64,000 nt of DNA from the NCBI RefSeq assembly GCF_031760065.1, contig NZ_CP134500.1:2356001-2420000 (forward strand), read 5' to 3'. A program made the translations under genes and the position numbers. Below are positions 1-64,000 of the stretch, piece by piece; position 1 is the stretch's first letter, and each line of letters opens with the position of its first letter. Below the pieces are notes generated by a model. That model was not told the DNA's origin. It did no database searches and worked only from the letters and a program-made list of their open reading frames with translations. Source of the DNA: Streptomyces durocortorensis (lineage in GTDB: Bacteria > Actinomycetota > Actinomycetes > Streptomycetales > Streptomycetaceae).

Positions 1-171
1 CCAGGCGTCGGCGGTGCCCGGTGGGACGAGGAAGCCGAGGGTGTCGCAGGCTCCGTCGTGCAGGACCGGGCCGACGGCCTCGTGGTCGGCGCCGCGGCGG
101 AGGATGTCGACGGCTTCCAGGCCCTGCCGTGCCGGGACCGTGACGAGGTCGCAGGACTCGTGCTCCGGCAC
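1..171 (-). CDS. Partial hypothetical protein beside an XRE-TPR regulator
   Basis: Only the first 57 codons lie in the window; the gene runs off the left edge. The frame reads VPEHESCDLVTVPARQGLEA and later LGFLVPPGTADAW. This resembles small actinomycete proteins of unknown function often encoded divergently from XRE-TPR regulators, as here. The start is uncertain. GTG at 171 has no clear ribosome binding site. The frame stays open upstream to a TTG near 230 that is preceded by GGAGAGG. An ATG at 212 with a GGGAG upstream lies in another frame, so a small frameshift near the N-terminus is possible. Function unknown. Confidence 0.45.
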   Translation of the reverse strand, partial: MPEHESCDLVTVPARQGLEAVDILRRGADHEAVGPVLHDGACDTLGFLVPPGTADAW

Positions 172-499
172 CGGGTTCGCCGCCGGGGCCGCCGAGCATG
201 TTGTCGCGGTCGTCCATGAACCGGTCTCCCGGCCGAGATGCAACAAGGGAACCTCTCCTCTCATCGCCGAATCATCGCCGAACGGAGCCGCACTCCGTCT
301 CCACATGGACCAACGGCACGGGTGCGTCAAGGGCTACGGGCCCACACCGCCGCAAAGGGTGGCAGTTCATGGCGGATCAAGGGAGAGATGCCCCTTTTGC
401 GAAGAAACGCTGCGTGTGTGTCCTGTCACAGCAGGTACGTTCTTGCTCCGCCGGGACACCGGAAAACAGGAACCCGGCCGCACCAGAGAGGGGCCGGCC
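172..499. other. Divergent intergenic region
   Basis: About 330 bp between the leftward partial gene and the rightward XRE-TPR regulator. It should carry both promoters. I see no convincing -35/-10 pair, repeat or RNA gene. A few reading frames cross it but lack typical codon bias. Confidence 0.4.
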
Positions 500-1900
500 A
501 TGGGGTCGACAGGGGCAGTTCCCAACCTCGCCTTCCGCCGACTGCGCGGTCAGCGTTCCGCCGGGGAGTTCGCGGCGGCGGTGCGCAGAGCGGCGCGGGA
601 GATCGGGGAGCAGGTCGCGTGCGACGCCCGCTACGTGGGGCGCGTGGAGTCCGGGGAGATCCGCTGCCCCAACTACGCCTACGAACGGGTCTTCCTGCAC
701 ATGTTCCCCGGGGCGTCCCTGGCCGACCTGGGGTTCTCGGCCCGCGAGACCGTACGCGGGAGGGGGGCGCGGGTCGTGTCCGAGCCCCCGCCCGAACCTC
801 CGCCCGCGCCCGTGTCCGTACCTGTGTCCCCACTCGCGCTTCACAGCGACATCCACGAAACCGACGAGGAGAGCGACGTGCTGCGTCGCGTATTCATGAC
901 GAGCGGGACCGCCACGGTGGCGGCCGCTTCCCTGGGGCTCGGCGAGGCGCCCGCCTCCGCCGCCACCCGGGTCTCCCTGCCCGCGCAGCGCCGGGTCGGC
1001 GAGACGGAGGTGAGCGCCGTCGAGAAGGCCGTACGGCAGATCCGGCTGCTGGACGACCGGCACGGCGCGGACGGGCTGTACCGGCGGGCCGCCCAGCCGC
1101 TTCGCGCGGCGTACGAACTGCTGGACGCCGGGACCACCGCGCGCCGCGCCACCGCGGACCGGCTGCACGCGGGAGCGGGCGAGCTGGCCATCTCGGTGGG
1201 CTGGCTGGCCCATGACTCGGGCCGCTTCGACGACGCACGCTCGCACTACGCGGAGGCACTGGCCACGGCCCGGCTGTCCGGGGACGCGGGTCTTGAGGCG
1301 CACGCGTTCTGCAACACGTCGTTCCTGGCCCGGGACGCGGGGCGGCCGCGGGAGGCGGTACGGGCGGCGGAGGCCGGACAGCGGGCCGCCCGCACCCTGG
1401 GCTCGCCCCGGCTGCTGGCACTGCTCGCGCTGCGGGAGGCGGGGGGCCGGGCGGGGCTCGGTGACCGTACGGGGTGCGACCTGGCGATCGGGCGGGCGCG
1501 GGCAGCGTTCGAGCGGGGGCCCGCGGCCGGGGACCCCGAGTGGATGAGCTTCTTCCGGGAGGCGGAGCTTGAGCTGCTGGAGGCGCAGTGCTGGTCGGCG
1601 CTGGGCGACTGGTCCCGTGCCGCGCGGCACGGGCGCCGGGCCACGGCACTCCAGGACGCGCACTTCACCCGGAACCTGGCGCTGTACCGGGCCCAGCTGA
1701 CGGGCGACCTGGCCCGGGCGGGGCGGGTGGACGAGGCGGCGGCGACCGGGCACCAGGTCCTGGACCTGCTGACCCGGGTCCGGTCCTCGCGGATCCGGGG
1801 GATGCTGGCGGGGGCGGCACGAGTGCTGGAATCCCGGGGCGGGCCGCCCCCGGTCACGGCGTTCCTGACCCGGCACGGGGGGTCGGCGGTGGTGCGGTGA
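500..1900 (+). CDS. XRE-type DNA-binding regulator with TPR-like C-terminal region
   Basis: A 466-residue protein. Residues about 13-70 form a helix-turn-helix of the XRE type (LRGQRSAGEFAAAVRRAARE, then VGRVESGEIRCP). Residues about 120-150 hold a short hydrophobic stretch after an arginine pair (LRRVFMTSGTATVAAASLGL), which is characteristic of this Streptomyces regulator group. From about 200 to the end it is alanine- and arginine-rich helical sequence with TPR character (HYAEALATARLSGDAGLEAH). Such proteins are probably cytoplasmic transcription factors whose TPR part senses a peptide or partner. ATG at 500 was chosen because the helix-turn-helix begins just after it; the frame is open further upstream but has no coding character there. 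It diverges from the small protein at the left edge, which is the likely target. Confidence 0.8.
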   Translation: MGSTGAVPNLAFRRLRGQRSAGEFAAAVRRAAREIGEQVACDARYVGRVESGEIRCPNYAYERVFLHMFPGASLADLGFSARETVRGRGARVVSEPPPEPPPAPVSVPVSPLALHSDIHETDEESDVLRRVFMTSGTATVAAASLGLGEAPASAATRVSLPAQRRVGETEVSAVEKAVRQIRLLDDRHGADGLYRRAAQPLRAAYELLDAGTTARRATADRLHAGAGELAISVGWLAHDSGRFDDARSHYAEALATARLSGDAGLEAHAFCNTSFLARDAGRPREAVRAAEAGQRAARTLGSPRLLALLALREAGGRAGLGDRTGCDLAIGRARAAFERGPAAGDPEWMSFFREAELELLEAQCWSALGDWSRAARHGRRATALQDAHFTRNLALYRAQLTGDLARAGRVDEAAATGHQVLDLLTRVRSSRIRGMLAGAARVLESRGGPPPVTAFLTRHGGSAVVR

Positions 1901-1922
1901 GCGGTGAGAGCTTTCCGGCGGT

Positions 1923-1994
1923 GCGCGTGGTCAGCCCGTCCGGACCGGGCGGCTGCCCCCGCCGCCGTTGCGGGGCGCGTGGTCAGCCCGTCCG
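1923..1994. repeat. 20-bp perfect direct repeat downstream of the XRE-TPR gene
   Basis: The sequence GCGCGTGGTCAGCCCGTCCG occurs at 1923-1942 and again, identically, at 1975-1994. The 32 bp between are GC-rich (GGCTGCCCCCGCCGCC). The pair sits in the short convergent gap between the regulator and the phosphatase gene. Confidence 0.8.
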
Positions 1995-2031
1995 CAGGGC
2001 TCCGGGCAGCGGGCACCGCCGCTCCCAGCGC

Positions 2032-2628
2032 CTACCGCTCCAAGTGCCCCGTGTCGTTCCAGCGCTCCACGGCCGGCAGGCCGTACGCCCAGCCGAGGAC
2101 CGACAGTGACGTCGGCTCCAGGCGGATGCGGGCGCCGAAGGACAGGTCCTCGCCCAGCCACCGCGCCCCCAGGGCCCGCAGAATGTGGCCGTGGGCGAAG
2201 ACCAGCACGTCCCGGTCCGCCGACCGCGCCCAGGCGACGATCTCGTCCGCGCGGGCGGTGACGTCGGCGACGGACTCCCCGTCCGGGACCCCGTCACGCC
2301 AGATCAGCCAGTCGGGCCGGTCCGCCTTGATCCGGGCCGGGGTGAGGCCCTCGTACGCCCCGTAGTCCCATTCCATCAGCGCATCCCACGTCTCGGCCCG
2401 CTCACCGAAGCCGGCGAGCTCGCACGTCTCGGCGGCCCGGACGAGCGGGCTGGTGCGGACCTCGACACCGGGCAGCCCCGCCCAGGGGGCCCGGTGCAGC
2501 CGCTCGCCGAGCAGCTTGGCGCCCTCGCGGCCGGCGTCCAGGAGCGGGATGTCCGTCCTGCCGGTGTGGTTGCCCTGGACCGACCACTGGGTCTGGCCAT
2601 GCCGGGCAAGCAGGATGCGCGGTGCCAT
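2032..2628 (-). CDS. Histidine phosphatase family protein
   Basis: A 198-residue cytoplasmic phosphatase of the phosphoglycerate-mutase-like superfamily. The catalytic RHGQT motif lies at residues about 8-12 ([15 protein letters not shown]), followed by the typical [20 protein letters not shown]. The second active-site region is [11 protein letters not shown] near residue 145, and the proton-donor Glu is in [11 protein letters not shown]. Length fits single-domain phosphatases of the PhoE/CobC type. The substrate cannot be told. ATG at 2628 is preceded by GGGAGAG at good spacing; a longer upstream extension has no ribosome binding site. Confidence 0.88.
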
Positions 2629-2870
2629 AACGGCTCTCCCTGGAACGCTGGTGCTGGGGGTTCCATCATCCCGTACGGCACGCGCAGGCAACCTCCGGGA
2701 CCGTACCTACGTCCCATCCTGAGCAGCCGTCCCACCGAAGCCACGGACCACGGCGGGGACCGCTGCGTACGGGACGTCCGGAAGAGGACCCCCGGGGGAA
2801 TCGGCGGCACTGTGCCGCCGTACGGTTGAACGCTCGCCGTCGGCCGCATGAACATGGGGAGAGCTACCGG

Positions 2871-3872
2871 ATGCCGCACGCCACCGCGCCGCTCGCGATT
2901 GGTCATCGGCCCCGCTGGTGGACGGAGCTGCCACTGATCGCGGTGGTGTACGCGCTGTATTCGGTGGGCCGCCTCCTGGTGCACGGCGACGTGTCGACGG
3001 CGGTCGGCAACGGCCTGGCGATCCTGCGGCTCGAACAGGCACTGTTCCTGAACGCCGAGCATCCGCTGAACCGGCTCTTCACCACCACCCCGTCCATAGG
3101 CATACCCGCCGACTTCGCGTACGCCTCGCTGCACTACGTGGTCACCCCGGCCGTCCTCGTCTGGCTGTTCCGGCGCAGGCCGGCCTCCTACCGTGCGGCC
3201 CGGGTCTGGCTGATGAACTCGACGCTGCTGGGCCTGGTCGGCTTCACGCTGATGCCGACCTGCCCGCCCCGGCTGCTCGACGCGAGCCACGGCTTCGTCG
3301 ACACGATGGCGCAGTACAGCAGTTACGGCTGGTGGGGCGAGGGGGCGAGCGCGCCGCGCGGGCTGAGCGGGATGACCAACCAGTACGCGGCGATGCCGAG
3401 CCTGCACGTCGGCTGGTCGATCTGGTGCGGAATCCTGCTGTGGCGGCACGGCCGCCACCCCCTCGTACGGGCGGCGGGAATCGCCTATCCGCTGCTCACC
3501 ACGATCATCGTGATGGGCACCGCCAACCACTACTTCCTGGACGCTGTCGCGGGCGCCGCGGTGATGGCCGTCGGAGCCCTCCTGACCAGGCCCGTCATCC
3601 GGTTCGCCGACCGCTGCAAGGACTGGGGCAGGGCCCGGATCGCCCGTCCGGTCGCGGACCGTTTCCGGGGTGGCCGGGCCACCGCCGCCGCGGATGTTCC
3701 GGCGACCGTGTCCCCCGATGTCAGTGCCGGGTGCAAGACTTCGCCGGGTGAGCGAATCCCCGGCCAGCGGACCTCCTCCGCAGATCCCCCCGGCACGGCA
3801 GTCGGAGGCGCGGCAGCCCGAGCCGCCGCCGACGCGGCCGCGAGCGACGACGCTCCGGCAGCGGCTCGCTGA
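2871..3872 (+). CDS. PAP2-superfamily integral membrane phosphatase
   Basis: A 333-residue membrane protein with about six hydrophobic segments between residues 20 and 250. It has the conserved PAP2 blocks PSLHVGWSIW (near residue 175) and NHYFLDAVAGA (near 220), which carry the catalytic histidines of phosphatidate phosphatase / inositolphosphotransferase-type enzymes. It belongs to the aureobasidin-resistance-like PAP2 group and probably acts on a lipid phosphate at the membrane. The last 60 residues are alanine-rich and poorly conserved in character. They overlap the start of the next gene. ATG at 2871 follows GGGGAGAGC. Confidence 0.85.
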   Translation: MPHATAPLAIGHRPRWWTELPLIAVVYALYSVGRLLVHGDVSTAVGNGLAILRLEQALFLNAEHPLNRLFTTTPSIGIPADFAYASLHYVVTPAVLVWLFRRRPASYRAARVWLMNSTLLGLVGFTLMPTCPPRLLDASHGFVDTMAQYSSYGWWGEGASAPRGLSGMTNQYAAMPSLHVGWSIWCGILLWRHGRHPLVRAAGIAYPLLTTIIVMGTANHYFLDAVAGAAVMAVGALLTRPVIRFADRCKDWGRARIARPVADRFRGGRATAAADVPATVSPDVSAGCKTSPGERIPGQRTSSADPPGTAVGGAAARAAADAAASDDAPAAAR

Positions 3873-4986
3873 GCTGCGCGGCCCCTCCGTAGCACCGCAT
3901 CCGCTCGACGCCCGCGCACTGGCCGCCCTCGCCGCGAACCCCGGCTGCAAGCGGCGTGCCCTGCTCGACGGAGCCGGGGTGGACAAGGGCGTGCTCGCCG
4001 CCGCACTCGGCTCCCCCGCCCCCTTCGGGCAGTCCCAGTTCGCCTTCATGCGGGGCAACGCGTTCGAGGCGAAGGTCAAGGCCGACGGCGGCGCCGAGCT
4101 GCTGCGCCTGTTGTACGAGCGCCTCGGCGACGGCGCTGCGGCCCCGGGTGCGGACGTGTTCGCGCCCGATCTGAGCGCCGCCGGTCCCGAGGGCCGCGCC
4201 GCGCGCACCGCGCTCGCGCTGCGGGAGGCGACGGCCGCGGGCGGCTGGGCGCTGCTGGACCACCCGATGCTGGCGCTGGAGGTGGCGGGTTCCCCCGCCT
4301 ATCTGGAGCCGGACGCGGTGGTGGTGCACCCCGACGGCCGGTGGACCGTCGTCGAAATCAAGTCGTTCCCCATGATCGACGCATCCGCCGACGCCGCGAA
4401 GGTCGGTGCGGCAGCCCGGCAGTCCGCGGTGTACGTGCTGGCGCTGGAGCGGGTCGCGGCGGTGACCGAGGGCGCGGAGGTCGGCCACCGCGTGCTGCTG
4501 GTCTGCCCCAAGGACTTCTCCAACCTGCCGACGGCCTCCGTCGTCGACGTACGCAAGCAGCGGGCCGTCACCCGCCGCCAGCTGACCCGGCTCACCCGGA
4601 TCGAGGACCTCGCGGACGCCCTGCCCGCGGGGACGACGTTCGATCCCGCGTGCTCGCCGCAGGAGCTGGAGACCGCCGTCTCCTCCGTTACCGCCGCCTA
4701 CGCGCCCGAGTGCCTGGCCGCCTGTGAGCTTGCGTTCCACTGCCGGGCGAAGTGCCGGGCCGAGGGGGCTGTGGAGGCGCTCGGCCGGAGTGTGCGCGGT
4801 GAGCTGGGCGGGCTGACCACGGTGGCCGGGGTGCTGGCGGCCGCCGCGGGCAAGGAGGGCGACCCCGCCGATCCGACGGTCGCGGCCCTGCGCCGGGCCG
4901 CCGCGCTGCGCGCCGAGGCGCTGGAGAGCGCGGCGGCGCTCCGTGGGCGGGGACAGTCCCTGGAAGGGGCGGCCGGATGTCGCTGA
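3748..4986 (+). CDS. PD-(D/E)XK (RecB/Cas4-like) nuclease with a four-Cys cluster
   Basis: A 412-residue protein, the first gene of a three-gene module. The nuclease signature is Asp189 in LEPDAVVVHPDG followed by Glu203-Ile-Lys205 in WTVVEIKSF, the D...ExK core of RecB-family nucleases. Near the C-terminus four cysteines are spaced C322-x3-C326-x5-C332-x3-C336 (ECLAACELAFHCRAKC), with another at 302. This resembles the iron-sulfur staple of AddB/Cas4-type nucleases, though the spacing differs. It therefore probably cuts single-stranded DNA ends. It overlaps the next gene by 10 bp. The GTG start at 3748 lies inside the 3' end of the PAP2 gene (125-bp overlap). No better start exists before the conserved part, so the true start is not settled. 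Confidence 0.7.
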   Translation: MSESPASGPPPQIPPARQSEARQPEPPPTRPRATTLRQRLAELRGPSVAPHPLDARALAALAANPGCKRRALLDGAGVDKGVLAAALGSPAPFGQSQFAFMRGNAFEAKVKADGGAELLRLLYERLGDGAAAPGADVFAPDLSAAGPEGRAARTALALREATAAGGWALLDHPMLALEVAGSPAYLEPDAVVVHPDGRWTVVEIKSFPMIDASADAAKVGAAARQSAVYVLALERVAAVTEGAEVGHRVLLVCPKDFSNLPTASVVDVRKQRAVTRRQLTRLTRIEDLADALPAGTTFDPACSPQELETAVSSVTAAYAPECLAACELAFHCRAKCRAEGAVEALGRSVRGELGGLTTVAGVLAAAAGKEGDPADPTVAALRRAAALRAEALESAAALRGRGQSLEGAAGCR

Positions 4987-6680
4987 TCACCACGCTCGCC
5001 CGGCTGGAGGCCGTCGACTCCGGCCGCGCCCAGCCGCTGGCGACGGTCCGCCACCGCCATCTCACGGACCGGCCGCTGGTGCTGGTGCCGCTGACCACCG
5101 CAGGCGAGGCCGGGGCTCCGCTCGGGGCGCTGGTCGGCACGGACCGGGAGGCGCCCAGGCTGCTGGCCGTCGCCCAGCCCCGCGACCGGGATCTGCGGTT
5201 CGCGTTCCTGGCCGAGCTGGCGGAGACCGTCCTTCCGCACATCGAGGCGTACGCGGACGTCGTCGAGCCCGCCGAGCGCAACGAGACCGATCCGGCGACC
5301 GGCAAGAAGACCAAGGTCGAGGTCGAGCTGTGCACGGACGCGGCCCAGCTGATCGTGCCGAGCCGGGCGGGCATCGAGTTCGTGCGGCTGCTTGGCCGGT
5401 CCATGCGTTTCCGCCGGACCGCCGACGACGACCCGGACACGCCCTATCCGGCCCCGGTGCGCGTCCCGCTGCTCGGCCGCTGGCTGACGCATTACGGGGA
5501 GCGGGCCCGGGTGCCCGGCTCCTCACTGCTGCTGGCCACCACGGATCTGCTGAACCGGCACTGGGCGACCGGGCAGAGCAGCCTGGAGGACCAGCACCTG
5601 GGCGCGCTGCTCTCCTGGATCGATCCGCCGGACGGCTCCTCGGGGGCCGAGGCGGCGCTCCGGGCCGAGCTGGCCCGGGACGGTGCGGGCCAGCTGCTCT
5701 GCCCGCCCGCGGGTCCGGCCACCGACCCGGACTTCGACAACCGTCTCCTCGCCCCCGCCATCGAGCGCTACGACCGGGCCCGTTCGGCGCTCGCCTCCGC
5801 CGAGGACGGGCTCGCGGCGGATGCCCGTCTCGGTGAGCTGAGCGGCGCCGAGCGGGAGATCCGCTCCCTGCTGGCGCGGGTCATGCTGCCGACCTGGGAC
5901 GCGGTGTGGCGGGGTCTCGACCTGCTGCGGGAGCTGCCCGAGGGGTCCCGGGCCGAGGACCGCTGGACCCGGGACCGCTGGTCGTTCACGAGCCACCGCG
6001 ACCGGGTGCGCTCGGGCGAGCCGCCGCAGCCGCGCCACGACGACGCGGTGACGGCCGCGCAGAAGCTGGCCTCCCGGGAGACCGCCCAGGCCCAGCTGGA
6101 GGCCCAGGAGGCGCTGGACGATCCGCTGGTGCTGGCGGGGCGGCGGCTGGCGGGCGAGGCGTTCCTCGCCGAGGTGGCCGGGGTGGAGATGGCGTACACC
6201 GAGTCCAAGCGCCCTTCCCCGCGCCCGCTGGTCACCGTCCGCACGGGCGAGTGCCCGCACCTGGGCGAGCGGACGAAGGTGTATCGCTCGCTGGACGGCA
6301 AGCCGCAGACGGCGGAGTTCGTAAGGTACGCCTCCGAGGCCCCCGGTGACGGTCCGGAGGTCCCCGGTGGCGGTCTTGAGGCCCTCGGTGACGGTCCGGA
6401 GGCCTCTGGTAACGGTTCCGAGAGCCCGGCCGACGACGGCGGGGTCCTGCTCGTGCTGAGGATCCTGGACCGGATGGGCCGGGGCAAGGAGCCCGCGCCC
6501 GGTTCGGTGCCGGAGCCCGGGGAGCGGATCGCCTGGACCCTGTTCGAGCACGACCAGCGCTCCGGCCCGAAGCTGCCGGACCCGGAGGACACGCCGTGGA
6601 CCCACGGCGGCCCGCCGGGCGCGGACGCCGCCACGCGCGCGGAGTATCCCGACCCCGTGACTCCGGAGGACCTGCTGTGA
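4977..6680 (+). CDS. Unrecognised protein between a RecB-like nuclease and an SF1 helicase
   Basis: A 567-residue protein that I do not recognise. It has no signal peptide and no membrane segments. The N-terminal half (to about 350) looks globular, with mixed alpha/beta sequence and tryptophans (LGRWLTHYGERARV, ALLSWIDPPDG). Residues about 350-400 are charged and probably helical. Residues about 455-485 form a low-complexity Gly/Pro/Glu insert encoded by an imperfect tandem DNA repeat. The ATG at 4977 overlaps the stop of the nuclease gene, so translation is coupled. The helicase follows 55 bp downstream. Its place between the two suggests a DNA-binding or scaffold subunit of one complex, by inference only. 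Confidence 0.65.
   Translation: MSLITTLARLEAVDSGRAQPLATVRHRHLTDRPLVLVPLTTAGEAGAPLGALVGTDREAPRLLAVAQPRDRDLRFAFLAELAETVLPHIEAYADVVEPAERNETDPATGKKTKVEVELCTDAAQLIVPSRAGIEFVRLLGRSMRFRRTADDDPDTPYPAPVRVPLLGRWLTHYGERARVPGSSLLLATTDLLNRHWATGQSSLEDQHLGALLSWIDPPDGSSGAEAALRAELARDGAGQLLCPPAGPATDPDFDNRLLAPAIERYDRARSALASAEDGLAADARLGELSGAEREIRSLLARVMLPTWDAVWRGLDLLRELPEGSRAEDRWTRDRWSFTSHRDRVRSGEPPQPRHDDAVTAAQKLASRETAQAQLEAQEALDDPLVLAGRRLAGEAFLAEVAGVEMAYTESKRPSPRPLVTVRTGECPHLGERTKVYRSLDGKPQTAEFVRYASEAPGDGPEVPGGGLEALGDGPEASGNGSESPADDGGVLLVLRILDRMGRGKEPAPGSVPEPGERIAWTLFEHDQRSGPKLPDPEDTPWTHGGPPGADAATRAEYPDPVTPEDLL
6349..6430. repeat. Imperfect tandem repeat coding a Gly/Pro/Glu-rich insert
   Basis: Three or so copies of a unit like GGTGACGGTCCGGAGGCC run in frame within the middle gene of the nuclease-helicase module. 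They encode variants of GDGPEVPGGG / GDGPEASGNG. The insert looks like an expandable linker between two domains. Confidence 0.6.
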
Positions 6681-6735
6681 CCCCGAACCTCATCACGGGA
6701 CCTGTTGTGACGGCCGCCGTCCGGGAGGGCTCGCT

Positions 6736-8070
6736 GTGAACACCGTCTTCGATCCGGGCGCGGCGGCGGCGCGGGCGACCGGCGCGATCCTGGACGACAC
6801 CCTGCGCGGGAGTGCGCGCGGCATCGTCGTGGACTCGCCACCCGGCGCCGGTAAGTCGACCCTGGTGGTCCGGGCGGCTCTGGAGCTCGCCGCCGCCGGT
6901 CGCCCGCTGATGGTGGTCGCGCAGACCAACGCCCAGGTCGACGACCTGGTGGTGCGCCTCGCGGAGAAGGAGCCGGAGCTGCCGGTGGGGCGGCTGCACA
7001 GCAACGACTCCGACCCGTACGACAAGGTGCTGGACGGCCTCGACAACGTGACGAAATCGGCGAAGGCGGCCGATCTGGCCGGACTCGACGTGGTGATCTC
7101 GACGGCCGCCAAGTGGGCACACGTGAAGAACGTGGAGCCGTGGGGCCACGCGATCGTGGATGAGGCGTACCAGATGCGCTCGGACGCGCTGCTGGCCGTG
7201 GCCGGGCTGTTCGAGCGGGCGCTGTTCGTCGGGGACCCGGGGCAGCTGGACCCGTTCTCGATCGTCGGCGCGGACCAGTGGGCGGGGCTGAGCTACGACC
7301 CGTCGGCGAGCGCGGTGTCCACGCTGCTCGCTCACAACCCGGATCTGCCACAGCACCGGCTGCCGGTGTCGTGGCGGCTTCCGGCGTCGGCGGCCCCGCT
7401 GGTGTCGGACGCGTTCTACCCGTACACGCCCTTCCGCAGCGGTACGGACCACGGGGACCGGACGCTCTCCTTCGGGGTGGCCTCGGACGGGTCGGGCCCG
7501 GACCGGGTGCTGGACGAGGCGGCGGAGTCCGGATGGGGGCTGCTGGAGCTGCCCGCCCGGCACACCCCGCGTACGGACCCCGAGGCGGTGCGGGCGGTGG
7601 CGCTGGTGGTCCGGCGGCTGCTGGACCGGGGCGGCGTCGCCACCAGCGAGCGGGCGGACGAGCCGGTGCCGGTGACCGCGGACCGGGTGGCGGTCGGCAC
7701 GGCCCACCGCGACCAGGCGGCGGCGGTACGGGCGGCCCTCGCCGAGCTGGGCGTCACGGGGGTGGCGGTGGACACGGCGAACCGGCTCCAGGGCCGCGAG
7801 TTCGACGTCACGGTGGTCCTGCACCCGCTGTCGGGCCGCCCCGACGCGACCGCGTTCCACCTGGAGACGGGCCGCCTGTGCGTGCTGGCCTCGCGGCACC
7901 GGCACGCGTGCATCGTGGTCTGCCGGGAGGGGGTGGCCGAGCTGCTGGACGAGCACCCGTCCACGGAGCCGGTCCAGCTGGGTGTCACGGTGAAGTTCCC
8001 CGACGGCTGGGAGGCCAACCACGCAGTGCTGGCCCACCTCGCGGAGCGGCGGGTGCGGTGGCGGCCCTGA
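6736..8070 (+). CDS. Superfamily 1 DNA/RNA helicase (AAA_30/Dna2-like)
   Basis: A 444-residue ATPase. The Walker A motif is SPPGAGKSTLV (residues about 34-44), and motif II is AIVDEAYQM near residue 142. Motif III is VGDPGQLDPF. A SWRLPASAAPLV stretch follows, then the C-terminal motifs DTANRLQGREFDVTVV and VLASRHRHACIVV typical of UPF1/Dna2-like SF1 helicases. It is short, being a bare two-RecA-domain motor with no nuclease of its own. It pairs naturally with the RecB-like nuclease two genes upstream. In TM0106-type proteins such a nuclease and helicase are fused; here they are split around an unknown gene. GTG at 6736 follows GGGAGGG. Confidence 0.78.
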   Translation: MNTVFDPGAAAARATGAILDDTLRGSARGIVVDSPPGAGKSTLVVRAALELAAAGRPLMVVAQTNAQVDDLVVRLAEKEPELPVGRLHSNDSDPYDKVLDGLDNVTKSAKAADLAGLDVVISTAAKWAHVKNVEPWGHAIVDEAYQMRSDALLAVAGLFERALFVGDPGQLDPFSIVGADQWAGLSYDPSASAVSTLLAHNPDLPQHRLPVSWRLPASAAPLVSDAFYPYTPFRSGTDHGDRTLSFGVASDGSGPDRVLDEAAESGWGLLELPARHTPRTDPEAVRAVALVVRRLLDRGGVATSERADEPVPVTADRVAVGTAHRDQAAAVRAALAELGVTGVAVDTANRLQGREFDVTVVLHPLSGRPDATAFHLETGRLCVLASRHRHACIVVCREGVAELLDEHPSTEPVQLGVTVKFPDGWEANHAVLAHLAERRVRWRP

Positions 8071-8197
8071 GCACGGGCGCGCCCCCGCGCCCCCTGCGCA
8101 CGCCCCGGCCCCCTTGCGTGGGGTTGGACAATGGAGGGTGGCCGTGCGGCACGTCCGGGCCGTCCGGTCACCAGGTCGTCCGAGGAAGGAACACCAC

Positions 8198-8539
8198 ATG
8201 ACACAGTCCGAGCGGAACGAACGGCAGCGGCTGCGCCCCGCGCCGCTGCTCTTCGAGCCGTCTCAGGCCACGGCGGACCCGGAGCACTTCTTCGACCTGG
8301 AGTCGATGGAGGACCCCCGGGAGCTGCTGGCCCGCGCGACCGAGCTGACGCATGCCTTCCGCGCGGCGACGGACCGGTCGGTGGAGTTCCAGGCGATAGC
8401 GGCGGCGCAGCTCGCCGATCCGAGCCGGTTCGACCGGCTGACAGCGGCGGACGTCGCGGAGCGCGCGGAGTGGACCGAGGACTACGCGAAGAAGATGATC
8501 GAGTTCGGCCGGTCCCTGCTGGACACCTCCAGAACCTGA
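8198..8539 (+). CDS. Small acidic hypothetical protein
   Basis: A 113-residue soluble protein, rich in Glu, Asp and Ala, with no known motif that I can name. ATG at 8198 has a strong site (GAGGAAGGA) 8 bp upstream. The middle (PEHFFDLESMEDPRELLARA) and C-terminal part (DRLTAADVAERAEWTEDYAK) look helical. It lies 127 bp downstream of the helicase on the same strand and may be a separate transcript. Function unknown. Confidence 0.7.
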   Translation: MTQSERNERQRLRPAPLLFEPSQATADPEHFFDLESMEDPRELLARATELTHAFRAATDRSVEFQAIAAAQLADPSRFDRLTAADVAERAEWTEDYAKKMIEFGRSLLDTSRT

Positions 8540-8604
8540 TCCGCGAACCTGATACGGGAACCTGATACGGACCTGATCCGGACCGGGCCACGAACCTGAC
8601 CCGC
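8531..8604. repeat. Tandem repeats of an ACCTGAT-containing unit
   Basis: About six near-identical copies of a 10-13 bp unit (GAACCTGATACGG and ACCTGATCCGG variants) run from the end of the small acidic protein gene into the intergenic region. A short inverted repeat (CTGCCGTCGGCAG, near 8625) follows. Confidence 0.75.
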
Positions 8605-8760
8605 CCGACCCCTGCCGCCCGACGCCTGCCGTCGGCAGCAGGCCGGGGGTCAGGTCCCGTGGCATATTCCGGCGGGCAAGATACTCCTTCCGCTCCCGCC
8701 CTGTCCCGGTTTCCGGCAACTCTCGGAAACAGTTCCGTCACTCCCGGTAGACCTTGCTGC

Positions 8761-9450
8761 ATGAGCGCATGGCTGAAAGACGAAACGACCCTTCAGGCCG
8801 GTGCCGCCGTCGCGCACCACGGCGTCGACATCTTCGCCCTGCTGCGGGACCAGACCGGAGCACAGGCCGCCCAGGTCACCGCCGCCGGTGCCGCCTGGCT
8901 CGCCGGGGCCTCGGCCCATCCGCGCAGCACGCTCGCCCAGTGGGAGGAGCGCCCCGGTGCGCCCGGGGTGCTGCCCTGCGGTTCCGCTTTCGATGTCGTC
9001 AACGTGCCCGCGCTGTTCGGGCGCCGGATGCTGGAGCAGCTCTGGTCCGAGGGCCCCGGCTCCGGCCCCGTCGCCTCGCACCGGGGCCGGATGCTGCTGT
9101 TCGCGGCCCCCGGGACGGCCCAGCGACTGCCGTCGCTGCTCGCCTGGGAGGAGTGGGGGGCCGGCGGCCGCGCGGGCTCCGGCGAGCAGCGGGGCGGGGT
9201 ACCGCCGCTGCTCTGCCACGGCACCGGGGACGCCGTGACCGTACCGCCGCTGACCTGCGCGTCGTCCGACGGCGGGCCGCGCTGGCTGGTGGCGCCGGAC
9301 ACACGTAACCCGTGGCTGCCGGGCCCCGACGTGCTGCTCTGGGCGTGCGTACGGGTGAGCAGGTCGGCGACCTCCCGGGGCACCGCGTATTCGATTTTTC
9401 CTCGGGCGGATCAGGGTGCTAATGTCTACGACGTCAGCAGGCGCCGTTAG
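8761..9450 (+). CDS. Short primase/polymerase-like protein, 3' end running into tRNA-Lys
   Basis: A 229-residue soluble protein that resembles the short Streptomyces proteins related to the bifunctional primase/polymerase N-terminal domain (GAAWLAGASAHPRSTLAQWE, CGSAFDVVNVPALFGRRML). The catalytic acidic residues of a working primase are not evident, so it is probably not an active polymerase. The frame stays open to a TAG at 9448-9450, inside the tRNA gene. From about 9370 codon use becomes atypical (TATTCGATTTTTCCT), so the last 25 or so codons may be run-on through the tRNA promoter. The start is ATG at 8761. Confidence 0.6.
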   Translation: MSAWLKDETTLQAGAAVAHHGVDIFALLRDQTGAQAAQVTAAGAAWLAGASAHPRSTLAQWEERPGAPGVLPCGSAFDVVNVPALFGRRMLEQLWSEGPGSGPVASHRGRMLLFAAPGTAQRLPSLLAWEEWGAGGRAGSGEQRGGVPPLLCHGTGDAVTVPPLTCASSDGGPRWLVAPDTRNPWLPGPDVLLWACVRVSRSATSRGTAYSIFPRADQGANVYDVSRRR

Positions 9451-9514
9451 CTCAGTTGGTTAGAGCAGCTGACTCTTAATCAGCGGGTCCGGGGTTCGAG
9501 TCCCTGACGGCGCA
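9441..9514 (+). tRNA. tRNA-Lys (CTT), copy 1
   Basis: The 74-nt cloverleaf folds cleanly. The acceptor GCGCCGT pairs with ACGGCGC. The D arm has AGTTGGTTA. The anticodon loop CTCTTAA sits between GCTGA and TCAGC and gives anticodon CTT. The T loop is TTCGAGT. The CCA end is not encoded. It is identical to the copies at 20765 and 27283. A TAATGT -10-like box precedes it and a terminator follows. Confidence 0.96.
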
Positions 9515-9520
9515 CCGACG

Positions 9521-9554
9521 GAAGAAGCCCCTCGCGAAAGCGGGGGGCTTCTTC
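9521..9554 (+). terminator. Terminator after tRNA-Lys copy 1
   Basis: The hairpin GAAGAAGCCCC / GGGGCTTCTTC has an 11-bp stem and a loop of about 12 nt. It starts 7 nt after the tRNA. It also lies just past the stop of the leftward metalloprotease gene, so it may act in both directions. Confidence 0.8.
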
Positions 9555-9580
9555 GTGTGCGCTCCCCCGGATTCCGGTTT

Positions 9581-10825
9581 TCAGACGCCGGTGGTGATCC
9601 GGACCGTCCAGGAGCCGGCCGGGGTACGGTCGGCGACCTCGATGCGGGTGCGGTCGCCGGGGACGGTGAAGGTCTCCCCGACCCCGAGCGGGGCGTCGGC
9701 GAGCGGCGGGTACACCGAGCGGTCCCAGCAGGCCCCGGTCTCCGGGTGGGTGTCCACCACCTCGACGGGCCCGCCGCCGGAAGCCGTCCCGCTGCGGATG
9801 CGGTAGATCAGGATGCCCTCGGTGCAGGTGCTCCGGTCGTTGCCGGTGGCGCTGCGGGCCTCGATGGCCAGGGCGCTGTCGAGGCCGGTGCGGACGACGG
9901 CGAGCCGGGTCCCGATCGACCCGCCGGGCACCGGGGCGGCGGCGACCGGCTCCAGGGTGAGGTCGGCCGAGCCCTGGACGCAGACGACCTGCCGCCCGCC
10001 CAGCCAGCCGAGCTTCCACTTGTGCCAGCCGAACAGATCCGGGGCGAGGCCGAACTGGCTGCCCATGACGTCCCAGTCGCCGACGTACGTGTCCCAGTCG
10101 CCCTTGCCGTCGACGGGCCGGTGGTAGAGGTCGGCGAGGTCGAAGACGTGCCCGGTCTCGTGGGCGAGGACGTTGCGGTCCGGGGGGTGCTGCTCGAAGA
10201 GCGTCACCACGCGCCGGATGTCGGTGCCGTCGGCGCGCAGCGGCGTGTCGAAGTTGACCACCTTGGTGGCGTCGGAGTCGACGCCGGGGGCGTCGGGGTC
10301 GGCGACCAGGTAGACGATGTCGTAGGCGGAGAAGTCGACGTCAGCGTCGGCGGCGGCGATGGCGTCCCGCAGATAGGCGGTGCGCCGCTCGGCTTTCCAG
10401 TCGCGCTCCACGGCGTACCAGGTCGAGTCGCGCGGCATCTGCGTCCAGCCGCGCTGCGGGTGGGGGCGCAGCGTGAATCCGCCGTAGCTGGCGCGCTCGA
10501 AGAAGCGGGTGGTGGAGGGGAAGTGATCGGCAGTCAGCACCTCGGGGGTGAGGGTGGGCTCGGAGTCCGGGAAGGACAGGAAGATCATGACCGCGTCGAG
10601 GCTCCGGTCGGGGCGCGGGTAGGCCGTGTTCCAGGTGTCCAGGCCGAGCGAGTGGTGCGCCGATGTCCGGGTCAGGGCGCACGGAGCGGCGTCGCCCCGC
10701 GCGGCGGCCACGGCGGGTCCCGCGACGAGCGACATGGCGGCGAGCGCCAGGAGGGAGGTCGCGGAGGCCGCCACACTGCGCAGCGTCGGCCGTTCCGCTC
10801 CCCCGGGTCCGCGACGGCACGGCAC
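9581..10825 (-). CDS. Secreted M6 (immune-inhibitor-A-like) metalloprotease
   Basis: A 414-residue exported zinc protease. The N-terminus has basic residues, then a hydrophobic core (SLLALAAMSLVAGPAVAAA) and likely Ala-x-Ala cleavage near residue 42. The zinc site is HETGHVFDLADLYHRP near residue 215. It is followed by the GDWDVMGS segment typical of M6 proteases, where the Met forms the turn below the zinc. The C-terminal part is beta-rich. It would degrade extracellular protein. The GTG start at 10825 has GGAGG at 5-bp spacing. It is transcribed leftward, toward tRNA-Lys copy 1. Confidence 0.85.
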   Translation of the reverse strand: MPCRRGPGGAERPTLRSVAASATSLLALAAMSLVAGPAVAAARGDAAPCALTRTSAHHSLGLDTWNTAYPRPDRSLDAVMIFLSFPDSEPTLTPEVLTADHFPSTTRFFERASYGGFTLRPHPQRGWTQMPRDSTWYAVERDWKAERRTAYLRDAIAAADADVDFSAYDIVYLVADPDAPGVDSDATKVVNFDTPLRADGTDIRRVVTLFEQHPPDRNVLAHETGHVFDLADLYHRPVDGKGDWDTYVGDWDVMGSQFGLAPDLFGWHKWKLGWLGGRQVVCVQGSADLTLEPVAAAPVPGGSIGTRLAVVRTGLDSALAIEARSATGNDRSTCTEGILIYRIRSGTASGGGPVEVVDTHPETGACWDRSVYPPLADAPLGVGETFTVPGDRTRIEVADRTPAGSWTVRITTGV

Positions 10826-11222
10826 ATCGACCTCCGGGTGGGGAAACGCGGTCCATCTCGTCCACCCTGTGCCGGTTCACGGTGGCACGTCCTGTTGTGC
10901 TGCCCCACTCGGGTAAGCGGTCAATACCACCACCCACGCCTTCACGGAACGTCACTATCGGCCAGTTAAATCGGCCATTGCAACAGATACGCACAGAAAT
11001 GATCAGGACCGGGCAAACCGGAACGTGCCCTCGCGTCCGCTGACACTCCTCGCACGGCCCCCGGCGGAGCCCCGCACCGGACGGCGAGCTGGAACGGCCG
11101 ACGCGGCACCCTCTATGCTTCACCACGCTTTCCCGCGTGGAACGGGCCCCTTGACGGGGCCGCCACCCGGTGACCTGTCCGACCCCACCTGTTCACGACA
11201 ATCTTCACAGCGGGAGCGAGCG
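10826..11222. other. Divergent intergenic region, protease / cyclic-di-GMP protein
   Basis: About 400 bp between the leftward metalloprotease and the rightward GGDEF-EAL gene. The central part (about 10920-11010) is AT-richer than the surroundings (CCAGTTAAATCGGCCATTGC) and likely holds both promoters. I see no clear operator, RNA gene or credible small gene. Confidence 0.4.
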
Positions 11223-13157
11223 GTGAGCGGAACCTCCGAAGGGCCGAGGGCCCCGGCAGGCACGGCCCCCGGCACACCCCCCGCGCCGGTCACGGAGCGT
11301 CACACGACGGCCCCGCATCCGGCCCCCGATCCGCCCGCCGCCCAGCACCCCGACGCGGCCCCCGCCCCGCCGGCCGCCGTCGCCGATGACGGCCCCTCCG
11401 CGTCCGAGCTGCGCGACTACCGCGCCGCCTTCAACGCCGCCACGCTCCCCATGGCCGTCGTCGACGGCCGCGGCCAGGTCCTGCGAGCCAACGAGGCGCT
11501 CGGCGGGCTCCTGGGCGCGGCGGCGACCGCCCTCGCCCGGCAGCAGGCGTGCGAGCTGTTCGACCTCGCCTCCGACGACCGCACCTGGCTCGCCTACCGC
11601 GAGGTGCTCCAGGGCCGCCGCTCCCGGTTCCGCTGCACCCGCCGCCTCAAGCACCCCGACGGGCGCTTCCTGTGGGCCGAGGTCACCGTCGTACCGATGA
11701 CCGGCACCTCGGCGGCGGAGCCGGCCCGGGTCCTGCTGACCGTCGCGGACATCAGCGACCGCCGGGAGCTCCAGGAGCGGCTGCGCCATCTCCAGATGCA
11801 CGACCCGGTGACCCGGCTGCCCAACCGGACGCTGTTCTTCGAGCGCCTCGCCTCGGCCCTGGAAACCCCGCCGTACCAGGACGACTCGATGCCGCCCCGG
11901 CAGCACGCCCGGATCGGGCTCTGCTACCTGGACCTGGACGGCTTCAAGGCGATCAACGACACCCTGGGCCACCGCACCGGGGACCGGCTGCTGGCCGCCG
12001 TCGCCGGGCGGCTCACCGACTGCGCCGAGAACGACGCGTCCCGCACCCCCGGCGGCAGTCGGCTGGTGGCACGGCTGGGCGGCGACGAGTTCGCGATCCT
12101 GGTCGAGGACTCGGCCGGGACCCAGGAGCTCACCGACCTGGCCCGCTCGGTCCTCGCCGCGCTCCAGCAGCCGTTCGACCTGGCCGGGCAGCGGTTCTCG
12201 GTCTCCGCGTCGATCGGCGTGGTGGAGCGGGCCGCGGCGGGCACCTCGCCCACCGGTCTGATGCAGGCCGCCGACACCACGCTGTACTGGGCGAAGGCCG
12301 ACGGCAAGGGCCGCTGGACCCTGTTCGACCCCGAGCGCAACGCCCATCGCATGACCCGGCAGTCGCTGTCCTCCACGCTCCGGCCCGCCGTGGAGCGCGG
12401 GGAGTTCACGCTGGAGTACCAGCCGCTGGTCGGGATGGCGGACGGGGTGCTGCGCGGGGTCGAGGCGCTGGTGCGCTGGAACCACCCGCAGTTCGGGGTG
12501 CTGTCGCCGAATCGGTTCGTCGGCATCGCCGAGGAGGACGGTTCGATCGTGCAGCTCGGCCGGTGGGTGCTGCGCACCGCGTGCCGGCAGGCCCGGCGCT
12601 GGCAGCTGGACCACCCGGCCGAGCCGCCGCTGTTCATCAGCGTCAACGTCGCCGTACGCCAGGTCTGGGACTCCGACCTGGTCGCCGACGTGGCCGAGAT
12701 CCTGGCCGAGACGGAGCTCGCTCCCGGGCTGCTCCAGCTGGAGCTGACCGAGTCCGCGGTGATGGGCTCGGGCGGCCGCCCGCTGCGGGCACTCCAGGCG
12801 CTGAGCGACATGGGCGTACGGATCGCCATCGACGACTTCGGGACCGGGTATTCGAACCTCGCCTATCTGAGCAGGCTGCCCGTCTCCGTACTGAAACTGG
12901 ACGGCGCGTTCGTGAAGGGCTTCCGGTACGAGGACGGTACGCACCCGAGCCCGGCCGACGAGACGATCGTGGAGGCCATGGTGCAGCTGGCGCACCGCCT
13001 GGGCCTGACCGTCACCGCGGAGTGCGTGGAGACGGCCGGACAGGCGGAGCGGCTGCGGCGGATCGGCTGCGACACGGGGCAGGGCTGGCTGTACTCGCGG
13101 GCCGTGGCGCCGGAGCGGATCGCCGGGCTGATCGGGTCCCGGCCGCTGGAGGGCTGA
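11223..13157 (+). CDS. PAS-GGDEF-EAL cyclic-di-GMP turnover protein
   Basis: A 644-residue protein. A Pro/Ala-rich leader (1-60) is followed by a PAS domain (about 65-185; YRAAFNAATLPMAVVDGRG). The diguanylate cyclase domain keeps the full GGDEF motif at residues 286-290. The phosphodiesterase domain keeps EAL near 414 with the other key blocks: ISVNVA, LELTES, DDFGTGYS, LKLDGAFV, AECVET and GQGWLYSRA. Both active sites look intact, so it could make or break c-di-GMP, which controls development in Streptomyces through BldD. There is no membrane segment, so it is cytosolic. The GTG at 11223 follows GGGAGCGAG; the open frame upstream has no coding character. It is convergent with the next gene (20-bp gap). 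Confidence 0.93.
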   Translation: MSGTSEGPRAPAGTAPGTPPAPVTERHTTAPHPAPDPPAAQHPDAAPAPPAAVADDGPSASELRDYRAAFNAATLPMAVVDGRGQVLRANEALGGLLGAAATALARQQACELFDLASDDRTWLAYREVLQGRRSRFRCTRRLKHPDGRFLWAEVTVVPMTGTSAAEPARVLLTVADISDRRELQERLRHLQMHDPVTRLPNRTLFFERLASALETPPYQDDSMPPRQHARIGLCYLDLDGFKAINDTLGHRTGDRLLAAVAGRLTDCAENDASRTPGGSRLVARLGGDEFAILVEDSAGTQELTDLARSVLAALQQPFDLAGQRFSVSASIGVVERAAAGTSPTGLMQAADTTLYWAKADGKGRWTLFDPERNAHRMTRQSLSSTLRPAVERGEFTLEYQPLVGMADGVLRGVEALVRWNHPQFGVLSPNRFVGIAEEDGSIVQLGRWVLRTACRQARRWQLDHPAEPPLFISVNVAVRQVWDSDLVADVAEILAETELAPGLLQLELTESAVMGSGGRPLRALQALSDMGVRIAIDDFGTGYSNLAYLSRLPVSVLKLDGAFVKGFRYEDGTHPSPADETIVEAMVQLAHRLGLTVTAECVETAGQAERLRRIGCDTGQGWLYSRAVAPERIAGLIGSRPLEG

Positions 13158-13177
13158 CCGGGACCACGGGACAGCGG

Positions 13178-14293
13178 TCAGGAGGCCGCGGGCAGTCCGT
13201 ACGCGTCCGCGATCAGGTCGTAGCTCCGCAGTCGGGCGTCCCCGCCGTGCGCGTTCGCGGTGATCATCAGCTCGTCCGCGCCCGTGCGCTTGGCCAGGTC
13301 GTCCAGGCCGGTGCGGACCTCGTCGGCGGTGCCGTGGACGACGTTGGCGAGCCAGCCGTCGACGAACTCCCGTTCCATCGGGGAGAAGGCGTACGCCTCC
13401 GCCTCCGCCGGGCTCGGGATCAGCCCCGGCCGTCCGGTGCGCAGCCGGACCATCGACAGAGCGCCGGTCAGCACCTGGCGGCGGGCCTCGCGCTCGTCGT
13501 CGGCGGCCAGCGCCGAGACTCCGATCAGGGCGTACGGGGCGTCCAGCACCGCGGAGGGCCGGAAGGACTCGCGGTACAGGTCGAGCGCCGGGATGGTGTT
13601 CTGTGCCGAGAAGTGGTGCGCGAAGGCGAACGGCAGCCCGAGCGTCCCGGCCAGCCGCGCGCTGAAGCCGGACGAGCCCAGCAGCCAGACGGGCGGCCGG
13701 TGCGCGGACTGCACCCCGCCGGGGGCGGTCGCCTGGACCGGGCCCGGTACGGCGTGGATGCGGCTGTACGGATGCCCGTCGGGGAAGTCGTCGTCCAGGA
13801 ACCGGATCAGCTCGCTGAGCTGCTGCGGAAAGTCATCGGCCCCTTCGTTGAGCCGGTCGCTGCGGCGCAGGGCGGCCGCCGTCGCACCGTCGGTGCCGGG
13901 GGCCCGGCCGAGGCCCAGGTCGATCCGGCCGGGGGCCATCGCCTCCAGGGTGCCGAACTGCTCGGCGATCACGAGCGGGGCGTGGTTGGGCAGCATGACC
14001 CCGCCGGAGCCGAGCCGGATGCGCTCGGTGTGGGCGGCGATGTGCGCGAGGATCACGGCCGGGGAGGACGAGGCGACCCCGGGCATGGAGTGGTGCTCGG
14101 CGACCCAGTAGCGGTGGAAGCCGCGGCTCTCGGTGAGCCTGGCGATCTCCACGCCGGTGCGCAGGGCCTGGGTCGCGGTGCGGCCCTGCCCCACGGTGAC
14201 CAGGTCGAGGACGGACAGCGGAACGGGGGCCGTGCCGACCGCCGTACCTCGGATTCCGTCGCCGCCCGTCTCGTCGCCTCGGATCTCGTCCAC
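13178..14293 (-). CDS. Luciferase-like (LLM class) flavin-dependent oxidoreductase
   Basis: A 371-residue TIM-barrel monooxygenase-like protein. Family segments include LTESRGFHRYWVAEHHSMPG near residue 55, VMLPNHAPLVIAEQFGTLEA near 100, and LGLGRAPGTDG. It is of the single-subunit group that uses reduced flavin from a separate reductase. The substrate is unknown. A GTG start at 14293 has GGGAGAGG about 8 bp upstream. It is convergent with the GGDEF-EAL gene and 104 bp from the isomerase gene behind it, so it is probably its own unit or the tail of that one. Confidence 0.85.
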   Translation of the reverse strand: MDEIRGDETGGDGIRGTAVGTAPVPLSVLDLVTVGQGRTATQALRTGVEIARLTESRGFHRYWVAEHHSMPGVASSSPAVILAHIAAHTERIRLGSGGVMLPNHAPLVIAEQFGTLEAMAPGRIDLGLGRAPGTDGATAAALRRSDRLNEGADDFPQQLSELIRFLDDDFPDGHPYSRIHAVPGPVQATAPGGVQSAHRPPVWLLGSSGFSARLAGTLGLPFAFAHHFSAQNTIPALDLYRESFRPSAVLDAPYALIGVSALAADDEREARRQVLTGALSMVRLRTGRPGLIPSPAEAEAYAFSPMEREFVDGWLANVVHGTADEVRTGLDDLAKRTGADELMITANAHGGDARLRSYDLIADAYGLPAAS

Positions 14294-14397
14294 GTGTCGG
14301 CCCTCTCCCGGTGGTACTCGTCGTACGTATCGGAGGGGTGCAACAGGAGGATGGCTCCGTTTATTCCGCCGGGCCGCCTTCTCCCCGGGACGGGTCC

Positions 14398-15162
14398 CTA
14401 CTCCCGTACCTCGATGCCCTTCGGCTCCAGCGACCCGGGCACCGGCTCACGGGTGGAGAACAGCGTGCCGAGCGTGGGGGCCCAGATCCTGCGGTCGGTG
14501 AGGCGCAGCCCCTCCCACACCGTGACCTGGTTCCCCGTGAGGACCGGCTTGCCGAGCGCCTCCTCCAGTTCGGGGATGTACGCGGCGGTGTGCAGGGACG
14601 TGCCCGGGATCAGCACCGCCTCGGCGTCCGGGTCGTCGGCCTCCAGCGCCAGCCGCTTCACCCGCTCCGGCCCCCAGGACCCGGCCTCGGCCGAGGAGGC
14701 GGCCCCACCGGACGCGGCCCCGACGGCCTCGACGCCCGCCGACGCCAGGAACTGGGCGAGGAGCCCGGTGACGTCCTCGGAGTAGGGGGCCGCGACGGCG
14801 ACGCGGCGCGCGCCCAGCTCCCGTACCGCGTGGGCGAAGCCGATCGAGGTGCTGGAGGCGGGCAGCCCCGCCGTCCTGGCGAGCGTGGCGACCTGCTCGT
14901 GGGCGCCCTCCCAGCCGTACCCGAAGCTGCCTCCGGTGGACGCCCAGACCAGCGCCTCGGCGCCCGCGAGGCGCAGCTCCTCGATGCCCTCGGCGATCCG
15001 GCCGGGCGCGCCCCGCTCGCGCAGTGCGCCGGGGTGGCAGGCGTCCTCGCCGGGGTCGGTGGCGAACAGGGGCAGCCGGATGTCGGTGTCGAGCAGGATC
15101 TCGATCCGTGGGAAGTCGTCCTCGGCGGCGTGGCCCGGGTAGAGAAGTCCTACGGTCGTCAT
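14398..15162 (-). CDS. Maleate isomerase / Asp-Glu racemase family protein (EutA-like)
   Basis: A 254-residue protein of the Asp/Glu racemase fold, maleate cis-trans isomerase branch. One catalytic thiol position is replaced by Ser/Thr (LVWASTGGSFGYG), and the C-terminal PGTSLHTAAYIPELEEAL also lacks Cys at the usual place, so chemistry may differ from true racemases. EutA of ectoine-utilisation operons is of this family, and an EhuBCDA-type transporter lies just downstream on the other strand. This makes EutA-like activity plausible but unproven. ATG at 15162 has GGAAGG 6 bp upstream. It diverges from the dehydrogenase gene, sharing about 260 bp of promoter DNA. Confidence 0.75.
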   Translation of the reverse strand: MTTVGLLYPGHAAEDDFPRIEILLDTDIRLPLFATDPGEDACHPGALRERGAPGRIAEGIEELRLAGAEALVWASTGGSFGYGWEGAHEQVATLARTAGLPASSTSIGFAHAVRELGARRVAVAAPYSEDVTGLLAQFLASAGVEAVGAASGGAASSAEAGSWGPERVKRLALEADDPDAEAVLIPGTSLHTAAYIPELEEALGKPVLTGNQVTVWEGLRLTDRRIWAPTLGTLFSTREPVPGSLEPKGIEVRE

Positions 15163-15422
15163 GTCCACCCTTCCTGTACGTCGACGGCCTGCCGCGCGGC
15201 ACCGTCCCCGTTGCGGGTGCGGCGGCCCGCCGGACCTGCCGGGCGGGCCGTGACCGCGCGACCGGTCACTAATGCCCCGACTTGTTCCCAGTATTCCTCC
15301 GGTGGGCCCGAGGTGTCGGGCGCGCGGCCCGGCGTCGTTGACGGCGGGGGGCCCTGCTGCGAGCGTGGGCGCGTCCGACCGCTGTTCCCGCGTCCGTACC
15401 GCTGCCGGAGGGCCGACCCGCG

Positions 15423-16475
15423 ATGCCGAACCCCGTGCTGCTCGTCCTCGACGCCGATCCGCCCCAGCCCCCGCGCCTGGGCCGGCTGACCGGCCGGGTG
15501 GACGTGCGGTACGCGGACGCCTCCTCGCTCGCCGGGAAGCTCCCGTACGCCGACGTCCTGCTGGTGTGGGACTTCACCTCCGACGCGGTACGGGAGGCCT
15601 GGCCGGGTCCGGGGGCGCGGCCGCGGTGGGTGCACACGGCGAGCGCGGGCGTGGACCGGCTGCTCTGCCCGGAGCTGGTCGCCTCCGACACCGTTCTCAC
15701 CAACGCGCGGGGAGTCTTCGAGCGGCCGATCGCGGAGTACGTGGCGGGGCTGGTACTGGCGTTGGCCAAGGACCTTCCCGGCACCCTGGAGCTCCAGCGG
15801 GAGCGGCACTGGCACCACCGCGAGGGACAGCAGGTCGCCGGCACGCGGGCGGTGGTGGTCGGGGCGGGGCCGATCGGCCGGGAGATCACCCGGCTGCTGC
15901 ACGGCCTGGGGGTCACGGTGGCCCTGGTGGGGCGGACCGCCCGGCGCACCATCCACGGTGTGGCGGATCTGGACCGGCTGGCGGCCCGGGCCGACTGGGT
16001 GATCGCCGCGGCCCCCCTGACCGACGCGACGCGCGGGATGTTCGACTCCCGCTTCTTCGGTCTGCTCCAGCCGTCGGCGCGGTTCATCAACGTGGGGCGG
16101 GGGGCCGCCGTGGTGGAGGCCGACCTCGTGGACGCGCTGAACCGCCGCTGGCTCGCGGGCGCGGCGCTCGACGTGTTCGAGGACGAACCGCTGGGCCCGG
16201 ACAGCCCGTTGTGGGATGTTCCGGGCCTGTTGGTCTCGCCGCACCTGAGCGGGGACACGGTGGGGTGGCGCGACCGGCTGGGCGAGCAGTTCGTGGCGAT
16301 GTACGAACGGTGGGCGCGGGGCGAGCCGTTGCCGAACGTGGTGGACAAGGAACGCGGTTACGTCCCGTCCCCGGACACGGACACAGGCACGGGCACGGAG
16401 GCGGGCGCAGGCACGGACACGGACACCGAGACCGGCACGGAGACCGAGACCGAGACCCGCACCGGCACCGGCTGA
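15423..16475 (+). CDS. D-2-hydroxyacid dehydrogenase with a Thr-rich repeat tail
   Basis: A 350-residue NAD(P)-dependent dehydrogenase. The Rossmann motif VVVGAGPIGREI lies near residue 142. The catalytic Arg is in NVGRGAAVVEADL, the Glu in DVFEDEPLG, and the His in SPHLSGDT. The enzyme domain ends near residue 317. The last 33 residues are a low-complexity Asp/Thr/Glu/Gly run encoded by 6-bp repeats, which the family does not usually have. It would reduce a 2-ketoacid or oxidise a 2-hydroxyacid. It stands directly before the EhuB-type gene, so it probably processes what the transporter imports. ATG at 15423 follows GGAGGG. Confidence 0.85.
   Translation: MPNPVLLVLDADPPQPPRLGRLTGRVDVRYADASSLAGKLPYADVLLVWDFTSDAVREAWPGPGARPRWVHTASAGVDRLLCPELVASDTVLTNARGVFERPIAEYVAGLVLALAKDLPGTLELQRERHWHHREGQQVAGTRAVVVGAGPIGREITRLLHGLGVTVALVGRTARRTIHGVADLDRLAARADWVIAAAPLTDATRGMFDSRFFGLLQPSARFINVGRGAAVVEADLVDALNRRWLAGAALDVFEDEPLGPDSPLWDVPGLLVSPHLSGDTVGWRDRLGEQFVAMYERWARGEPLPNVVDKERGYVPSPDTDTGTGTEAGAGTDTDTETGTETETETRTGTG
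16371..16472. repeat. Hexamer-type microsatellite in the dehydrogenase gene
   Basis: About 100 bp of repeated GACACG / GGCACG / GAGACC hexamers. They encode the Thr-rich tail of the 2-hydroxyacid dehydrogenase and keep the reading frame open. Length variation by slippage in multiples of 6 bp would alter only the tail. Confidence 0.8.
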
Positions 16476-16622
16476 TCCCTCGCCCTCCACCCGCCCCAGG
16501 GCACGGGAACGTCACCTTCCGGCCACTGTTCGGTTACAGGCCCCGGCTTCCTGCATAGACGTACGGGACGGGGCAGGCGCTCACCCTGTCCGGACTGTTC
16601 GACCTCCAGGAGATTGCGAACC

Positions 16623-17525
16623 ATGGCTGAATTCCCGAACCTGTCCCGCCGGGGTTTTCTCAACGGAACGGCGGCCGTGGGCGGCCTCCTCGTCGTTCCC
16701 GGCCTGCTCACCGCGTGCAGCAAGACCGACTCCGGCGCCGCGACCGGTGAGGGCGCCCTCGACAAGCTCCGCAAGCAGGGCTTCGTGCGCGTGGCGTACG
16801 CCAACGAGGCGCCGTACGGCTACCTGGAGGGCAAGGAGCTGAAGGGCGAGGCCCCGACCCTGCACCGGGAGATCTTCAAGGCGCTGGGCGTGGATGAGCT
16901 GAAGCCGACGCTCTCCGAGTGGGACGGGCTGATCCCGGGCCTCCAGGCCGGGAAGTACGACGTGGTCAGCGCGGGCATGGCCATCACCCCGGAGCGCTGC
17001 GGCAACGCGATCTTCTCCGAGCCGGAGTTCATCTCGCCGACCGCGCTGATGGTGAAGAAGGGCAACCCGAAGAACATCACCGACCTGGCCTCCGCCAAGG
17101 AGGCCGGGATCACCGTCGGCGTGATGTCCGGTGCGGTGGAGGGCAGTTACGCCGAGGGCGCGGGCATCCCCGAGGACAGGATCAAGACGTTGCAGAAGCC
17201 GCAGGACGGGGCCGACGCCGTCAAGGGCGGCCGGATCGACGCGTTCCTGCTCACCGGGATCTCGCTGCGCTGGCTGGCGAAGACCAACCCGGACACCGAG
17301 GTCACCGAGGCGTTCCTGCCGAAGCTCGACGGCAAGGAGCAGTTCTCGCCGGGCGGCGCGGTCTTCCGCAAGGGCAACGAGGACCTGCGGGACTCCTTCA
17401 ACCGGGAGCTCAAGAAGATCGTCTCGGACCGCTCGCGCTATGTGCAGCTGCTGGAGCCGTACGGGTTCGGGGAGACGGAGATCCCGCCCGCCGACCTGAA
17501 GACCGCGGATCTGTGCAAGGGCTGA
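16623..17525 (+). CDS. ehuB: Solute-binding lipoprotein of an ectoine/amino-acid ABC transporter (EhuB-type)
   Basis: A 300-residue family-3 solute-binding protein. The N-terminus has a twin-arginine pair (LSRRGFLNG) and a lipobox (LLTACS, Cys near residue 34), so it is probably exported by Tat and lipid-anchored. The binding fold follows (VRVAYANEAPYGYLEGKEL; KYDVVSAGMAITPERCGNA). Length and sequence fit EhuB, the ectoine/hydroxyectoine-binding protein, but a polar amino acid cannot be excluded. It is the first of four genes, ehuBCDA. ATG at 16623 with AGGAGA 9 bp upstream was preferred to a TTG at 16614 that abuts the binding site. Confidence 0.8.
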   Translation: MAEFPNLSRRGFLNGTAAVGGLLVVPGLLTACSKTDSGAATGEGALDKLRKQGFVRVAYANEAPYGYLEGKELKGEAPTLHREIFKALGVDELKPTLSEWDGLIPGLQAGKYDVVSAGMAITPERCGNAIFSEPEFISPTALMVKKGNPKNITDLASAKEAGITVGVMSGAVEGSYAEGAGIPEDRIKTLQKPQDGADAVKGGRIDAFLLTGISLRWLAKTNPDTEVTEAFLPKLDGKEQFSPGGAVFRKGNEDLRDSFNRELKKIVSDRSRYVQLLEPYGFGETEIPPADLKTADLCKG

Positions 17526-17543
17526 CGGGGCGGACGCACACGC

Positions 17544-18275
17544 ATGAGTGACTTCTTCTCCCTCCTCGTCGAGGAGTTCCCCCAGGTCCGTTCGGGCCTG
17601 TGGGTGACGCTGGAGGCCACGGTCCTGGGCGCGCTGCTGGCCGGGGCGCTGGCCTTCGCGCTCGGGCTGATGGCGGGCAGCAAGCTGCTCCTGGCGCGCG
17701 GGTTCTCCCGGGTGGTCGTGGAGTTCTTCCGGGGGACCTCCCTCTACATCCAGCTGTTCTGGCTCTACTACGCGATGCCGCTGCTGACCGGCTACGAACT
17801 GACCCCGCTGATCTGCGGGGTCGTCGCGTTCGGCCTCAACTACGGTGCGTACGGTGCCGAAGTGGTGCGCGGCGCCATCAACTCCGTACCGCGGGGGCAG
17901 TACGAGGCGGCGATTGCGCTCAACCTCAGCCCGGCCAGGCGGCTGTGGAAGGTGATCCTGCCGCAGGCCTGGGTGCAGATGATCCCGAGCTTCACCAATC
18001 TGCTGATCCAGCTGCTGAAGTGCACCCCGCTGCTGTGGCTGATCTCGGCCGCCGATCTGATGACGGTGATCCAGCAGCTGCGCGACCGTACCGGTGAGAC
18101 CCTGACCGCCTATCTGACCCTGCTGGCCGCCTACTTCGTCCTGGCCTACGCGCTGACCCTGCTGATGAACCTGCTGGAGCGCGGCGCCAAGCGGCGGCTC
18201 GGCCTGGACACCGGTGCCAAGGGCCTGCTCAAGAGCCGTAGCACGACCGCGACCGCCGTGGGAGGTACCCGGTGA
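17544..18275 (+). CDS. ehuC: ABC transporter permease, EhuC-type
   Basis: A 243-residue inner-membrane permease of the polar amino acid (HisM/GlnP) group, with about five membrane helices. The family segments FFRGTSLYIQLFWLYYAMPL and EVVRGAINSVPRGQYEAAIA are present. The latter is the EAA loop that contacts the ATPase. It begins 18 bp after ehuB and its stop overlaps the start of ehuD by 4 bp. Confidence 0.85.
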   Translation: MSDFFSLLVEEFPQVRSGLWVTLEATVLGALLAGALAFALGLMAGSKLLLARGFSRVVVEFFRGTSLYIQLFWLYYAMPLLTGYELTPLICGVVAFGLNYGAYGAEVVRGAINSVPRGQYEAAIALNLSPARRLWKVILPQAWVQMIPSFTNLLIQLLKCTPLLWLISAADLMTVIQQLRDRTGETLTAYLTLLAAYFVLAYALTLLMNLLERGAKRRLGLDTGAKGLLKSRSTTATAVGGTR

Positions 18276-18913
18276 ACGGCTTCGACTGGAACGCCGTCGG
18301 GGAGTCCCTGCCCCTGCTGCTGGAAGGGTTCCGGGTCACCCTGCTCGCCACCGTGCTCGGCACTCTGGTGGCGGCCGTGCTGGGGCTTGCCGTCGCGGTG
18401 GCCGGGCGCGCCCCCAGCAAGTTCGTCACGGTCCCGGTGCGGGCCGTCACGGAGTTCGTGCGCTCCACCCCGCTGCTCGTCCAACTGGTGGGGGCCGCAG
18501 CACTGTTCAGCTCGGTGGAGCCGCTGTACATCGGGATCGCGGTGCTGGGCGTCCACTACGCCGCGTACACCTCGGAGGTCTACCGGGCCGGGATCGACGG
18601 CGTACCGAAGGGGCAGTGGGAGGCGTGCCGCGCGCTGTCGCTGTCGCCCCGGCGCACCTGGCAGGCCGTGATCCTGCCGCAGGCGGTGCGCAATGTGCTG
18701 CCCGCCCTCGGGAACTACGCGATCTCGATGTTCAAGGAGACCCCGTTCCTGGCCGTGATCACGGTGCAGGAGATGGTCTTCGAGGCCCGGAAGTACGGGG
18801 CCGACCACTTCGCGTACACCGAGGTGTTCACCCTCGCCGGCCTGATCTTCCTGGTCGCGAGCTACCCCACGTCGCTGCTGATGAGAAAGCTGGAGAAGCG
18901 CCTTGGCCACTGA
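18272..18913 (+). CDS. ehuD: ABC transporter permease, EhuD-type
   Basis: A 213-residue partner permease with the same layout as EhuC. It has TEFVRSTPLLVQLVGAAALF and the EAA loop in YRAGIDGVPKGQWEACRALS. The GTG start overlaps the ehuC stop (GTGA) and its 3' end overlaps ehuA by 11 bp, so the four genes are translationally coupled. With EhuC it forms the heterodimeric channel. Confidence 0.85.
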   Translation: MNGFDWNAVGESLPLLLEGFRVTLLATVLGTLVAAVLGLAVAVAGRAPSKFVTVPVRAVTEFVRSTPLLVQLVGAAALFSSVEPLYIGIAVLGVHYAAYTSEVYRAGIDGVPKGQWEACRALSLSPRRTWQAVILPQAVRNVLPALGNYAISMFKETPFLAVITVQEMVFEARKYGADHFAYTEVFTLAGLIFLVASYPTSLLMRKLEKRLGH

Positions 18914-19760
18914 CCCCTCCCTCCTCAAGAAGACGGCGGCCCCGGCCTCCCAGGGCACTCCCGAGGACGCGGCCTCGGCGGCCGGGCGCACGGGCGAGCC
19001 GCTGGTGCGCTTCGACAAGGTGGTGAAGCGCTACGGCGACCATGTGGTCCTGGACGAGCTGGACTTCACCGTCGACCGCGGCGAGCACGTCACCCTGATC
19101 GGGCCCAGCGGCTCGGGCAAGACCACGATCCTGCGACTGCTGATGACGCTGGAGAAGGTCAGCGACGGGGTGATCTGGGTGGACGGCTCCCCGCTGTCGC
19201 ACGTACGGGCCCCGGACGGCTCCCTGAAGCCCGCGGGGGAGAAGCAGCTGCGGGAGTCCCGGAAGAAGATCGGGATGGTCTTCCAGCAGTTCAACCTCTT
19301 CCCGAACATGAAGGTGCTCCAGAACATCACCGAGGCCCCGGTCAGCGTGCTGGGCAAGAGCCGCGAGGAGGCCGAGAGCCGGGCCCGGGAACTGCTGGAC
19401 CTGGTCGGGCTCTCGGCGAAGGTCGACGCCCACCCCTCGCAGCTCTCCGGGGGCCAGCAGCAGCGGGTCGCCATCGCCCGCGCCCTGGCCATGGAGCCGG
19501 AGATCCTGCTCCTGGACGAGGTGACGTCCGCGCTCGATCCGGAGCTGGTGGCCGGGGTGCTGGAGCTGCTGGAGGACATCGCCAGGAACACCGACATCAC
19601 CATGGTCTGCGTGACCCACGAGATGAACTTCGCCCGGGATGTCTCGGAGAAGGTGCTGATGTTCGACGCGGGCCGGGTCGTGGAGTCCGGACCGCCGGAG
19701 AAAATCTTCTCCGATCCGTCGCACGAACGTACGCGCGAGTTCCTCAACGCGGTGCTGTGA
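18903..19760 (+). CDS. ehuA: ABC transporter ATP-binding protein, EhuA-type
   Basis: A 285-residue ATPase. Walker A is GPSGSGKTT (near residue 64). The Q-loop follows (MVFQQFNLFPNM), then the signature [15 protein letters not shown] and Walker B ILLLDEVTSALDPE. A 40-residue Ala/Thr-rich extension precedes the domain. The start is a TTG at 18903, supported by GGAGAAGC 6 bp upstream and by overlap with ehuD. It energises EhuCD. A hairpin at 19809-19835 probably ends the operon. Confidence 0.85.
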   Translation: MATDPSLLKKTAAPASQGTPEDAASAAGRTGEPLVRFDKVVKRYGDHVVLDELDFTVDRGEHVTLIGPSGSGKTTILRLLMTLEKVSDGVIWVDGSPLSHVRAPDGSLKPAGEKQLRESRKKIGMVFQQFNLFPNMKVLQNITEAPVSVLGKSREEAESRARELLDLVGLSAKVDAHPSQLSGGQQQRVAIARALAMEPEILLLDEVTSALDPELVAGVLELLEDIARNTDITMVCVTHEMNFARDVSEKVLMFDAGRVVESGPPEKIFSDPSHERTREFLNAVL

Positions 19761-19789
19761 CCTCGCCGTTAGCCCCCTGCTCATGACGT

Positions 19790-19801
19790 TGGCATATGCC
19801 A
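19790..19801. promoter_or_regulatory. Perfect 12-bp palindrome downstream of ehuA, upstream of the IclR gene
   Basis: The sequence TGGCATATGCCA is perfectly self-complementary. It lies 30 bp after the ehuA stop and about 127 bp before the IclR-family start. It could be an operator for the IclR protein, or chance. No second copy was seen upstream of the dehydrogenase or ehuB. Confidence 0.35.
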
Positions 19802-19808
19802 GACGGGT

Positions 19809-19835
19809 GCGCCCCAGTTGACAGCCCTGGGGCGC
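19809..19835 (+). terminator. Probable terminator of the ehu operon
   Basis: GCGCCCCAG and CTGGGGCGC form a 9-bp stem around a 9-nt loop, 48 bp after the ehuA stop. There is no T-run, as is usual for high-GC actinomycete terminators. Confidence 0.55.
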
Positions 19836-19927
19836 GCCCGCTGACTCGCCAACTGCCGCCCCGCGGGTGGGTTTCGGCCGCTATCGTGGGGCGAAAGCTT
19901 GCGGTCACAACCTGGTAGGGGGAAACC

Positions 19928-20680
19928 GTGGCATTGAAGCCCGAGCCGACCGCGCCGTTCCACTCGGTGCAGTACGCCCTGCGCGTGCTCGAATCGGTCT
20001 CCAAGCACGGCAACGGTGTGACCGATGCCCAGATCTCCCGCGAGACGGGCCTGCCGACCGGCCACCTCGCCCCGCTCCTCCTCACACTGCGCCGCGAGGG
20101 CTATGTGGAGCAGGTCAGTGACGGCGCGTACGTCATCGGCGCCTCGCTGCTCCTGCTCGGCTCCGGGGCGGCCCGCCGCCAGGCCCTGGAGGTCCGGCTC
20201 CAGCACACCCTGACCCAGCTGCGCGACGCCGTCGGCGCGGCGGTCTACCTCAGCCGGTATGTGGACGGCGAGATCAGCGTGACGCAGGTGGCGGACGGGC
20301 CGCTCACCCCGGCGGTGAACGAGTGGGTGGACTTCCGCTCCTCCGCGCACGCCAGCGCGGTCGGCAAGTGTCTGCTGGGCCAGCTCGACCACGACGGGCG
20401 GCGCGATCACCTCTCCCGGCACAAGACGGCCCGGCTCACCTCGCGGACGATCACCAACGAGAAGATCCTCTTCTCCCAGCTCGACGCCCAGTCGGCCACG
20501 GTCCCGGTGCTGGACCTCCAGGAGTACGCGGTGGGCACCGTCTGCGCGGCCGTGCCCCTGACGGCCGGGGCCTCGGCGGGCTGCCTCGCCCTGTCCCTGC
20601 CGATCGAGGACGCGCACCGGCTGCGGGCGGCGGCCGACATCCTGGGCCGGCAGGCCGCTCCGGTGCTGCTGGCGCTGTAG
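19928..20680 (+). CDS. IclR-family transcriptional regulator
   Basis: A 250-residue DNA-binding protein. An N-terminal winged helix (residues about 12-75; ALRVLESVSKHGNGVTDAQI, SRETGLPTGHLAPLLLTLRR) is followed by the IclR effector domain, including FRSSAHASAVGKCLLGQLDH. It lies directly after the ehu operon and is the likely local regulator. The ligand is probably the imported compound or a product of the neighbouring isomerase/dehydrogenase. The GTG at 19928 follows AGGGGGAAA. Confidence 0.85.
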   Translation: MALKPEPTAPFHSVQYALRVLESVSKHGNGVTDAQISRETGLPTGHLAPLLLTLRREGYVEQVSDGAYVIGASLLLLGSGAARRQALEVRLQHTLTQLRDAVGAAVYLSRYVDGEISVTQVADGPLTPAVNEWVDFRSSAHASAVGKCLLGQLDHDGRRDHLSRHKTARLTSRTITNEKILFSQLDAQSATVPVLDLQEYAVGTVCAAVPLTAGASAGCLALSLPIEDAHRLRAAADILGRQAAPVLLAL

Positions 20681-20764
20681 CCGCCGGGGCCGGGCTCTCG
20701 GGGCCTCAAGGAGGCGGGTGTCATCAGCACCCCTCGGGACCAGGTATTATTTTCGAGTCAGCAG

Positions 20765-20838
20765 GCGCCGTTAGCTCAGTTGGTTAGAGCAGCTGACTCT
20801 TAATCAGCGGGTCCGGGGTTCGAGTCCCTGACGGCGCA
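20765..20838 (+). tRNA. tRNA-Lys (CTT), copy 2
   Basis: Identical over all 74 nt to copies 1 and 3. It is preceded by the same TCAGCAG heptamer. The upstream region has TATTAT at 20745-20750 as a -10 box, and a CCTCGG box just before it that is shared with the other copies. Confidence 0.96.
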
Positions 20839-20845
20839 CGACACG

Positions 20846-20887
20846 CAGTGGGCGGTCTCCTTCGCGGAGGCCGCCCACTGTGCTTTT
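20846..20887. terminator. Terminator between tRNA-Lys copy 2 and the acyl-CoA ligase gene
   Basis: A strong hairpin runs from CAGTGGGCGG (20846) to CCGCCCACTG (20880), with an inner CTCC/GGAG helix and a TTCG-containing loop. A TTTT run follows. It can serve the tRNA and, from the other side, the leftward ligase gene. Confidence 0.85.
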
Positions 20888-20892
20888 CCCCC

Positions 20893-22545
20893 TCACCGAG
20901 CCCTTCCCCGTTCCTCGTACTGTGCGAGCAGAGCGGCAAGGCTCCCGTCGTCCAGTGGTGCGTACGTACCGTCGCCGTGCCGGTCCCACCACACCGGATC
21001 CGCGCAGCGGAAGCCGGCCTTGCGCAGCGCCACCCGGTGGACCTTGTTCGTCGCGGTGACCGGCATCCGCTCAACGATCCGGACGAACCGCGGTGCCATC
21101 TTCGTCCCCAGGTCCGGCTGGACGCGCAGGAACGCGGTGAAGGCCCCCGGGTCGAAGGCCGCGCCCGGCCGGAGGGCCAGGGCGGCCATCACCCGGTCGC
21201 CGGTGACCGGGTCCGGGACGGCGTAGACCGCGGCTGCGGCCGCCTCCTCCCAGCGGGCCAGGATGTGCTCGATCATCGCGGCGGCCAGGTTCTCGCTGTC
21301 GACCCGGAGCCGGTCGTCGGTGCGGCCCGCGAAGTAGAGGTAGCCGTCGGCGTCCCGGTAGAAGAGGTCGCCGGTCCAGTACCAGCCGCGCCGGGCCCGT
21401 TCCGCGTCCGCCTCCGGGTTGCGCCAGTAGCCCTCGAAGGGCGTCGGCCCCCGGTTGACCAGCTCACCGATGGCCTCGTCCCCGTTGAGCAGCTTGCCGC
21501 CCGCGTCGAAGCGGGCCGGAGCGCGCTCCGCACCGGTCTCCGGGTCGACGACGGCGAGGTCGTCACCCGGAGCGGCCCGGCCGATCGCGCCCGTCGGGGT
21601 GCCGGGACTCCGCTGGATCGCCGCGCCGCCCTCGGAAGAGCCGTACCCCTCGACCAGCTCCACGCCGAAACGCTCCCGGAACCGGGCCGCGTCCACCGCG
21701 CCCGCCTCGGTGCCGAAGCCCAGGCGCAACGGATGCTCCCGGTCGTCGGGGCGCTCGGGGGTGGCCAGCAGATACTGCACGGCCCGCCCGACGTACGTGA
21801 AGTACGTCGCCCCGTAGGCGCGTACGTCGTCGAGGAAGGCGGAGGCGGAGAAGCGGGGGCGCAGGGCTATGGCGGCCCCGGCGGCGAGCGCGGGGGCCCA
21901 GTCGGCGAGCACCGCGTTGCCGTGGAACATCGGCATGCAGATGTAGTGGACGTCGGCGGGCCGGACCCCGAAGTGTCCCGCGAGGGAATGCCCGGCCCCG
22001 GCCAGACGGCCCTGGGTGCAGATCGCCGCCTTGGGCGCGCCGGTGGAGCCGGAGGTGAAGTAGAGGAGCATGCGGCTGCCGGGGCCGACCGGGGAGACGA
22101 GGGCGTCGCCGGGGCGTGCGCCCGCGTAGGGGGCGAGCAGGGCGGCGTACGCCTCGGTATCGGTGACCAGGACCCGCACGCCCGGCAGCTCCAGGTCCGC
22201 GAGGAGCGGCAGGTGGGCCCGCGCGGTGATCAGGAGCGGGGCCTCGGTGTGCAGGATGTCGCGGGCCAGCTCGGGGCCGCGCCGGGTGGGGTTGATCCCC
22301 GCGACGGCGGCCCCGGCCAGGGCCGCCGCGCTGAGCCACATCGGGAAATCAGGGGTGTTGTCGAGCAGTACGCCGAGGTGCGGTTCGCTGCGGCTCGGCA
22401 GCAGATCCGCCAGGAGCGCCGCCCGGGCGGCGGCGCCCTCGACCACCTGGTGATGACTGAGCACGGTGGGGCCGTGCTTCAGGGCGGGCCGGTGGTCACC
22501 CCATTGACGTCGTACGAGTTCCGCGACGGTGCCGGTACGCCTCAT
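20893..22545 (-). CDS. Acyl-CoA synthetase (FadD17-like AMP-binding enzyme)
   Basis: A 550-residue adenylate-forming ligase. The P-loop-like motif is LLYFTSGSTGAPKAA near residue 180. The VEGYGSSEGG block follows near 325, then WYWTGDLFYRDADGYLYFAG near 410. The C-terminal lysine is probably in VTATNKVHRVAL. It activates a carboxylic acid, probably a fatty or steroid-derived acid, to its CoA thioester. It resembles actinobacterial FadD17. It stands alone, with the tRNA terminator after it. Confidence 0.87.
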   Translation of the reverse strand: MRRTGTVAELVRRQWGDHRPALKHGPTVLSHHQVVEGAAARAALLADLLPSRSEPHLGVLLDNTPDFPMWLSAAALAGAAVAGINPTRRGPELARDILHTEAPLLITARAHLPLLADLELPGVRVLVTDTEAYAALLAPYAGARPGDALVSPVGPGSRMLLYFTSGSTGAPKAAICTQGRLAGAGHSLAGHFGVRPADVHYICMPMFHGNAVLADWAPALAAGAAIALRPRFSASAFLDDVRAYGATYFTYVGRAVQYLLATPERPDDREHPLRLGFGTEAGAVDAARFRERFGVELVEGYGSSEGGAAIQRSPGTPTGAIGRAAPGDDLAVVDPETGAERAPARFDAGGKLLNGDEAIGELVNRGPTPFEGYWRNPEADAERARRGWYWTGDLFYRDADGYLYFAGRTDDRLRVDSENLAAAMIEHILARWEEAAAAAVYAVPDPVTGDRVMAALALRPGAAFDPGAFTAFLRVQPDLGTKMAPRFVRIVERMPVTATNKVHRVALRKAGFRCADPVWWDRHGDGTYAPLDDGSLAALLAQYEERGRAR

Positions 22546-22571
22546 GGCGCCGCACGATAACTGATGGAGCG

Positions 22572-23162
22572 TCAGAACTTAACGTCCGAGCACGCGTAGA
22601 AGGCGTTGGCGGTGTCCGCCACGTTCCACACGGCGAGGATGATGTGCTTGCCGCTCTTCTGGGTGGGGATCGTGCCCTGGTGGGTCAGGGTGGCCGGCGG
22701 CTGCTGGTTCCCGTAGGGCACGGTCATGAAGGGCTGCGATTCGAGTGCGGCCCGGGTGAGCGGCTTGGTCGAGTCCCAGCCGTTCTTGGTGATGTAGTAG
22801 CGGAAGTCGCTGGTGGAGTGGCGGGCGGTGAACCGCCAGCGGAAGCTGTAGCCCTGCCCGCCGGTGACCTGGGTGGCGGGCCAGTTGCCGCCACGCGGGT
22901 CGTCGAGCTGAGCGAACCGTCCGTTGCCGCCGGAGCAGATCCTGCCGTCCGCCGGCCCTGCCGCCGGGAAGCCCTTGGGCCCCTCGACGCTCTGCGGCTC
23001 CCACTGGATGCTGCCGCAGTTGGCGACTGTGCCGTTGGCGCAGAGTTTCTGACGGCTGATGGGGGAGTCCGTGTAGCCGTGGCTGCCGGCGGTGTTGGTC
23101 GCGAGCACCGAGACGCCCGCTATCGCCAGGCCGATCACGGCCGCGCTTGCTCTTTTCCGCAT
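22572..23162 (-). CDS. lpmP: Secreted AA10 lytic polysaccharide monooxygenase (LpmP-like)
   Basis: A 196-residue copper enzyme. A 27-residue signal peptide is cleaved to expose His28 (TAGS then HGYTDSPIS), the first histidine of the copper brace. The second His is in TARHSTSDF. Conserved cysteines form the AA10 disulfides, and the C-terminal NAFYACSDVKF holds the axial aromatic. It oxidatively cuts chitin or cellulose-like chains. Gene order (LPMO, SPFH protein, peptidoglycan-binding protein, cslA, glxA, GH6) matches the S. coelicolor region where LpmP works with CslA/GlxA at hyphal tips; that link is from memory. ATG at 23162 follows GAGGAG. Two DasR-type sites lie upstream. Confidence 0.9.
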   Translation of the reverse strand: MRKRASAAVIGLAIAGVSVLATNTAGSHGYTDSPISRQKLCANGTVANCGSIQWEPQSVEGPKGFPAAGPADGRICSGGNGRFAQLDDPRGGNWPATQVTGGQGYSFRWRFTARHSTSDFRYYITKNGWDSTKPLTRAALESQPFMTVPYGNQQPPATLTHQGTIPTQKSGKHIILAVWNVADTANAFYACSDVKF

Positions 23163-23300
23163 TTGCTGTCGCTCCTCTAGAACGTGGGGGAGGTTCCATG
23201 AGCCTTGCTCGACATGCTGCGCGCGCTTGGTGCGTGTGATGGGCACGTGCCGGTTGATGGGTTCGGCGGTTGCACGTGCCAGGTGACGCGTAGTGCATCC

Positions 23301-23355
23301 TGCGGTCTAGACCAAGTATCAGATTATTGACACGTCATGAACATGTCCAGACCAA
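23301..23355 (-). promoter_or_regulatory. Paired DasR-type (dre) operators upstream of the LPMO gene
   Basis: On the gene strand, TTGGTCTAGACCGC (from plus 23303-23316) and TTGGTCTGGACATG (from plus 23342-23355) form a direct repeat. The first contains the palindrome GGTCTAGACC. Both resemble the DasR-responsive element of Streptomyces chitin genes (TGGTCTAGACCA) and the 12-bp direct repeats of chitinase promoters. This predicts induction by GlcNAc or chitin-derived signals. Confidence 0.75.
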
Positions 23356-23397
23356 TGGGCGCCGTATTCCATCGGCCCGCCCCGGCTCCCCCGCGCC

Positions 23398-25767
23398 TCA
23401 GGCCCCGTCCCCTCCCCCACTGCGGCCCGTGTAGAACGCGACGGTCAAGTCCTTGACGAGGGCCTTGCGTTCGTAGTCGTCGAGCTCGACGATGCCGCGG
23501 GTGGTGAGCCGGTTGACCGTGTCGTCGACCGCGTCCACCACGGAGGTGAGCACGCTGTCGCGGTGCTTGGCGTCGATCGCGGCGATCCGCCGCCGCTGCA
23601 TCGCCGCCGCGACCTCCGGGGCGTACTCGATGCCGGTCGGCTGCGCCGAGTACACCTCCACGCCCACGGGTTCGCAGTCCGCCTTCAGCATCCGGGTCAG
23701 AGCGTCGCCGACCGCCTCCGCGTCGCGCAGGGTCGGGGCGTCCTCGTGGAACGCGTCGGCGGGCAGCTGGGACAGGACCCGGGCCATGGCAGCCTCGACC
23801 TGGGCGCTGAGATATGCCTCGTGGTCCTCGATACCGAGGGCGGCCCGCACGGTGTCCTCGACCCGCCAGACGACGAGGACCACCGCGCGCAGTGCGGTGC
23901 CGTTGGCGTCGACGGCGGGCAGCGGTTCGCTGCGCCAGTGCCGCAGCCGTACGTCGACACGGCGGCGCAACAGCAGGGGCGAGACCCAGACGAGGCCGGT
24001 GCGGCGGACGCTGCCCCGGTAGTCGCCGAAGAGCGTCAGCACCCACGCGTACCCGACCCGCCCGCGGCCCAGGCCGCCGAGCGCGAGGAGCACCACGGCG
24101 GCCAGGAGGGCGAGCAGCGCCCAGCCGCCCGCCCCGACGCCCACGTCGGTACGGGGGCCGATCCCGACGGCGGTCTGCCAGGCGGCGGGCAGCACCCCCC
24201 GCCACCACAGGACAGCCAGCCCACCGGCGATTCCGGCCGCGCCGGTGAGCAGGGCGGCGTACCCGGGCAGCGCGGGCCCGGGACGCTCGGCGAGCCGGGG
24301 GTCGGCGACAGGGGCGGGCCGGGTCGAGGGCTGCACCCGCGTCTGCGGCGTACGCGGCACGGGCGGCCGCCGGGTCGCGGGCGCACGCTCCCCACCGGCC
24401 GCGCGCCCGGCGACGGCTGCGGGCAACGCCGCTGCGCCGTCGGGCTCCAGGTCGTCCCGGAAGAGGAGGTGTACGGGGATGGAGGCGGTGGACTCGTTGG
24501 CGATGACGGAATGGCGGCGCCCGGGGGACGTGGCGGATGCGGTGGGCGCGGGGAGGGGTACGGAGGCGGAGCCGGAGGCGGGAACGGAGAACGTGGCGGA
24601 TGCGGCCCGGTCCTCCGGCCCGAGGTCCAGTACGAGATCCAGCTCGGTGTCGGGCCCGGAGTCGCCCACGGCCCCCCTGCCGGGGCCGCTCCCGGCGCCC
24701 GGCTCGGCCCCGTAGGAGGGGTGCGGGGTCCACTCCTCCGCGGGTTCCGTCCTCAAACGCCGGACGGGCTTGAGGTGGAGGTTCCCGTCCAGGGGGACGG
24801 GGCGGGCGGGGGCGGAGGCCGGGCTGTTGGGCCCTGGGGCCGGAGCGGGGCGGGCGGGGGCGGGGCGGTTGGGCTCTGCTGCCGGAGCCGGGTGGGCGGG
24901 GGTCGGGCCCGGGCGGCCGCGGGCGGGGCGGTCGGCCCCCACGGCCGGAGCGGACCGGGCGGGAGCCGGACTCGGGCGCTCGGCTCCCGGGTCCGATGCG
25001 GCGCGCGCGGCTTCGCCGTCCGGGGCGGGGCGGGTCAGGTCCCGGCCCCGGTCCGGCGTGACCGGGCCGTGGCCCGGAGCCGGGCGGGCCGGGCCCAGGC
25101 GCAGGCGCTCCCCCGGCGGCTCCGGGTGAACGGTCCGCAGCGGCGCGGGCTCGGCCGCACCGGCACGGCCAGGCGTCGACTCGGCCAGACCAGAACGCAC
25201 AGCCGTCGACTCTGCCGCACCAGAAAGCACAGACGCCGAATCAGGCACACCGGAACGCGCAGGTGACAGCTCCTCCCGGCCCGCATCCACCACCGACGCC
25301 GACGCCTCTGACGCCGACGCCGACGCCGACAACGCATCGCTGCCGCCACCGTCACCATCCACCTCGCCGCCGATCGGCCCGAACAGCGGCGGCGGGACCT
25401 TCCTGTCGGCTCGGCGGGTAGGCGGTGTCGCGGCCTCGCCGCCCGCACCTTCCCCGCCACCGCCACCGGCTCCGGCCCCGGCCCCGGCCAACGGCGGCGG
25501 CAGAAGCGGTGTCGCGGCCTCGGCTCCCCCGCCGCCGTCGGCACCCCCGCCCGCGCCCCCACCGAACAGCGGCGGCGGGCTCCCCTTGCCCGGCGGGGCG
25601 AAGAGGAACGGCGGGAGGTGGTCGTCCAGCGGGTGGGGGGTGGGATTCGAGGTGGAGGTGGGAGCGGGGGCAGGGGCAGAGGTCGGGGTGGGAGTAGAGG
25701 TGGGGGTGGGGGTGGGGCGGGTGGGCTGGTTGTTGGGGGTCACCGGTTCCCGGTTCCTTTCCGTCAC
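23398..25767 (-). CDS. SPFH/Band-7 domain membrane protein with a long Pro-rich N-terminus
   Basis: A 789-residue protein. Residues 1-450 are low complexity, rich in Pro, Ala, Gly and Thr, beginning with PT/PTPTST repeats. Two hydrophobic segments lie near 505-575 (YAALLTGAAGIAGGLAVLWW; WALLALLAAVVLLALGGL). The SPFH/Band-7 domain follows to the end (SVRRTGLVWVSPLLLRRRVD; GVEVYSAQPTGIEYAPEVAA). Such proteins organise membrane microdomains. It lies 25 bp after the peptidoglycan-binding gene, within the polar glycan locus, suggesting a role at the tip. The GTG start at 25767 has only a weak ribosome site, and the disordered head makes the true start uncertain. Confidence 0.78.
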   Translation of the reverse strand: MTERNREPVTPNNQPTRPTPTPTSTPTPTSAPAPAPTSTSNPTPHPLDDHLPPFLFAPPGKGSPPPLFGGGAGGGADGGGGAEAATPLLPPPLAGAGAGAGGGGGEGAGGEAATPPTRRADRKVPPPLFGPIGGEVDGDGGGSDALSASASASEASASVVDAGREELSPARSGVPDSASVLSGAAESTAVRSGLAESTPGRAGAAEPAPLRTVHPEPPGERLRLGPARPAPGHGPVTPDRGRDLTRPAPDGEAARAASDPGAERPSPAPARSAPAVGADRPARGRPGPTPAHPAPAAEPNRPAPARPAPAPGPNSPASAPARPVPLDGNLHLKPVRRLRTEPAEEWTPHPSYGAEPGAGSGPGRGAVGDSGPDTELDLVLDLGPEDRAASATFSVPASGSASVPLPAPTASATSPGRRHSVIANESTASIPVHLLFRDDLEPDGAAALPAAVAGRAAGGERAPATRRPPVPRTPQTRVQPSTRPAPVADPRLAERPGPALPGYAALLTGAAGIAGGLAVLWWRGVLPAAWQTAVGIGPRTDVGVGAGGWALLALLAAVVLLALGGLGRGRVGYAWVLTLFGDYRGSVRRTGLVWVSPLLLRRRVDVRLRHWRSEPLPAVDANGTALRAVVLVVWRVEDTVRAALGIEDHEAYLSAQVEAAMARVLSQLPADAFHEDAPTLRDAEAVGDALTRMLKADCEPVGVEVYSAQPTGIEYAPEVAAAMQRRRIAAIDAKHRDSVLTSVVDAVDDTVNRLTTRGIVELDDYERKALVKDLTVAFYTGRSGGGDGA

Positions 25768-25792
25768 GTCCGTACGTCCGTCGTCACATCCG

Positions 25793-27088
25793 TCACGCGA
25801 AGAGCCGGCGCCAGGTCTCCGGCCCCGGATATCCGTCGGCCGCCCCGCCGCGCCAGCCCTGGGCCCGCTGGAACGCCTCGACGTTGCGGCGGTCGGCCTC
25901 GGTCCAGAGCGGGCTGGGGCCCGACACGTAGTGCTTGCCGTATCCCTTCTTCACCAACTGTCTGCCGAGCCGGTCGACATGGCCGTTGGACTGCCCCGGC
26001 TTGAAATAGCCGCGCCCGGGGAAGGCGACGGCCGTATTCGGGCTGCCGCCCGCCCCCGCGGCCGGGATGTCGCGGCCCTTGCCGGTGGTCAGCAGTTTCC
26101 AGGTGTCCGGGCCGGGGATGCCGTCGGCCTCCGCGCCCCGCCAGCCCTGGGCCTGCTGGAAGGCCTGGGTCGCCCGCCGGTCCGCCGAGCTCCATACGGG
26201 GCCGGGGCCGACCGCGTAGAAGCGCTTGCCGCCCCGCTGGACCAGCATCCGGCCGAGCTGGGTGACGTACTTGTTGTTGCTGCCGGGGCCGAACCGCGCA
26301 GCGCCGGGGAAGGCCGTGGCGGAGCCCGAGCCGGGCGAGCCGCCGGTGACGCCCTTGTAGCGGTAGGCGACATAGCGGTCGGAGTTGTTCCAGTACGCCA
26401 TGGGCGTCGACTGCTTCCGCGTCTGCGGACGCGCCTGCTCGTAGGCGACGTAGTGGCTGCGCCTGTAGTCCGTCCAGCCGCCGAAGATCGTGACGTGGGA
26501 GCCCTTGGCGGGGTCGGCCGGGTTGTGGAAGAGGAGGATGTCGCCGGGCTGGAGGTCGGCGCGGGCGATCCGGGTCCCGTACCGGGCGAGGCTGCCGGTC
26601 CACTCGTTGCTTCCGAGGTTCCAGGCCATCGACACGTAGCCGGAGCAGTCCTGGCGGTACCCGTCCGACCAGTACTTCTCCATGCTGTACGGGACCTTCG
26701 CGGCCACCCACTTCTTGGCCCGGTTGATGATGTCGGCCCGGGTCGTCCGGCGCGCGTCCGGAGCGGCGGACGGCGGGCCCGAGGCGCCGGACCCCTTCAG
26801 CGGGCCCGTCTCGCCCTGCGGGGTGGCCGGCTCGGGGTGGTCACCGCCCCCGTCGGCGTGCGGGGCCCCCGGGGCGGGGTCGGCGGCGGCCGCAGCACCG
26901 GCGGCCCCGCAGGAGAGGACCACCCCGGCGGCGGTGGCCAGCACCAGGGCTCGGCGGGCGCCGTGCGCGGCCGGGTGGCCGCCGTACCGCACCGGCAGGG
27001 CCCTCGCGGCGGCGCGGCGGCGCACGGCGCACCCCGCGCACGTGCAGTCGATGGCGGGCTCGTACTCCTCGAAGACCGGCACAGGCAT
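25793..27088 (-). CDS. Exported amidase-like protein with two peptidoglycan-binding repeats
   Basis: A 431-residue protein. After a Cys-containing cytoplasmic head (CTCAGC) comes a hydrophobic export segment near residues 45-68. Residues about 115-250 form an NlpC/P60/CHAP-like papain-fold domain with DCSGYVSMAWN (Cys nucleophile) and KGSHVTIFGGW (His). Two C-terminal repeats follow, each ending in WRGAEADGIPGPDTWKLL or WRGGAADGYPGPETWRRL, which are peptidoglycan-binding modules. It probably trims peptidoglycan near cslA-dependent growth sites. ATG at 27088 follows GGAGGGG. The SPFH gene is downstream in the same operon. Confidence 0.82.
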   Translation of the reverse strand: MPVPVFEEYEPAIDCTCAGCAVRRRAAARALPVRYGGHPAAHGARRALVLATAAGVVLSCGAAGAAAAADPAPGAPHADGGGDHPEPATPQGETGPLKGSGASGPPSAAPDARRTTRADIINRAKKWVAAKVPYSMEKYWSDGYRQDCSGYVSMAWNLGSNEWTGSLARYGTRIARADLQPGDILLFHNPADPAKGSHVTIFGGWTDYRRSHYVAYEQARPQTRKQSTPMAYWNNSDRYVAYRYKGVTGGSPGSGSATAFPGAARFGPGSNNKYVTQLGRMLVQRGGKRFYAVGPGPVWSSADRRATQAFQQAQGWRGAEADGIPGPDTWKLLTTGKGRDIPAAGAGGSPNTAVAFPGRGYFKPGQSNGHVDRLGRQLVKKGYGKHYVSGPSPLWTEADRRNVEAFQRAQGWRGGAADGYPGPETWRRLFA

Positions 27089-27282
27089 GCGATGTCCCCT
27101 CCGCACTCGTCACTCGTCAAGATCTCTGGGTGCAGCCGCGACGGGCGTCAGCGTTCTCAACTATCCCGACGTATCGCATTTTGACGGACTTATGAGAAAA
27201 AACGACCATCTGACGGGGCGTGGCGTCCGGTAAATGGTCCGGAGCACCCCTCGGAGTCGGGTAGAGTTCTTCAGGTCAGCAG

Positions 27283-27356
27283 GCGCCGTTAGCTCAGTTG
27301 GTTAGAGCAGCTGACTCTTAATCAGCGGGTCCGGGGTTCGAGTCCCTGACGGCGCA
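27283..27356 (+). tRNA. tRNA-Lys (CTT), copy 3
   Basis: Identical to copies 1 and 2, again with TCAGCAG immediately upstream. TAGAGT at 27262-27267 may be the -10 box, with CCTCGG before it. It sits between the leftward SPFH/peptidoglycan operon and the rightward cslA operon. Confidence 0.96.
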
Positions 27357-27363
27357 CGCACAG

Positions 27364-27398
27364 TCAAGGCCCCCTCACTTTTAGTGAGGGGGCCTTGA
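27364..27398 (+). terminator. Terminator after tRNA-Lys copy 3
   Basis: A perfect 15-bp stem (TCAAGGCCCCCTCAC with its complement) around the loop TTTTA, starting 8 nt past the tRNA. Confidence 0.9.
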
Positions 27399-27871
27399 TC
27401 ATTCCCCGTCCGACACCCGGTGACACCCGAAGTCGCACACGCACAGCAACGACGGGAGCATCGGACCGTCACGAAGCAGTGACGGAGCGAAAGGGGGCGC
27501 TGATCGTCACTTCATCACGCCCCCTCCATAACTGGCGCCCAAATCGTGCGTATGGCCGGTAAACAGTCCGTTTCACCCTTGCGATCCCGTTCAGTGTCGG
27601 ACAATCTGTCTGGGGGCCGACGCCCCCAAGGGGGCTGCTGATCCATACAGTTGACGCAGCAGAGCGTGACGTTCCGGTTATCTGCGCCGAGGGGTGGGGG
27701 TCCCGCTCAAGGGCGGACGCCGAGGGGGCATCATGCAACCGGAAGGCTGCCGATCCATGTCTGTGGGAACGGTGGCTCGCCACCGTATGCGTGCCCGGTG
27801 AAGAACGGGGACCCACCGCGCACGAAGAGACCGAGCAGTCACGCACCAGCATGCGTGCGGGGGGATGACCC
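27399..27871 (+). other. Long upstream region of cslA with several hairpins
   Basis: About 470 bp without a credible gene. Inverted repeats: AGGGGGCG/CGCCCCCT at 27492-27525, TGGGGGC/GCCCCCA at 27611-27628 and CTGCTG/CAGCAG at 27635-27662. A larger nested structure lies at 27693-27817 and is listed separately. A hairpin CACGCA/TGCGTG lies just before the cslA ribosome binding site. No clear promoter was identified. Confidence 0.55.
27693..27817 (+). ncRNA. Candidate structured leader RNA of cslA
   Basis: A closing helix pairs GGTGGG (27693-27698) with CCCACC (27812-27817) and continues TCCC (27701-27704) with GGGA (27808-27811). Inside is a strong hairpin, ACGGTGG-CTCG-CCACCGT, near 27769-27786. 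A possible GGGCA/TGCCC pairing also lies inside. The structure ends 54 nt before the cslA start. It does not match the ydaO (c-di-AMP) or c-di-GMP riboswitch consensus that I remember. It may be a regulatory leader of unknown type. Confidence 0.4.
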
Positions 27872-29800
27872 ATGACGTCGACGCCGCCAGGCGACCGGCA
27901 GGAGAACGACGCTTCCCGGACGACACAGCTCCGGATACCGCAGCAGCTGCGGACCGGGGCGCCGCGGCGGCGTGCGCGGAAAGAGAAAGAGCTGCCGCGC
28001 TACGACTACGAGCACTACAGCCGGCTCGCCGGCCCGCTGACGCAGCCGCCCGCGGGCAAGCCGTACAAGGTGCAGTACCGCTCGCTCATATCCCAGGAGC
28101 CGCACCGGGTGCGCGCGGCGCTCCTGCTCGGCGCGGCGCCGCTCGTCTCGCTCGGCCTCTTCGCCTGGCTGATGCAGCCCAGCCACTGGACGGACCGCGA
28201 CCCCAACCTGGACAACGACCTCCTGCTGGTCCTCGACATCATCATGCTGGTCTCGATCGGCCTGATCGAGCTGTTCCGCACGATGAACGTCCTGTCGAAC
28301 GCGCACGCCACCCTCGTCGCCCGGGACCCGGTTCCGGTGGTCCCGGAGACCGGCACCAAGGTCGCCTTCCTCACCTCCTTCGTTCCCGGCAAGGAACCGC
28401 TGGAGATGGTGACGAAGACCCTGGAGGCGGCCGTGAAGATCCGCCACCGCGGTCTGATGCACGTCTGGCTGCTGGACGAGGGCAACGACCCCGCGGTCAA
28501 GGAGGTCTGCGCCCGGCTCGGTGTGCACCACTTCTCCCGCAAGGGCGTGGCCCACTGGAACCAGGCCAAGGGCCCGCACCGGGCCAAGACCAAGCACGGC
28601 AACTACAACGCCTGGCTGGACGCGCACGGCGGCGACTACGACTTCTTCGCCTCGGTCGACACCGACCACATCCCGCTGCCGAACTACCTGGAGCGGATGC
28701 TCGGCTACTTCCGCGACCCGGACGTCGGCTTCGTCATCGGCCCGCAGGTCTACGGCAACTACGACACCTTCGTCACCAAGGCCGCCGAGTCGCAGCAGTT
28801 CCTCTTCCACGCGCTGATCCAGCGCGCGGGCAACCGCTACGGCGCGCCCATGTTCGTCGGCACCAGCAACGCGGTCCGGATCTCGGCGCTCAAGCAGATC
28901 GGCGGCCTGTACGACTCGATCACCGAGGACATGGCCACCGGCTTCGAGATCCACCGCCACCGCAACCCGGTCACCGGCAAGAAGTGGCGCTCGGTCTACA
29001 CCCCGGACGTGCTGGCCGTCGGCGAGGGCCCGACCGCCTGGACGGACTTCTTCACCCAGCAGCTGCGCTGGTCGCGGGGCACGTACGAGACGATCATCGG
29101 GCAGTTCTGGAAGGGCTTCGGGACCATGCCGCCCGGCAAGCTCTTCAACTACACGATGATGATCATCTTCTATCCGATGTCGGCCCTGAACTGGATCCTC
29201 GCGGCTCTCAGCTGCGCGCTGTTCCTCGGCATGGGCGCCTCCGGGGTCCAGATCGACCCGACGATCTGGATGATGCTGTACGGCAACGCCTCCGCCCTCC
29301 AGATCGGCCTGTACATCTGGAACCGCCGCCACAACGTCTCGCCGCACGAGCCCGAGGGCTCCGGCGGTCTCGCGGGCATGGTGATGTCCGCGCTCTCCGC
29401 CCCGATCTACGCCCGTTCGCTGATGGACGCGGTGCTGCGCCGCAAGAGCTCCTTCGTGGTGACCCCCAAGGGCGACTCGTCCAGCCCGGACACCCTCTTC
29501 GGCACCTTCCGCATCCACCTGTTCTTCATCGTCGTCTTCGGCGCCTCGATGGTCTCCTCCTTCTTCCTCGGCCACAGCCACCCCGCGATGGTCACCTGGG
29601 CCTCGCTCGCGCTGCTGATCACCGCCGCGCCGATCATCGGCTGGAAGTACACGATCCGCGCCGAGAAGAAGAAACGCCGGGCAGGCGGAGGATCGCACCG
29701 CAGCGGCGGACCGGCCCCGGAGCCGCGGCCCCAGCCCCTGCCCGGGGCACCCGGGAACGACCAGACCATGCAGATCGCCCTTGGGGGACGTAAGAAATGA
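27872..29800 (+). CDS. cslA: Cellulose synthase-like glycosyltransferase CslA
   Basis: A 642-residue family-2 glycosyltransferase of the inner membrane. Two helices precede the catalytic domain (LLLGAAPLVSLGLFAWLM; LLLVLDIIMLVSIGLIELF). The domain has all processive-synthase motifs: the first Asp in LLDEGND (about 202), DTD (about 263-265), TED (about 350) and QQLRW (about 396-400). About four helices follow. It polymerises a beta-1,4-linked glycan at hyphal tips and works with GlxA. The ATG at 27872 follows GGGGGG. Its stop overlaps the glxA start (ATGA). Confidence 0.95.
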   Translation: MTSTPPGDRQENDASRTTQLRIPQQLRTGAPRRRARKEKELPRYDYEHYSRLAGPLTQPPAGKPYKVQYRSLISQEPHRVRAALLLGAAPLVSLGLFAWLMQPSHWTDRDPNLDNDLLLVLDIIMLVSIGLIELFRTMNVLSNAHATLVARDPVPVVPETGTKVAFLTSFVPGKEPLEMVTKTLEAAVKIRHRGLMHVWLLDEGNDPAVKEVCARLGVHHFSRKGVAHWNQAKGPHRAKTKHGNYNAWLDAHGGDYDFFASVDTDHIPLPNYLERMLGYFRDPDVGFVIGPQVYGNYDTFVTKAAESQQFLFHALIQRAGNRYGAPMFVGTSNAVRISALKQIGGLYDSITEDMATGFEIHRHRNPVTGKKWRSVYTPDVLAVGEGPTAWTDFFTQQLRWSRGTYETIIGQFWKGFGTMPPGKLFNYTMMIIFYPMSALNWILAALSCALFLGMGASGVQIDPTIWMMLYGNASALQIGLYIWNRRHNVSPHEPEGSGGLAGMVMSALSAPIYARSLMDAVLRRKSSFVVTPKGDSSSPDTLFGTFRIHLFFIVVFGASMVSSFFLGHSHPAMVTWASLALLITAAPIIGWKYTIRAEKKKRRAGGGSHRSGGPAPEPRPQPLPGAPGNDQTMQIALGGRKK

Positions 29801-31734
29801 AGTACCGTCCGAGCCGCCGTACACGCCGCCTGGCGATCAGTACGGCGGTGGTTCTCGCGCTCGCGGGAGCGAACGGGCCGTGGCTGTACCGCTTCAGCAC
29901 CGAGCGCTACCACGAGTACAAGATCAACCAGCAGGAGTACAAGGCGGCCAACGGCCACTGGTCCTTCCTGGACATCCCGTCCGAGTTCAGGATCAACACG
30001 ATCCACGCGGCGCTGCTGCACACCGGCAAGGTGCTGCTCGTCGCGGGCTCCGGCAACAACCAGAAGAACTTCGACGCGAAGAGCTTCCGCTCGGTGCTGT
30101 GGGACCCGAAGACGGACACCTTCAAGAACATCCCCACCCCCAAGGACATGTTCTGCGCCGGGCACACCCAGCTGCCCGACGGCAAGCTCCTCATAGCCGG
30201 CGGCACCAAGCGCTACGAGAAGCTGGAGGGCGATGTCACCAAGGCCGGCGGCCTGATGATCGTCCACAACGAGGACCCGGACAAGCCGATCACCCTGCCC
30301 GCGGGCACCCGCTTCACCGGCAAGGAGAACGGCAAGACGTTCGTCTCCAAGGACCCGGTGCTGGTCGAGAAGGCCACCAAGGTCTTCGACAAGGAGACCG
30401 GCGCGTTCCTGCGCAACGACCCCGGGCTCGGCCGGATCTACGTCGAGGCGCAGAAGGCCGGCAAGAAGTACGAGACCGGCACCGAGGACAACTACCGAGT
30501 GGCGGGCCTGTCCGGCTCGGACACCCGCAACGTCTACGGGATCGCACAGAAGCTGGCCCTGGACAAGAAGGACTTCCAGGGAATCCGTGAGGCCTTCGAG
30601 TTCGACCCGGTGGCGGAGAAGTACATCACCGTCGACCCGATGAAGGAGGCCCGCTGGTATCCGACCCTGACGACGCTGGAGGACGGCAAGGTCCTCGCAC
30701 TGTCGGGTCTGGACGAGATCGGGCAGATCGTCCCGGGCAAGGACGAGATCTACGACCCGAAGACCAAGGAGTGGGAGTACACCGGCATCGAGCGGAGGTT
30801 CCCCACCTACCCGGCGGTCTTCCTGCTCAACGACGGCAAGCTCTTCTACTCCGGCTCCAACGCCGGGTACGGCCCGGCGGACGTCGGACGCGACCCGGGC
30901 GTCTGGGACCTGTCCACCAACAAGTTCAAGAAGATCCCCGGGCTCAGCGACCCGGACCAGATGGAGACCTCGGCGACCGTACGGCTGCCCCCCGCCCAGG
31001 ACGAGAAGTTCATGGTGATCGGCGGCGGCGGGGTCGGCGAGTCGGAGAAGTCCAGCGAGAAGTCCCGGCTGGTCGACCTCCAGAAGAAGAACCCCAGGTT
31101 CACCGACGGCGCGTCCCTCTCCGAGGGCACCCGCTACCCCAGCGCCTCCCTGCTCCCCGACGACTCGCTGCTGGTGACCGGCGGCTCCAACGACTACCGG
31201 GGGCGCAGCGGCTCGGACGTGCTCCAGGCCCGGCTGTACGACGCGAAGAGCGACACGTACAAGCGGGTCGCCGATCCGCGGGTGGGCCGGAACTACCACT
31301 CGGGTTCGGTGCTGCTGCCGGACGGGCGGGTCATGATCTTCGGTTCGGACTCGCTCTTCTCGGACAAGGCCAACACCCGGCCCGGCGTCTTCGAGCAGCG
31401 CATCGAGATCTACACCCCGCCCTACCTCTACCGGGACTCCCGGCCCGAGCTGACGGCCGGGCCCAAGAAGATCGAGCGCGGCGGTACGGGCCTGTTCACC
31501 ACGCAGCACGCCTCCTCGATCACCTCGGCGAAGCTGATGCGGCCCTCGGCGGTCACCCATGTCACCGACACCGACCAGCGCACCATCGCGCTGGAGATGA
31601 AGAAGTCGGCGGACGGGATCACCGTCACCGTGCCGGAGAACCGGGCGCTGGTGCCCGCGGGCTGGTACATGCTGTTCGTCACCGACGCCGAGGGCACGCC
31701 GTCCGAGGGCATGTGGGTCGAGGTGCCCGAGTAG
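29797..31734 (+). CDS. glxA: Mononuclear copper-radical oxidase GlxA
   Basis: A 645-residue galactose-oxidase-like enzyme held in the membrane by an N-terminal anchor (RRLAISTAVVLALAGANGPW). The kelch-type propeller and C-terminal DUF1929 domain carry the copper-site residues. These are Cys near 120 in DMFCAGHTQLPDG and Tyr288 in ARWYPTLTTL, the predicted Tyr-Cys crosslink, with Trp287 beside it. Further ligands are Tyr-His in GRNYHSGSVLLPDG and a C-terminal His in THVTDTDQRT. It oxidises the glycan made by CslA, with which it is translationally coupled. Confidence 0.94.
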   Translation: MKYRPSRRTRRLAISTAVVLALAGANGPWLYRFSTERYHEYKINQQEYKAANGHWSFLDIPSEFRINTIHAALLHTGKVLLVAGSGNNQKNFDAKSFRSVLWDPKTDTFKNIPTPKDMFCAGHTQLPDGKLLIAGGTKRYEKLEGDVTKAGGLMIVHNEDPDKPITLPAGTRFTGKENGKTFVSKDPVLVEKATKVFDKETGAFLRNDPGLGRIYVEAQKAGKKYETGTEDNYRVAGLSGSDTRNVYGIAQKLALDKKDFQGIREAFEFDPVAEKYITVDPMKEARWYPTLTTLEDGKVLALSGLDEIGQIVPGKDEIYDPKTKEWEYTGIERRFPTYPAVFLLNDGKLFYSGSNAGYGPADVGRDPGVWDLSTNKFKKIPGLSDPDQMETSATVRLPPAQDEKFMVIGGGGVGESEKSSEKSRLVDLQKKNPRFTDGASLSEGTRYPSASLLPDDSLLVTGGSNDYRGRSGSDVLQARLYDAKSDTYKRVADPRVGRNYHSGSVLLPDGRVMIFGSDSLFSDKANTRPGVFEQRIEIYTPPYLYRDSRPELTAGPKKIERGGTGLFTTQHASSITSAKLMRPSAVTHVTDTDQRTIALEMKKSADGITVTVPENRALVPAGWYMLFVTDAEGTPSEGMWVEVPE

Positions 31735-31759
31735 CCACACATACGTGGGCGGCGCTGCG

Positions 31760-31796
31760 GGCCGCGCCCCGGAGGCCGTCTCCCCGGGGCGCGGCC
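31760..31796 (+). terminator. Terminator after the cslA-glxA operon
   Basis: A 13-bp perfect stem, GGCCGCGCCCCGG and its complement, with an 11-nt loop. It is placed in the convergent gap before the GH6 gene and may act for both. Confidence 0.8.
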
Positions 31797-31850
31797 TTCC
31801 GCCGCTCCGGGTGACGTCTCCCGGGCCCGGCCTTCCGCTGCTTCGCGTTG

Positions 31851-32897
31851 CTACTTCGTGGCGCGGACCAGGCCCAGCGCGTACTCCGGCCACCAGTCGC
31901 CAGCCTTCGGGCCGCCCTTGCAGTCGCCGTCGGACTCACCGGGACGCTTGATCCACAGATAGGCGTCGACGAGGTCATCGCCGGTCTGGGTGGTCGGGGC
32001 CTCGCCGAGCGCGCGGCCCGGGGGGTTGCACCAGCTCTCGGCGGGGTCGCCGCCGGTGTAGGGGCCGTTGCCGTTGCGGCTGGTGTCGATGACGAAGGGC
32101 TTGTTGCCGATCTTCTCCGACAGCTTCTTGCCGAACTCCGTGGAGACGGCCGTCGTCTGGAAGTTGGAGACGTTGAGCGAGAAGCCGTCGGCCTCGGCGA
32201 TCCCGGCCCGCTGGAGCGGCTGGTAGAGCGCGTCGGGCGACTGCCAGCCCGCGTTGCCCGCGTCCAGGTAGACCTTGGTGGCGGGCTGCTGCTTCAGCCT
32301 CTGGATCGCACCCTTGAGGAGGTCGTAGCGCTCCTCGTGGAACTCCTGGGGCGTGCAGCCGTCGACCAGGTGGAGCAGGGCGTCGGGCTCCAGGATCACG
32401 GTGGCGCTGCGGTCCCCGATGCCCTTGGCGACGCTGTCCAGCCAGGAGCGGTACGCATGGCCGTCGGCGGCGCCGCCCTTGGAGAACTGGCCGCAGTCAC
32501 GGTGCGGGATGTTGTAGAGGACCAGCAGGGCGTCCCGGTCCGCGGCGGCGGCCGCCTCGGTGACGCCCTTCACCTGGTTCTCCGCGTTGTCCGGACTTAT
32601 CCACTCGCCGACCGGCTGCTCGGCGATCTTCCGGATCAGCGCGGCCTTCTCGCCGTCGCCGTCCTTCTCATACGCGGCGACCTGGCGGGCCGCGTTCCCC
32701 TCGGGGTTGACCCAGTACGGGTCCTTGGCCTTGGGCTGCTGGGAGACGGTCGGCGCGGCGTCCTTGTCACCACCGTCCCCGTCACCGGAGCAGCCCGCCA
32801 GCAGCAGGGCCGCCCCGACCGCCGCTGCCGTACCGGTCGTCCTCAGGCCCGCCACGCGCTTGCGCGTCCGGGACCGGCCGGTGTAACTGCCGTACAT
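31851..32897 (-). CDS. cslZ: GH6 glycoside hydrolase lipoprotein (CslZ-like endoglucanase)
   Basis: A 348-residue protein with a lipobox (LLLAGCSGDG, Cys near 37), hence anchored outside the membrane. The GH6 fold is marked by VLYNIPHRDCGQFS, VILEPDALLHL (the EPD acid region), DAGNAGW and VIDTSRNGNGP. It cleaves beta-1,4-glucan, probably trimming the CslA product. It is convergent with glxA and matches the cslZ position in S. coelicolor (recalled). ATG at 32897 with GGGGGAG upstream was chosen; the open frame further upstream has no ribosome site. Confidence 0.9.
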   Translation of the reverse strand: MYGSYTGRSRTRKRVAGLRTTGTAAAVGAALLLAGCSGDGDGGDKDAAPTVSQQPKAKDPYWVNPEGNAARQVAAYEKDGDGEKAALIRKIAEQPVGEWISPDNAENQVKGVTEAAAAADRDALLVLYNIPHRDCGQFSKGGAADGHAYRSWLDSVAKGIGDRSATVILEPDALLHLVDGCTPQEFHEERYDLLKGAIQRLKQQPATKVYLDAGNAGWQSPDALYQPLQRAGIAEADGFSLNVSNFQTTAVSTEFGKKLSEKIGNKPFVIDTSRNGNGPYTGGDPAESWCNPPGRALGEAPTTQTGDDLVDAYLWIKRPGESDGDCKGGPKAGDWWPEYALGLVRATK

Positions 32898-33322
32898 CCA
32901 CTCCCCCTTGGGTGCACTGCCTGCACTGTCGCTCACTGGATTCACCGATGGGCTGCCGGTCCGCACCATCCTGGCACAGCGGCGGAGAGCCCACGGGGCC
33001 GGTCGGCTGGGCGCCCGGCCCCGTGACGACGGGCTCATCTCCCACCCTTACAACGGTCACACAGAGGCACCGGTTCCGGACATCCTGTTCGAAAACCGGT
33101 GATGCTCGCGGCCGCTCCCCCTACAGTGACGACAGGCCACGCGACCTCCCGTTTCGCGCCAGGCGACTCCCGCGGCCGGGCGCAAGCGGTCGAGGACCGG
33201 CCCGGTCGGCGCGCCCCGAGAGGCGGCCGACCGGGCCGGGTGGAACGCATTCCGTTGTGCGTGTTCCGGCGTGCGTGTTCCGGTGAAGGTGTTCTCTTGC
33301 GCGTGTTCCGTGGCGCGGCGGG
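32898..33322. other. Intergenic region with short direct repeats
   Basis: About 425 bp upstream of the GH6 gene and downstream of the class F sortase gene. GTGCGTGTTCCGG occurs at 33257-33269 and 33271-33283. A related GCGTGTTCCG lies at 33301-33310. An AT-richer stretch near 33045-33105 may carry the GH6 promoter. No gene is supported. Confidence 0.5.
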
Positions 33323-34036
33323 TCAGATCCGGCCCCCGTGTGCCGCCTGGACGCGCTCCCCGCCACCGGGGGCGTCCTTCGCGCCCGTGAGGTAGGCCGA
33401 GACCACCACGTTCGCCGAGTAGGAGCGGGTCCGGTGGTCGTACGTGCCTCCGCACGTGATCAGCCGCAGCTCGGCCCGGCCGTCCTCTCGGGGCCCGTAC
33501 GCCGTCCTCGCGTCGAAGCGTTCGCGGGTGACGACCTGGACGTCGTCCACGGTGAACTCCGCGACGCTGCCGTCGGTCCGGGTGACCTTGATCTTCGCAC
33601 CGGGCTTCACCGCGCTGAGCCCGTAGAAGACGGCCGGTTTCGTCTCGGTGTCGACGTGGCCGACGAACAGGGACGCGCCCTTCGCGCCGGGTGCGGTGCC
33701 GTCGCCGTACCAGCCCGCGGTCTTCGGCATGCCGTACGGGGGCGGGTCGATGGCCCCGTCCTCGTCGAGGCCGCGCGCGATCACCGGGGCCGAGATCCCC
33801 GCGGAGGGGACGTCGACACGCTCGGGGGCGACACCGTCGAGCGGGTCGTGGGCCGGGGGCAGCGGGGTGCCGAGGGGGCGGCCGACCGCGGCCACGTCAC
33901 CGGTGGTGGGCCCGGACAGGCCGCCGAGCCCGCCGCCGGCCTCCCGGCCCCAGAGCCACAGGCCGAGCAGCAGCACGGCCCAGGTGACTCCCGTGAGCAG
34001 TCGCCCGGTGCCTGCCGGGCGGTCCGGGGCGCTCAT
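33323..34036 (-). CDS. Class F sortase
   Basis: A 237-residue membrane-anchored transpeptidase. The N-terminal helix is GVTWAVLLLGLWLWG. The sortase barrel has the catalytic His in SLFVGHVDTE, Cys in LRLITCGGTYDH, and Arg in RTRSYSANVVV. Class F enzymes are common in actinomycetes, but their substrates are poorly defined. It begins 2 bp after the stop of the upstream exported protein with a C-terminal membrane segment, which is a natural partner or substrate. Confidence 0.88.
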   Translation of the reverse strand: MSAPDRPAGTGRLLTGVTWAVLLLGLWLWGREAGGGLGGLSGPTTGDVAAVGRPLGTPLPPAHDPLDGVAPERVDVPSAGISAPVIARGLDEDGAIDPPPYGMPKTAGWYGDGTAPGAKGASLFVGHVDTETKPAVFYGLSAVKPGAKIKVTRTDGSVAEFTVDDVQVVTRERFDARTAYGPREDGRAELRLITCGGTYDHRTRSYSANVVVSAYLTGAKDAPGGGERVQAAHGGRI

Positions 34037-34037
34037 G

Positions 34038-34598
34038 TCAGTGGCCGGCCGGGCCGCGTCGGCGGCGCGAGCTGCGCAGGGCGACGGCGACGGCCGCGAC
34101 GGCGGCGAGCACCAGACCGGTCACCGCGTGCCGGGTGCCGGGCCCCTCGGACTCGACGGCCCGTTCGGCGAGGGTGGCGGTGCCTCCGCCGCCCGCCTTG
34201 ACGGGTGCGACGGGCGAGGGCCGTTTGTGGTGGATGACGGTGAGGGTGCCGGTCGCCTTGCCGTTGCTGTCCTCGCACGTCACCCAGACGTCGTAGGAGC
34301 GGGGTTCGGCGTCGGACCGGATACGGGCCTCGGCGAAGAGGCCCTTTCTGTCGCCGGGGCGGAACTGGACGGCCGAGGCGAAGGCGTCGGAGTTGCCCTT
34401 GGCCCGGCGGCCCTTGCCGCAGACGTCGACCCACAGTTCCACCTGCCCGCCCGGGGCGATCGTGGACGGGGTGACCGAGACGGTGCCTCGGTCGTCGTCA
34501 CCGGCCGGGGCGGCCGGGGATGCCAGCGCGACGGGGGCGGGCACGGCTATGAGCGCGGCCGCCGCTGCGGCACAGAACGTGATGGGCATGGAACGCAT
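34038..34598 (-). CDS. Exported beta-rich protein with C-terminal membrane anchor
   Basis: A 186-residue protein. A signal peptide (ITFCAAAAAALIAVPAPVALA) precedes a beta-sandwich-like domain with two cysteines (VDVCGKGRR; VWVTCEDSNG). Near the C-terminus are a helix (AVTGLVLAAVAAVAVAL) and an Arg-rich tail (RSSRRRRG), the layout of a cell-wall sorting signal. There is no LPxTG or LAxTG; the segment before the helix reads ESEGPGTRHA. It is probably the class F sortase substrate or partner. ATG at 34598 follows AGGAGG. Confidence 0.75.
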   Translation of the reverse strand: MRSMPITFCAAAAAALIAVPAPVALASPAAPAGDDDRGTVSVTPSTIAPGGQVELWVDVCGKGRRAKGNSDAFASAVQFRPGDRKGLFAEARIRSDAEPRSYDVWVTCEDSNGKATGTLTVIHHKRPSPVAPVKAGGGGTATLAERAVESEGPGTRHAVTGLVLAAVAAVAVALRSSRRRRGPAGH

Positions 34599-34711
34599 CG
34601 TGAACCTCCTACAGGAAGGTTCACGCCTGCGGCCGGGCCCCGCATCCGCAGCCCCCCATTCGGGCGAGACCCGGGCGGCGCCCGGACCACTGCGGATGCG
34701 GTTCGCTCAGG

Positions 34712-35518
34712 TCAGGAACGGTCGGCCTGGTCCGGCAGATCGATGAGATCGACCAGGTCCGCGATGGAGTCGACGACGGTGGACGGCCGGAACGGGTAGC
34801 GGTCGATGTCCGCGACACCGGTCAGCCCGGTGAGGACCAGGAAGGTCTGCATCCCCGCTTCCAGGCCCGCCAGCACGTCGGTGTCCATCCGGTCGCCGAT
34901 CATGGCGCTGGTCTCGGAGTGCGCGCCGATGGCGTTCAGCCCGGTCCGCATCATCAGCGGGTTGGGCTTGCCCGCGAAGTACGGCTCCTTGCCGGTGGCC
35001 TTGGTGATGAGGGCGGCGACCGAACCGGTGGCGGGCAGCGGGCCCTCGGCGGACGGGCCGGTCTCGTCGGGGTTGGTGCAGATGAAGCGGGCGCCGCCGT
35101 TGATCAGCCGGATCGCCTTGGTGAGGGCCTCGAAGCTGTACGTACGGGTCTCGCCGAGCACCACGTAGTCGGGGGCGTGGTCGGTCAGGACGTACCCGAT
35201 GTCGTGCAGGGCGGTGGTGAGGCCCGCCTCGCCGATGACGTACGCGGTGCCGCCGGGGCGCTGGTCGTCCAGGAACTGGGCGGTGGCGAGCGCGGAGGTC
35301 CAGATGTTCTGCACGGGCACGTCCAGGCCCATGCGGCTGAGCCGGGCGTGCAGGTCGCGCGCGGTGTAGATGGAGTTGTTGGTGAGGACGAGGAAGGGCA
35401 GCCCGGAATCCCGCAGCCGCTTGATGAAGGCATCGGCACCGGGGATGGGGGTGCCCTCGTGGATGAGGACGCCGTCCATGTCGGTGAGCCAGGATGTGAT
35501 CGGCTTGCGCTCTGCCAT
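34712..35518 (-). CDS. HAD-IIA family hydrolase (NagD-like phosphatase)
   Basis: A 268-residue cytoplasmic HAD phosphatase. The nucleophile motif is WLTDMDGVLIHEG (Asp near residue 13 and the second Asp two on). Motif II is FLVLTNNS, the lysine is in AGKPNPLMM, and motif IV is MIGDRMDTDVLAG. The large C2 cap makes it type IIA, like NagD or 4-nitrophenylphosphatases. Likely substrates are small phosphate esters. It lies downstream of the exported phosphatase but behind a strong terminator. ATG at 35518 follows AGGAG. Confidence 0.88.
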   Translation of the reverse strand: MAERKPITSWLTDMDGVLIHEGTPIPGADAFIKRLRDSGLPFLVLTNNSIYTARDLHARLSRMGLDVPVQNIWTSALATAQFLDDQRPGGTAYVIGEAGLTTALHDIGYVLTDHAPDYVVLGETRTYSFEALTKAIRLINGGARFICTNPDETGPSAEGPLPATGSVAALITKATGKEPYFAGKPNPLMMRTGLNAIGAHSETSAMIGDRMDTDVLAGLEAGMQTFLVLTGLTGVADIDRYPFRPSTVVDSIADLVDLIDLPDQADRS

Positions 35519-35547
35519 GTGTCGGGACTCCTGCCGTACGCACTGCG

Positions 35548-35589
35548 TGCTGGGGGTGCCCGGACCACGCCGTCCCGGCACCCCCAGCA
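35548..35589 (-). terminator. Terminator after the exported phosphatase gene
   Basis: A 13-bp perfect stem (TGCTGGGGGTGCC and complement) with a 16-nt loop, 3 bp past the stop codon of the exported phosphatase. Confidence 0.85.
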
Positions 35590-35592
35590 TAA

Positions 35593-37140
35593 TTAGCCGG
35601 TGGCGACCTTGACCCCGTCGATCACCCAGTACCAGTTGTTGCTGCCGGTGTAGTGGAACCGGAAGCTCACGTTGGCGGCCCCGGCCGGCACGTCCAGGGT
35701 CAGGGACTGGGGCTGGGAGATCACGTCGGACGTGTAGCTCTTCACGACGACGGGGGTGCCGCCGTTCCAGGAGGCGAGTACCCGGGCGCTCTGGCTGCCC
35801 TCCTGCCGGTAGAGGGTGGTGAAGCCGAGCGTCACGGTGGACCTGCCGCCGACCGCGTACGCCGGGGTGACGAGCGTGGAGTCGTACCGGCCGGAGGACG
35901 CCTTGTCGTCCCACTCGTCGGAGTCGGCGACCGCGAAGACCCCGCGTGAGCGGACGTTCAGCTCACGGGACTGGTCGCGGTGGCTGCGGCTCCAGAACTC
36001 GTCGGTGGCGAAGGCCCAGCCGCGCCACTCGGTGACGCCTCCGGTGCCCATCGCTGAGTTGACGACCGACCAGCCGCTGGGCGCGGTGTGCGTCCAGCCG
36101 AGGACGCCCGCCGGGATGCCGGTCTCGTCGACGCGGGCGGAGAGGGAGGGGTACAGCGCCTCGAAGGGGTCGGTGGAGCGCTCCTGGATCGGCTTGCCGT
36201 CCAGGCCCCAGGCGGGGTCCGGGGCTATGCCGAGCTGCTTGAAGACGGTGGCGGCGACATCGACGAGACGGGTGTCGCCGGGCGTGGCACCGGCGGCGAT
36301 GCCGGGGCCCTGGGCGAGGACGAAGGTGCGCCGCTCCTCGATCGCGCTGCCGCCGTGGCCGCCGGAGTCGGTGTGGCCGTGGTCGGTGGCGACGATGACG
36401 GTCCAGCGCTCGGTGGCGTACGAGGGCCGGGCCCTGATCGCGGCGAGGAGGCGGCCGAGGTGGCCGTCCACGACGTCGGTCGCCTCGCGGTAACGCGGGC
36501 TGGCCGCACCCAGGTTGTGGCCGACGATGTCGACCTGCCCGAAGTAGACGAACAGGACGTCCGGGTTCTGGTCGCGGAGGATCGACTCGGTCTCGGCGGC
36601 GATGGTGGCGTCGTGGCCGGTGTAACCGTCGCGGTCACCGTCCAGCACGAGCTTGGCGTCCGCGCCCGGGGTGACGGTGCCCTGGGTGTCCAGGGGCTTC
36701 CAGTCGACGGCCGCGTAGGTGGAGAGCTGGGGGCGGACCTGGGCGAGGCGGGCGAGGAAGCCCGGGTACTGCCCGTAGTTCTTCCCGGCGAAGGAGTTGT
36801 CCTTCACGCGGTGCTTGTCGGGCCACACTCCGGTGGAGATGGTCGACCAGCCGGGGCCGGAGGAGGTGGCGGCCATCGGGTTGGCGTACAGCAGGGAGGT
36901 GCCGTACGTGCCGTTCGCCATCATCGACTTGAGGTGCGGGGCGTTCGCTGCGGCGATGACGTCGTGGCGCAGCCCGTCGATGCCGACGACGAGCACCTTG
37001 TCCTTGCTGGTGCCGTCGGGGAGGGTGGACGCGGCGTACGCGGCGGGGGCCGTGGCAAGGGGGCCGACGGCGGCGGCGGTGGCCGCTGCGGCGGTGGTGG
37101 CGAGCACGGAGCGGCGGGACAGGGGTCGGGACCGGGACAC
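35593..37140 (-). CDS. Tat-exported alkaline-phosphatase-superfamily phosphodiesterase
   Basis: A 515-residue enzyme. The Tat signal has SRRSVLATT followed by an Ala-rich core. The catalytic domain matches type-I phosphodiesterase / nucleotide pyrophosphatase enzymes. It has VVGIDGLRHD (first metal Asp), a nucleophile region around PMAATSSGPGWSTISTGVWP, YFGQVDIVGH, and VATDHGHTDSGGHGG (metal Asp-His). Residues about 370-515 form one or two beta-sandwich modules (STVTLGFTTLYRQEGSQSAR; VSFRFHYTGSNNWYWV). It probably cleaves a phospho- or phosphono-diester outside the cell. Its promoter shares a 35-bp element with the phosphonate operon next door, and a GTTCAC unit lies between that element and the start. 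The GTG at 37140 follows GGAGG. Confidence 0.83.
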   Translation of the reverse strand: MSRSRPLSRRSVLATTAAAATAAAVGPLATAPAAYAASTLPDGTSKDKVLVVGIDGLRHDVIAAANAPHLKSMMANGTYGTSLLYANPMAATSSGPGWSTISTGVWPDKHRVKDNSFAGKNYGQYPGFLARLAQVRPQLSTYAAVDWKPLDTQGTVTPGADAKLVLDGDRDGYTGHDATIAAETESILRDQNPDVLFVYFGQVDIVGHNLGAASPRYREATDVVDGHLGRLLAAIRARPSYATERWTVIVATDHGHTDSGGHGGSAIEERRTFVLAQGPGIAAGATPGDTRLVDVAATVFKQLGIAPDPAWGLDGKPIQERSTDPFEALYPSLSARVDETGIPAGVLGWTHTAPSGWSVVNSAMGTGGVTEWRGWAFATDEFWSRSHRDQSRELNVRSRGVFAVADSDEWDDKASSGRYDSTLVTPAYAVGGRSTVTLGFTTLYRQEGSQSARVLASWNGGTPVVVKSYTSDVISQPQSLTLDVPAGAANVSFRFHYTGSNNWYWVIDGVKVATG

Positions 37141-37194
37141 GTGATCCTCCGGAGAGAGGGGCGGGTGGGTCGGGGCTGGACGTGAACTGCCTGA

Positions 37195-37229
37195 TGGACC
37201 AGACCTGTTACCTTGGCGAGACAAGCGGG
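37195..37229 (-). promoter_or_regulatory. Shared promoter element A, upstream of the exported phosphatase
   Basis: This 35-bp stretch matches 43246-43280 at 26 of 35 positions without gaps. The core is TGGACCAGA, then GTTA, CTT, CG and ACAAG. It ends 55 bp before the phosphatase start. A TCCAGACC half-copy lies at 37238-37245. The TGGTCC core on the gene strand suits a GntR/UTRA-type operator. Confidence 0.7.
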
Positions 37230-37295
37230 CCGAGTCCAGACCTTCGCATTGCGGGAACAGACGTTCGCAGGAATCCGTGGCCGAAAGGTGGCCGG

Positions 37296-38348
37296 TCAGC
37301 TTCCGGTGGCCGACTTCCAGGCGTCGATGTACGTGTCCAGGTTGGCGCCGATGTCCGACCAGTCGGGCTCGAAGATCTCCACGCCCTCCATCAGCCCGGC
37401 CAGTTCGACGGCGTTGGCGTCGGTGGCCTTGATGTCCTTGCGGGCCGGGAAGCCCCCGCCGACCACGCTGACGTCGCGCTGCGCCTGCTCGGAGAGGAGG
37501 AAGTCGAGCAGCTTCTTGCCGTTCTCGCTGTGCGGGGCGTTCGCGACGAGCCCGGCCGCGTACGGGAGAGCGAAGCTGGTGGGCTTTCCGCCCTCCTTCG
37601 CGGGGAACCAGATGGCGAGGTTGGGCATGTCCTTGGACTGCGCGAAGTTCATCTGTACGTCCCCGTTGGCGACGAGGAGTTCCCCCTTGTCGACCTTGGG
37701 GGCGAGCTTGCCGGTGGAGGCGGAGGGCCCGACGTTGTTGGCCTGGAGCTTCTTGAGGTAGGCCATGGCGGGTTCCTGGCCGCCGAAGTCGTGCATGGCC
37801 TTGATGAGGACGGCGGTGCCGTCGCCCGCGACGCCGGGGGTGGAGTACTGGATCTTCTCCTTGTAGGAGCCCTTCAGCAGCTCCTCCCAGGTGGTGGGGG
37901 GCGCCTTCAGCTCCTTCTTGTTGTGGATGAAGGCGAAGTAGTTGTTGACGATGGAGGTCCACTTCCCGTCGGCCGCCCGGTCGGCGCCGTCGACCCGGTC
38001 GGCGCCCTCCGGCTCGTACGCCGTGAGGAGCCCCTTGGCGTCGGCCTGCTGGATGAAGGGCGGCAGGGTGACGAGGACGTCGGCCTGGGTGTTGGCCTTC
38101 TCCCGGGCGGCGCGCTGCATCATCTCGCCGGAGCCGCCCTCCACGTACTTGACCTTGATGCCGGTCTTCTTCTCGAAGTCCTTGAAGACCTTGTCGTACC
38201 AGCCGTTGCCGTTCTCGCCCTTGAGGCCGTCGGCGCTGTAGACGGTGACGGACTTCTCATCGGCGGCGGAGGAGCCACCGCACGCGGTGAGGGTGAGGGC
38301 TGCGAGGACGGCCAAGGGAAGGGCGAGGGTGCGGGCAGGCTTGCGCAT
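37296..38348 (-). CDS. Aminoethylphosphonate-type ABC transporter binding lipoprotein
   Basis: A 350-residue extracellular solute-binding protein with a lipobox (LTLTACGGSS, Cys near 23). The domain begins SVTVYSADGLKGENGNGWYD. It continues with AREKANTQADVLVTLPPFIQ and ends GGGFPARKDI...WKSATGS. This is the iron/thiamine/phosphonate-type binding fold. With two permeases, an ATPase, a phosphonatase-like HAD and an FAD oxidoreductase, it fits a 2-aminoethylphosphonate importer. It is the last gene of a six-gene operon. Confidence 0.82.
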   Translation of the reverse strand: MRKPARTLALPLAVLAALTLTACGGSSAADEKSVTVYSADGLKGENGNGWYDKVFKDFEKKTGIKVKYVEGGSGEMMQRAAREKANTQADVLVTLPPFIQQADAKGLLTAYEPEGADRVDGADRAADGKWTSIVNNYFAFIHNKKELKAPPTTWEELLKGSYKEKIQYSTPGVAGDGTAVLIKAMHDFGGQEPAMAYLKKLQANNVGPSASTGKLAPKVDKGELLVANGDVQMNFAQSKDMPNLAIWFPAKEGGKPTSFALPYAAGLVANAPHSENGKKLLDFLLSEQAQRDVSVVGGGFPARKDIKATDANAVELAGLMEGVEIFEPDWSDIGANLDTYIDAWKSATGS

Positions 38349-38403
38349 GGGTTGTCTCCAGGTGAGGGGGTGGGGGTGAGGCAGGAAGCGGTACGGGGGC
38401 GGG

Positions 38404-39201
38404 TCAGCGGTACGAAGCGCGCGTCCGGATACGGGAGACGGCGGCGAGCACGAGGAGCGTCGTCGTCATCAGGACCACGGCGAGCGCGGCGCCGGTGAAG
38501 AGCGAGCCCCGGTCGGTGGCGGCGAAGATCTGCACCGGGAGCGGGGTCCAGTCCGGCGGGTAGAGCATGATCGTGGCGCTCAACTCCCCCATGGACAGGG
38601 CGAAGCAGAGCCCGGCGGCCGAAGTGAGCGAGGGCAGCAGCAGCGGCAGCCTGACCCGCCACAGGACGCGGGCGGGACCGGCACCGAGACCGGCGGCGGC
38701 CTGTTCGTACATCGGGTCCAGGCGGCGTACGGCGGCCGCGACCGACTGGTAGGCGAACGCGGTGACCAGGACGGTGTGGGCGAGGATCACGATCCAGCGC
38801 GTCCCGTTGAGCAGGATGGGCGGCTGGCTGAACGCCACCAGAACCGCGAGGCCGACGACCACCGAAGGCACGGCGACCGGCAGGATGAACAGCGCGTCCA
38901 CGAGCCGCTTCCCGCGCTCGCGGAGAGAGGCGGCGGCGAGAGCGGCCCAGCCACCGAGGGCGAGGGCCAGCACGCTCGCGGCCAGGGCCGTGACCAGGCT
39001 GGTGGTCAGCGCCTGGAGCGAGTCGCCGTTGGTCGCGGCGGCGTAGCGTTCGGCGGTGGGCCCGGAGGGGAACGCGCCGGACCAGTTGGTGGCGAGGGAC
39101 GCGGCGAGGATGACGAGCAGGGGCACCGCGAAGAGCGGGACGAAGAGGAGGAGGAAGACGGCCCAGGTGGCCCACTTCCCGGCCCGGCTATGCACCAGCA
39201 C
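38404..39201 (-). CDS. ABC transporter permease 2 (aminoethylphosphonate-type)
   Basis: A 265-residue inner-membrane permease with about six helices. The EAA-type loop is YEQAAAGLGAGPARVLWRVR. It overlaps the preceding permease gene by 14 bp. The GTG start at 39201 is in that overlap. It forms the channel with permease 1. Confidence 0.85.
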   Translation of the reverse strand: MLVHSRAGKWATWAVFLLLFVPLFAVPLLVILAASLATNWSGAFPSGPTAERYAAATNGDSLQALTTSLVTALAASVLALALGGWAALAAASLRERGKRLVDALFILPVAVPSVVVGLAVLVAFSQPPILLNGTRWIVILAHTVLVTAFAYQSVAAAVRRLDPMYEQAAAGLGAGPARVLWRVRLPLLLPSLTSAAGLCFALSMGELSATIMLYPPDWTPLPVQIFAATDRGSLFTGAALAVVLMTTTLLVLAAVSRIRTRASYR

Positions 39202-40111
39202 GACGGCTCACCACCCGGTAGAGGCTGTAAAGGCCCACGGAGACAGCGATGTTGACGACGGCGACGACGCAGGCGGCCGCGTAGTCCGACTCCAGGATCG
39301 CCTTGCTGTAGACGAGCATCGGCAGCGTCGTGACGTCCTTGGCCCCGGTGAACAGGACGATCCCGAACTCGTTGAGACACATCACCAGGACGAGGCTGCC
39401 GCCCGCCGCGAGCGCCGGGAGCGCCTCGGGCAGGATCACCTGCCGGATGATCCGGACGGGTCCCGCGCCGAGCGAGGAGGCCACCTCCAGCTGCCCGGTG
39501 TCGAGTTGTGAGAACGCGGCGAGCAGCGGGCGCATGACGAACGGCGTGAAGTACGTGATCTCGGCGAGCAGCACACCCCAGGGGGTCGTCAGGAAGTGGA
39601 AGGGCCCGTCCGCTGCCCCGGTGACGTCGGTCCACAGCCCGTTGGCCATACCGACCGAGCCGTAGATGAACAGCAGGGCCAGCGTGATCAGGAAGGACGG
39701 GAAGGAGAGGAAGACGTCGACGAACCGGGCCACCGCCCTGCCGCCGGGGAACGGGACGAACGCGATCACCAGCGCGAGGACGAACCCGAGGACGAGGCAG
39801 CCCACGGTCGAGCCGACGGCGAGCCACACGGTGGTGGCGAGCGCGTCGCGGAAGACGGCGGAGGCGAAGACCTCGGCGTACGGGCCGAGTGAGGCGCCGC
39901 CCTCTTCGGGGGTGAAGGACTGCTGGACGACGAGGGCGAGGGGGTAGAGGAACGCGAGCGCGAGGACGACGACGGGCGGGAGGGCCCAGACCCAGGTGGG
40001 GATGGAGCGGGAACGTGCGGAGGCGGGGTTGGGGGCGGGGGCGGGTCCGGTGGGGAGGGGGACGGCTGAAGCTGTGCCGGTGGCGGCCGGGGTGGTGGCG
40101 GTGGGGGTCAT
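39188..40111 (-). CDS. ABC transporter permease 1 (aminoethylphosphonate-type)
   Basis: A 307-residue permease. After a Pro/Ala/Thr-rich head come about six helices (WVWALPPVVVLALAFLYPLA first) and the EAA-type segment LEVASSLGAGPVRIIRQVIL. The ATG at 40111 overlaps the stop of the ATPase gene (ATGA). An open frame upstream of it lies inside the ATPase gene and was not used. Confidence 0.85.
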   Translation of the reverse strand: MTPTATTPAATGTASAVPLPTGPAPAPNPASARSRSIPTWVWALPPVVVLALAFLYPLALVVQQSFTPEEGGASLGPYAEVFASAVFRDALATTVWLAVGSTVGCLVLGFVLALVIAFVPFPGGRAVARFVDVFLSFPSFLITLALLFIYGSVGMANGLWTDVTGAADGPFHFLTTPWGVLLAEITYFTPFVMRPLLAAFSQLDTGQLEVASSLGAGPVRIIRQVILPEALPALAAGGSLVLVMCLNEFGIVLFTGAKDVTTLPMLVYSKAILESDYAAACVVAVVNIAVSVGLYSLYRVVSRRAGA

Positions 40112-41292
40112 GAGCTGCCCCCCGTCGTTCCCGCCGGCAGCAGCACCGCGTCCTCGGCCGCGAAGTGCAGGGTGACACGGTCGCCGAGGGCCGGGGGCTC
40201 GCGCAGTTCGCGGAGGTCGGCCATGACGTGGTGTCCGTCGACGTCTGCGTGGACGCGGTGGGTGGAACCGCGCCACTGGACCTCGGTGACTGTGCCGGTG
40301 AGCCCGTTGGGCCCGACGCCGAGGCCGACGAGGTGCGGCCGGACGCAGAGGGTGGCGGTGGCTCCGGGGGCGGCGGTGTCGGTGGGGACGGCGAGGGGGC
40401 GGCGGGCGGTTCGACCATCGTCGCCCTCGGGGCGGTGCTCGGGGCCGTTCTCGGGGCTGCTGAGCTCGACGCTCCCCTCGCCTGTGACGGTGACGGGGAG
40501 CAGGTTGGCGTTGCCGACGAACGAGGCGGTGAACTCCGTACGGGGTCGGCGGTAGAGCTCCTCGGGGGTGCCGCAGTCCTGGAGCCGGGCGCGGTCCATC
40601 ACGGCGATGCGGTCGGCCAGGGTGAGCGCCTCGACCTGGTCATGGGTGACGTACAGGATGGAGACGTCGGGCAACTCGCGGTGAAGTCGGGCGAGTTCGG
40701 CGAGCATGCCGGAGCGGAGCCGGGCGTCGAGTGCGGAGAGCGGTTCGTCCAGGAGCAGGACGCCGGGGCGGATCGCGAGAGCGCGGGCGATGGCGACGCG
40801 CTGCTGCTGGCCGCCGGAGAGTTCGCGCGGGTGGCGGTCTGCGTACGCGGCCATGCCGACGAGTTCCAGGGCCTCGGCGACCCGGCCGGGGATCTCGGCC
40901 TTCGGGGTGCGGTGGGCTTTGAGCCCGAAGGCCACGTTGTCCTTGACCTTGAGGTGGGGGAAGAGGGCGTACTGCTGGACGACCATGCCGATGCCACGCC
41001 GGTGCGGGGGCAGGGCGGTGACGTCCCGGCCACCGAGGAGGACCCGCCCGGACGCGGGCCGGACGAACCCGGCGACCGCGCGCAGGGCGGTGGTCTTGCC
41101 GGAGCCGGAGGGTCCGAGGAGGGCCATGACCTCGCCGGGTTCGACGGTGAGGTCGAGCCGGTCGAGGACGACGGTCCGGCCGTACGCGACGGTGACGCCG
41201 TCGAAGCGGATGCCGCTGGGGGCGGTGGGGGTGGGGGTGGGGACGGTGGCGGTGGCGGTGGCGAGCGGGTTGGAGGTGGGGAGGTCCGTCAC
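40108..41292 (-). CDS. ABC transporter ATP-binding protein (aminoethylphosphonate-type)
   Basis: A 394-residue ATPase of the spermidine/iron/phosphonate group. Walker A is [13 protein letters not shown] and the Q-loop is [13 protein letters not shown]. The signature is [15 protein letters not shown] and Walker B is [17 protein letters not shown]-terminal TOBE domain (residues about 290-390) follows. The N-terminus carries a Thr/Pro-rich repeat ([15 protein letters not shown]). The GTG at 41292 overlaps the stop of the upstream hydrolase gene. Confidence 0.87.
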
Positions 41293-42041
41293 GCCTCGGC
41301 CCGCGCGATCAGGTCGGGCAGCTCGGCGACCGACCCGAGGACATGGGTCGCGCCGTGCCGGTCGAGCTGGTCCCGGCCGTGGGCACCGGTGAGGACCCCC
41401 GCGACGAGCCCGGCGCCGGAGCGTACTCCGCTGAGCATGTCGTACGAGGTGTCCCCGGCCACCACGATCCGCCGCACGTCGTCCACCGCACCCGTGCGCA
41501 GGAGGGCGGCCAGCACCATGTCCGGGTAGGGGCGCCCCCGGCCGCCCGCGTCGGCGGGGCAGAGGGTGAGGGGGACGAGGTCCCGCCAGCCGAGGGCGGC
41601 GAGGATGGCGTCCTGGGTGGTGCGGGCGAACCCGGTGGTCAGGACGACGGTCCGCCCCTCTGCGGTGAGCCGCTCGACGGCTTCCCGCGCGCCGGGGAGC
41701 GGGGCGATGCGGCCGCCGTCGACGAGCGCCCCGTACGCCTCCTCGAAGGCGGTGTTGGCGTACTGAGCCCTCTCCTCCTCCTCGAAGAGGTGCCGGAAGA
41801 CGGAGATCTTCGACTCGCCCATAGTGGCGCGAACATAGGCGAGTTGACGCTCGTGCTCCTCGGATTCCGGCTCCACTCCCAGGCGTTGGGCTGCGGCGGA
41901 GAAGGCCTGCTCGACGAGACCGCCGTCGGCGACGGTGGTCCCGGCCATGTCCAGGACGACAAGTCCGAAGCGGTTACCGGCCGCCGCCTGTGCCGCTTGG
42001 GTTGCTTGGGTTGCATGCGTTGCTTGCGTTGCTGAAGTCAT
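41289..42041 (-). CDS. Phosphonatase-like HAD hydrolase (phosphonoacetaldehyde-type)
   Basis: A 250-residue HAD enzyme. The nucleophile loop is [14 protein letters not shown], with Ala-Gly after the Asp as in phosphonoacetaldehyde hydrolase (PhnX, DWAGT) rather than the usual DxDGT. The cap has [14 protein letters not shown]. Its Lys aligns by eye with the Schiff-base Lys of PhnX (MGLLKIDHVR). Motif IV is [13 protein letters not shown]. It therefore probably splits a C-P bond in a phosphonoaldehyde. The first 22 residues are an Ala-Thr-Gln repeat encoded by a short DNA repeat, so the true start may be later. It follows the oxidoreductase gene by 4 bp. Confidence 0.82.
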
Positions 42042-42045
42042 GAGG

Positions 42046-43170
42046 TCACCAGCCCAGTTGGTCGGCGGTCGTTTCGGCGATGGCGGGCGAGCACGTCATG
42101 CCACGCCCGCCGGGTCCGGTCACGAGCCAGACCCCGTCGCGCACCTGCTGCCGGTGGACGACCCGGGAGGTGTCCGCGCACTGGGCGTAGACACCTGCCC
42201 AGCGGTGGCGGATGCGCGGCAGCGGGCGGCCGAGGAAGGACTCGACGACCCGGACGAGGTGCTCGTACGGCTCCTCGACGGTGTCGAAGGCGAAGGGGTG
42301 CTCGTACTCGTGGGTGTCCCCGATGGTCAGCCCGCCGTCGCCACGCTGCACCATGAGGAGTTGCATGCGGTGTTCGGCCGCGACGGGGTCCTGCGGCTGC
42401 CCGGCGTTGAGGGCGTCGAGAGCCTCGCTCCGGTACGCGGGGTAGTAGCGGAAGCTGTCGGCGTCGGCGACCGAGGTGGTGAGGGGTTCACCGAGCGGGT
42501 CGGTCTGCATCATCTGGAGCCGGACGCGCCGCACGGGCAGTTCGGGCCCGGTGAGTTCGCGGACGAGCCCGCCGAGCCAGGCGCCGGTCGCCAGGATGAC
42601 GGCGTCGCCGGTGTGGACGTCACCGTGGTCGTCGCGCACCGAAGCGGTTCCGGCGACGTCCCGCACTTCGCGGCCGCCGAGGTAGGTGTAGCGACCCGAG
42701 TCCAGCAGCTCCTGCTTCAGGGCGAGTTGGGCGGTGCGTGGTTCGACCGCCGCGTCCCGCTCGCACCACAGGGCAGCGGTGAACGCGCCGCGCAGGGCGG
42801 GGTTGAGCGCGCGGGCCTCGGCGGCGGTGAGCAGCTTGTAGCCGCGCGCCGCCGCGTCCGGCCGGACGAGCGCCGCCTCGGCGACGGCGACCTCGCGGGC
42901 GGTCCGCAGCGGGGTGAGCGAACCGCAGGCCCGGAAGCCGAGCCCGGGCACCCGCCGCCCGATCTCCTCCCACAACTCCCTTGCGCGCAGGGCGGTTTCC
43001 AGCTCATCGCCACCGGCCCGGCCACTGACCCATATCTGTCCGAAATTGCGGAGCGATGCCCCGCGCGCCTCACTCTCGCGCTCGATCTGTACGACCTCGT
43101 GGCCGCGACTGACTGCGTGCCAGGCGTGCATGGTTCCCACCACGCCGGCTCCTACGACGATGACTCTCAC
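42046..43170 (-). CDS. FAD-dependent oxidoreductase of phosphonate operons (TIGR03364-like)
   Basis: A 374-residue DadA/glycine-oxidase-type flavoenzyme. The FAD-binding motif is VIVVGAGVVGTMHAWHAVSR at the N-terminus, with ARGASLRNFGQIWVSGR next. The C-terminal FAD contact is GVWLVTGPGGRGMTCSPAIA. This family recurs beside phosphonatase-like genes and is thought to oxidise (N-methyl-)aminoethylphosphonate to phosphonoacetaldehyde, the substrate for the next gene. It is first in the operon. GTG at 43170 has AGGAG 10 bp upstream; a GTG at 43179 sits too close to it. Confidence 0.82.
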   Translation of the reverse strand: MRVIVVGAGVVGTMHAWHAVSRGHEVVQIERESEARGASLRNFGQIWVSGRAGGDELETALRARELWEEIGRRVPGLGFRACGSLTPLRTAREVAVAEAALVRPDAAARGYKLLTAAEARALNPALRGAFTAALWCERDAAVEPRTAQLALKQELLDSGRYTYLGGREVRDVAGTASVRDDHGDVHTGDAVILATGAWLGGLVRELTGPELPVRRVRLQMMQTDPLGEPLTTSVADADSFRYYPAYRSEALDALNAGQPQDPVAAEHRMQLLMVQRGDGGLTIGDTHEYEHPFAFDTVEEPYEHLVRVVESFLGRPLPRIRHRWAGVYAQCADTSRVVHRQQVRDGVWLVTGPGGRGMTCSPAIAETTADQLGW

Positions 43171-43245
43171 GGCGGCCACGCTCCTGGGGGCGGGTGTCCC
43201 GGGTGCGTCCGGTCACCGACGGGACGGTGAACGACCCATCAAGTT

Positions 43246-43280
43246 TGGACCAGAACCGTTATCTTTTCGTTACAAGAGGC
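43246..43280 (-). promoter_or_regulatory. Shared promoter element B, upstream of the phosphonate operon
   Basis: Partner of 37195-37229 (26 of 35 identical, same orientation to its gene). It ends about 75 bp before the oxidoreductase start. On the gene strand it continues into GGTCCAAAC, close to the GTnTAnAC pattern of HutC/PhnF-type GntR regulators. A GTTCACC unit at 43226-43232 lies between it and the gene, as a GTTCAC unit does at the other site. Confidence 0.7.
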
Positions 43281-43399
43281 GGACTGGTCATCACCGCCGG
43301 ATTCCGAGTCAGCCCCGCCTCGGCCCCGCCACACAGGTCCGCCGCGGCCCGACTCGGCCCTGCCTCCCCACCCCGCCTCAGTCCCGCCTTCGTCCCGCT

Positions 43400-44170
43400 T
43401 CAGTCCCGCCCTTCGCCCTTCAGATGGGCGGAGAAGGAGAAGCGGTCCCCCCGGAACAGGGTCCGTACCCGCTCCAGCGGCCGCCCCTCCGTGTCCCGGG
43501 AGAGCCGGTGGATCAGGAGCATCGGCAGGGCGGGCGGGGTCCCGATGAGCAGGGCCTCGCGGGGCGTCGCGAGGACCGTCTCGATCCGCTCGTCCGCGTC
43601 GCCGAAGGCGATGCCGAGGCCTTCGCGGAGGTGGGCGTAGAAGGAGGAGTCGGGGTCGAACCGCGTGTCCAGGTCCGGGACGCGGTCGACGGCGACGTAC
43701 GTGCTCTCCAGGCCGACCCGCTCGTCGTCGGCGAGCAGCACGCGCTCCAGGTGCCAGACCGGTTCGCCCCGCCCGACCCCGACCTCGGCGGCGAGCACCT
43801 CGGGGCAGGGGAAGCGTTCCAGGCCGATGAGGTTACGGCCGGGCCGTCTGCCCTGGCGGCGGACTCCTTCGGTGTAGCTGGCGAGGGAGAGCGGCTGTTC
43901 CAGCTTGGGTCCGGCGACGACGGTCCCGCGCCCCTGCCGCCGCAGCCGCCCTTCCAGGAGCAGTTCGCGCAGGGCCTGGCGGACGGTCTCGCGCGAGACC
44001 TCGTGCTGCTGGGCGAGCTCCCGCTCGGTGGGCAGGAGCCCGCCCTCGCCCAGCTCGTCCAGCAGCACCGCGATGCGGGCCTTGACGGCGTAGTACTTCG
44101 GGATGCGGCCGTGCTCGGGGATGCCGGAGCGGATCGGTGCGCCAGGTGCCTGGCCGTTCGGGTAGTCCAC
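43400..44170 (-). CDS. GntR-family regulator with UTRA domain
   Basis: A 256-residue HutC/PhnF-type repressor. The winged helix spans about residues 25-85 (PTERELAQQHEVSRETVRQA, LRELLLEGRLRRQGRGTVVA). The UTRA ligand domain follows (VWHLERVLLADDERVGLEST; PMLLIHRLSRDTEGRPLERV). It lies just upstream of the phosphonate operon on the same strand and is the obvious regulator. It may also bind the copy of the operator near 37200. The start is uncertain: GTG at 44170 has a weak site, and a GTG at 44200 is possible. Confidence 0.85.
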   Translation of the reverse strand: MDYPNGQAPGAPIRSGIPEHGRIPKYYAVKARIAVLLDELGEGGLLPTERELAQQHEVSRETVRQALRELLLEGRLRRQGRGTVVAGPKLEQPLSLASYTEGVRRQGRRPGRNLIGLERFPCPEVLAAEVGVGRGEPVWHLERVLLADDERVGLESTYVAVDRVPDLDTRFDPDSSFYAHLREGLGIAFGDADERIETVLATPREALLIGTPPALPMLLIHRLSRDTEGRPLERVRTLFRGDRFSFSAHLKGEGRD

Positions 44171-44389
44171 GGCCCGATGGTGGCAGACGTACGTGAACAC
44201 CTGGGCGGGGGTACGGATAGGAGGGGTACGGAGATACGGGCACGCGGGGGGCGTTCGGTCCGGGCCGTCGGGGTGAGCTGCGCGGGCGGGCGGGGGATTC
44301 GCTTCAGGCCGCGCGGGACGGACAGCAGAGGCGGGCGCGGGGCGAGGGTTCGGTGCAGGTCGCGGGCGGATGCCCGGCCCGGGTGGTCG

Positions 44390-45403
44390 TCAGCCCGCCG
44401 TGCGCCGCGAGCGGCGGGCGTAGGCCAGGAGGGCGGTTCCGCCGAGCAGCAGGGCTCCGGCGGTGGCCCCGGTCCAGGCGAGGGATGCCGGTCCGGTGCG
44501 GGCGAGTTCGGGGAGCGGTCGGCCGGCGCCGTCGCGGGGAGGAAGGCCGGGGCGCTCCTTGCCCCCGTCCCTGCCCCCGCCGTCGCCGTCCCCGGCCTCC
44601 GGGAGGGCCTCCTTGCCCGCGCCGGTGCGCCCGGGGTCGGGGCGTTCCGGTTCGCGGACGCTGTCTGTGGCGCCGTCGACGATCACGAACGGGTACTCCT
44701 CCGACTCCCCCACCCAGTCACCGTCCTCGCGCCCGCCGCCCTTGGCCTCGTCCCGGTGGAGGCGCTGGACGACAGCGGCGTGGGCGGTGACCGGCCCGGG
44801 GTCCGTGTCGGAGGTGAACGCCATCCGGACACGTACGGCCACGGTCTTTCCGGCGGGGACGGTGAGCCCTCGGAACGCGTTGTCCGAGTCGCCCGAATCG
44901 CGTGCGGCGCCCGCCCTCTCGCCCCCGAAGACGCCGATCTGCTCGTCGTGGTCGGTGGTCTCCCAGGCGGCGCGGTGCACGGCGCCGGGCCGCCCGGGCT
45001 CGGTGAACTCCAGCTGGATCTGCTCCGCGGCCAGCCGTCGGTCGCGGTCGGCGAGGACGAGGACAGGGTGCAGGGCCCGGCAGGAGGCGTCGGTGGTGTT
45101 GGTGAGCTCCAGGAACCAGGTGCCGTAACCGCCCCCGGAGGCGTACGTGCCCGGGGCGCCCTGAATCCGGGTCTCGATGGGGAACTCCTTGGCGTCCGGG
45201 TCGCCACAGGCGGGCTGCTCGTCGAGGGCCGCGGCCTCGGCGGCTAAGGAGACCTGAGTGGCCGGAGCCGACAGGGCGGCCGCCTGCGGTCCGCCCAGAA
45301 GCACGGCGGGCACCGCGATCCCGGCGGCCATCCCGAGGGCGGCGAGCACGCGGCAGTCACGCAGCCGCGCACAGGAGGTGGGGGACACAGAGGTGGGGGG
45401 CAT
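44390..45403 (-). CDS. Surface protein with LAxTG sorting signal
   Basis: A 337-residue exported protein. A signal peptide spans residues about 17-45 (AALGMAAGIAVPAVLLGG). The mature part is beta-rich with a pair of cysteines (EQPACGDPDAK; DASCRALHPV). A Pro/Gly/Asp-rich linker follows. The end is LPELARTGPASLAWTG, a helix, then ARRSRRTAG. That is an LAxTG cell-wall sorting signal, the motif used by class E sortases in Streptomyces. A class E sortase gene lies 12 kb away at 56706. Function unknown. ATG at 45403 has only a weak ribosome site (GAAGGG at 10 bp). Confidence 0.78.
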   Translation of the reverse strand: MPPTSVSPTSCARLRDCRVLAALGMAAGIAVPAVLLGGPQAAALSAPATQVSLAAEAAALDEQPACGDPDAKEFPIETRIQGAPGTYASGGGYGTWFLELTNTTDASCRALHPVLVLADRDRRLAAEQIQLEFTEPGRPGAVHRAAWETTDHDEQIGVFGGERAGAARDSGDSDNAFRGLTVPAGKTVAVRVRMAFTSDTDPGPVTAHAAVVQRLHRDEAKGGGREDGDWVGESEEYPFVIVDGATDSVREPERPDPGRTGAGKEALPEAGDGDGGGRDGGKERPGLPPRDGAGRPLPELARTGPASLAWTGATAGALLLGGTALLAYARRSRRTAG

Positions 45404-45751
45404 GAGGGAGGCACCCTTCGCTGCTCGCGAACGACCGGGGCGATGGCCACCGGTGATGGCCTCCGACGCAACCACGCGCGCGCGAACCCAGAGAGTCGAC
45501 ATGCCGACCCAATTAATAGGATCACCCGACTGAAGGGCTGTCCGAGGGTGACGACAACTGCGGGCGCCCCCAGGCGGATGGCCCTGTCACTGACCGATGC
45601 CCTGAAACCGCGGGTATGGCATGATCCGAATCGAGGGCTCACAGCGGGTGAGGGAGCCTCACGTCGAAGGATCGCTGGGGGGAACGTGACCGGTAGCGCC
45701 TCGGCCGAAGTCGCCATCGGTTTTTGTCTCACGGCGGGGAACTGAATCCGG
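45404..45751. other. Divergent intergenic region, LAxTG protein / solute-binding lipoprotein
   Basis: About 350 bp, AT-richer around 45505-45535 (CCCAATTAATAGGATCACCC). This stretch likely contains the leftward promoter. A GGGTATGGCATGAT segment near 45612-45625 may be the -10 region for the rightward gene. No gene is supported. Confidence 0.4.
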
Positions 45752-47002
45752 ATGCCCCGCCGCCGACGGGTCGCCGCCTGCTCTGCGCTCGTATTCGCTC
45801 TTCTGCTCGCCGGATGCGACCACCACCGCGACGATTCCCCCGTTGACGTCACCGTCTGGATGTATCCGGTCATCACCGATCCCCAGGCGGACGCCGCCTA
45901 CTGGAAGGGGATCGAGGAGAAATTCGAGAGGGCGACACCCGGTGTCCGGCTCACCGTCGAGCGCATGCCGTGGTCGGGCCGGGACTGGCGAATCGCCGAG
46001 GCCCTCGCCGGTGGCAGCGGTCCGGACGCCATTCTGCTGATGCCGGACCAGATTCCCTATTTCACTTCCCAGGGAGCGCTCGCCCCGGTCGACACCGCAC
46101 TGCAGGGCGTCCTGGGAAGATTTCTCCCCACCGCTCTGGACGCGGTGACGGAGGGCGGCCGAATCTACGGCGCACCCATCTACCAGACCGTGACGACCAC
46201 GATCTACAACAAGCGGCTGCTGTCCGAGGCCGGTGTCACCACACCCCCTGCGACATGGGAGGAGATCAAGGCGGCCGCCCCCAGACTGCACAGCAAAGGT
46301 ATCGCCCTCTTCGACTACTCCGCATCCGACGACGCATCCCTGAACCTGAATTTCTACCCTCTGCTGTGGCAGGCCGGAGGCCGGGTCTTCACCGAGGACG
46401 GAGACCGGGTGGCGTTCAACGGGCCGGAGGGGGTCGAGGCCCTGACCTTCCTCACCGACCTCTACCGGCAGGGCGCGATTCCCTCGTCGGCAATGAGCAA
46501 TACCAACCGTCTCGGCGGCCAGGCGCTCGGCAGACAGCAGGCCGCGATGGGTTACTCCGTCATCCTGGCCGACGCCGATCTGGCTGCGCGGACCTGGGGC
46601 AAGGAGAACGTCATGGTAGGCGGGCCGCTCCAGGGCCCCGCGCGGGAAGCCGGGTTCGGTGCCCCAGGCGCCCTCGCCGTCAATGCCGAATCCCGGCACC
46701 GGGCAGAAGCCAAGGAGTTTCTCACCTTCATGGTCCAGCCGGAGCAGATTCGCTCGCTGGGGAAGGCGAGCGGCTACCTTTCACCCCGCACAGATGTCGT
46801 CGTCCCCAGTGACTCGCCGTACGCGAGGCAGTACCAGGCGGCGCTGGCCAGCGCATCTGCCGGAGAGCCGCACCCGGCGTCACGACAGGTGATGTCGCTG
46901 CTCGCGCCGGAGATACGAGCGGCGCTGACCGGCCGGAAGAGCCCGGCCGCGGCACTCGACGCCGCAGCCGAAGCCGCCGACGTACTGCTGCGCCCTTCCT
47001 GA
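45752..47002 (+). CDS. Orphan solute-binding lipoprotein (sugar ABC type)
   Basis: A 416-residue family-1 extracellular binding protein. The lipobox is ALLLAGCDHH (Cys near 22). The fold shows VDVTVWMYPVITDPQADAAY, GPDAILLMPDQIPYFTSQGA and YGAPIYQTVTTTIYNKRLLS, typical of sugar-binding proteins. No permease or ATPase is nearby, so it must use a distant transporter (for example one sharing MsiK) or act as a sensor. Its GC is a little lower than that of the core genes. It is convergent with the next gene by 14 bp. Confidence 0.83.
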   Translation: MPRRRRVAACSALVFALLLAGCDHHRDDSPVDVTVWMYPVITDPQADAAYWKGIEEKFERATPGVRLTVERMPWSGRDWRIAEALAGGSGPDAILLMPDQIPYFTSQGALAPVDTALQGVLGRFLPTALDAVTEGGRIYGAPIYQTVTTTIYNKRLLSEAGVTTPPATWEEIKAAAPRLHSKGIALFDYSASDDASLNLNFYPLLWQAGGRVFTEDGDRVAFNGPEGVEALTFLTDLYRQGAIPSSAMSNTNRLGGQALGRQQAAMGYSVILADADLAARTWGKENVMVGGPLQGPAREAGFGAPGALAVNAESRHRAEAKEFLTFMVQPEQIRSLGKASGYLSPRTDVVVPSDSPYARQYQAALASASAGEPHPASRQVMSLLAPEIRAALTGRKSPAAALDAAAEAADVLLRPS

Positions 47003-47016
47003 ATCCGGTCCGCCGG

Positions 47017-48030
47017 TCAGGGGCGTTCACCCGCCCGGTCCACAAGGGCCGTCGAAGCACGGGTGGCCGTGGCGAGGACCGTTCCCTTCGGTACGAAGGG
47101 GCCTCCGGAGGACTTGCCTCCGACGTAGTAGTCGAGCCCTGCCACATACCGCACGCCACGGTAGGCGAAGGAGTCGGGATCGAGCAGGACCTGCATGCTG
47201 TTGCGTTCATCCGAGTTGTCGCGGTACGTGCCGTTCACCCCGACGGCGAGGACGTTCCGACCCACACCGTCGGTAACCTGAACCGGCTCGGTCGCCCCTG
47301 CCAACTTCCTGATGACGTCGTACAGAGTCCGGGCCTTGTGCTCGGGGACGTCGGGCGCGGCGGAGAGCACTCCCACCACTTCGGCGAAGTCCCGCTGGTC
47401 CTGCGTCAGACGAAGGGCGCCCGCGAAGCGGGTGGGCGCGGATCGCGCGCGGATGAGGTTCAGGGCGGCCGAGGGGTCGACCGGCAGCTGGGCCACGAGG
47501 TCGTGGGCGCCCCCGGGCGAAAGCATCTGCCAGCCGGCCTGGTAGTTCCCTTCCCAGACATCCACGTCGTCCGGCCTGCTCGTGCTCTCGTCAGGGGTGG
47601 CCAGGGCAGAGCCGTCGTATCGGATCCACTTGTCCTTGCGCTGCTGCGCCGCCGGAACCGCGCGGCACGTCCGCGAGGCGGGGCTCAGGTTGAAGGAACC
47701 GACCTCGCTGTAGCCGTCGGTGCTGGCACCGGTCCCGCACTGCCAGGTGTCCCAGCGCACCTCCTGGTACACCCAGGGCTGGGAGCGGGGTTCGGGCGCG
47801 GCAGGGGGCGTGTCCTCATGCCGCAGGACCAGCGTGGACAGCACCGCGACAGCCACGACCGACGCAACGGCACCGACCATGGAGAACCGCCCTCGCGAGC
47901 ACGCGGCGATCCGGCGCGGACGGGCCCCGGCGATCTCCGCCCGCATCCGCCGGTGAATCGGGGCTAGCCTGGCGTCATCGAACTCCGGGATCTCGGCCCG
48001 GAACCGCCGGACCTCGCCTATCTCATCCAC
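47017..48030 (-). CDS. CU044_5270-type membrane protein, probable ECF sigma partner
   Basis: A 337-residue protein with a cytoplasmic head of about 55 residues, one membrane helix (FSMVGAVASVVAVAVLSTLV) and an extracellular domain with two cysteines (WDTWQCGTGAS; ASRTCRAVP). Proteins of this kind are regularly encoded after an ECF sigma gene and may be anti-sigma-like sensors. The GTG at 48030 overlaps the end of the sigma gene by 8 bp and has GGAGAT upstream, so the two are coupled. Confidence 0.75.
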   Translation of the reverse strand: MDEIGEVRRFRAEIPEFDDARLAPIHRRMRAEIAGARPRRIAACSRGRFSMVGAVASVVAVAVLSTLVLRHEDTPPAAPEPRSQPWVYQEVRWDTWQCGTGASTDGYSEVGSFNLSPASRTCRAVPAAQQRKDKWIRYDGSALATPDESTSRPDDVDVWEGNYQAGWQMLSPGGAHDLVAQLPVDPSAALNLIRARSAPTRFAGALRLTQDQRDFAEVVGVLSAAPDVPEHKARTLYDVIRKLAGATEPVQVTDGVGRNVLAVGVNGTYRDNSDERNSMQVLLDPDSFAYRGVRYVAGLDYYVGGKSSGGPFVPKGTVLATATRASTALVDRAGERP

Positions 48031-48628
48031 TGCCGACCATCTCCGCGAAATCATGTACGAGCCTGGGGTCCACGCCACCGAGCGCGAGGCGGACCTTCCT
48101 CCGCGCCCGATTGAGACGGGACCGGACCGTACCCACCGGAATGGACAGGGCCTCGGCAACCTCCTGGTAGTTGAGGTCCGCCCAGGCGACCAGCAGTAGG
48201 ACGTGCCGGTCTCCCGCCGAGAGCTCGGCCAGCGCACCGGCCAATGACGACTGCGCGGCCTGGGCCGTGACACGGTTGTCGCTGCGTTCGGTCCAGGCGT
48301 CGGCGACGGGATCATGGCCGGTTCGGGCCATTGCCCTGAGAGCCCGAACCTCGGCGCGGCGCTGCTTCCCGATGAGGTTGGCTGCTATCCCATAGAGCCA
48401 GGGTTGAGCGTTCGGACGGGTGAGGTCGTAGCGGGACCGGGCCCGGAAAGCACTCAAGAAGGTATCGGCGGTGATGTCCTCTGCCGCATCCTCGCCCAGT
48501 CGGCGCGCCACGTAGCGGTGGATGGCGGCGACATGGCGGTGGTAGAGCTCACCGAAGAGCTCGGGCTGGACCAGCGAATCGGCGATCACACGGGCGTCGT
48601 CATCAGGTCTTCCGGGCGAGCCGTTCAC
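48023..48628 (-). CDS. ECF-type RNA polymerase sigma factor
   Basis: A 201-residue sigma factor of the sigma-70 extracytoplasmic group. Region 2 is FGELYHRHVAAIHRYVARRL followed by AEDITADTFLSAFRARSRYD and PWLYGIAANLIGKQRR. Region 4 is LSAGDRHVLLLVAWADLNYQ and EVAEALSIPVGTVRSRLNRA. Its GTG start at 48628 has GGAG upstream. It diverges from a secreted protein across a 31-bp inverted repeat that appears to carry the same promoter on both strands, suggesting autoregulation. Confidence 0.9.
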   Translation of the reverse strand: MNGSPGRPDDDARVIADSLVQPELFGELYHRHVAAIHRYVARRLGEDAAEDITADTFLSAFRARSRYDLTRPNAQPWLYGIAANLIGKQRRAEVRALRAMARTGHDPVADAWTERSDNRVTAQAAQSSLAGALAELSAGDRHVLLLVAWADLNYQEVAEALSIPVGTVRSRLNRARRKVRLALGGVDPRLVHDFAEMVGSG

Positions 48629-48663
48629 GCGGATCTCCGAGTCTGTGGTGTGGGGTGCACTCG

Positions 48664-48730
48664 TCTTTACCCGGATGTCCCGAACGGGTTCACGCCCCTC
48701 GTGAACCCGTTCGGGACATCCGGGTAAAGA
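48664..48730. promoter_or_regulatory. Perfect 31-bp inverted repeat between divergent ECF sigma and secreted-protein genes
   Basis: Arms at 48664-48694 and 48700-48730 are exactly complementary, with a 5-nt centre (CCCCT). Each arm read outward contains TGAACC, 16 nt, then GTAAAG. This is the spacing and -35 type of ECF promoters. The leftward copy ends 36 bp before the sigma gene start and the rightward copy 44 bp before the secreted protein start. Confidence 0.85.
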
Positions 48731-48774
48731 GAGGTGTCGAGCACGCGCCCGATGGGCGCCAGGGGGTGGAGTTC

Positions 48775-49938
48775 ATGGTGAGCAACATAGTGAGACTCGT
48801 GGTCACGAGATCGGCCGGCGTAATGGCGGCGATCATGGCCCTTCTGGCCACGATGCTGGTCACGGCAGGACCGGCGCAGGCTGCCTCCCCCCTGCCCGGC
48901 GGCAAGGCGAACTGGGTCGTCTCCGTCGGCTACCTCGACCTGGCGACGAAGAACAACTACCGGAACTGGGTACGGCTCGGGTACTACGCCTTCCGCAACG
49001 ACGGCACGGTGACCACGAACTACTGGACCTGGAACCAGCGGGAACAGCCGAAGCGGGTGAACGCCATGACGGCGAACTGCGGCGGCACCGTTCCCACCTG
49101 TCCCGTACGTACGGTCGACGGATTCACCGACGATCCTATGGGCGGCTACCAGGGCACTTTCACCTACACACCCGACGACCGACTCGCCGTGACCTGGACC
49201 AAGACCGCCGCAGGTACTGCACTGGGGCAGCCGGTCACCGAGTACTGGAACGTCACCACCGGGCTGGCGGACGGACGAGCGGCCCGCATCACCAGCCCCA
49301 CCTTCTACGGCGCTTACGGCAACGACGTTGCGATCCCGGCGCCCGGCACCTTCTCCACGTACGCCAACTTCGGTGTCGGCTACGGCAGCAACGCCTCGCT
49401 GGGCCGCGAAAGCCGGGCCACGATGAGTCAGCTCGTCAACGACCCGCGCTACAACTCGGAGCCCTATCGGGGCGCCTACGTCGTGGCCAAGGCATCGTCG
49501 TCGGTTCCCGCCACCCGAACCGGGATCGTGGGCCGGGAGGGAACGGGTGGGGCCTGGAGCTTCGGCGCGGCGTCGAACCCCTGGAGACTGTGTGCCGGCA
49601 GCCCCTGCATGGGCTGGCTCCAACCCAACACCTCGTGTGCGAGCACCGACAAGAACCGCGTCCGCTACATCGGCGAGGTGGGCGGTGGCCGCCGCAACAC
49701 CGAGGAGTACTGGTGCCGATCCCTGGCGCAGGGCAAGCCCTGTTACGCCTATAACTCCCACCCCCGCCCCATGTTGCAGGTCATCGACGACGCAGGGGAA
49801 TTCCAGGGCTGGGTCGGCGTCGAGGCCTTCACCCATGTATCCACCAGGACCGGGCTGCCGGATAGCAGCTGGGTTGAGGGGTACTGGGGGATATTCGACA
49901 TGGTGTCGACGGGGCTGCGGCCAGAACTGCCGAGCTGA
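48775..49938 (+). CDS. Secreted protein of unknown function, divergent from the ECF sigma gene
   Basis: A 387-residue exported protein. The signal peptide (MAAIMALLATMLVTAGPAQA) is cleaved near residue 37. The mature part is rich in Tyr, Trp, Gly and Asn with several cysteines (MTANCGGTVPTCPVRTVDG; WRLCAGSPCMGWLQPNTSCA). This suggests a disulfide-bonded beta fold. I do not recognise a family. It begins 44 bp after one arm of the large inverted repeat and is the probable main target of the divergent sigma factor. ATG at 48775 follows GGGGGTGGAG. Confidence 0.75.
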   Translation: MVSNIVRLVVTRSAGVMAAIMALLATMLVTAGPAQAASPLPGGKANWVVSVGYLDLATKNNYRNWVRLGYYAFRNDGTVTTNYWTWNQREQPKRVNAMTANCGGTVPTCPVRTVDGFTDDPMGGYQGTFTYTPDDRLAVTWTKTAAGTALGQPVTEYWNVTTGLADGRAARITSPTFYGAYGNDVAIPAPGTFSTYANFGVGYGSNASLGRESRATMSQLVNDPRYNSEPYRGAYVVAKASSSVPATRTGIVGREGTGGAWSFGAASNPWRLCAGSPCMGWLQPNTSCASTDKNRVRYIGEVGGGRRNTEEYWCRSLAQGKPCYAYNSHPRPMLQVIDDAGEFQGWVGVEAFTHVSTRTGLPDSSWVEGYWGIFDMVSTGLRPELPS

Positions 49939-50060
49939 ACAGCCTCTCTCTCCTCTCCTCCTACGGACCTGGACCGGAAGTTCTCTCAGGCAATTTTCGG
50001 CGCACACCCCTAACCAATTACCGGGCAGCGAATTCGCTCGCATAAAGCTCCGGCCGAGCG

Positions 50061-50089
50061 TTGACTTCACTCCAGAACTTGGGAATCAT
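50061..50089 (+). promoter_or_regulatory. Possible promoter of the matrixin-like gene
   Basis: TTGACT at 50061-50066, a 17-bp spacer and AATCAT at 50084-50089 resemble a housekeeping sigma promoter, about 40 bp before the gene start. The -10 is imperfect. Confidence 0.4.
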
Positions 50090-50129
50090 TTCACCGCGAG
50101 AAAGAAATACCCAACAGGGAGGAATTCAC

Positions 50130-50726
50130 ATGAAGAGCTGGAAGAGCATTCTGACGGTGCTCGTCGTCTCGTCCGCCACGATCGGCATGCAGGCATCACC
50201 GGCGGCCGCCGCCACGCATCCGAAATTGGGCTGCAAGTTCGCCAGTGGAACCATGAAGTGGCAGGACGCGACCACCACGTCAGGCTACGCGGCAGCTGCG
50301 AAGAACGCGATCGAAGCCTGGAACTCCACGAGCACACAATTCAACATCAACAAAACCACCAGTGGAGCGAACATTCGGGTCGCGAACGGGAACTTCGGGA
50401 ACACCTGGAAGGGACTCCAATTCGTCGGGATCACACTCGACACGAGCCAGGAAGTTCCGACATGCAACAGCACTGGCACCTGGCGCACCACCATGGTCAC
50501 GTGGTGGAACGACTACCACACCCAGCACTACGCACCGTCGAAGCGACAGGCCATCATGGTTCATGAGATCGGGCACGCCCTCGGCCTCGCCCATGTGGCC
50601 GCACCGTCGGGCTCCAGCTGCAGCAAGGTCACGGTCATGGATATCGCCATCGACAGGTGGTACGACAAATGCGGCTTCTGGAAGCCGCGCCCGGGCGACA
50701 TCGCGGGCGCGAACGAGATCTACTGA
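50130..50726 (+). CDS. Secreted matrixin-like zinc metalloprotease
   Basis: A 198-residue secreted protease. The signal peptide (ILTVLVVSSATIGMQASPAA) is cleaved near residue 27. The zinc motif MVHEIGHALGLAHV has all three His and the Gly of the metzincin HExxHxxGxxH pattern, with a likely Met-turn at SKVTVMDIAI. It is short, a bare catalytic domain. ATG at 50130 has a strong GGGAGG. The gene is less GC-biased than core genes. The next gene begins 12 bp after its stop and may be its inhibitor or partner. Confidence 0.87.
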   Translation: MKSWKSILTVLVVSSATIGMQASPAAAATHPKLGCKFASGTMKWQDATTTSGYAAAAKNAIEAWNSTSTQFNINKTTSGANIRVANGNFGNTWKGLQFVGITLDTSQEVPTCNSTGTWRTTMVTWWNDYHTQHYAPSKRQAIMVHEIGHALGLAHVAAPSGSSCSKVTVMDIAIDRWYDKCGFWKPRPGDIAGANEIY

Positions 50727-50737
50727 TCGACCGGAAC

Positions 50738-51313
50738 GTGAAGACCTCTCGGAAACGGCGCCACGCGGTCCGGTCGGCCGCGACAGGGGCGGTCACCCTG
50801 GTCATCCTCTCGTCGAGCAGTTGCACTGCGGAACAGAACCGGAACGAGCCGAGGCAGCGAATCTCCGTGTCGCAGATCAACCGCTACACCGATCTCGACC
50901 GGATGCAGGAGGACAGCGTTGCGGTGGTTGTCGCCCGCGCCGCCGATTCCATCGCCGTAACGCATAACGGATTCCCGATCACCGTAACAAATATCAGGAT
51001 CTCGAAGGTTCTGACAGGAAGCATTCCGGGATCGGCCGCGAAGGTGCAGCAACTCGGCACGGATAAGGTTGATTCACCTGACACGTCCCGCTTGATGAAA
51101 AACGGACAGACCTACCTTCTCTACCTGAGCAAGAATGACGGGAAGGATGATACGGACCATTTTGTCATCACCGGCGGGGACGGAATCTACGTCCTGCAGG
51201 GCCACCGGTATCTTTATCAAGGAGGCCCTCCAGCCGGACCAGGCAAATCATTGCCTGCCGAGCTTCCATCTGACGAGACAGAAAGGAAAGTGACCTCACA
51301 GATAGAACAGTGA
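50738..51313 (+). CDS. Putative lipoprotein downstream of the matrixin-like protease
   Basis: A 191-residue protein. The basic start (KTSRKRRHAVRS) and hydrophobic core end in VILSSSSCTA, a probable lipobox near residue 28. The mature part has a beta-rich region (VAVVVARAADSIAVTHNGFP; TNIRISKVLTGSIPGSAAKV) and YLLYLSKND. It looks like an extracytoplasmic immunoglobulin- or OB-like fold of unknown function. It probably shares an operon with the protease. The start is GTG at 50738 with only a weak ribosome site. Confidence 0.65.
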   Translation: MKTSRKRRHAVRSAATGAVTLVILSSSSCTAEQNRNEPRQRISVSQINRYTDLDRMQEDSVAVVVARAADSIAVTHNGFPITVTNIRISKVLTGSIPGSAAKVQQLGTDKVDSPDTSRLMKNGQTYLLYLSKNDGKDDTDHFVITGGDGIYVLQGHRYLYQGGPPAGPGKSLPAELPSDETERKVTSQIEQ

Positions 51314-51339
51314 CAGCGCTGACAGCGTGAAAGATCCAA

Positions 51340-51373
51340 GCCCGTTCTCGTGCTGCTCCGAACGAGAACGGGC
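51340..51373. terminator. Bidirectional terminator between lipoprotein and ROK genes
   Basis: GCCCGTTCTCGT and ACGAGAACGGGC form a perfect 12-bp stem around a 10-nt loop, in the convergent gap. Confidence 0.85.
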
Positions 51374-51397
51374 CCCCGCACCTTCGGCTTCGGGTCG

Positions 51398-52522
51398 TCA
51401 TGCCCCCCGCTCCCCCACCCGCCCGAACACCGGCGCGAGCACCAGCTGCGCCGCGCCCTCCGCGACCGGCCGGTCACCACCAGCCGCGACGGTGACGGTG
51501 ACGCTCACCCCCGCGCCCGCCCCGCCCCGTGCGGCCCGCTCCTCGATCACGGCCCGCACGCCCCGTACGTACGCGTCCTCGTCGGCCGCCACCGTGCGCC
51601 CGCCCAGCACCACCCGGTCGATGTCGAGCAGGCCGACCAGATTCGCCGCGCCCGTTCCGAGGACCCGGGCCGCCTCGCCCCGGTCCCCGCGCGCCTCGGC
51701 GGCCAGGCACAGGGCCTCGATGCAGCCGCGCCCCCCGCACTCGCACAGCGGCCCGTCCAGCTGGAGGGTCTGGTGGCCGAACTCGCCCGCGCCCGTCCGC
51801 GCGCCCCGGTGCACCTCGCCGCCCAGGACGAGGCCCGCGCCGAGCCCCGTACCGAGGTGGAGGTAGGCGAAGTCACCGCTCGGCCCGCCCCGGGCGAGGG
51901 CCAGAGCGAGGGCAGCGGCGTTGGTGTCCTTGTCGACGACGACCGGCAGCCCGGTCCGCTCGGCCAGCGCGTCGCGCAGCGGGTACCCGTCCCACTGCGG
52001 GAACCCGGTCACCCGGTGCAGCACGCCGTCCCGGTGGTCCAGCGGACCGGGTACCGCGACCCCCACGCCCAGCAACGGCTTGTGCGGCTCGGCTGCGCGC
52101 AGGTCCCGGACGGCTTCCGCGGCGTCGCCGAGCACCTTCTCCGCCGGAGCGCCGAAGTCGAGGGGGGCTCTGGTGACCGCGACCGACCGGCCCGCGAGGT
52201 CGACCAGAACGGCGGTGAGCCCGTCACGGTCCAGGTGCAGCCCGACGGCGAACTGGGCGTCGGGGACCAGCCGCAGCACCGTGCGCGGCTTGCCGCCGGT
52301 GGAGGGGCGCAGGCCCGCACCGACGGCGAGCCCGTCCTCCCGCAGCCGGGCGGTGATCTTGCTGACGGCCTGCGGGGTGAGGCCGGTGCCCTCGGCCAGC
52401 TCCAGCCGGCTGATGCCCTCCGCCCCGGCCCCCCGCAGCAGGTCCAGCACCAGCGCGGCGTTGTGGTGGCGCAGCGCCGGCAGATTCACCCCGGCCGGGG
52501 CCTTCGCCCTGCTCGTGTTCAC
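51398..52522 (-). CDS. ROK-family transcriptional regulator
   Basis: A 374-residue repressor. A winged helix spans residues about 15-80 (LPALRHHNAALVLDLLRGAG; SRLELAEGTGLTPQAVSKIT). The sugar-kinase-like ROK domain follows, with VGVAVPGPLD, KDTNAAAL and the zinc-site CECGGRGCIEALC. The ATP-binding DxGxT-type motif is not evident, so it is a sensor rather than a kinase. It diverges from the oxidoreductase gene across a 27-bp inverted repeat. GTG at 52522 follows GGGGAG. Confidence 0.88.
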   Translation of the reverse strand: MNTSRAKAPAGVNLPALRHHNAALVLDLLRGAGAEGISRLELAEGTGLTPQAVSKITARLREDGLAVGAGLRPSTGGKPRTVLRLVPDAQFAVGLHLDRDGLTAVLVDLAGRSVAVTRAPLDFGAPAEKVLGDAAEAVRDLRAAEPHKPLLGVGVAVPGPLDHRDGVLHRVTGFPQWDGYPLRDALAERTGLPVVVDKDTNAAALALALARGGPSGDFAYLHLGTGLGAGLVLGGEVHRGARTGAGEFGHQTLQLDGPLCECGGRGCIEALCLAAEARGDRGEAARVLGTGAANLVGLLDIDRVVLGGRTVAADEDAYVRGVRAVIEERAARGGAGAGVSVTVTVAAGGDRPVAEGAAQLVLAPVFGRVGERGA

Positions 52523-52563
52523 GGTCCACTCCCCTTCACCGGTCCCATTGTGCCGGTCGCTTG

Positions 52564-52590
52564 CACTTTGGCAACAGCGTTGCTTAAGTG
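52564..52590. promoter_or_regulatory. 27-bp inverted repeat, probable ROK operator
   Basis: CACTT...AAGTG outer arms and GCAAC...GTTGC inner arms surround AGC, with two mismatched positions between. It ends 6 bp before the oxidoreductase ATG, so binding would block that gene directly. It lies 42 bp upstream of the ROK start. Confidence 0.7.
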
Positions 52591-52596
52591 GAACTC

Positions 52597-53712
52597 ATGA
52601 CTGTCAACGCCCCCGCCCCTCTCCGCGTGGCCCTCGTCGGCTACGGCCTGGCCGGGTCCGTCTTCCACGCCCCGCTGATCGCCGCGACCGGCGGCCTGGT
52701 TCTCGACACGATCGTCACGTCGAACGAGGAGCGCCGGGCCGAGGCCCGCGCCGCGTATCCGGACGTGCGGTTCACCGGCTCGCCGGACGAGCTGTGGGAG
52801 CGCGCCGACGAGCTGGACCTCGTCGTGATCGCCGCCCCGAACAAGACGCACGTCCCGCTGGCGACGGCCGCGCTGAAGGCCGGGTTGCCGGTGGTCGTGG
52901 ACAAGCCGATCGCCGGAACCGCCGGCGAGGCCCGCGAGCTCGCGGCGCTGGCCGAGGAGCGAGGGCTGCTGCTCTCGGTCTTCCAGAACCGCCGCTGGGA
53001 CAACGACTTCCGTACCCTCGCCGCGCTGATCGCCGACGGCGAGCTGGGCGAGGTGCAGCGCTTCGAGTCCCGCTTCGAGCGCTGGCGGCCGCAGCTGAAG
53101 GGCGGCTGGCGCGAGTCGGGCGACCCGGAGGAGATCGGCGGTCTGCTGTTCGACCTGGGCAGCCATGTCGTCGACCAGGCCCTGGTGCTGTTCGGCCCGG
53201 CGGTCCAGGTGTACGCGGAGTCCGACATGAGGCGTCCGGGCGCGGCGGCGGACGACGACACGTTCATCGCGATCACCCACGCCAACGGGGTCCGCTCGCA
53301 CCTGTACGTCAGCGCCACCACGGCCCAGCTCGGCCCACGCTTCCGGGTGCTGGGCTCGAAGGCGGGCTATGTGAAGTACGGCCTGGACCCGCAGGAGGCC
53401 GCCCTGCGCGAGGGCCTGCGCCCGACGGCCGGTGAGCCGTGGGGCGAGGAGGGGCCGGAGCTGTGGGGCCGCCTCGGCTCCGGCGAGTCCCCGCTGACCG
53501 GCGGCGGCACCCCGGTCCGTACGCTCCCCGGCGACTACCCCGCGTACTACGCTGCCGTCGCCGCCGCCGTACGCGGCTCGGGCCGGAACCCGGTCACCGC
53601 GCTCCAGGCGGCCGCCTGCCTGGACGTACTGGAGGCGGCCCGCCGCTCGGCCCGCGAGGGCGCCTCGGTCACGCTTCTGCCGCACCACGACGAAGAGGAG
53701 CAGCACGCATGA
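52597..53712 (+). CDS. Gfo/Idh/MocA-family oxidoreductase
   Basis: A 371-residue NAD(P)-dependent dehydrogenase. The N-terminal Rossmann motif is VALVGYGLAGSVFHAPLI, with VVIAAPNKTHVPLA and VVDKPIAGTAGEA (the family EKP-like lysine). The active-site region is GGLLFDLGSHVVDQALVLFG. The substrate is probably a sugar or inositol, given the ROK regulator next door. ATG at 52597 was chosen; a GTG at 52588 lies inside the operator. Its stop overlaps the next start (ATGA). Confidence 0.87.
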   Translation: MTVNAPAPLRVALVGYGLAGSVFHAPLIAATGGLVLDTIVTSNEERRAEARAAYPDVRFTGSPDELWERADELDLVVIAAPNKTHVPLATAALKAGLPVVVDKPIAGTAGEARELAALAEERGLLLSVFQNRRWDNDFRTLAALIADGELGEVQRFESRFERWRPQLKGGWRESGDPEEIGGLLFDLGSHVVDQALVLFGPAVQVYAESDMRRPGAAADDDTFIAITHANGVRSHLYVSATTAQLGPRFRVLGSKAGYVKYGLDPQEAALREGLRPTAGEPWGEEGPELWGRLGSGESPLTGGGTPVRTLPGDYPAYYAAVAAAVRGSGRNPVTALQAAACLDVLEAARRSAREGASVTLLPHHDEEEQHA

Positions 53713-54191
53713 GCACCACCTCCTCCCCCACCATCGCCGAGCTGATCGCCCAGGAGCGCCGGCTCACCCTCCCCCGCTTCTCCTGCGACGACGCGCTCGC
53801 GCTCGGCAGCCTGCTGGTCGCGCTGGCCCGGGAACGGCATGCCCCGGTGGCGATCGACATCCGGCGCGGCGCGCAGCAGCTGTTCCACGCGGCGCTGCCC
53901 GGTTCGAGTGCGGACAACGACGCCTGGATCGACCGCAAGCGCAAGGTGGTCGAGCGGTACGGCGAGAGCTCGTACCTGGTCGGCACCCGGTTCCGCGCGA
54001 AGGGCACGACGTTCGAGGAGTCCTCGCGCCTGGACCCGGACACGTACGCCGCGCACGGCGGTTCGTTCCCGATCGCGGTGGAGGGCGCGGGGGTGATCGG
54101 CGCAGTCACGGTGTCCGGGCTGCCGCAGGCGGAGGACCACGCGATGGTGGTCGAGGCGCTGGAGCAGTTCACGGCGACGCCGGGGGCGTGA
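53709..54191 (+). CDS. Heme-degrading-domain / UPF0303 family protein
   Basis: A 160-residue single-domain protein of the GlcG/HbpS-like alpha/beta fold (UPF0303). Characteristic segments are PVAIDIRRGAQQLFHAALPG, DNDAWIDRKRKVVERYGESS and GGSFPIAVEGAGVIGAVTVS. Biochemical role is unclear. It is coupled to the oxidoreductase gene by a 4-bp overlap, so it probably works in the same sugar-related pathway. Confidence 0.8.
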   Translation: MSTTSSPTIAELIAQERRLTLPRFSCDDALALGSLLVALARERHAPVAIDIRRGAQQLFHAALPGSSADNDAWIDRKRKVVERYGESSYLVGTRFRAKGTTFEESSRLDPDTYAAHGGSFPIAVEGAGVIGAVTVSGLPQAEDHAMVVEALEQFTATPGA

Positions 54192-54345
54192 GAGACGTAC
54201 GCGTGAGAGACGTACGCCCGTGAGAGGACGTACGTACGAGGGCGGGTACGGGACCGGCGGATACGGGTACGGCGGGTACAGGACCAGCCGGTACGGGACC
54301 GGGGGTGCCGTCACCGGCGAAGTGACAGCGCCCTCCGGGCTCCGC
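54192..54345. repeat. Degenerate tandem repeats in a convergent gap
   Basis: GAGAGACGTACGC-like units (54190-54235) are followed by GGGTACGGGACCGGCGGA-like units to about 54305. Both have periods of 15-20 bp. Open frames across it are low-complexity (Gly-Tyr on one strand, Pro-Tyr on the other) and not credible genes. Confidence 0.6.
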
Positions 54346-54350
54346 CGGGC

Positions 54351-55211
54351 CTACGCCCCCTTCAGCTCCTGCCGCTGTCTGCCGAGCCCTTCGACCTCCA
54401 GCTCCACCACATCGCCTGCCTTCAGGTACGGCTTCGGCTCGGGCTGCCCCATCGCGACCCCGGCGGGCGTACCGGTGTTGATGATGTCGCCCGGGTGGAG
54501 CGCCATGAAGTGGCTGAGGTAGCGGACGACCTCGCCGACCGGGAAGATCTGGTCGGCGGTGGTGCCGTCCTGCTTCAGCTCGCCGTTGACCCAGAGGCGC
54601 AGCGGCAGGGCCTGCGGGTCGGGCACCTCGTCGGCGGTGACGAGCCAGGGGCCCAGCGGGTTGAACGTCTCGCAGTTCTTGCCCTTGTCCCAGGTGCCGC
54701 CGCGCTCGATCTGGAACTCGCGCTCGGAGACGTCGTGCGCGGTCGCGTATCCGGCGACGTGCGCGAGCCCTTCCTCCGCGGAGCCCAGGTACCGGGCCGT
54801 ACGCCCGATGACGACCGCCAGCTCGACCTCCCAGTCCGTCTTACGGCTGCCGCGCGGCACGAGCACCGTGTCCTCGGGTCCGACGACGGTGTCGGGGGCC
54901 TTGAAGAAGAGGATCGGTTCCGCCGGAATCGCCGCACCCGTCTCGGCGGCGTGGTCGTGGTAGTTCAGCCCGATGCACACGATCTTGCCGATGCGTCCCA
55001 GCGGCGGCCCGATGCGCAGCCCCGCCGGATCGAGGGCGGGCAGCACACCGGGCGCGTCGGCGGCCGCCCGTACCCGGGCGAGCGCGGAGGCGTCGGCGAG
55101 CAGTTCGCCGTCGATGTCGGGGACAATCCCCGACAGATCACGCAGTGTCCCGTCGCGGTCGAGAAGCGCGGGGCGCTCGGCGCCCGCCGTACCGACTCGA
55201 AGCAGCTTCAA
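54351..55211 (-). CDS. Fumarylacetoacetate hydrolase family protein
   Basis: A 286-residue enzyme of the FAH fold, which hydrolyses or isomerises 2,4-dioxo acids. Segments include VCIGLNYHDHAAETG, EPILFFKAPDTVVGPED, the metal ligands in DWEVELAVVIGRTARYL, HDVSEREFQ, and INTGTPAGVAMGQPEP. The nearest roles are ureidoglycolate lyase or homoprotocatechuate isomerase-type steps. The start is TTG at 55211, supported by GAGGAG 8 bp upstream. No operon partner is clear. Confidence 0.87.
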   Translation of the reverse strand: MKLLRVGTAGAERPALLDRDGTLRDLSGIVPDIDGELLADASALARVRAAADAPGVLPALDPAGLRIGPPLGRIGKIVCIGLNYHDHAAETGAAIPAEPILFFKAPDTVVGPEDTVLVPRGSRKTDWEVELAVVIGRTARYLGSAEEGLAHVAGYATAHDVSEREFQIERGGTWDKGKNCETFNPLGPWLVTADEVPDPQALPLRLWVNGELKQDGTTADQIFPVGEVVRYLSHFMALHPGDIINTGTPAGVAMGQPEPKPYLKAGDVVELEVEGLGRQRQELKGA

Positions 55212-55347
55212 CGGTCCAACTCCTCTTGGTCGAGGTGAAGCCTTTCGGCGGGGTGCGGCCGACGAAGGGCTTGGCTGATCCTCCAAGAGTTGCGATCACT
55301 CCGCAAGACCTCGTTCACACACTGGACCGGCGCACTGACCGGCCGGT

Positions 55348-56118
55348 TTACGCCGCTGTGGCCATGGCGCCGCCGGGCGCGGACATGTCTCGGTACAGCC
55401 AGGCCCGCTCGACGGCGGTCCAGGTGGTCGTGGTGACGACGTACAGGGCGGCGGCGAGCGGGACGACGGCCACCGTGATCAGGGTCGCGAAGGACAGCAG
55501 CGGCATCACCTTCGTCATCGCGTCCAGGCCCGGCATCGGCTGCCCGTCGGGGCCGGTGGCGGGCGTCATCGGGTTGGCCGCCAGCTGCCGCTTGGTCCGT
55601 CCGTAGCTGAACGTGGCGACGGCCGCGACGAGCGCGAAGAGCCCCAGGTAGACCCACCCCTGCGCACCGAACACCCCGCCGTGCGCGAGGGCGTCGTGCC
55701 AGCGCCCGCCGAGCGGCGCGCCGAGCAGGTCGTGGCTGAGGAGCGCGTTGGGCTCGCCGCCGATGGAGCCGCTGGAGAACAGGTGGTAGAGCAGGAAGAA
55801 CGCGGGCATCTGGAGCAGGCTCGGCAGGCAGCCGGAGAGCGGCGATACCTTCTCGGCGGCGTGCAGTTCCATGATCGCCTTCTGCATCCGCTCGGGGTTC
55901 TTCCCGTGCTTCCTGCGGAGCTCGGCGATCTGCGGCTGGAGACGGCTGCGCGCCTTCTGGCCTCGGGCGGCGGCCCGGGAGAGCGGGTGGACGGCGAGCC
56001 GTACGAGGGCGGTGAACAGGATGATCGCGACGGCGGTGGAAGCGCTGTGGAACAGCGGCTGGACCAGGTCGGCGAGGGAGCCGACCAGGCTCGCGAAGGC
56101 GGACATGAAGGCGGACAT
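55348..56118 (-). CDS. YidC/Oxa1-family membrane insertase paralogue
   Basis: A 256-residue membrane protein with about five hydrophobic segments. Conserved blocks are LVRLAVHPLSRAAARGQKAR, IAELRRKHGKNPERMQ and LSGCLPSLLQMPAFFLLYHL, followed by a late MPLLSFATLITVAVVPLA helix. It is shorter than the main YidC and has no long periplasmic domain, so it is likely a second, specialised insertase. A DUF6412 gene follows on the same strand upstream, a pairing seen in Streptomyces. ATG at 56118 follows GGAGG. Confidence 0.87.
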   Translation of the reverse strand: MSAFMSAFASLVGSLADLVQPLFHSASTAVAIILFTALVRLAVHPLSRAAARGQKARSRLQPQIAELRRKHGKNPERMQKAIMELHAAEKVSPLSGCLPSLLQMPAFFLLYHLFSSGSIGGEPNALLSHDLLGAPLGGRWHDALAHGGVFGAQGWVYLGLFALVAAVATFSYGRTKRQLAANPMTPATGPDGQPMPGLDAMTKVMPLLSFATLITVAVVPLAAALYVVTTTTWTAVERAWLYRDMSAPGGAMATAA

Positions 56119-56231
56119 GGGTGAGCCCTCCGGGGGTCTCGTCGTGCCGGGAGAAGTACGTGGTGCTCGGTACTCGGCATGACGACCGGCGTGGAAGGGC
56201 GCAGGGCGCTACGGGATGAAGTGCGGGAGCC

Positions 56232-56570
56232 CTACGCGGCGACGGCGGCCGTCAGGAGGGCGTGCCCGGGTGCTCGGGGCCGGGTGCGGCCGCGGGCGTC
56301 GGGGTCTCGTTGCGGCAGGAACGCGGTGCGTTGCTCCCGGTCCCTGATGGCCGTACGGACCCGGGTGCGGGGCACCGGCGGCGCGCAGCGGGCGCTGATG
56401 ACGGAGCAGGCGAGGAGCGCGGATCCGGCCGCGGCGGTGGCTGCGAGTGCGACGGCGGCGGAGAGGCTGCCGCCTTCGGCGAGGAGGACCTCGGTGAGAA
56501 GGAGGACGAGGAGTCCGACGGGCCGGAGCAGCCGGGCGAACGCGTGCCGCAGGACGTCGGCGTCCCGCAT
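56232..56570 (-). CDS. DUF6412-type small membrane protein
   Basis: A 112-residue protein with two membrane helices (LLRPVGLLVLLLTEVLLA; LSAAVALAATAAAGSALLAC) and a basic tail. It belongs with small Streptomyces proteins found next to a YidC paralogue. Function unknown; it may be a client of that insertase. ATG at 56570 has GGGGGTGAG upstream. An ATG at 56609 is also possible, but it would start almost on top of the TATAAC box. Confidence 0.68.
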   Translation of the reverse strand: MRDADVLRHAFARLLRPVGLLVLLLTEVLLAEGGSLSAAVALAATAAAGSALLACSVISARCAPPVPRTRVRTAIRDREQRTAFLPQRDPDARGRTRPRAPGHALLTAAVAA

Positions 56571-56612
56571 GGCGCTCACCCCCCTGTCCGTGGTCCCGTT
56601 CATCTTCATCTT

Positions 56613-56643
56613 TCGTTATACACGACCTTTCCTCGTACACGAT
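56613..56643 (-). promoter_or_regulatory. Promoter and two palindromes upstream of the DUF6412-yidC2 pair
   Basis: On the plus strand TCGTTATACACGA (56613-56625) and TCGTACACGA (56633-56642) both have TCGT/ACGA arms. On the gene strand the first contains TATAAC, a plausible -10 box. Two adjacent copies suggest a regulator site overlapping the promoter. Confidence 0.5.
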
Positions 56644-56705
56644 GACCGGATTCGCCCAGCGGCACTGCTCGTGCGCGCGTTGTTCACCGCGGGCTCATCG
56701 CCGGC

Positions 56706-57530
56706 TCATCGCGGGCTCATCGCGGTGAGCTTCCCCCAGACGACGAGCCGGTAGCGGGAGCTGAACTCGGGGGTGCAGGTGGTGAGCGTCAGGTAGTACC
56801 CGGGCTCGCTGTACCCGACGGAGGTCGTGATGTTGCTGCGCGGCACGGGCGCGATGACCCCGCTGTCGGAGGGGGCGGTCCGCGCGAGGCGCTTGTCGAC
56901 GGTGTACGTGTAGACGGCGTCCCGGGTCTCGACGGTGATCCGGTCGCCGCGCCTCAGCCGGTCGATGCGCCGGAAGGGCTCACCGTGGGTGTTGCGGTGC
57001 CCGGCGAGCGCGAAGTTCCCGGCCTGCCCGGCCTGTGCGGTGCGGACGTAGTGCCCGACATACCCCCGGTCGAGCACCCCGCCCTTGCTGGTGCCCTCGG
57101 CTACGGGGGCGGTGAGGCCGATACGGGGGATGCTCAGTACGGCGTAGGCCTGGTCCCAGCGGGGGGTGGAGGGGCGGGTACGGCTCGCGGAGGCGTCCGG
57201 CGCGGCGGGCGCACCGGACGCACGACCGGAGGAAGACGGACCAGGGCCCCCCGCACTCTCATCCCCCGTATCGGTCCCCATCTCCGTACGGTCGTCACGG
57301 TCGTCACGGCCCTCAGCAGCAGGGGATTCGTCCCACTCCCGCTGGAGTTCCTGAACGGTCCGCCCGGCGTCCGCGCGCGCTTCCCGGTTGGTCCACCACA
57401 GCTGATGGGCGACGAGGAGCAGGAGGACGAGCCCGAGGGTCACGACAAGCTCGGCGGACACCCAGAGCCCGCGGGCGAGTACGTACCGCGCGTGCCCTCG
57501 CACCGCGGGAACCGCCCCACGCTCCGGCAT
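56706..57530 (-). CDS. Class E sortase
   Basis: A 274-residue membrane transpeptidase. The helix VSAELVVTLGLVLLLLVAHQ is followed by an acidic Ser/Gly/Asp-rich linker (about residues 70-125). The sortase domain comes next, with the catalytic His in NFALAGHRNTHGEPF, Cys in TLTTCTPEFSS and Arg in SSRYRLVVWG. TLTTC is the usual class E form. These enzymes attach LAxTG proteins such as chaplins; the LAxTG protein at 44390 is a nearby candidate. ATG at 57530 with GGAGAAGG upstream was chosen. Confidence 0.88.
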   Translation of the reverse strand: MPERGAVPAVRGHARYVLARGLWVSAELVVTLGLVLLLLVAHQLWWTNREARADAGRTVQELQREWDESPAAEGRDDRDDRTEMGTDTGDESAGGPGPSSSGRASGAPAAPDASASRTRPSTPRWDQAYAVLSIPRIGLTAPVAEGTSKGGVLDRGYVGHYVRTAQAGQAGNFALAGHRNTHGEPFRRIDRLRRGDRITVETRDAVYTYTVDKRLARTAPSDSGVIAPVPRSNITTSVGYSEPGYYLTLTTCTPEFSSRYRLVVWGKLTAMSPR

Positions 57531-57849
57531 CGCCGCCACCCTTCTCCAGTCTTCGCGGGGCCTCTCCACCCTGGCGAGGCTCCTCCGACCTGGTCGGGCT
57601 TCTCCAACCCCGGCGGAGCTTCACCAACCCTGCGGGCTTCGCCACGCTTGCAGGGGCTGTTCCGCTTTGTGAGGCTTTCCGGCCTTGCGGAGCCGGACGT
57701 AACCTCTCCCTCTCCTTCCGTCTCCGCCTCCGGGGGCGCGAACGATAGGGCCAAACCCCACAACTCTCCAGCCTCCTCCCGCTTCTCCTCACTCCTCCTC
57801 CTTCGCCCTCTTCTCCCTGCCACGGCTCTCCGGCAGTACCGTGTGATCC
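57531..57849. other. Divergent intergenic region with degenerate repeats
   Basis: About 320 bp between the class E sortase and SEC-C genes. The first half holds degenerate copies of a GGCTTCTCCAACCC-like unit (for example 57597-57610, with relatives near 57563, 57621 and 57638). The second half is CT-rich (57750-57815). No gene or clear promoter was identified. Confidence 0.45.
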
Positions 57850-58857
57850 ATGCGCCCCGACACGCCTGCCGACCACATCACCGAAGCCGAGCGTCTGCTC
57901 CGCACCGCGGCGCAGTACCCCGAGGACCACGAACCGCTGATCCTCCAGGCCGCGGCCCATCTGGAACTCGCGGGTGACCGCGCCCGCGCGAGCACGCTCT
58001 ACGACGACCTCCTCGCCGCCCCCGAGTCCACCGTCGACAACCCTTACCTGATCAAGGCCCTGAAGGCCGCCAACCTCTGGGAGTACGGCCACGAGGCCGA
58101 GGCTCGCGCGATCATCGACGGCCTCCGCACCGCGGGCCCGCTGAACGCGGCGCCGTGGCAGGTGGCCGCCGAGACCCTGGAGGCCCACGACGAGCTGGAG
58201 TCGGCACACGACTTCTTCTCGACCGCGCTGACCCTGCTACTGGCTCCCGGCGAGGAAGTCCCGTACGCGACGCAGTCGCTGCTGACCGGACGTCACCGGG
58301 TGCGCCGACTGATGGGGCTGGACCATGACGCCTGGGACGAGCTGGCGGGCGATCTGCACACCGCCCCGGTCCCCCTGGACGAACTCCACGACCCCAAACG
58401 CCTGTGGTCGCTGGGCTCCTCGGACCCGGTCGAGCTGAAGGCCGAGATCGCCCGCCTCCGCGCGGAGCTGGGCACCTACCGCACGGCACTCTCGCGCCCG
58501 TTCCCGGTGGCGGTACTGCACTGGCCCGAGCAGGAACTCCAGGAACTACTGGCCGCCTACCCCGAGTTGACCGAGGAGTACGTGGACCGCGAGACCCACC
58601 TGTCGCGCCTGGAGGCATCCCTGCGCGACCTCCACACGACGGGCACCCCGAACCTGGGCATCGTCACGGGCACGGTCCCCTCCTACGAAGCGTTCGCCGC
58701 CTCCGAAGCCACGTCCCCGGCCGACCCGGGCCTCCTCCCCCAGTACGCCACCACCCTCGCCGCCCGAGGCCGCGCCACCCCCTGGCCCCCGTCCCGCACG
58801 GCGGCCTGCTGGTGCGGCTCGGGGGAAACGTACGGGGCTTGCCACGGGGTCGGGTAA
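57850..58857 (+). CDS. SEC-C zinc-motif protein with TPR-like N-terminus
   Basis: A 335-residue protein. The first 130 residues look like TPR helices (EAERLLRTAAQYPEDHEPLI; ARASTLYDDLLAAPESTVDN). The middle is helical. The C-terminus is WCGSGETYGACHG, the SEC-C zinc motif shared with SecA and many uncharacterised proteins. It is cytosolic and probably mediates protein interaction. ATG at 57850 was taken as the start. Confidence 0.82.
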   Translation: MRPDTPADHITEAERLLRTAAQYPEDHEPLILQAAAHLELAGDRARASTLYDDLLAAPESTVDNPYLIKALKAANLWEYGHEAEARAIIDGLRTAGPLNAAPWQVAAETLEAHDELESAHDFFSTALTLLLAPGEEVPYATQSLLTGRHRVRRLMGLDHDAWDELAGDLHTAPVPLDELHDPKRLWSLGSSDPVELKAEIARLRAELGTYRTALSRPFPVAVLHWPEQELQELLAAYPELTEEYVDRETHLSRLEASLRDLHTTGTPNLGIVTGTVPSYEAFAASEATSPADPGLLPQYATTLAARGRATPWPPSRTAACWCGSGETYGACHGVG

Positions 58858-59003
58858 CGCTGACTGCATGTCCTTGGCAGGGGCCGACAACCACGATGTG
58901 CGATGTCGGCCCCTGCTTGTTTTGGCAACCATTGCTTCGACTGTCAGTCCTCCTTGGTACAACTGCACATGTAGTACGCAGCCAAATGAGGGGGACTCTA
59001 GGC

Positions 59004-62000
59004 ATGCCCAACGGCATTTCGGACAACGCACCAGTTGCTGGGCTCTATGAGTCGCTCATCACGCATCGGCTCGCCGAACGGATGAAGCAGCTCGACTCGA
59101 CGGGCTGGCGCTCCATCGATGCCTCAGTCGGCCGAGAATCGGCGCCCCACGTGCTTTCCCGCCACATCGGCACCACTGTGCGGCAGGTACTCCAGGGCCT
59201 CTCCCCAGCCGAGCAGGTGATTGCGGCCAATCACATTCTGGAATCGCTCAACACCATCGAGGGTGCGACAGAGTGGGTTGATCTCATCACTGATGGGCCG
59301 CGACAGCTGCTCGCCGTCGCGGAGCAGGAGGCACCAGGCGTTTACGCGATACGCCCCGCAACGCCGTTGTCCGAGACAGCGCTCATTACGAATTCCCCCG
59401 AGGACCCCAGTCTGGGCTTCGAGCTGCGCGCCGAGCTGGCCACAGCTGATCGCGTCGACCTCCTGTGCGCCTTCGTGAAGTGGCACGGTCTTCGCGTCCT
59501 GGAAAAATCCCTGTCATCGGCGCGCGACCGCGGTGTCCCCATCCGTGTGCTGACAACGACCTACATCGGCGCCACCGAACGACGCGCTCTAGACCGCCTG
59601 GTACGAGACTTCGGCGCTGAGGTCAAGGTCAACTATGAGCTCCGCTCCACCCGTCTGCATGCCAAGGCGTGGCTCTTCCGCCGTGCCAGCGGCTTCGACA
59701 CGGCGTACGTCGGCAGCTCGAACCTCTCCAAGGCAGCGCTTCTGGATGGGCTTGAGTGGAACGTTCGCCTTTCCTCCGTCGCTACGCCCTCGGTGATCCG
59801 CAAGTTCGAGGCAACCTTCGACGCGTACTGGAGTGAGCCCTCTTTCGAGCCGTACGACCCCGACAAGGACGCACAGCGGCTGGACGACGCTTTGTCCCGT
59901 GCCGGTGGCAGCGGTCGCCCCGGCGCTACGAGCATCACCCTCTCCGGTCTGGAGGTTCGCCCGTACCCACACCAACGGGACATGCTCGAACGCCTCGAAG
60001 TCGAACGCACGGTGCACGACCGGCACCGAAATCTCCTGGTCGCAGCTACAGGCACCGGGAAGACCGTCATGGCGGCTCTGGACTACAAGCGCCTACGCCA
60101 GACGCTCGGCCGCGACCCGCGCCTACTCTTCGTAGCGCATCGCAAGGAGATCCTTGAACAATCCTTGCGTGTCTATCAGAACGTCCTTATCGACGCGAAC
60201 TTCGGTGAGCTGTTGTTCAGTGGCGAGATCCCTAACCGCTGGAACCACGTGTTTGCCAGTGTCCAGTCGCTCACCGCGCAGGCTCTGGACCGTATCGCTC
60301 CGGGTCACTTCGACGTCATCGTGATCGACGAGTTTCATCACGGCACATCGCCTACCTACCGCAAGGTCATGGACCACTTCCAGCCCCAGGAACTCTTGGG
60401 GCTGACCGCAACCCCGGAACGCATGGATGGCTTGAACATCCAGGACGAGTTCTTCGATGGCCGAATCGCGGCGGAGATGCGGCTCTGGGAGGCGCTGGAG
60501 AACGAGCTCCTGAGCCCCTTCCACTATTTCGGCGTCACCGACAACACGGACATGAGCGCTGTCACGTGGAAACGTGGAGCCTACGACTCAACAGCGCTAA
60601 GCAATCTGTTCACAGGCAACGACGCACGAGCTCGGCTCGTGGTACAAGCGGTGAAGGACAAGGTCGCCGACGCGGACTCGATGCGCGCCTTGGGATTCTG
60701 TGTGTCGGTCGCGCACGCGCACTTCATGGCTGACTTCTTCCGACGAGCAGGACTCAAGGCCATCGCACTGTCCGGCGAAACTCCGCCACTTGACCGCAAG
60801 ACCGCCCTTGACGACCTGCGCTCCGGAGCGCTCCAAGTCATCTTCTCCGTCGACCTGTTCAACGAGGGACTCGACATCCCAGACGTCGATACCCTGCTCC
60901 TGTTGCGCCCCACGTCCAGCGCCACGGTCTTCCTTCAGCAGTTGGGCCGCGGGTTGCGTCGCACTGAGGACAAGGCGGTCCTCACTGTCTTGGACTTCAT
61001 CGGTCAGCACCGCAAGGAGTTCCGCTTCGAGGAGCAGTTCCGCGCCCTGACGAACCTGACGCGCAACCGACTCCTCAACAACATCGAGCAGGACTTCCCA
61101 CAGCTGCCCTCCGGCTGCCAGATCATCCTTGAGACGAAAGCCAAGGAACTGATCATTGACAACATTCGCACACAGATCGCAGTCAATGTCACACAGTTGG
61201 CCCGCGAGGTCGCTTCCTACGCGACGCCACGCCTTGCAGACTTCCTCAAGGAGAGCGGCCGGGAACTCAAGGAGCTATACCGCGGCAACGGAAACTCGTG
61301 GACAGGCCTATTGCGTCGAGCGAAGCTGCTGGACGCTGTCGGCCCTGATGGCGAGTTGCCACTCCTGAAGCGGGTATCGGCCTTCCTGCACGTCGATGAC
61401 CCACTGCGCGCTACGGCATACAGCAAGCTGCTCGCCGATGATGCTCCCGCCTACGACGAGCTCAGCGAGCAGGAGCGGGGGTACGCCCGCATGCTCTTCT
61501 TCTCGCTCTGGCCGCTGGGCGGTGGCTTCCCCAGCTACCAAGCGGGGCTGGACTCACTCCACCATCAGCACGCGTTCCGCGACGAGCTGAGGCAAGTACT
61601 CGCCCACGTTCTACAGCAGGCCGACCATGTTCCAGCGCCGCTCCTCGGCACACACGCCGCCATCCCGCTGACCGTCCACGCCTCGTACAGCCGCGAAGAG
61701 ATCCTGCCCGCCCTGGGCCAGGCCGCGGTGGACGGCTTCAAGCCGGGCCACTTCCGCGAGGGCGTGAAGTGGTGCGAGAACATCCAAACCGACGCCTTGC
61801 TCGTCACCCTAGAGAAAGACGAGAAGGACTTCTCACCCGAGACTCGCTACAAGGACTACGCCCTCAACGACTCACTATTTCACTGGGAGTCACAGAACCA
61901 GACATCGGAGAGCTCAACCACCGGCATCCGCTATCAAACCCACAAGGAGAAGGGCACTCACGTCCTCCTCTTCGTGCGCCGATACAAGAAGACAGATATC

Positions 62001-62141
62001 GGCGGCCCCCAGCCATGGATGCTGTTGGGCCCAGCGGAGTACGTTAAGCACACGGGAAGTAACCCTATGGCGATCGAGTGGAAGCTCTCTCATCAGATTC
62101 CGGCCGATGTATTGACCTACTCAGCAATCGCTGCCAGCTGA
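59004..62141 (+). CDS. SauUSI-like type IV restriction enzyme (PLD nuclease-helicase-DUF3427)
   Basis: A 1045-residue protein. The N-terminal phospholipase-D-type nuclease (about 100-290) has the HxK motif RLHAKAWLFRR near 218 and YVGSSNLSKAAL. A superfamily 2 helicase follows, with Walker A AATGTGKTVMA (about 349), VIDEFHHG (about 441), LLGLTATPERMDG and QLGRGLRR. The C-terminal third, with GTHVLLFVRRYKK near its end, fits the DUF3427 domain. This order is that of SauUSI of Staphylococcus aureus, an ATP-dependent enzyme that cuts cytosine-methylated DNA. Codon use is less GC-biased than in neighbours, and an IS3 remnant lies downstream, so it was probably acquired. ATG at 59004 follows GGGGGAC. 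Confidence 0.85.
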   Translation: MPNGISDNAPVAGLYESLITHRLAERMKQLDSTGWRSIDASVGRESAPHVLSRHIGTTVRQVLQGLSPAEQVIAANHILESLNTIEGATEWVDLITDGPRQLLAVAEQEAPGVYAIRPATPLSETALITNSPEDPSLGFELRAELATADRVDLLCAFVKWHGLRVLEKSLSSARDRGVPIRVLTTTYIGATERRALDRLVRDFGAEVKVNYELRSTRLHAKAWLFRRASGFDTAYVGSSNLSKAALLDGLEWNVRLSSVATPSVIRKFEATFDAYWSEPSFEPYDPDKDAQRLDDALSRAGGSGRPGATSITLSGLEVRPYPHQRDMLERLEVERTVHDRHRNLLVAATGTGKTVMAALDYKRLRQTLGRDPRLLFVAHRKEILEQSLRVYQNVLIDANFGELLFSGEIPNRWNHVFASVQSLTAQALDRIAPGHFDVIVIDEFHHGTSPTYRKVMDHFQPQELLGLTATPERMDGLNIQDEFFDGRIAAEMRLWEALENELLSPFHYFGVTDNTDMSAVTWKRGAYDSTALSNLFTGNDARARLVVQAVKDKVADADSMRALGFCVSVAHAHFMADFFRRAGLKAIALSGETPPLDRKTALDDLRSGALQVIFSVDLFNEGLDIPDVDTLLLLRPTSSATVFLQQLGRGLRRTEDKAVLTVLDFIGQHRKEFRFEEQFRALTNLTRNRLLNNIEQDFPQLPSGCQIILETKAKELIIDNIRTQIAVNVTQLAREVASYATPRLADFLKESGRELKELYRGNGNSWTGLLRRAKLLDAVGPDGELPLLKRVSAFLHVDDPLRATAYSKLLADDAPAYDELSEQERGYARMLFFSLWPLGGGFPSYQAGLDSLHHQHAFRDELRQVLAHVLQQADHVPAPLLGTHAAIPLTVHASYSREEILPALGQAAVDGFKPGHFREGVKWCENIQTDALLVTLEKDEKDFSPETRYKDYALNDSLFHWESQNQTSESSTTGIRYQTHKEKGTHVLLFVRRYKKTDIGGPQPWMLLGPAEYVKHTGSNPMAIEWKLSHQIPADVLTYSAIAAS

Positions 62142-62467
62142 CCAGCTCAACGCGAAGGCAGGCGCTTCAACGCGGGCTTTCGCGTGGCCGGGTGTAGCAA
62201 TGGCGTCCGAGGCAGACTACTGAGGTTCAAATCGTGGCTGAAGAGGGCCCCCAGCGCGTCCCGGTGGCCCGGTGCACCGCCGAACGCCTCATGCGCGAGC
62301 TCGGCAACACCGGCGCGGTCCGCGGCGAGCGGGTGATCGCCACGAACCCCGACGTGCACACGGAACGAGCCCCCGACCTCGTAGAGCCGAGAGTCCGGGT
62401 TGGCACACCAGGCGGCGTGGGGGCGGAGGTAGAGCCGCGCCCAGGCACACCCGAGGGCGCAATGGCC
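62142..62467. other. Intergenic region containing an IS3 transposase remnant
   Basis: About 330 bp between the restriction enzyme gene and the leftward lipoprotein gene. The first 90 bp show nothing recognisable. The rest holds the transposase fragment listed separately. Confidence 0.5.
62234..62420 (+). pseudogene. Fragment of an IS3-family transposase (OrfB)
   Basis: The frame from GTG 62234 reads VARCTAERLMRELGNTGAVRG followed by ERVIATNPDVHTERAPDLVE. This matches the N-terminal part of actinobacterial IS3-family OrfB proteins (pattern VARCTVERLMRELG...GAVRGK...T.PD...RAPDLV). The resemblance fades after about residue 65 (RVRVGTPGGVGAEVEP), where the catalytic DDE domain should begin. No terminal inverted repeats were found. 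It is a decayed remnant. Confidence 0.7.
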
Positions 62468-63001
62468 TCAGAACCGCTGGACCTTCTGGCCTTCCGGAGT
62501 CTGATAGCACCCGGAGACGACCGTCAGGCTCAGCTTCGGGGGGGTTCGCTTCGCATAGTGGGTGATATTCACACTGTGCTTCTTCTTGTCATTGTCAGCT
62601 GTGAGGTTGATGTTCTTGTTCTTACTCGTGTCGTGCCCATACTCAACGATCTTCCAGCCATGCTTGGGAAGTTCTTCCCTGAGCCGCTCCATCACATCAT
62701 CGAGCTGACTGGGTGACTCCGGAGTGAAGCTCCAAGGGTGAAAGATTTGAAAGTACTTGTCAGGATCTTTCCCACCACATTCCGAGACGCCCGGGCCGGT
62801 GTCTGACCCTTTGCCTCTAATGCCGATCAAATCATAAATCTCACTGGAGATTTTCTCTGCCTCGTCAGCGGCAGCGAGCGATGTGCTGGTACCTGCCAAG
62901 GGTAGGTCATCGGATTTGTTGGCGTCAGTCATGCTGCATCCAGTAAGGGTAGTGAGAGCGATGAACAAGGTGAGCGCTTGTGCGCCCAGTCTGGTTTTCA
63001 C
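62468..63001 (-). CDS. Putative lipoprotein beside an alpha/beta-hydrolase
   Basis: A 177-residue lipoprotein. The signal ends LTTLTGCSMT (Cys near 22). The mature part includes AAADEAEKISSEIYDLIGIR, KHGWKIVEYGHD and KLSLTVVSGCYQTPEG. It is common in Streptomyces for such small lipoproteins to be paired with the large exported hydrolase upstream; function unknown. Codon use is clearly less GC-rich (many Lys and Asn codons). The start is GTG at 63001, with GAGG upstream. Confidence 0.75.
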   Translation of the reverse strand: MKTRLGAQALTLFIALTTLTGCSMTDANKSDDLPLAGTSTSLAAADEAEKISSEIYDLIGIRGKGSDTGPGVSECGGKDPDKYFQIFHPWSFTPESPSQLDDVMERLREELPKHGWKIVEYGHDTSKNKNINLTADNDKKKHSVNITHYAKRTPPKLSLTVVSGCYQTPEGQKVQRF

Positions 63002-63106
63002 GATGAGCCTCAGTGGGTCGGGCCGGAACACGGGCCGGTCGATACGGACGGTAGTCGCGTGGGCTGGTGCTCAGATGGTCTGGCGTCCCGTCGTACGCCT
63101 GAAGCT

Positions 63107-64000
63107 CTATCGCGCCCTTGTGTATGCAGAAGGCAGCGGTTCGAGCTTGACGTCGTCGCCGTGCCCTGCGACCACCAGGCCCTGATTCCGGAGGCTCTGG
63201 GTGTCCTCTTTCCAGTAGTCACTGTGGCCGCTGGTGTCTGTCGTCATCTGATTGGCGCCGAAGACGGGGTCACTTGGGATGATCCATACGCCGTCCCGGT
63301 CGTTCCCCCCATGACCGAATCGACCAATGTCCGGGACCACGTCCCAGTCCGCTTCCTGGTTCCAGACGTGCCCCTTCGGAACATCCAGCTGCTCGGCCTT
63401 GCTGACCTGGACCCCAGGACTGCCGGCAAGGATCACATCATCCGCGTTCAGCTCACCCTGCCGGGCTGCGGAACCAATGAGGGTCGTGCCGTACGAATGA
63501 CCGATTGCCGTGCGATGCGGGTCCGACTCGGCTGTATGAGAGGCGTCGAGGCCGTCGAGGAAGCGGTTGTAGGCAGGCGCACCGTCGTCCGCGTAGTGAC
63601 TGAATGGCGAATCCTTCACGATGCTCTGCGGTGCGTCATATCCGAGCCACGTAATCGTGGAAACCGATGCCCCATCAGCCTCGTCGGTGGCCACACGCCA
63701 CACATTTGCCATCCGATTGATATCTCCACTGATGCTACTCAGATTCGACGTCGTGCCCGGTACGTACACCGCCTGATGATCAGCCGTGTCAGGGTTCCCG
63801 TTCGCGAGGATGGCACGACCGTTGCCTTCCGTGCTGAACCCAAGCAGGTACGCCTCGGGAAGACCCTTGATGCCGGTCGAGTCGAAGCGCTCCTGAATGC
63901 TCTTCATCCCGTCACGAGACTTGATGAGCTCCGCGTGCCGCTCACCATATTTCTCGTTCCACTTGGTCCAATTGTCGTTCTGGATGACGGCCGGGTAGGT
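63107..64000 (-). CDS. Partial DUF1023-type alpha/beta-hydrolase (right edge)
   Basis: The last 297 residues of a larger protein; the frame is open through the right edge (TYPAVIQNDNWTKWNEKYGE). The hydrolase core has the nucleophile elbow IGHSYGTTLIG, preceded by VSTITWLGYDAPQSI, with later VILAGSPGVQV. The C-terminal His is probably in SGHSDYW. This is the DUF1023 group of actinobacterial hydrolases. The lipoprotein 105 bp downstream is a probable partner. GC is lower than the chromosomal average, as in the neighbours. Confidence 0.78.
   Translation of the reverse strand, partial: TYPAVIQNDNWTKWNEKYGERHAELIKSRDGMKSIQERFDSTGIKGLPEAYLLGFSTEGNGRAILANGNPDTADHQAVYVPGTTSNLSSISGDINRMANVWRVATDEADGASVSTITWLGYDAPQSIVKDSPFSHYADDGAPAYNRFLDGLDASHTAESDPHRTAIGHSYGTTLIGSAARQGELNADDVILAGSPGVQVSKAEQLDVPKGHVWNQEADWDVVPDIGRFGHGGNDRDGVWIIPSDPVFGANQMTTDTSGHSDYWKEDTQSLRNQGLVVAGHGDDVKLEPLPSAYTRAR

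Follow-up and report, generated by a model that had tools for sequence, protein, structure and literature searches.

Why should the promoter of a gene for an exported phosphodiesterase resemble that of an aminoethylphosphonate operon in the same Streptomyces locus? The first-pass annotation of this DNA had reported an ungapped 35-bp pair sharing 26 of 35 positions between 37195-37229 and 43246-43280, and we recovered the same pair in the window, by which we mean the whole 64,000-nucleotide stretch that was analysed. The identical cores that it named, TGGACCAGA, GTTA and ACAAG, occur in both copies as described, each copy lies on the same side of its minus-strand gene, and one GTTCAC unit stands between element and gene start at both promoters. 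When both strands of the whole 64 kb were searched, the runner-up reached 21/35 for the copy at 37195-37229 and 19/35 for the copy at 43246-43280; the likeness of the two elements is real and far above chance.

The paired element and the genes behind it

The features of the locus are as follows.

35593..37140, minus strand: exported NPP-family phosphodiesterase with an unnamed C-terminal beta domain (PF01663; Tat-type signal by eye)
37195..37229, minus strand: putative operator of the exported phosphodiesterase gene (core GTAACAGGTCTGGTCCA, left half GTCTCGCCAAG; 26/35 match, matrix 22.5)
37296..38348, minus strand: PhnS, aminoethylphosphonate-binding protein (NF011620, 505 bits, cut-off 310)
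38404..39201, minus strand: PhnV-like permease (best match TIGR03255, under cut-off)
39188..40114, minus strand: PhnU permease, start approximate (NF011624 and TIGR03226, both over cut-off)
40108..41292, minus strand: PhnT-like ATPase (best match TIGR03258, under cut-off)
41289..42041, minus strand: PhnX-like phosphonatase (TIGR03351, 231.6 bits, cut-off 218.9; aligned to PhnX structures)
42046..43170, minus strand: FAD oxidoreductase of the TIGR03364 (PbfD) family (326 bits, cut-off 285.1)
43226..43232, minus strand: GTTCACC unit in the FAD leader, strongly conserved in relatives; possible second (PhoP) input
43246..43280, minus strand: putative operator of the FAD-led aminoethylphosphonate operon (core ATAACGGTTCTGGTCCA, left half GTAACGAAAAG; matrix 45.6)
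43400..44200, minus strand: GntR/UTRA (HutC-type) regulator, start approximate (PF00392 and PF07702 over gathering scores); predicted binder of both operators

The 28-nt matrix behind these scores was trained on 56 FAD-promoter sites, all from other genomes and including one (L039) from a near-identical strain; its background maximum was 1.65 over 2,170,826 positions, and the next best site in the window scored -13.8. Within the element, the left half is built of two units that resemble each other, at a spacing of 11 bp, and the right half is an imperfect palindrome, GGTCTRGNCC. A core search of the window's own genome placed both sites one mismatch from consensus and found one further one-mismatch place, at 6978575, which we dropped as a site as it reads as coding by eye. 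This place scored -4.3 with the 28-nt matrix and 20.5 with the 18-nt core matrix (core-matrix background maximum 10.8), so a core match by itself does not prove a site.

The start previously chosen for the FAD gene, 43170, is favoured over the alternatives, since an ATG or GTG stands there in most of the listed relatives; the exported enzyme starts with GTG at 37140. The operon had been proposed to take up and break down aminoethylphosphonate, and the curated models agree for PhnS, PhnU, the PhnX-like protein and the FAD enzyme, all over their cut-offs, but PhnT and PhnV remain under theirs. Both the binding protein (NF011620) and the permease (NF011624) place the transporter in PhnSTUV; PhnS scored 356 against TIGR03227, under its cut-off of 395, and its closest solved structure is 4r6y (E 9.8e-98). 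The classical phosphonatase PhnX model, TIGR01422, gave the PhnX-like protein 68.9 against a cut-off of 220.

Conservation of the operator and its tie to the GntR/UTRA gene

The element precedes the FAD gene in 57 of the 58 relative loci with a FAD match, the remaining locus having a fragment of the gene, and in 56 loci it starts 101-102 bp upstream of the position equivalent to the window's GTG at 43179. Matrix scans of upstream regions placed it before the phosphodiesterase gene in 35/47 relatives, with the other 12 upstream regions under the matrix threshold; comparison of orthologous promoters had been put forward as a check on the shared element, and the idea came through it. Both window elements are assigned to one predicted operator class conserved in Streptomyces. 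A relaxed 27-nt pattern matched in 99/295 genomes and its reversed control gave 5 matches in 4 genomes (gene contexts of the pattern's matches leave out the unlinked ones in G124 and in contig 8 of G127). One match from a class-level scan, whose reversed control gave 2 matches, was set aside as chance, with a matrix score of -1.9 and no cluster genes in that genome (G500).

Matrix scans of 250-bp upstream regions found no operator before GntR (0/63), PhnX (0/58), PhnU (0/65), PhnV (0/68) or PhnS (0/69), nor did one lie within 250 bp before PhnS or PhnU at L068 and L070, two loci with deletions that put GntR ahead of one of these genes. In four loci GntR is followed directly by PhnT, and the operator is located between them. 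Where an HAD-IIA gene follows PhnS and the phosphodiesterase is absent (14 loci), the operator precedes HAD-IIA in 4/14; we dropped this gene as a general regulon member, since only 4/53 carry the site.

The first-pass annotation had suggested a single regulator, probably the GntR/UTRA protein at 43400, and the distribution of the exact core supports this. Core and GntR/UTRA gene occur together in 114 genomes, the core only in 1, the regulator only in 9 and neither in 142; p-values for this association carry no correction for kinship, and matrix, core and test genomes have common ancestry. All 14 genomes that have the exact core and lack PhnS retain the GntR gene beside the core. The neighbouring GntR/UTRA protein is therefore most likely, from this co-occurrence and adjacency, the regulator of both promoters. 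Its closest solved relative is 3f8m, which we take to be a mycobacterial PhnF, followed by DasR, and by eye on the DasR alignment it retains both arginines that are reported to recognise a pair of guanines in NagR. Against the PhnF equivalog model TIGR02325 it scored 105.7 bits with a cut-off of 156.8, so we call it PhnF-like rather than PhnF.

We consider it probable, at roughly 70%, that the operators are sites of this protein, which would keep two units repressed independently of each other, the FAD-led operon and the exported phosphodiesterase gene, as long as no ligand is bound, with cleavage outside the cell, uptake and breakdown to follow. Repression and an inducer are expected from the PhnF/DasR family; aminoethylphosphonate or a pathway intermediate would bind the regulator and lift repression. 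The exported phosphodiesterase would then cleave a diester of phosphate or phosphonate extracellularly, and PhnSTUV would import aminoethylphosphonate. Oxidation of this compound, or of its N-methyl derivative, by the FAD enzyme would give phosphonoacetaldehyde, from which the PhnX-like enzyme would free phosphate.

Among ten scanned phosphodiesterase genes distant from the cluster, 6/10 carry a matrix-positive operator and 4/10 none. Of five phosphodiesterase genes scanned from genomes without PhnS and core, none has one by matrix (0/5), and PhnS is present in 78/86 phosphodiesterase-positive genomes vs 129/295 overall. Six genomes have a phosphodiesterase gene and no GntR match: four of them (G034, G058, G114 and G230) showed no matrix-positive site where the gene was scanned, G168 showed no site at two or fewer mismatches, and G178, a fragmented assembly, carries the exact core. 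In G085 the regulator is present, but the phosphodiesterase is a fragment without a site. A search for plasmid carriage of the phosphodiesterase promoter gave no match. The release step would not be obligatory, since in many genomes the operon occurs with no phosphodiesterase gene.

Exported phosphoesterases and what the regulon may serve

The operator also lies before unlinked exported phospholipase C genes in four genomes and before unlinked exported metallophosphoesterase genes in 3/9, with 6/9 lacking a site; the phospholipase C search of 121 genomes, run at a very strict E-value, is no census of these genes. All six unlinked exact-core sites examined precede phosphoesterase genes (four PC-type phospholipase C, two metallophosphoesterase); a further exact core in G012 belongs to a second cluster copy, and the site at L129 passes only with the 18-nt core. 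In G128 a PC-type phospholipase C directly follows a PhnS remnant, without an operator. These placements support a wider predicted regulon of exported phosphoesterases together with aminoethylphosphonate uptake and breakdown.

The window's phosphodiesterase has the two-metal ligands, nucleophile and asparagine of NPP enzymes, and D55, S94, N115, D204, H208, D253, H254 and H262 are invariant among 24 sequences. Its nearest folds are ENPP6, Xac NPP and ENPP7, which resemble it in the two-metal active site, the nucleophile position and the conserved asparagine. It differs from them in its low identity (16-19%) and its added C-terminal domain (row L087 of the alignment of this domain is in the wrong frame), and from Xac NPP in having serine by eye where that enzyme has a threonine nucleophile.

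One switch over aminoethylphosphonate genes and exported phosphoesterases suggests that phosphonate-bearing molecules are cut outside the cell and the released part is eaten. Regulon membership, the export signal, the intact NPP active site and the co-regulated phospholipase C genes of relatives are consistent with exported enzymes that may free aminoethylphosphonate from lipids or glycans. We tentatively propose, at somewhat less than even odds, that the regulon serves to mine phosphonoglycans or phosphonolipids: a GntR/UTRA aminoethylphosphonate sensor would turn on import, oxidative breakdown and exported headgroup-releasing enzymes. These would be the ENPP6/7-like phosphodiesterase, with some species adding a PC-type phospholipase C or metallophosphoesterase.

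The regulon may instead serve phospholipid headgroups, with phosphodiesterase and phospholipase C releasing phosphocholine, phosphoethanolamine or glycerophosphodiesters and aminoethylphosphonate as one branch. The co-regulated phospholipases C tested do fit a phosphocholine-specific model, and ENPP6 and ENPP7 were solved with phosphocholine, but the transport and breakdown genes behind the operator are phosphonate ones, with the FAD and PhnX-like enzymes matching phosphonate families, and we regard this alternative as rather unlikely.

It is highly improbable that the element is a PhoP box that merely places two genes under common control by phosphate starvation. A PHO box consists of two 11-bp direct repeat units of the GTTCACC type, and the two similar units 11 bp apart in the operator's left half recall this spacing, as does the sequence of the conserved GTTCACC unit in the FAD leader, which resembles the GTTCACC/GTTCACT repeats of the genome's own pstS promoter. 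The FAD leader itself has one good unit and a degenerate second, and the exact core is missing from 142/143 genomes without a GntR match, though PhoP is expected throughout Streptomyces. PhoP may act through the separate GTTCACC unit. This leader is of equal length in 55/56 loci; we rejected it as a structured RNA (consensus folding z = 0.15; two sub-threshold Rfam matches only) and as coding sequence (in-frame stops in several loci). That the likeness is a relic of local promoter duplication without regulatory meaning is scarcely credible: just two non-coding copies at one mismatch or fewer occur in the window's genome, but the element is conserved over dozens of species with different leaders and recurs before unlinked genes.

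Comparison with known systems

The phosphonate catabolic pathways known to us begin from the free compound, and the predicted regulon supplies candidates for the missing release step. Lipids and glycans contain built-in phosphonates, according to the parts of PMC8316502 consulted. If the mining reading is true, this would be, as far as we know, the first case of a bacterium with a dedicated system for extracting phosphonates from membranes or polymers; no regulon of this kind was found in the open literature, surveyed mostly at record level. PhnS in 129/295 sampled genomes, a count of PhnS alone, suggests that many Streptomyces use aminophosphonates by a route independent of C-P lyase. As far as its consulted sections go, a 2021 review (PMC7866108) restricts phosphonate use to a few Streptomyces from C-P lyase genes, reports one isolate that degrades aminoethylphosphonate, and allows for other enzyme systems.

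The route through PbfD/TIGR03364 and PhnX (PMC10590968, main text as consulted) likewise leads by FAD oxidase and phosphonatase to phosphate, but the Streptomyces locus has a PhnX-like rather than a classical PhnX enzyme, and that text makes no mention of Streptomyces, GntR or phosphodiesterase. Pseudomonas AepXVW/AepP/AepSTU with the LysR regulator AepR (PMC8316502, PMC10574752) are similar in aminoethylphosphonate uptake and pathway-specific control of breakdown; they differ in transporter proteins and regulator family, and in the portions consulted the regulon is not said to include an exported hydrolase.

PhnF of M. smegmatis and DasR/NagR are, like the Streptomyces protein, UTRA regulators, and the group includes its closest solved relatives. 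The palindrome GGTCTRGNCC resembles known HutC-type sites. Unlike those systems, the Streptomyces regulator gene has no site in its preceding 250 bp (0/63), a conserved left half, 11 bp upstream, forms part of its predicted site, and the regulator is tied to genes for aminoethylphosphonate use and for exported phosphoesterases.

Paired elements and their conservation at the cluster

The two 35-bp elements in the window, which we take as putative operators, share 26 of 35 ungapped positions and lie in one orientation relative to their genes, both on the minus strand. The first-pass annotation had claimed as much, and its claim is borne out: within the 64 kb, the first copy has no other match above 21 positions and the second none above 19. 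The features involved are as follows.

35593..37140, minus strand: exported phosphodiesterase, NPP-type (PF01663), with a Tat-type twin-arginine signal (by eye)
37195-37229: element upstream of the phosphodiesterase gene
42046..43170, minus strand: FAD oxidase gene, first in the aminoethylphosphonate operon
43246-43280: element upstream of the FAD gene
43400..44200, minus strand: GntR/UTRA regulator gene, upstream of the operon

Behind the second element, the FAD gene is followed by genes for a PhnX-like protein, PhnT, PhnU, PhnV, and PhnS. PhnS (NF011620), PhnU, the PhnX-like protein, and the FAD enzyme exceed NCBIfam curated cut-offs, which PhnT and PhnV miss. The closest solved relatives of the regulator are DasR and 3f8m, presumably mycobacterial PhnF. 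Elsewhere in the window (27872-31734), a cellulose-synthase-like glycosyltransferase sits beside an apparent galactose-oxidase-like protein (by eye), which we take to be the CslA/GlxA pair.

A protein search with PhnS collected 72 named loci, usually ordered GntR, FAD, PhnX, PhnT, PhnU, PhnV, PhnS, often followed by the phosphodiesterase and a HAD-IIA gene. An automatic count over 58 loci placed the element ahead of the FAD gene in 56; of the two not counted, L061 carries it at the cut edge of its extracted stretch, and the FAD gene of L079 is no more than a fragment. The consensus is RTMACG-N5-RTAACGGGTCTRGNCCA, at a constant 101-102 bp from the FAD gene, including in Nocardiopsis alba (L107). 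A 28-nt matrix trained on the 56 FAD-promoter sites gave the FAD and phosphodiesterase sites of the window scores of 45.6 and 22.5, respectively, and none of 2,170,826 background positions from reversed loci exceeded 1.65. Phosphodiesterase upstream regions passed in 35 of 47 cases (15/15 at phosphodiesterase identity of at least 85%, 10/14 at 70-85%, and 10/18 below 70%), with L079 excluded for too short a stretch; the refuting outcome named in the first-pass annotation, orthologous promoters without a conserved element, was not observed, although 12 of the 47 regions stay below the threshold. The failures include L067, whose gene is a fragment, and L063, L081, and L084 fall below the 28-nt threshold yet above the 18-nt background maximum. 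At the same threshold, no upstream region passed for GntR (0/63), PhnX (0/58), PhnU (0/65), PhnV (0/68), or PhnS (0/69). PhnT regions passed in 4 of 63 loci, those where PhnT directly follows GntR, and HAD-IIA regions in 4 of 53; these four belong to a set of 14 loci in which HAD-IIA comes after PhnS with no phosphodiesterase.

Association of the operator with the GntR regulator

The exact core was detected in 133 of 295 genus genomes, compared with 1 match for a reversed control pattern. It was present in 119 of 129 PhnS-positive and 14 of 166 PhnS-negative genomes, and all 14 of the latter retain the GntR gene beside the core. The ten PhnS-positive genomes without an exact core are the window genome, where each site is one mismatch away; G153, G169, and G240, with one-mismatch sites; G102; and G008, G044, G128, G145, and G168, with no core near PhnS at up to 2 mismatches. 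Core and GntR gene occurred together in 114 genomes, the regulator alone in 9, neither in 142, and the core alone in 1 (G178, a fragmented assembly). Outside the genus, the core pattern matched 2 of 268 class genomes and the reversed control gave 2 matches; G545 carries the cluster with an operator scoring 41.8, and the second match was judged to be chance. Because the genomes are related and the consensus derives from overlapping species, the p-values for core versus PhnS and core versus GntR overstate the evidence; that from relocated targets is independent of them. A regulatory link between the two genes is very likely.

Relocated and additional targets

Of ten phosphodiesterase genes retrieved from sites apart from the cluster, in genomes carrying the regulator (G273 was included by PhnS and core), six have a matrix-positive operator (scores 19.7-41.0). 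None of five phosphodiesterase genes from genomes without PhnS and core was matrix-positive; two have decayed forms of the operator and two are fragments of the gene, and G085, the source of one fragment, does carry the regulator. Among the matches listed, six unlinked exact-core sites each lie directly upstream of a phosphoesterase gene; those products that were translated show Tat-type signals by eye. Phospholipase C genes follow four of the sites (matrix scores 20.8-29.4): the two tested both exceed the TIGR03396 cut-off, and the remaining pair share 90-91% identity with the first. The other two precede metallophosphoesterase genes, and a third metallophosphoesterase site has one mismatch; at L129, the 18-nt core of the site scores 30.3 but the 28-nt matrix gives just -3.0. 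This metallophosphoesterase was found in 9 of 121 genomes, all nine with the regulator (61/121 overall), and only three of the nine genes have an operator site. That the operator would serve aminophosphonate use jointly with phosphoester cleavage by exported enzymes is supported most strongly by these separate placements.

The site-bearing phospholipases and the phosphodiesterase have a C-terminal domain in common (42-45% identity). This beta domain spans window 35593-36105 in the phosphodiesterase and 3547-4089 of locus L126 in a phospholipase C, and no Pfam model covered it in the searches run. Several single loci show other arrangements. A PC-type phospholipase C replaces the phosphodiesterase after a deleted cluster with GntR and PhnS remnants in one genome (L143 5006-7054), and an intact operator precedes an apparent decayed phosphodiesterase remnant (by eye) at L133 12597-12960. 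At L198 4094-8531 the phosphodiesterase adjoins PhnX under one regulator, with no transporter genes between them. Next to a site-bearing metallophosphoesterase, the opposite strand has a weak match to glycerophosphodiester phosphodiesterase (L128 8097-8948).

Exported enzyme, operator architecture, and known regulons

Across 24 orthologues of the phosphodiesterase, D55, S94, N115, D204, H208, D253, H254, and H262 are invariant; aligned via Xac NPP, they correspond to the residues that serve NPP enzymes as metal ligands, nucleophile, and asparagine. In fold, the predicted model (mean pLDDT 73.9; at least 90 at 184 of 515 residues) is nearest to ENPP6 with phosphocholine and to Xac NPP, with ENPP7, an alkaline sphingomyelinase, at rank 12 and a phosphonate monoester hydrolase at rank 42; as top-match E-values are nearly alike and TM-scores by query length are about 0.4, this search does not discriminate among substrates. 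Headgroup release is plausible from the model, and we put the odds that the exported enzyme acts in aminophosphonate release at about even. The interest of the regulon is that this release step becomes testable.

With the sequence GGTCTRGNCC, the operator's right half fits the imperfect palindrome of HutC-type repressor sites, and in the left half RTMACG is repeated 11 bp upstream. The FAD leader also contains a GTTCACC unit (window 43226-43232), strongly conserved at a fixed distance, that resembles units of the genome's own pstS promoter. Among FAD leaders of L039-L110, this unit and the whole operator-to-start distance of ~102 bp are kept in 55 of 56 loci while the bases between vary, and neither an RNA fold nor a common reading frame explained this conservation. 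In ten loci (L061, L064, L066, L071, L073, L074, L076, L077, L088, and L089), a GC-rich inverted repeat, e.g. ACGCCCCTGA...TCAGGGGCGT, directly abuts the operator upstream of the phosphodiesterase (by eye), perhaps as the terminator of the PhnS operon.

We suggest that aminoethylphosphonate or an intermediate would derepress the operator, possibly gated by phosphate. TIGR03364 enzymes oxidize N-methyl-aminoethylphosphonate and aminoethylphosphonate to phosphonoacetaldehyde (PMC10590968), and therefore PhnW is not needed. In the open full-text literature, screened mostly as listed entries and with most subscription papers outside this scope, we recognized no account of the operator, of aminoethylphosphonate use under GntR control in Streptomyces, or of a regulon of this kind that includes an exported phosphodiesterase. 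In NagR, two arginines read two guanines (PMC4918961), and both are kept in the recognition region of the window GntR/UTRA protein (by eye, from a DasR alignment). The system would be a variant of the known GntR/UTRA-controlled nutrient regulons.
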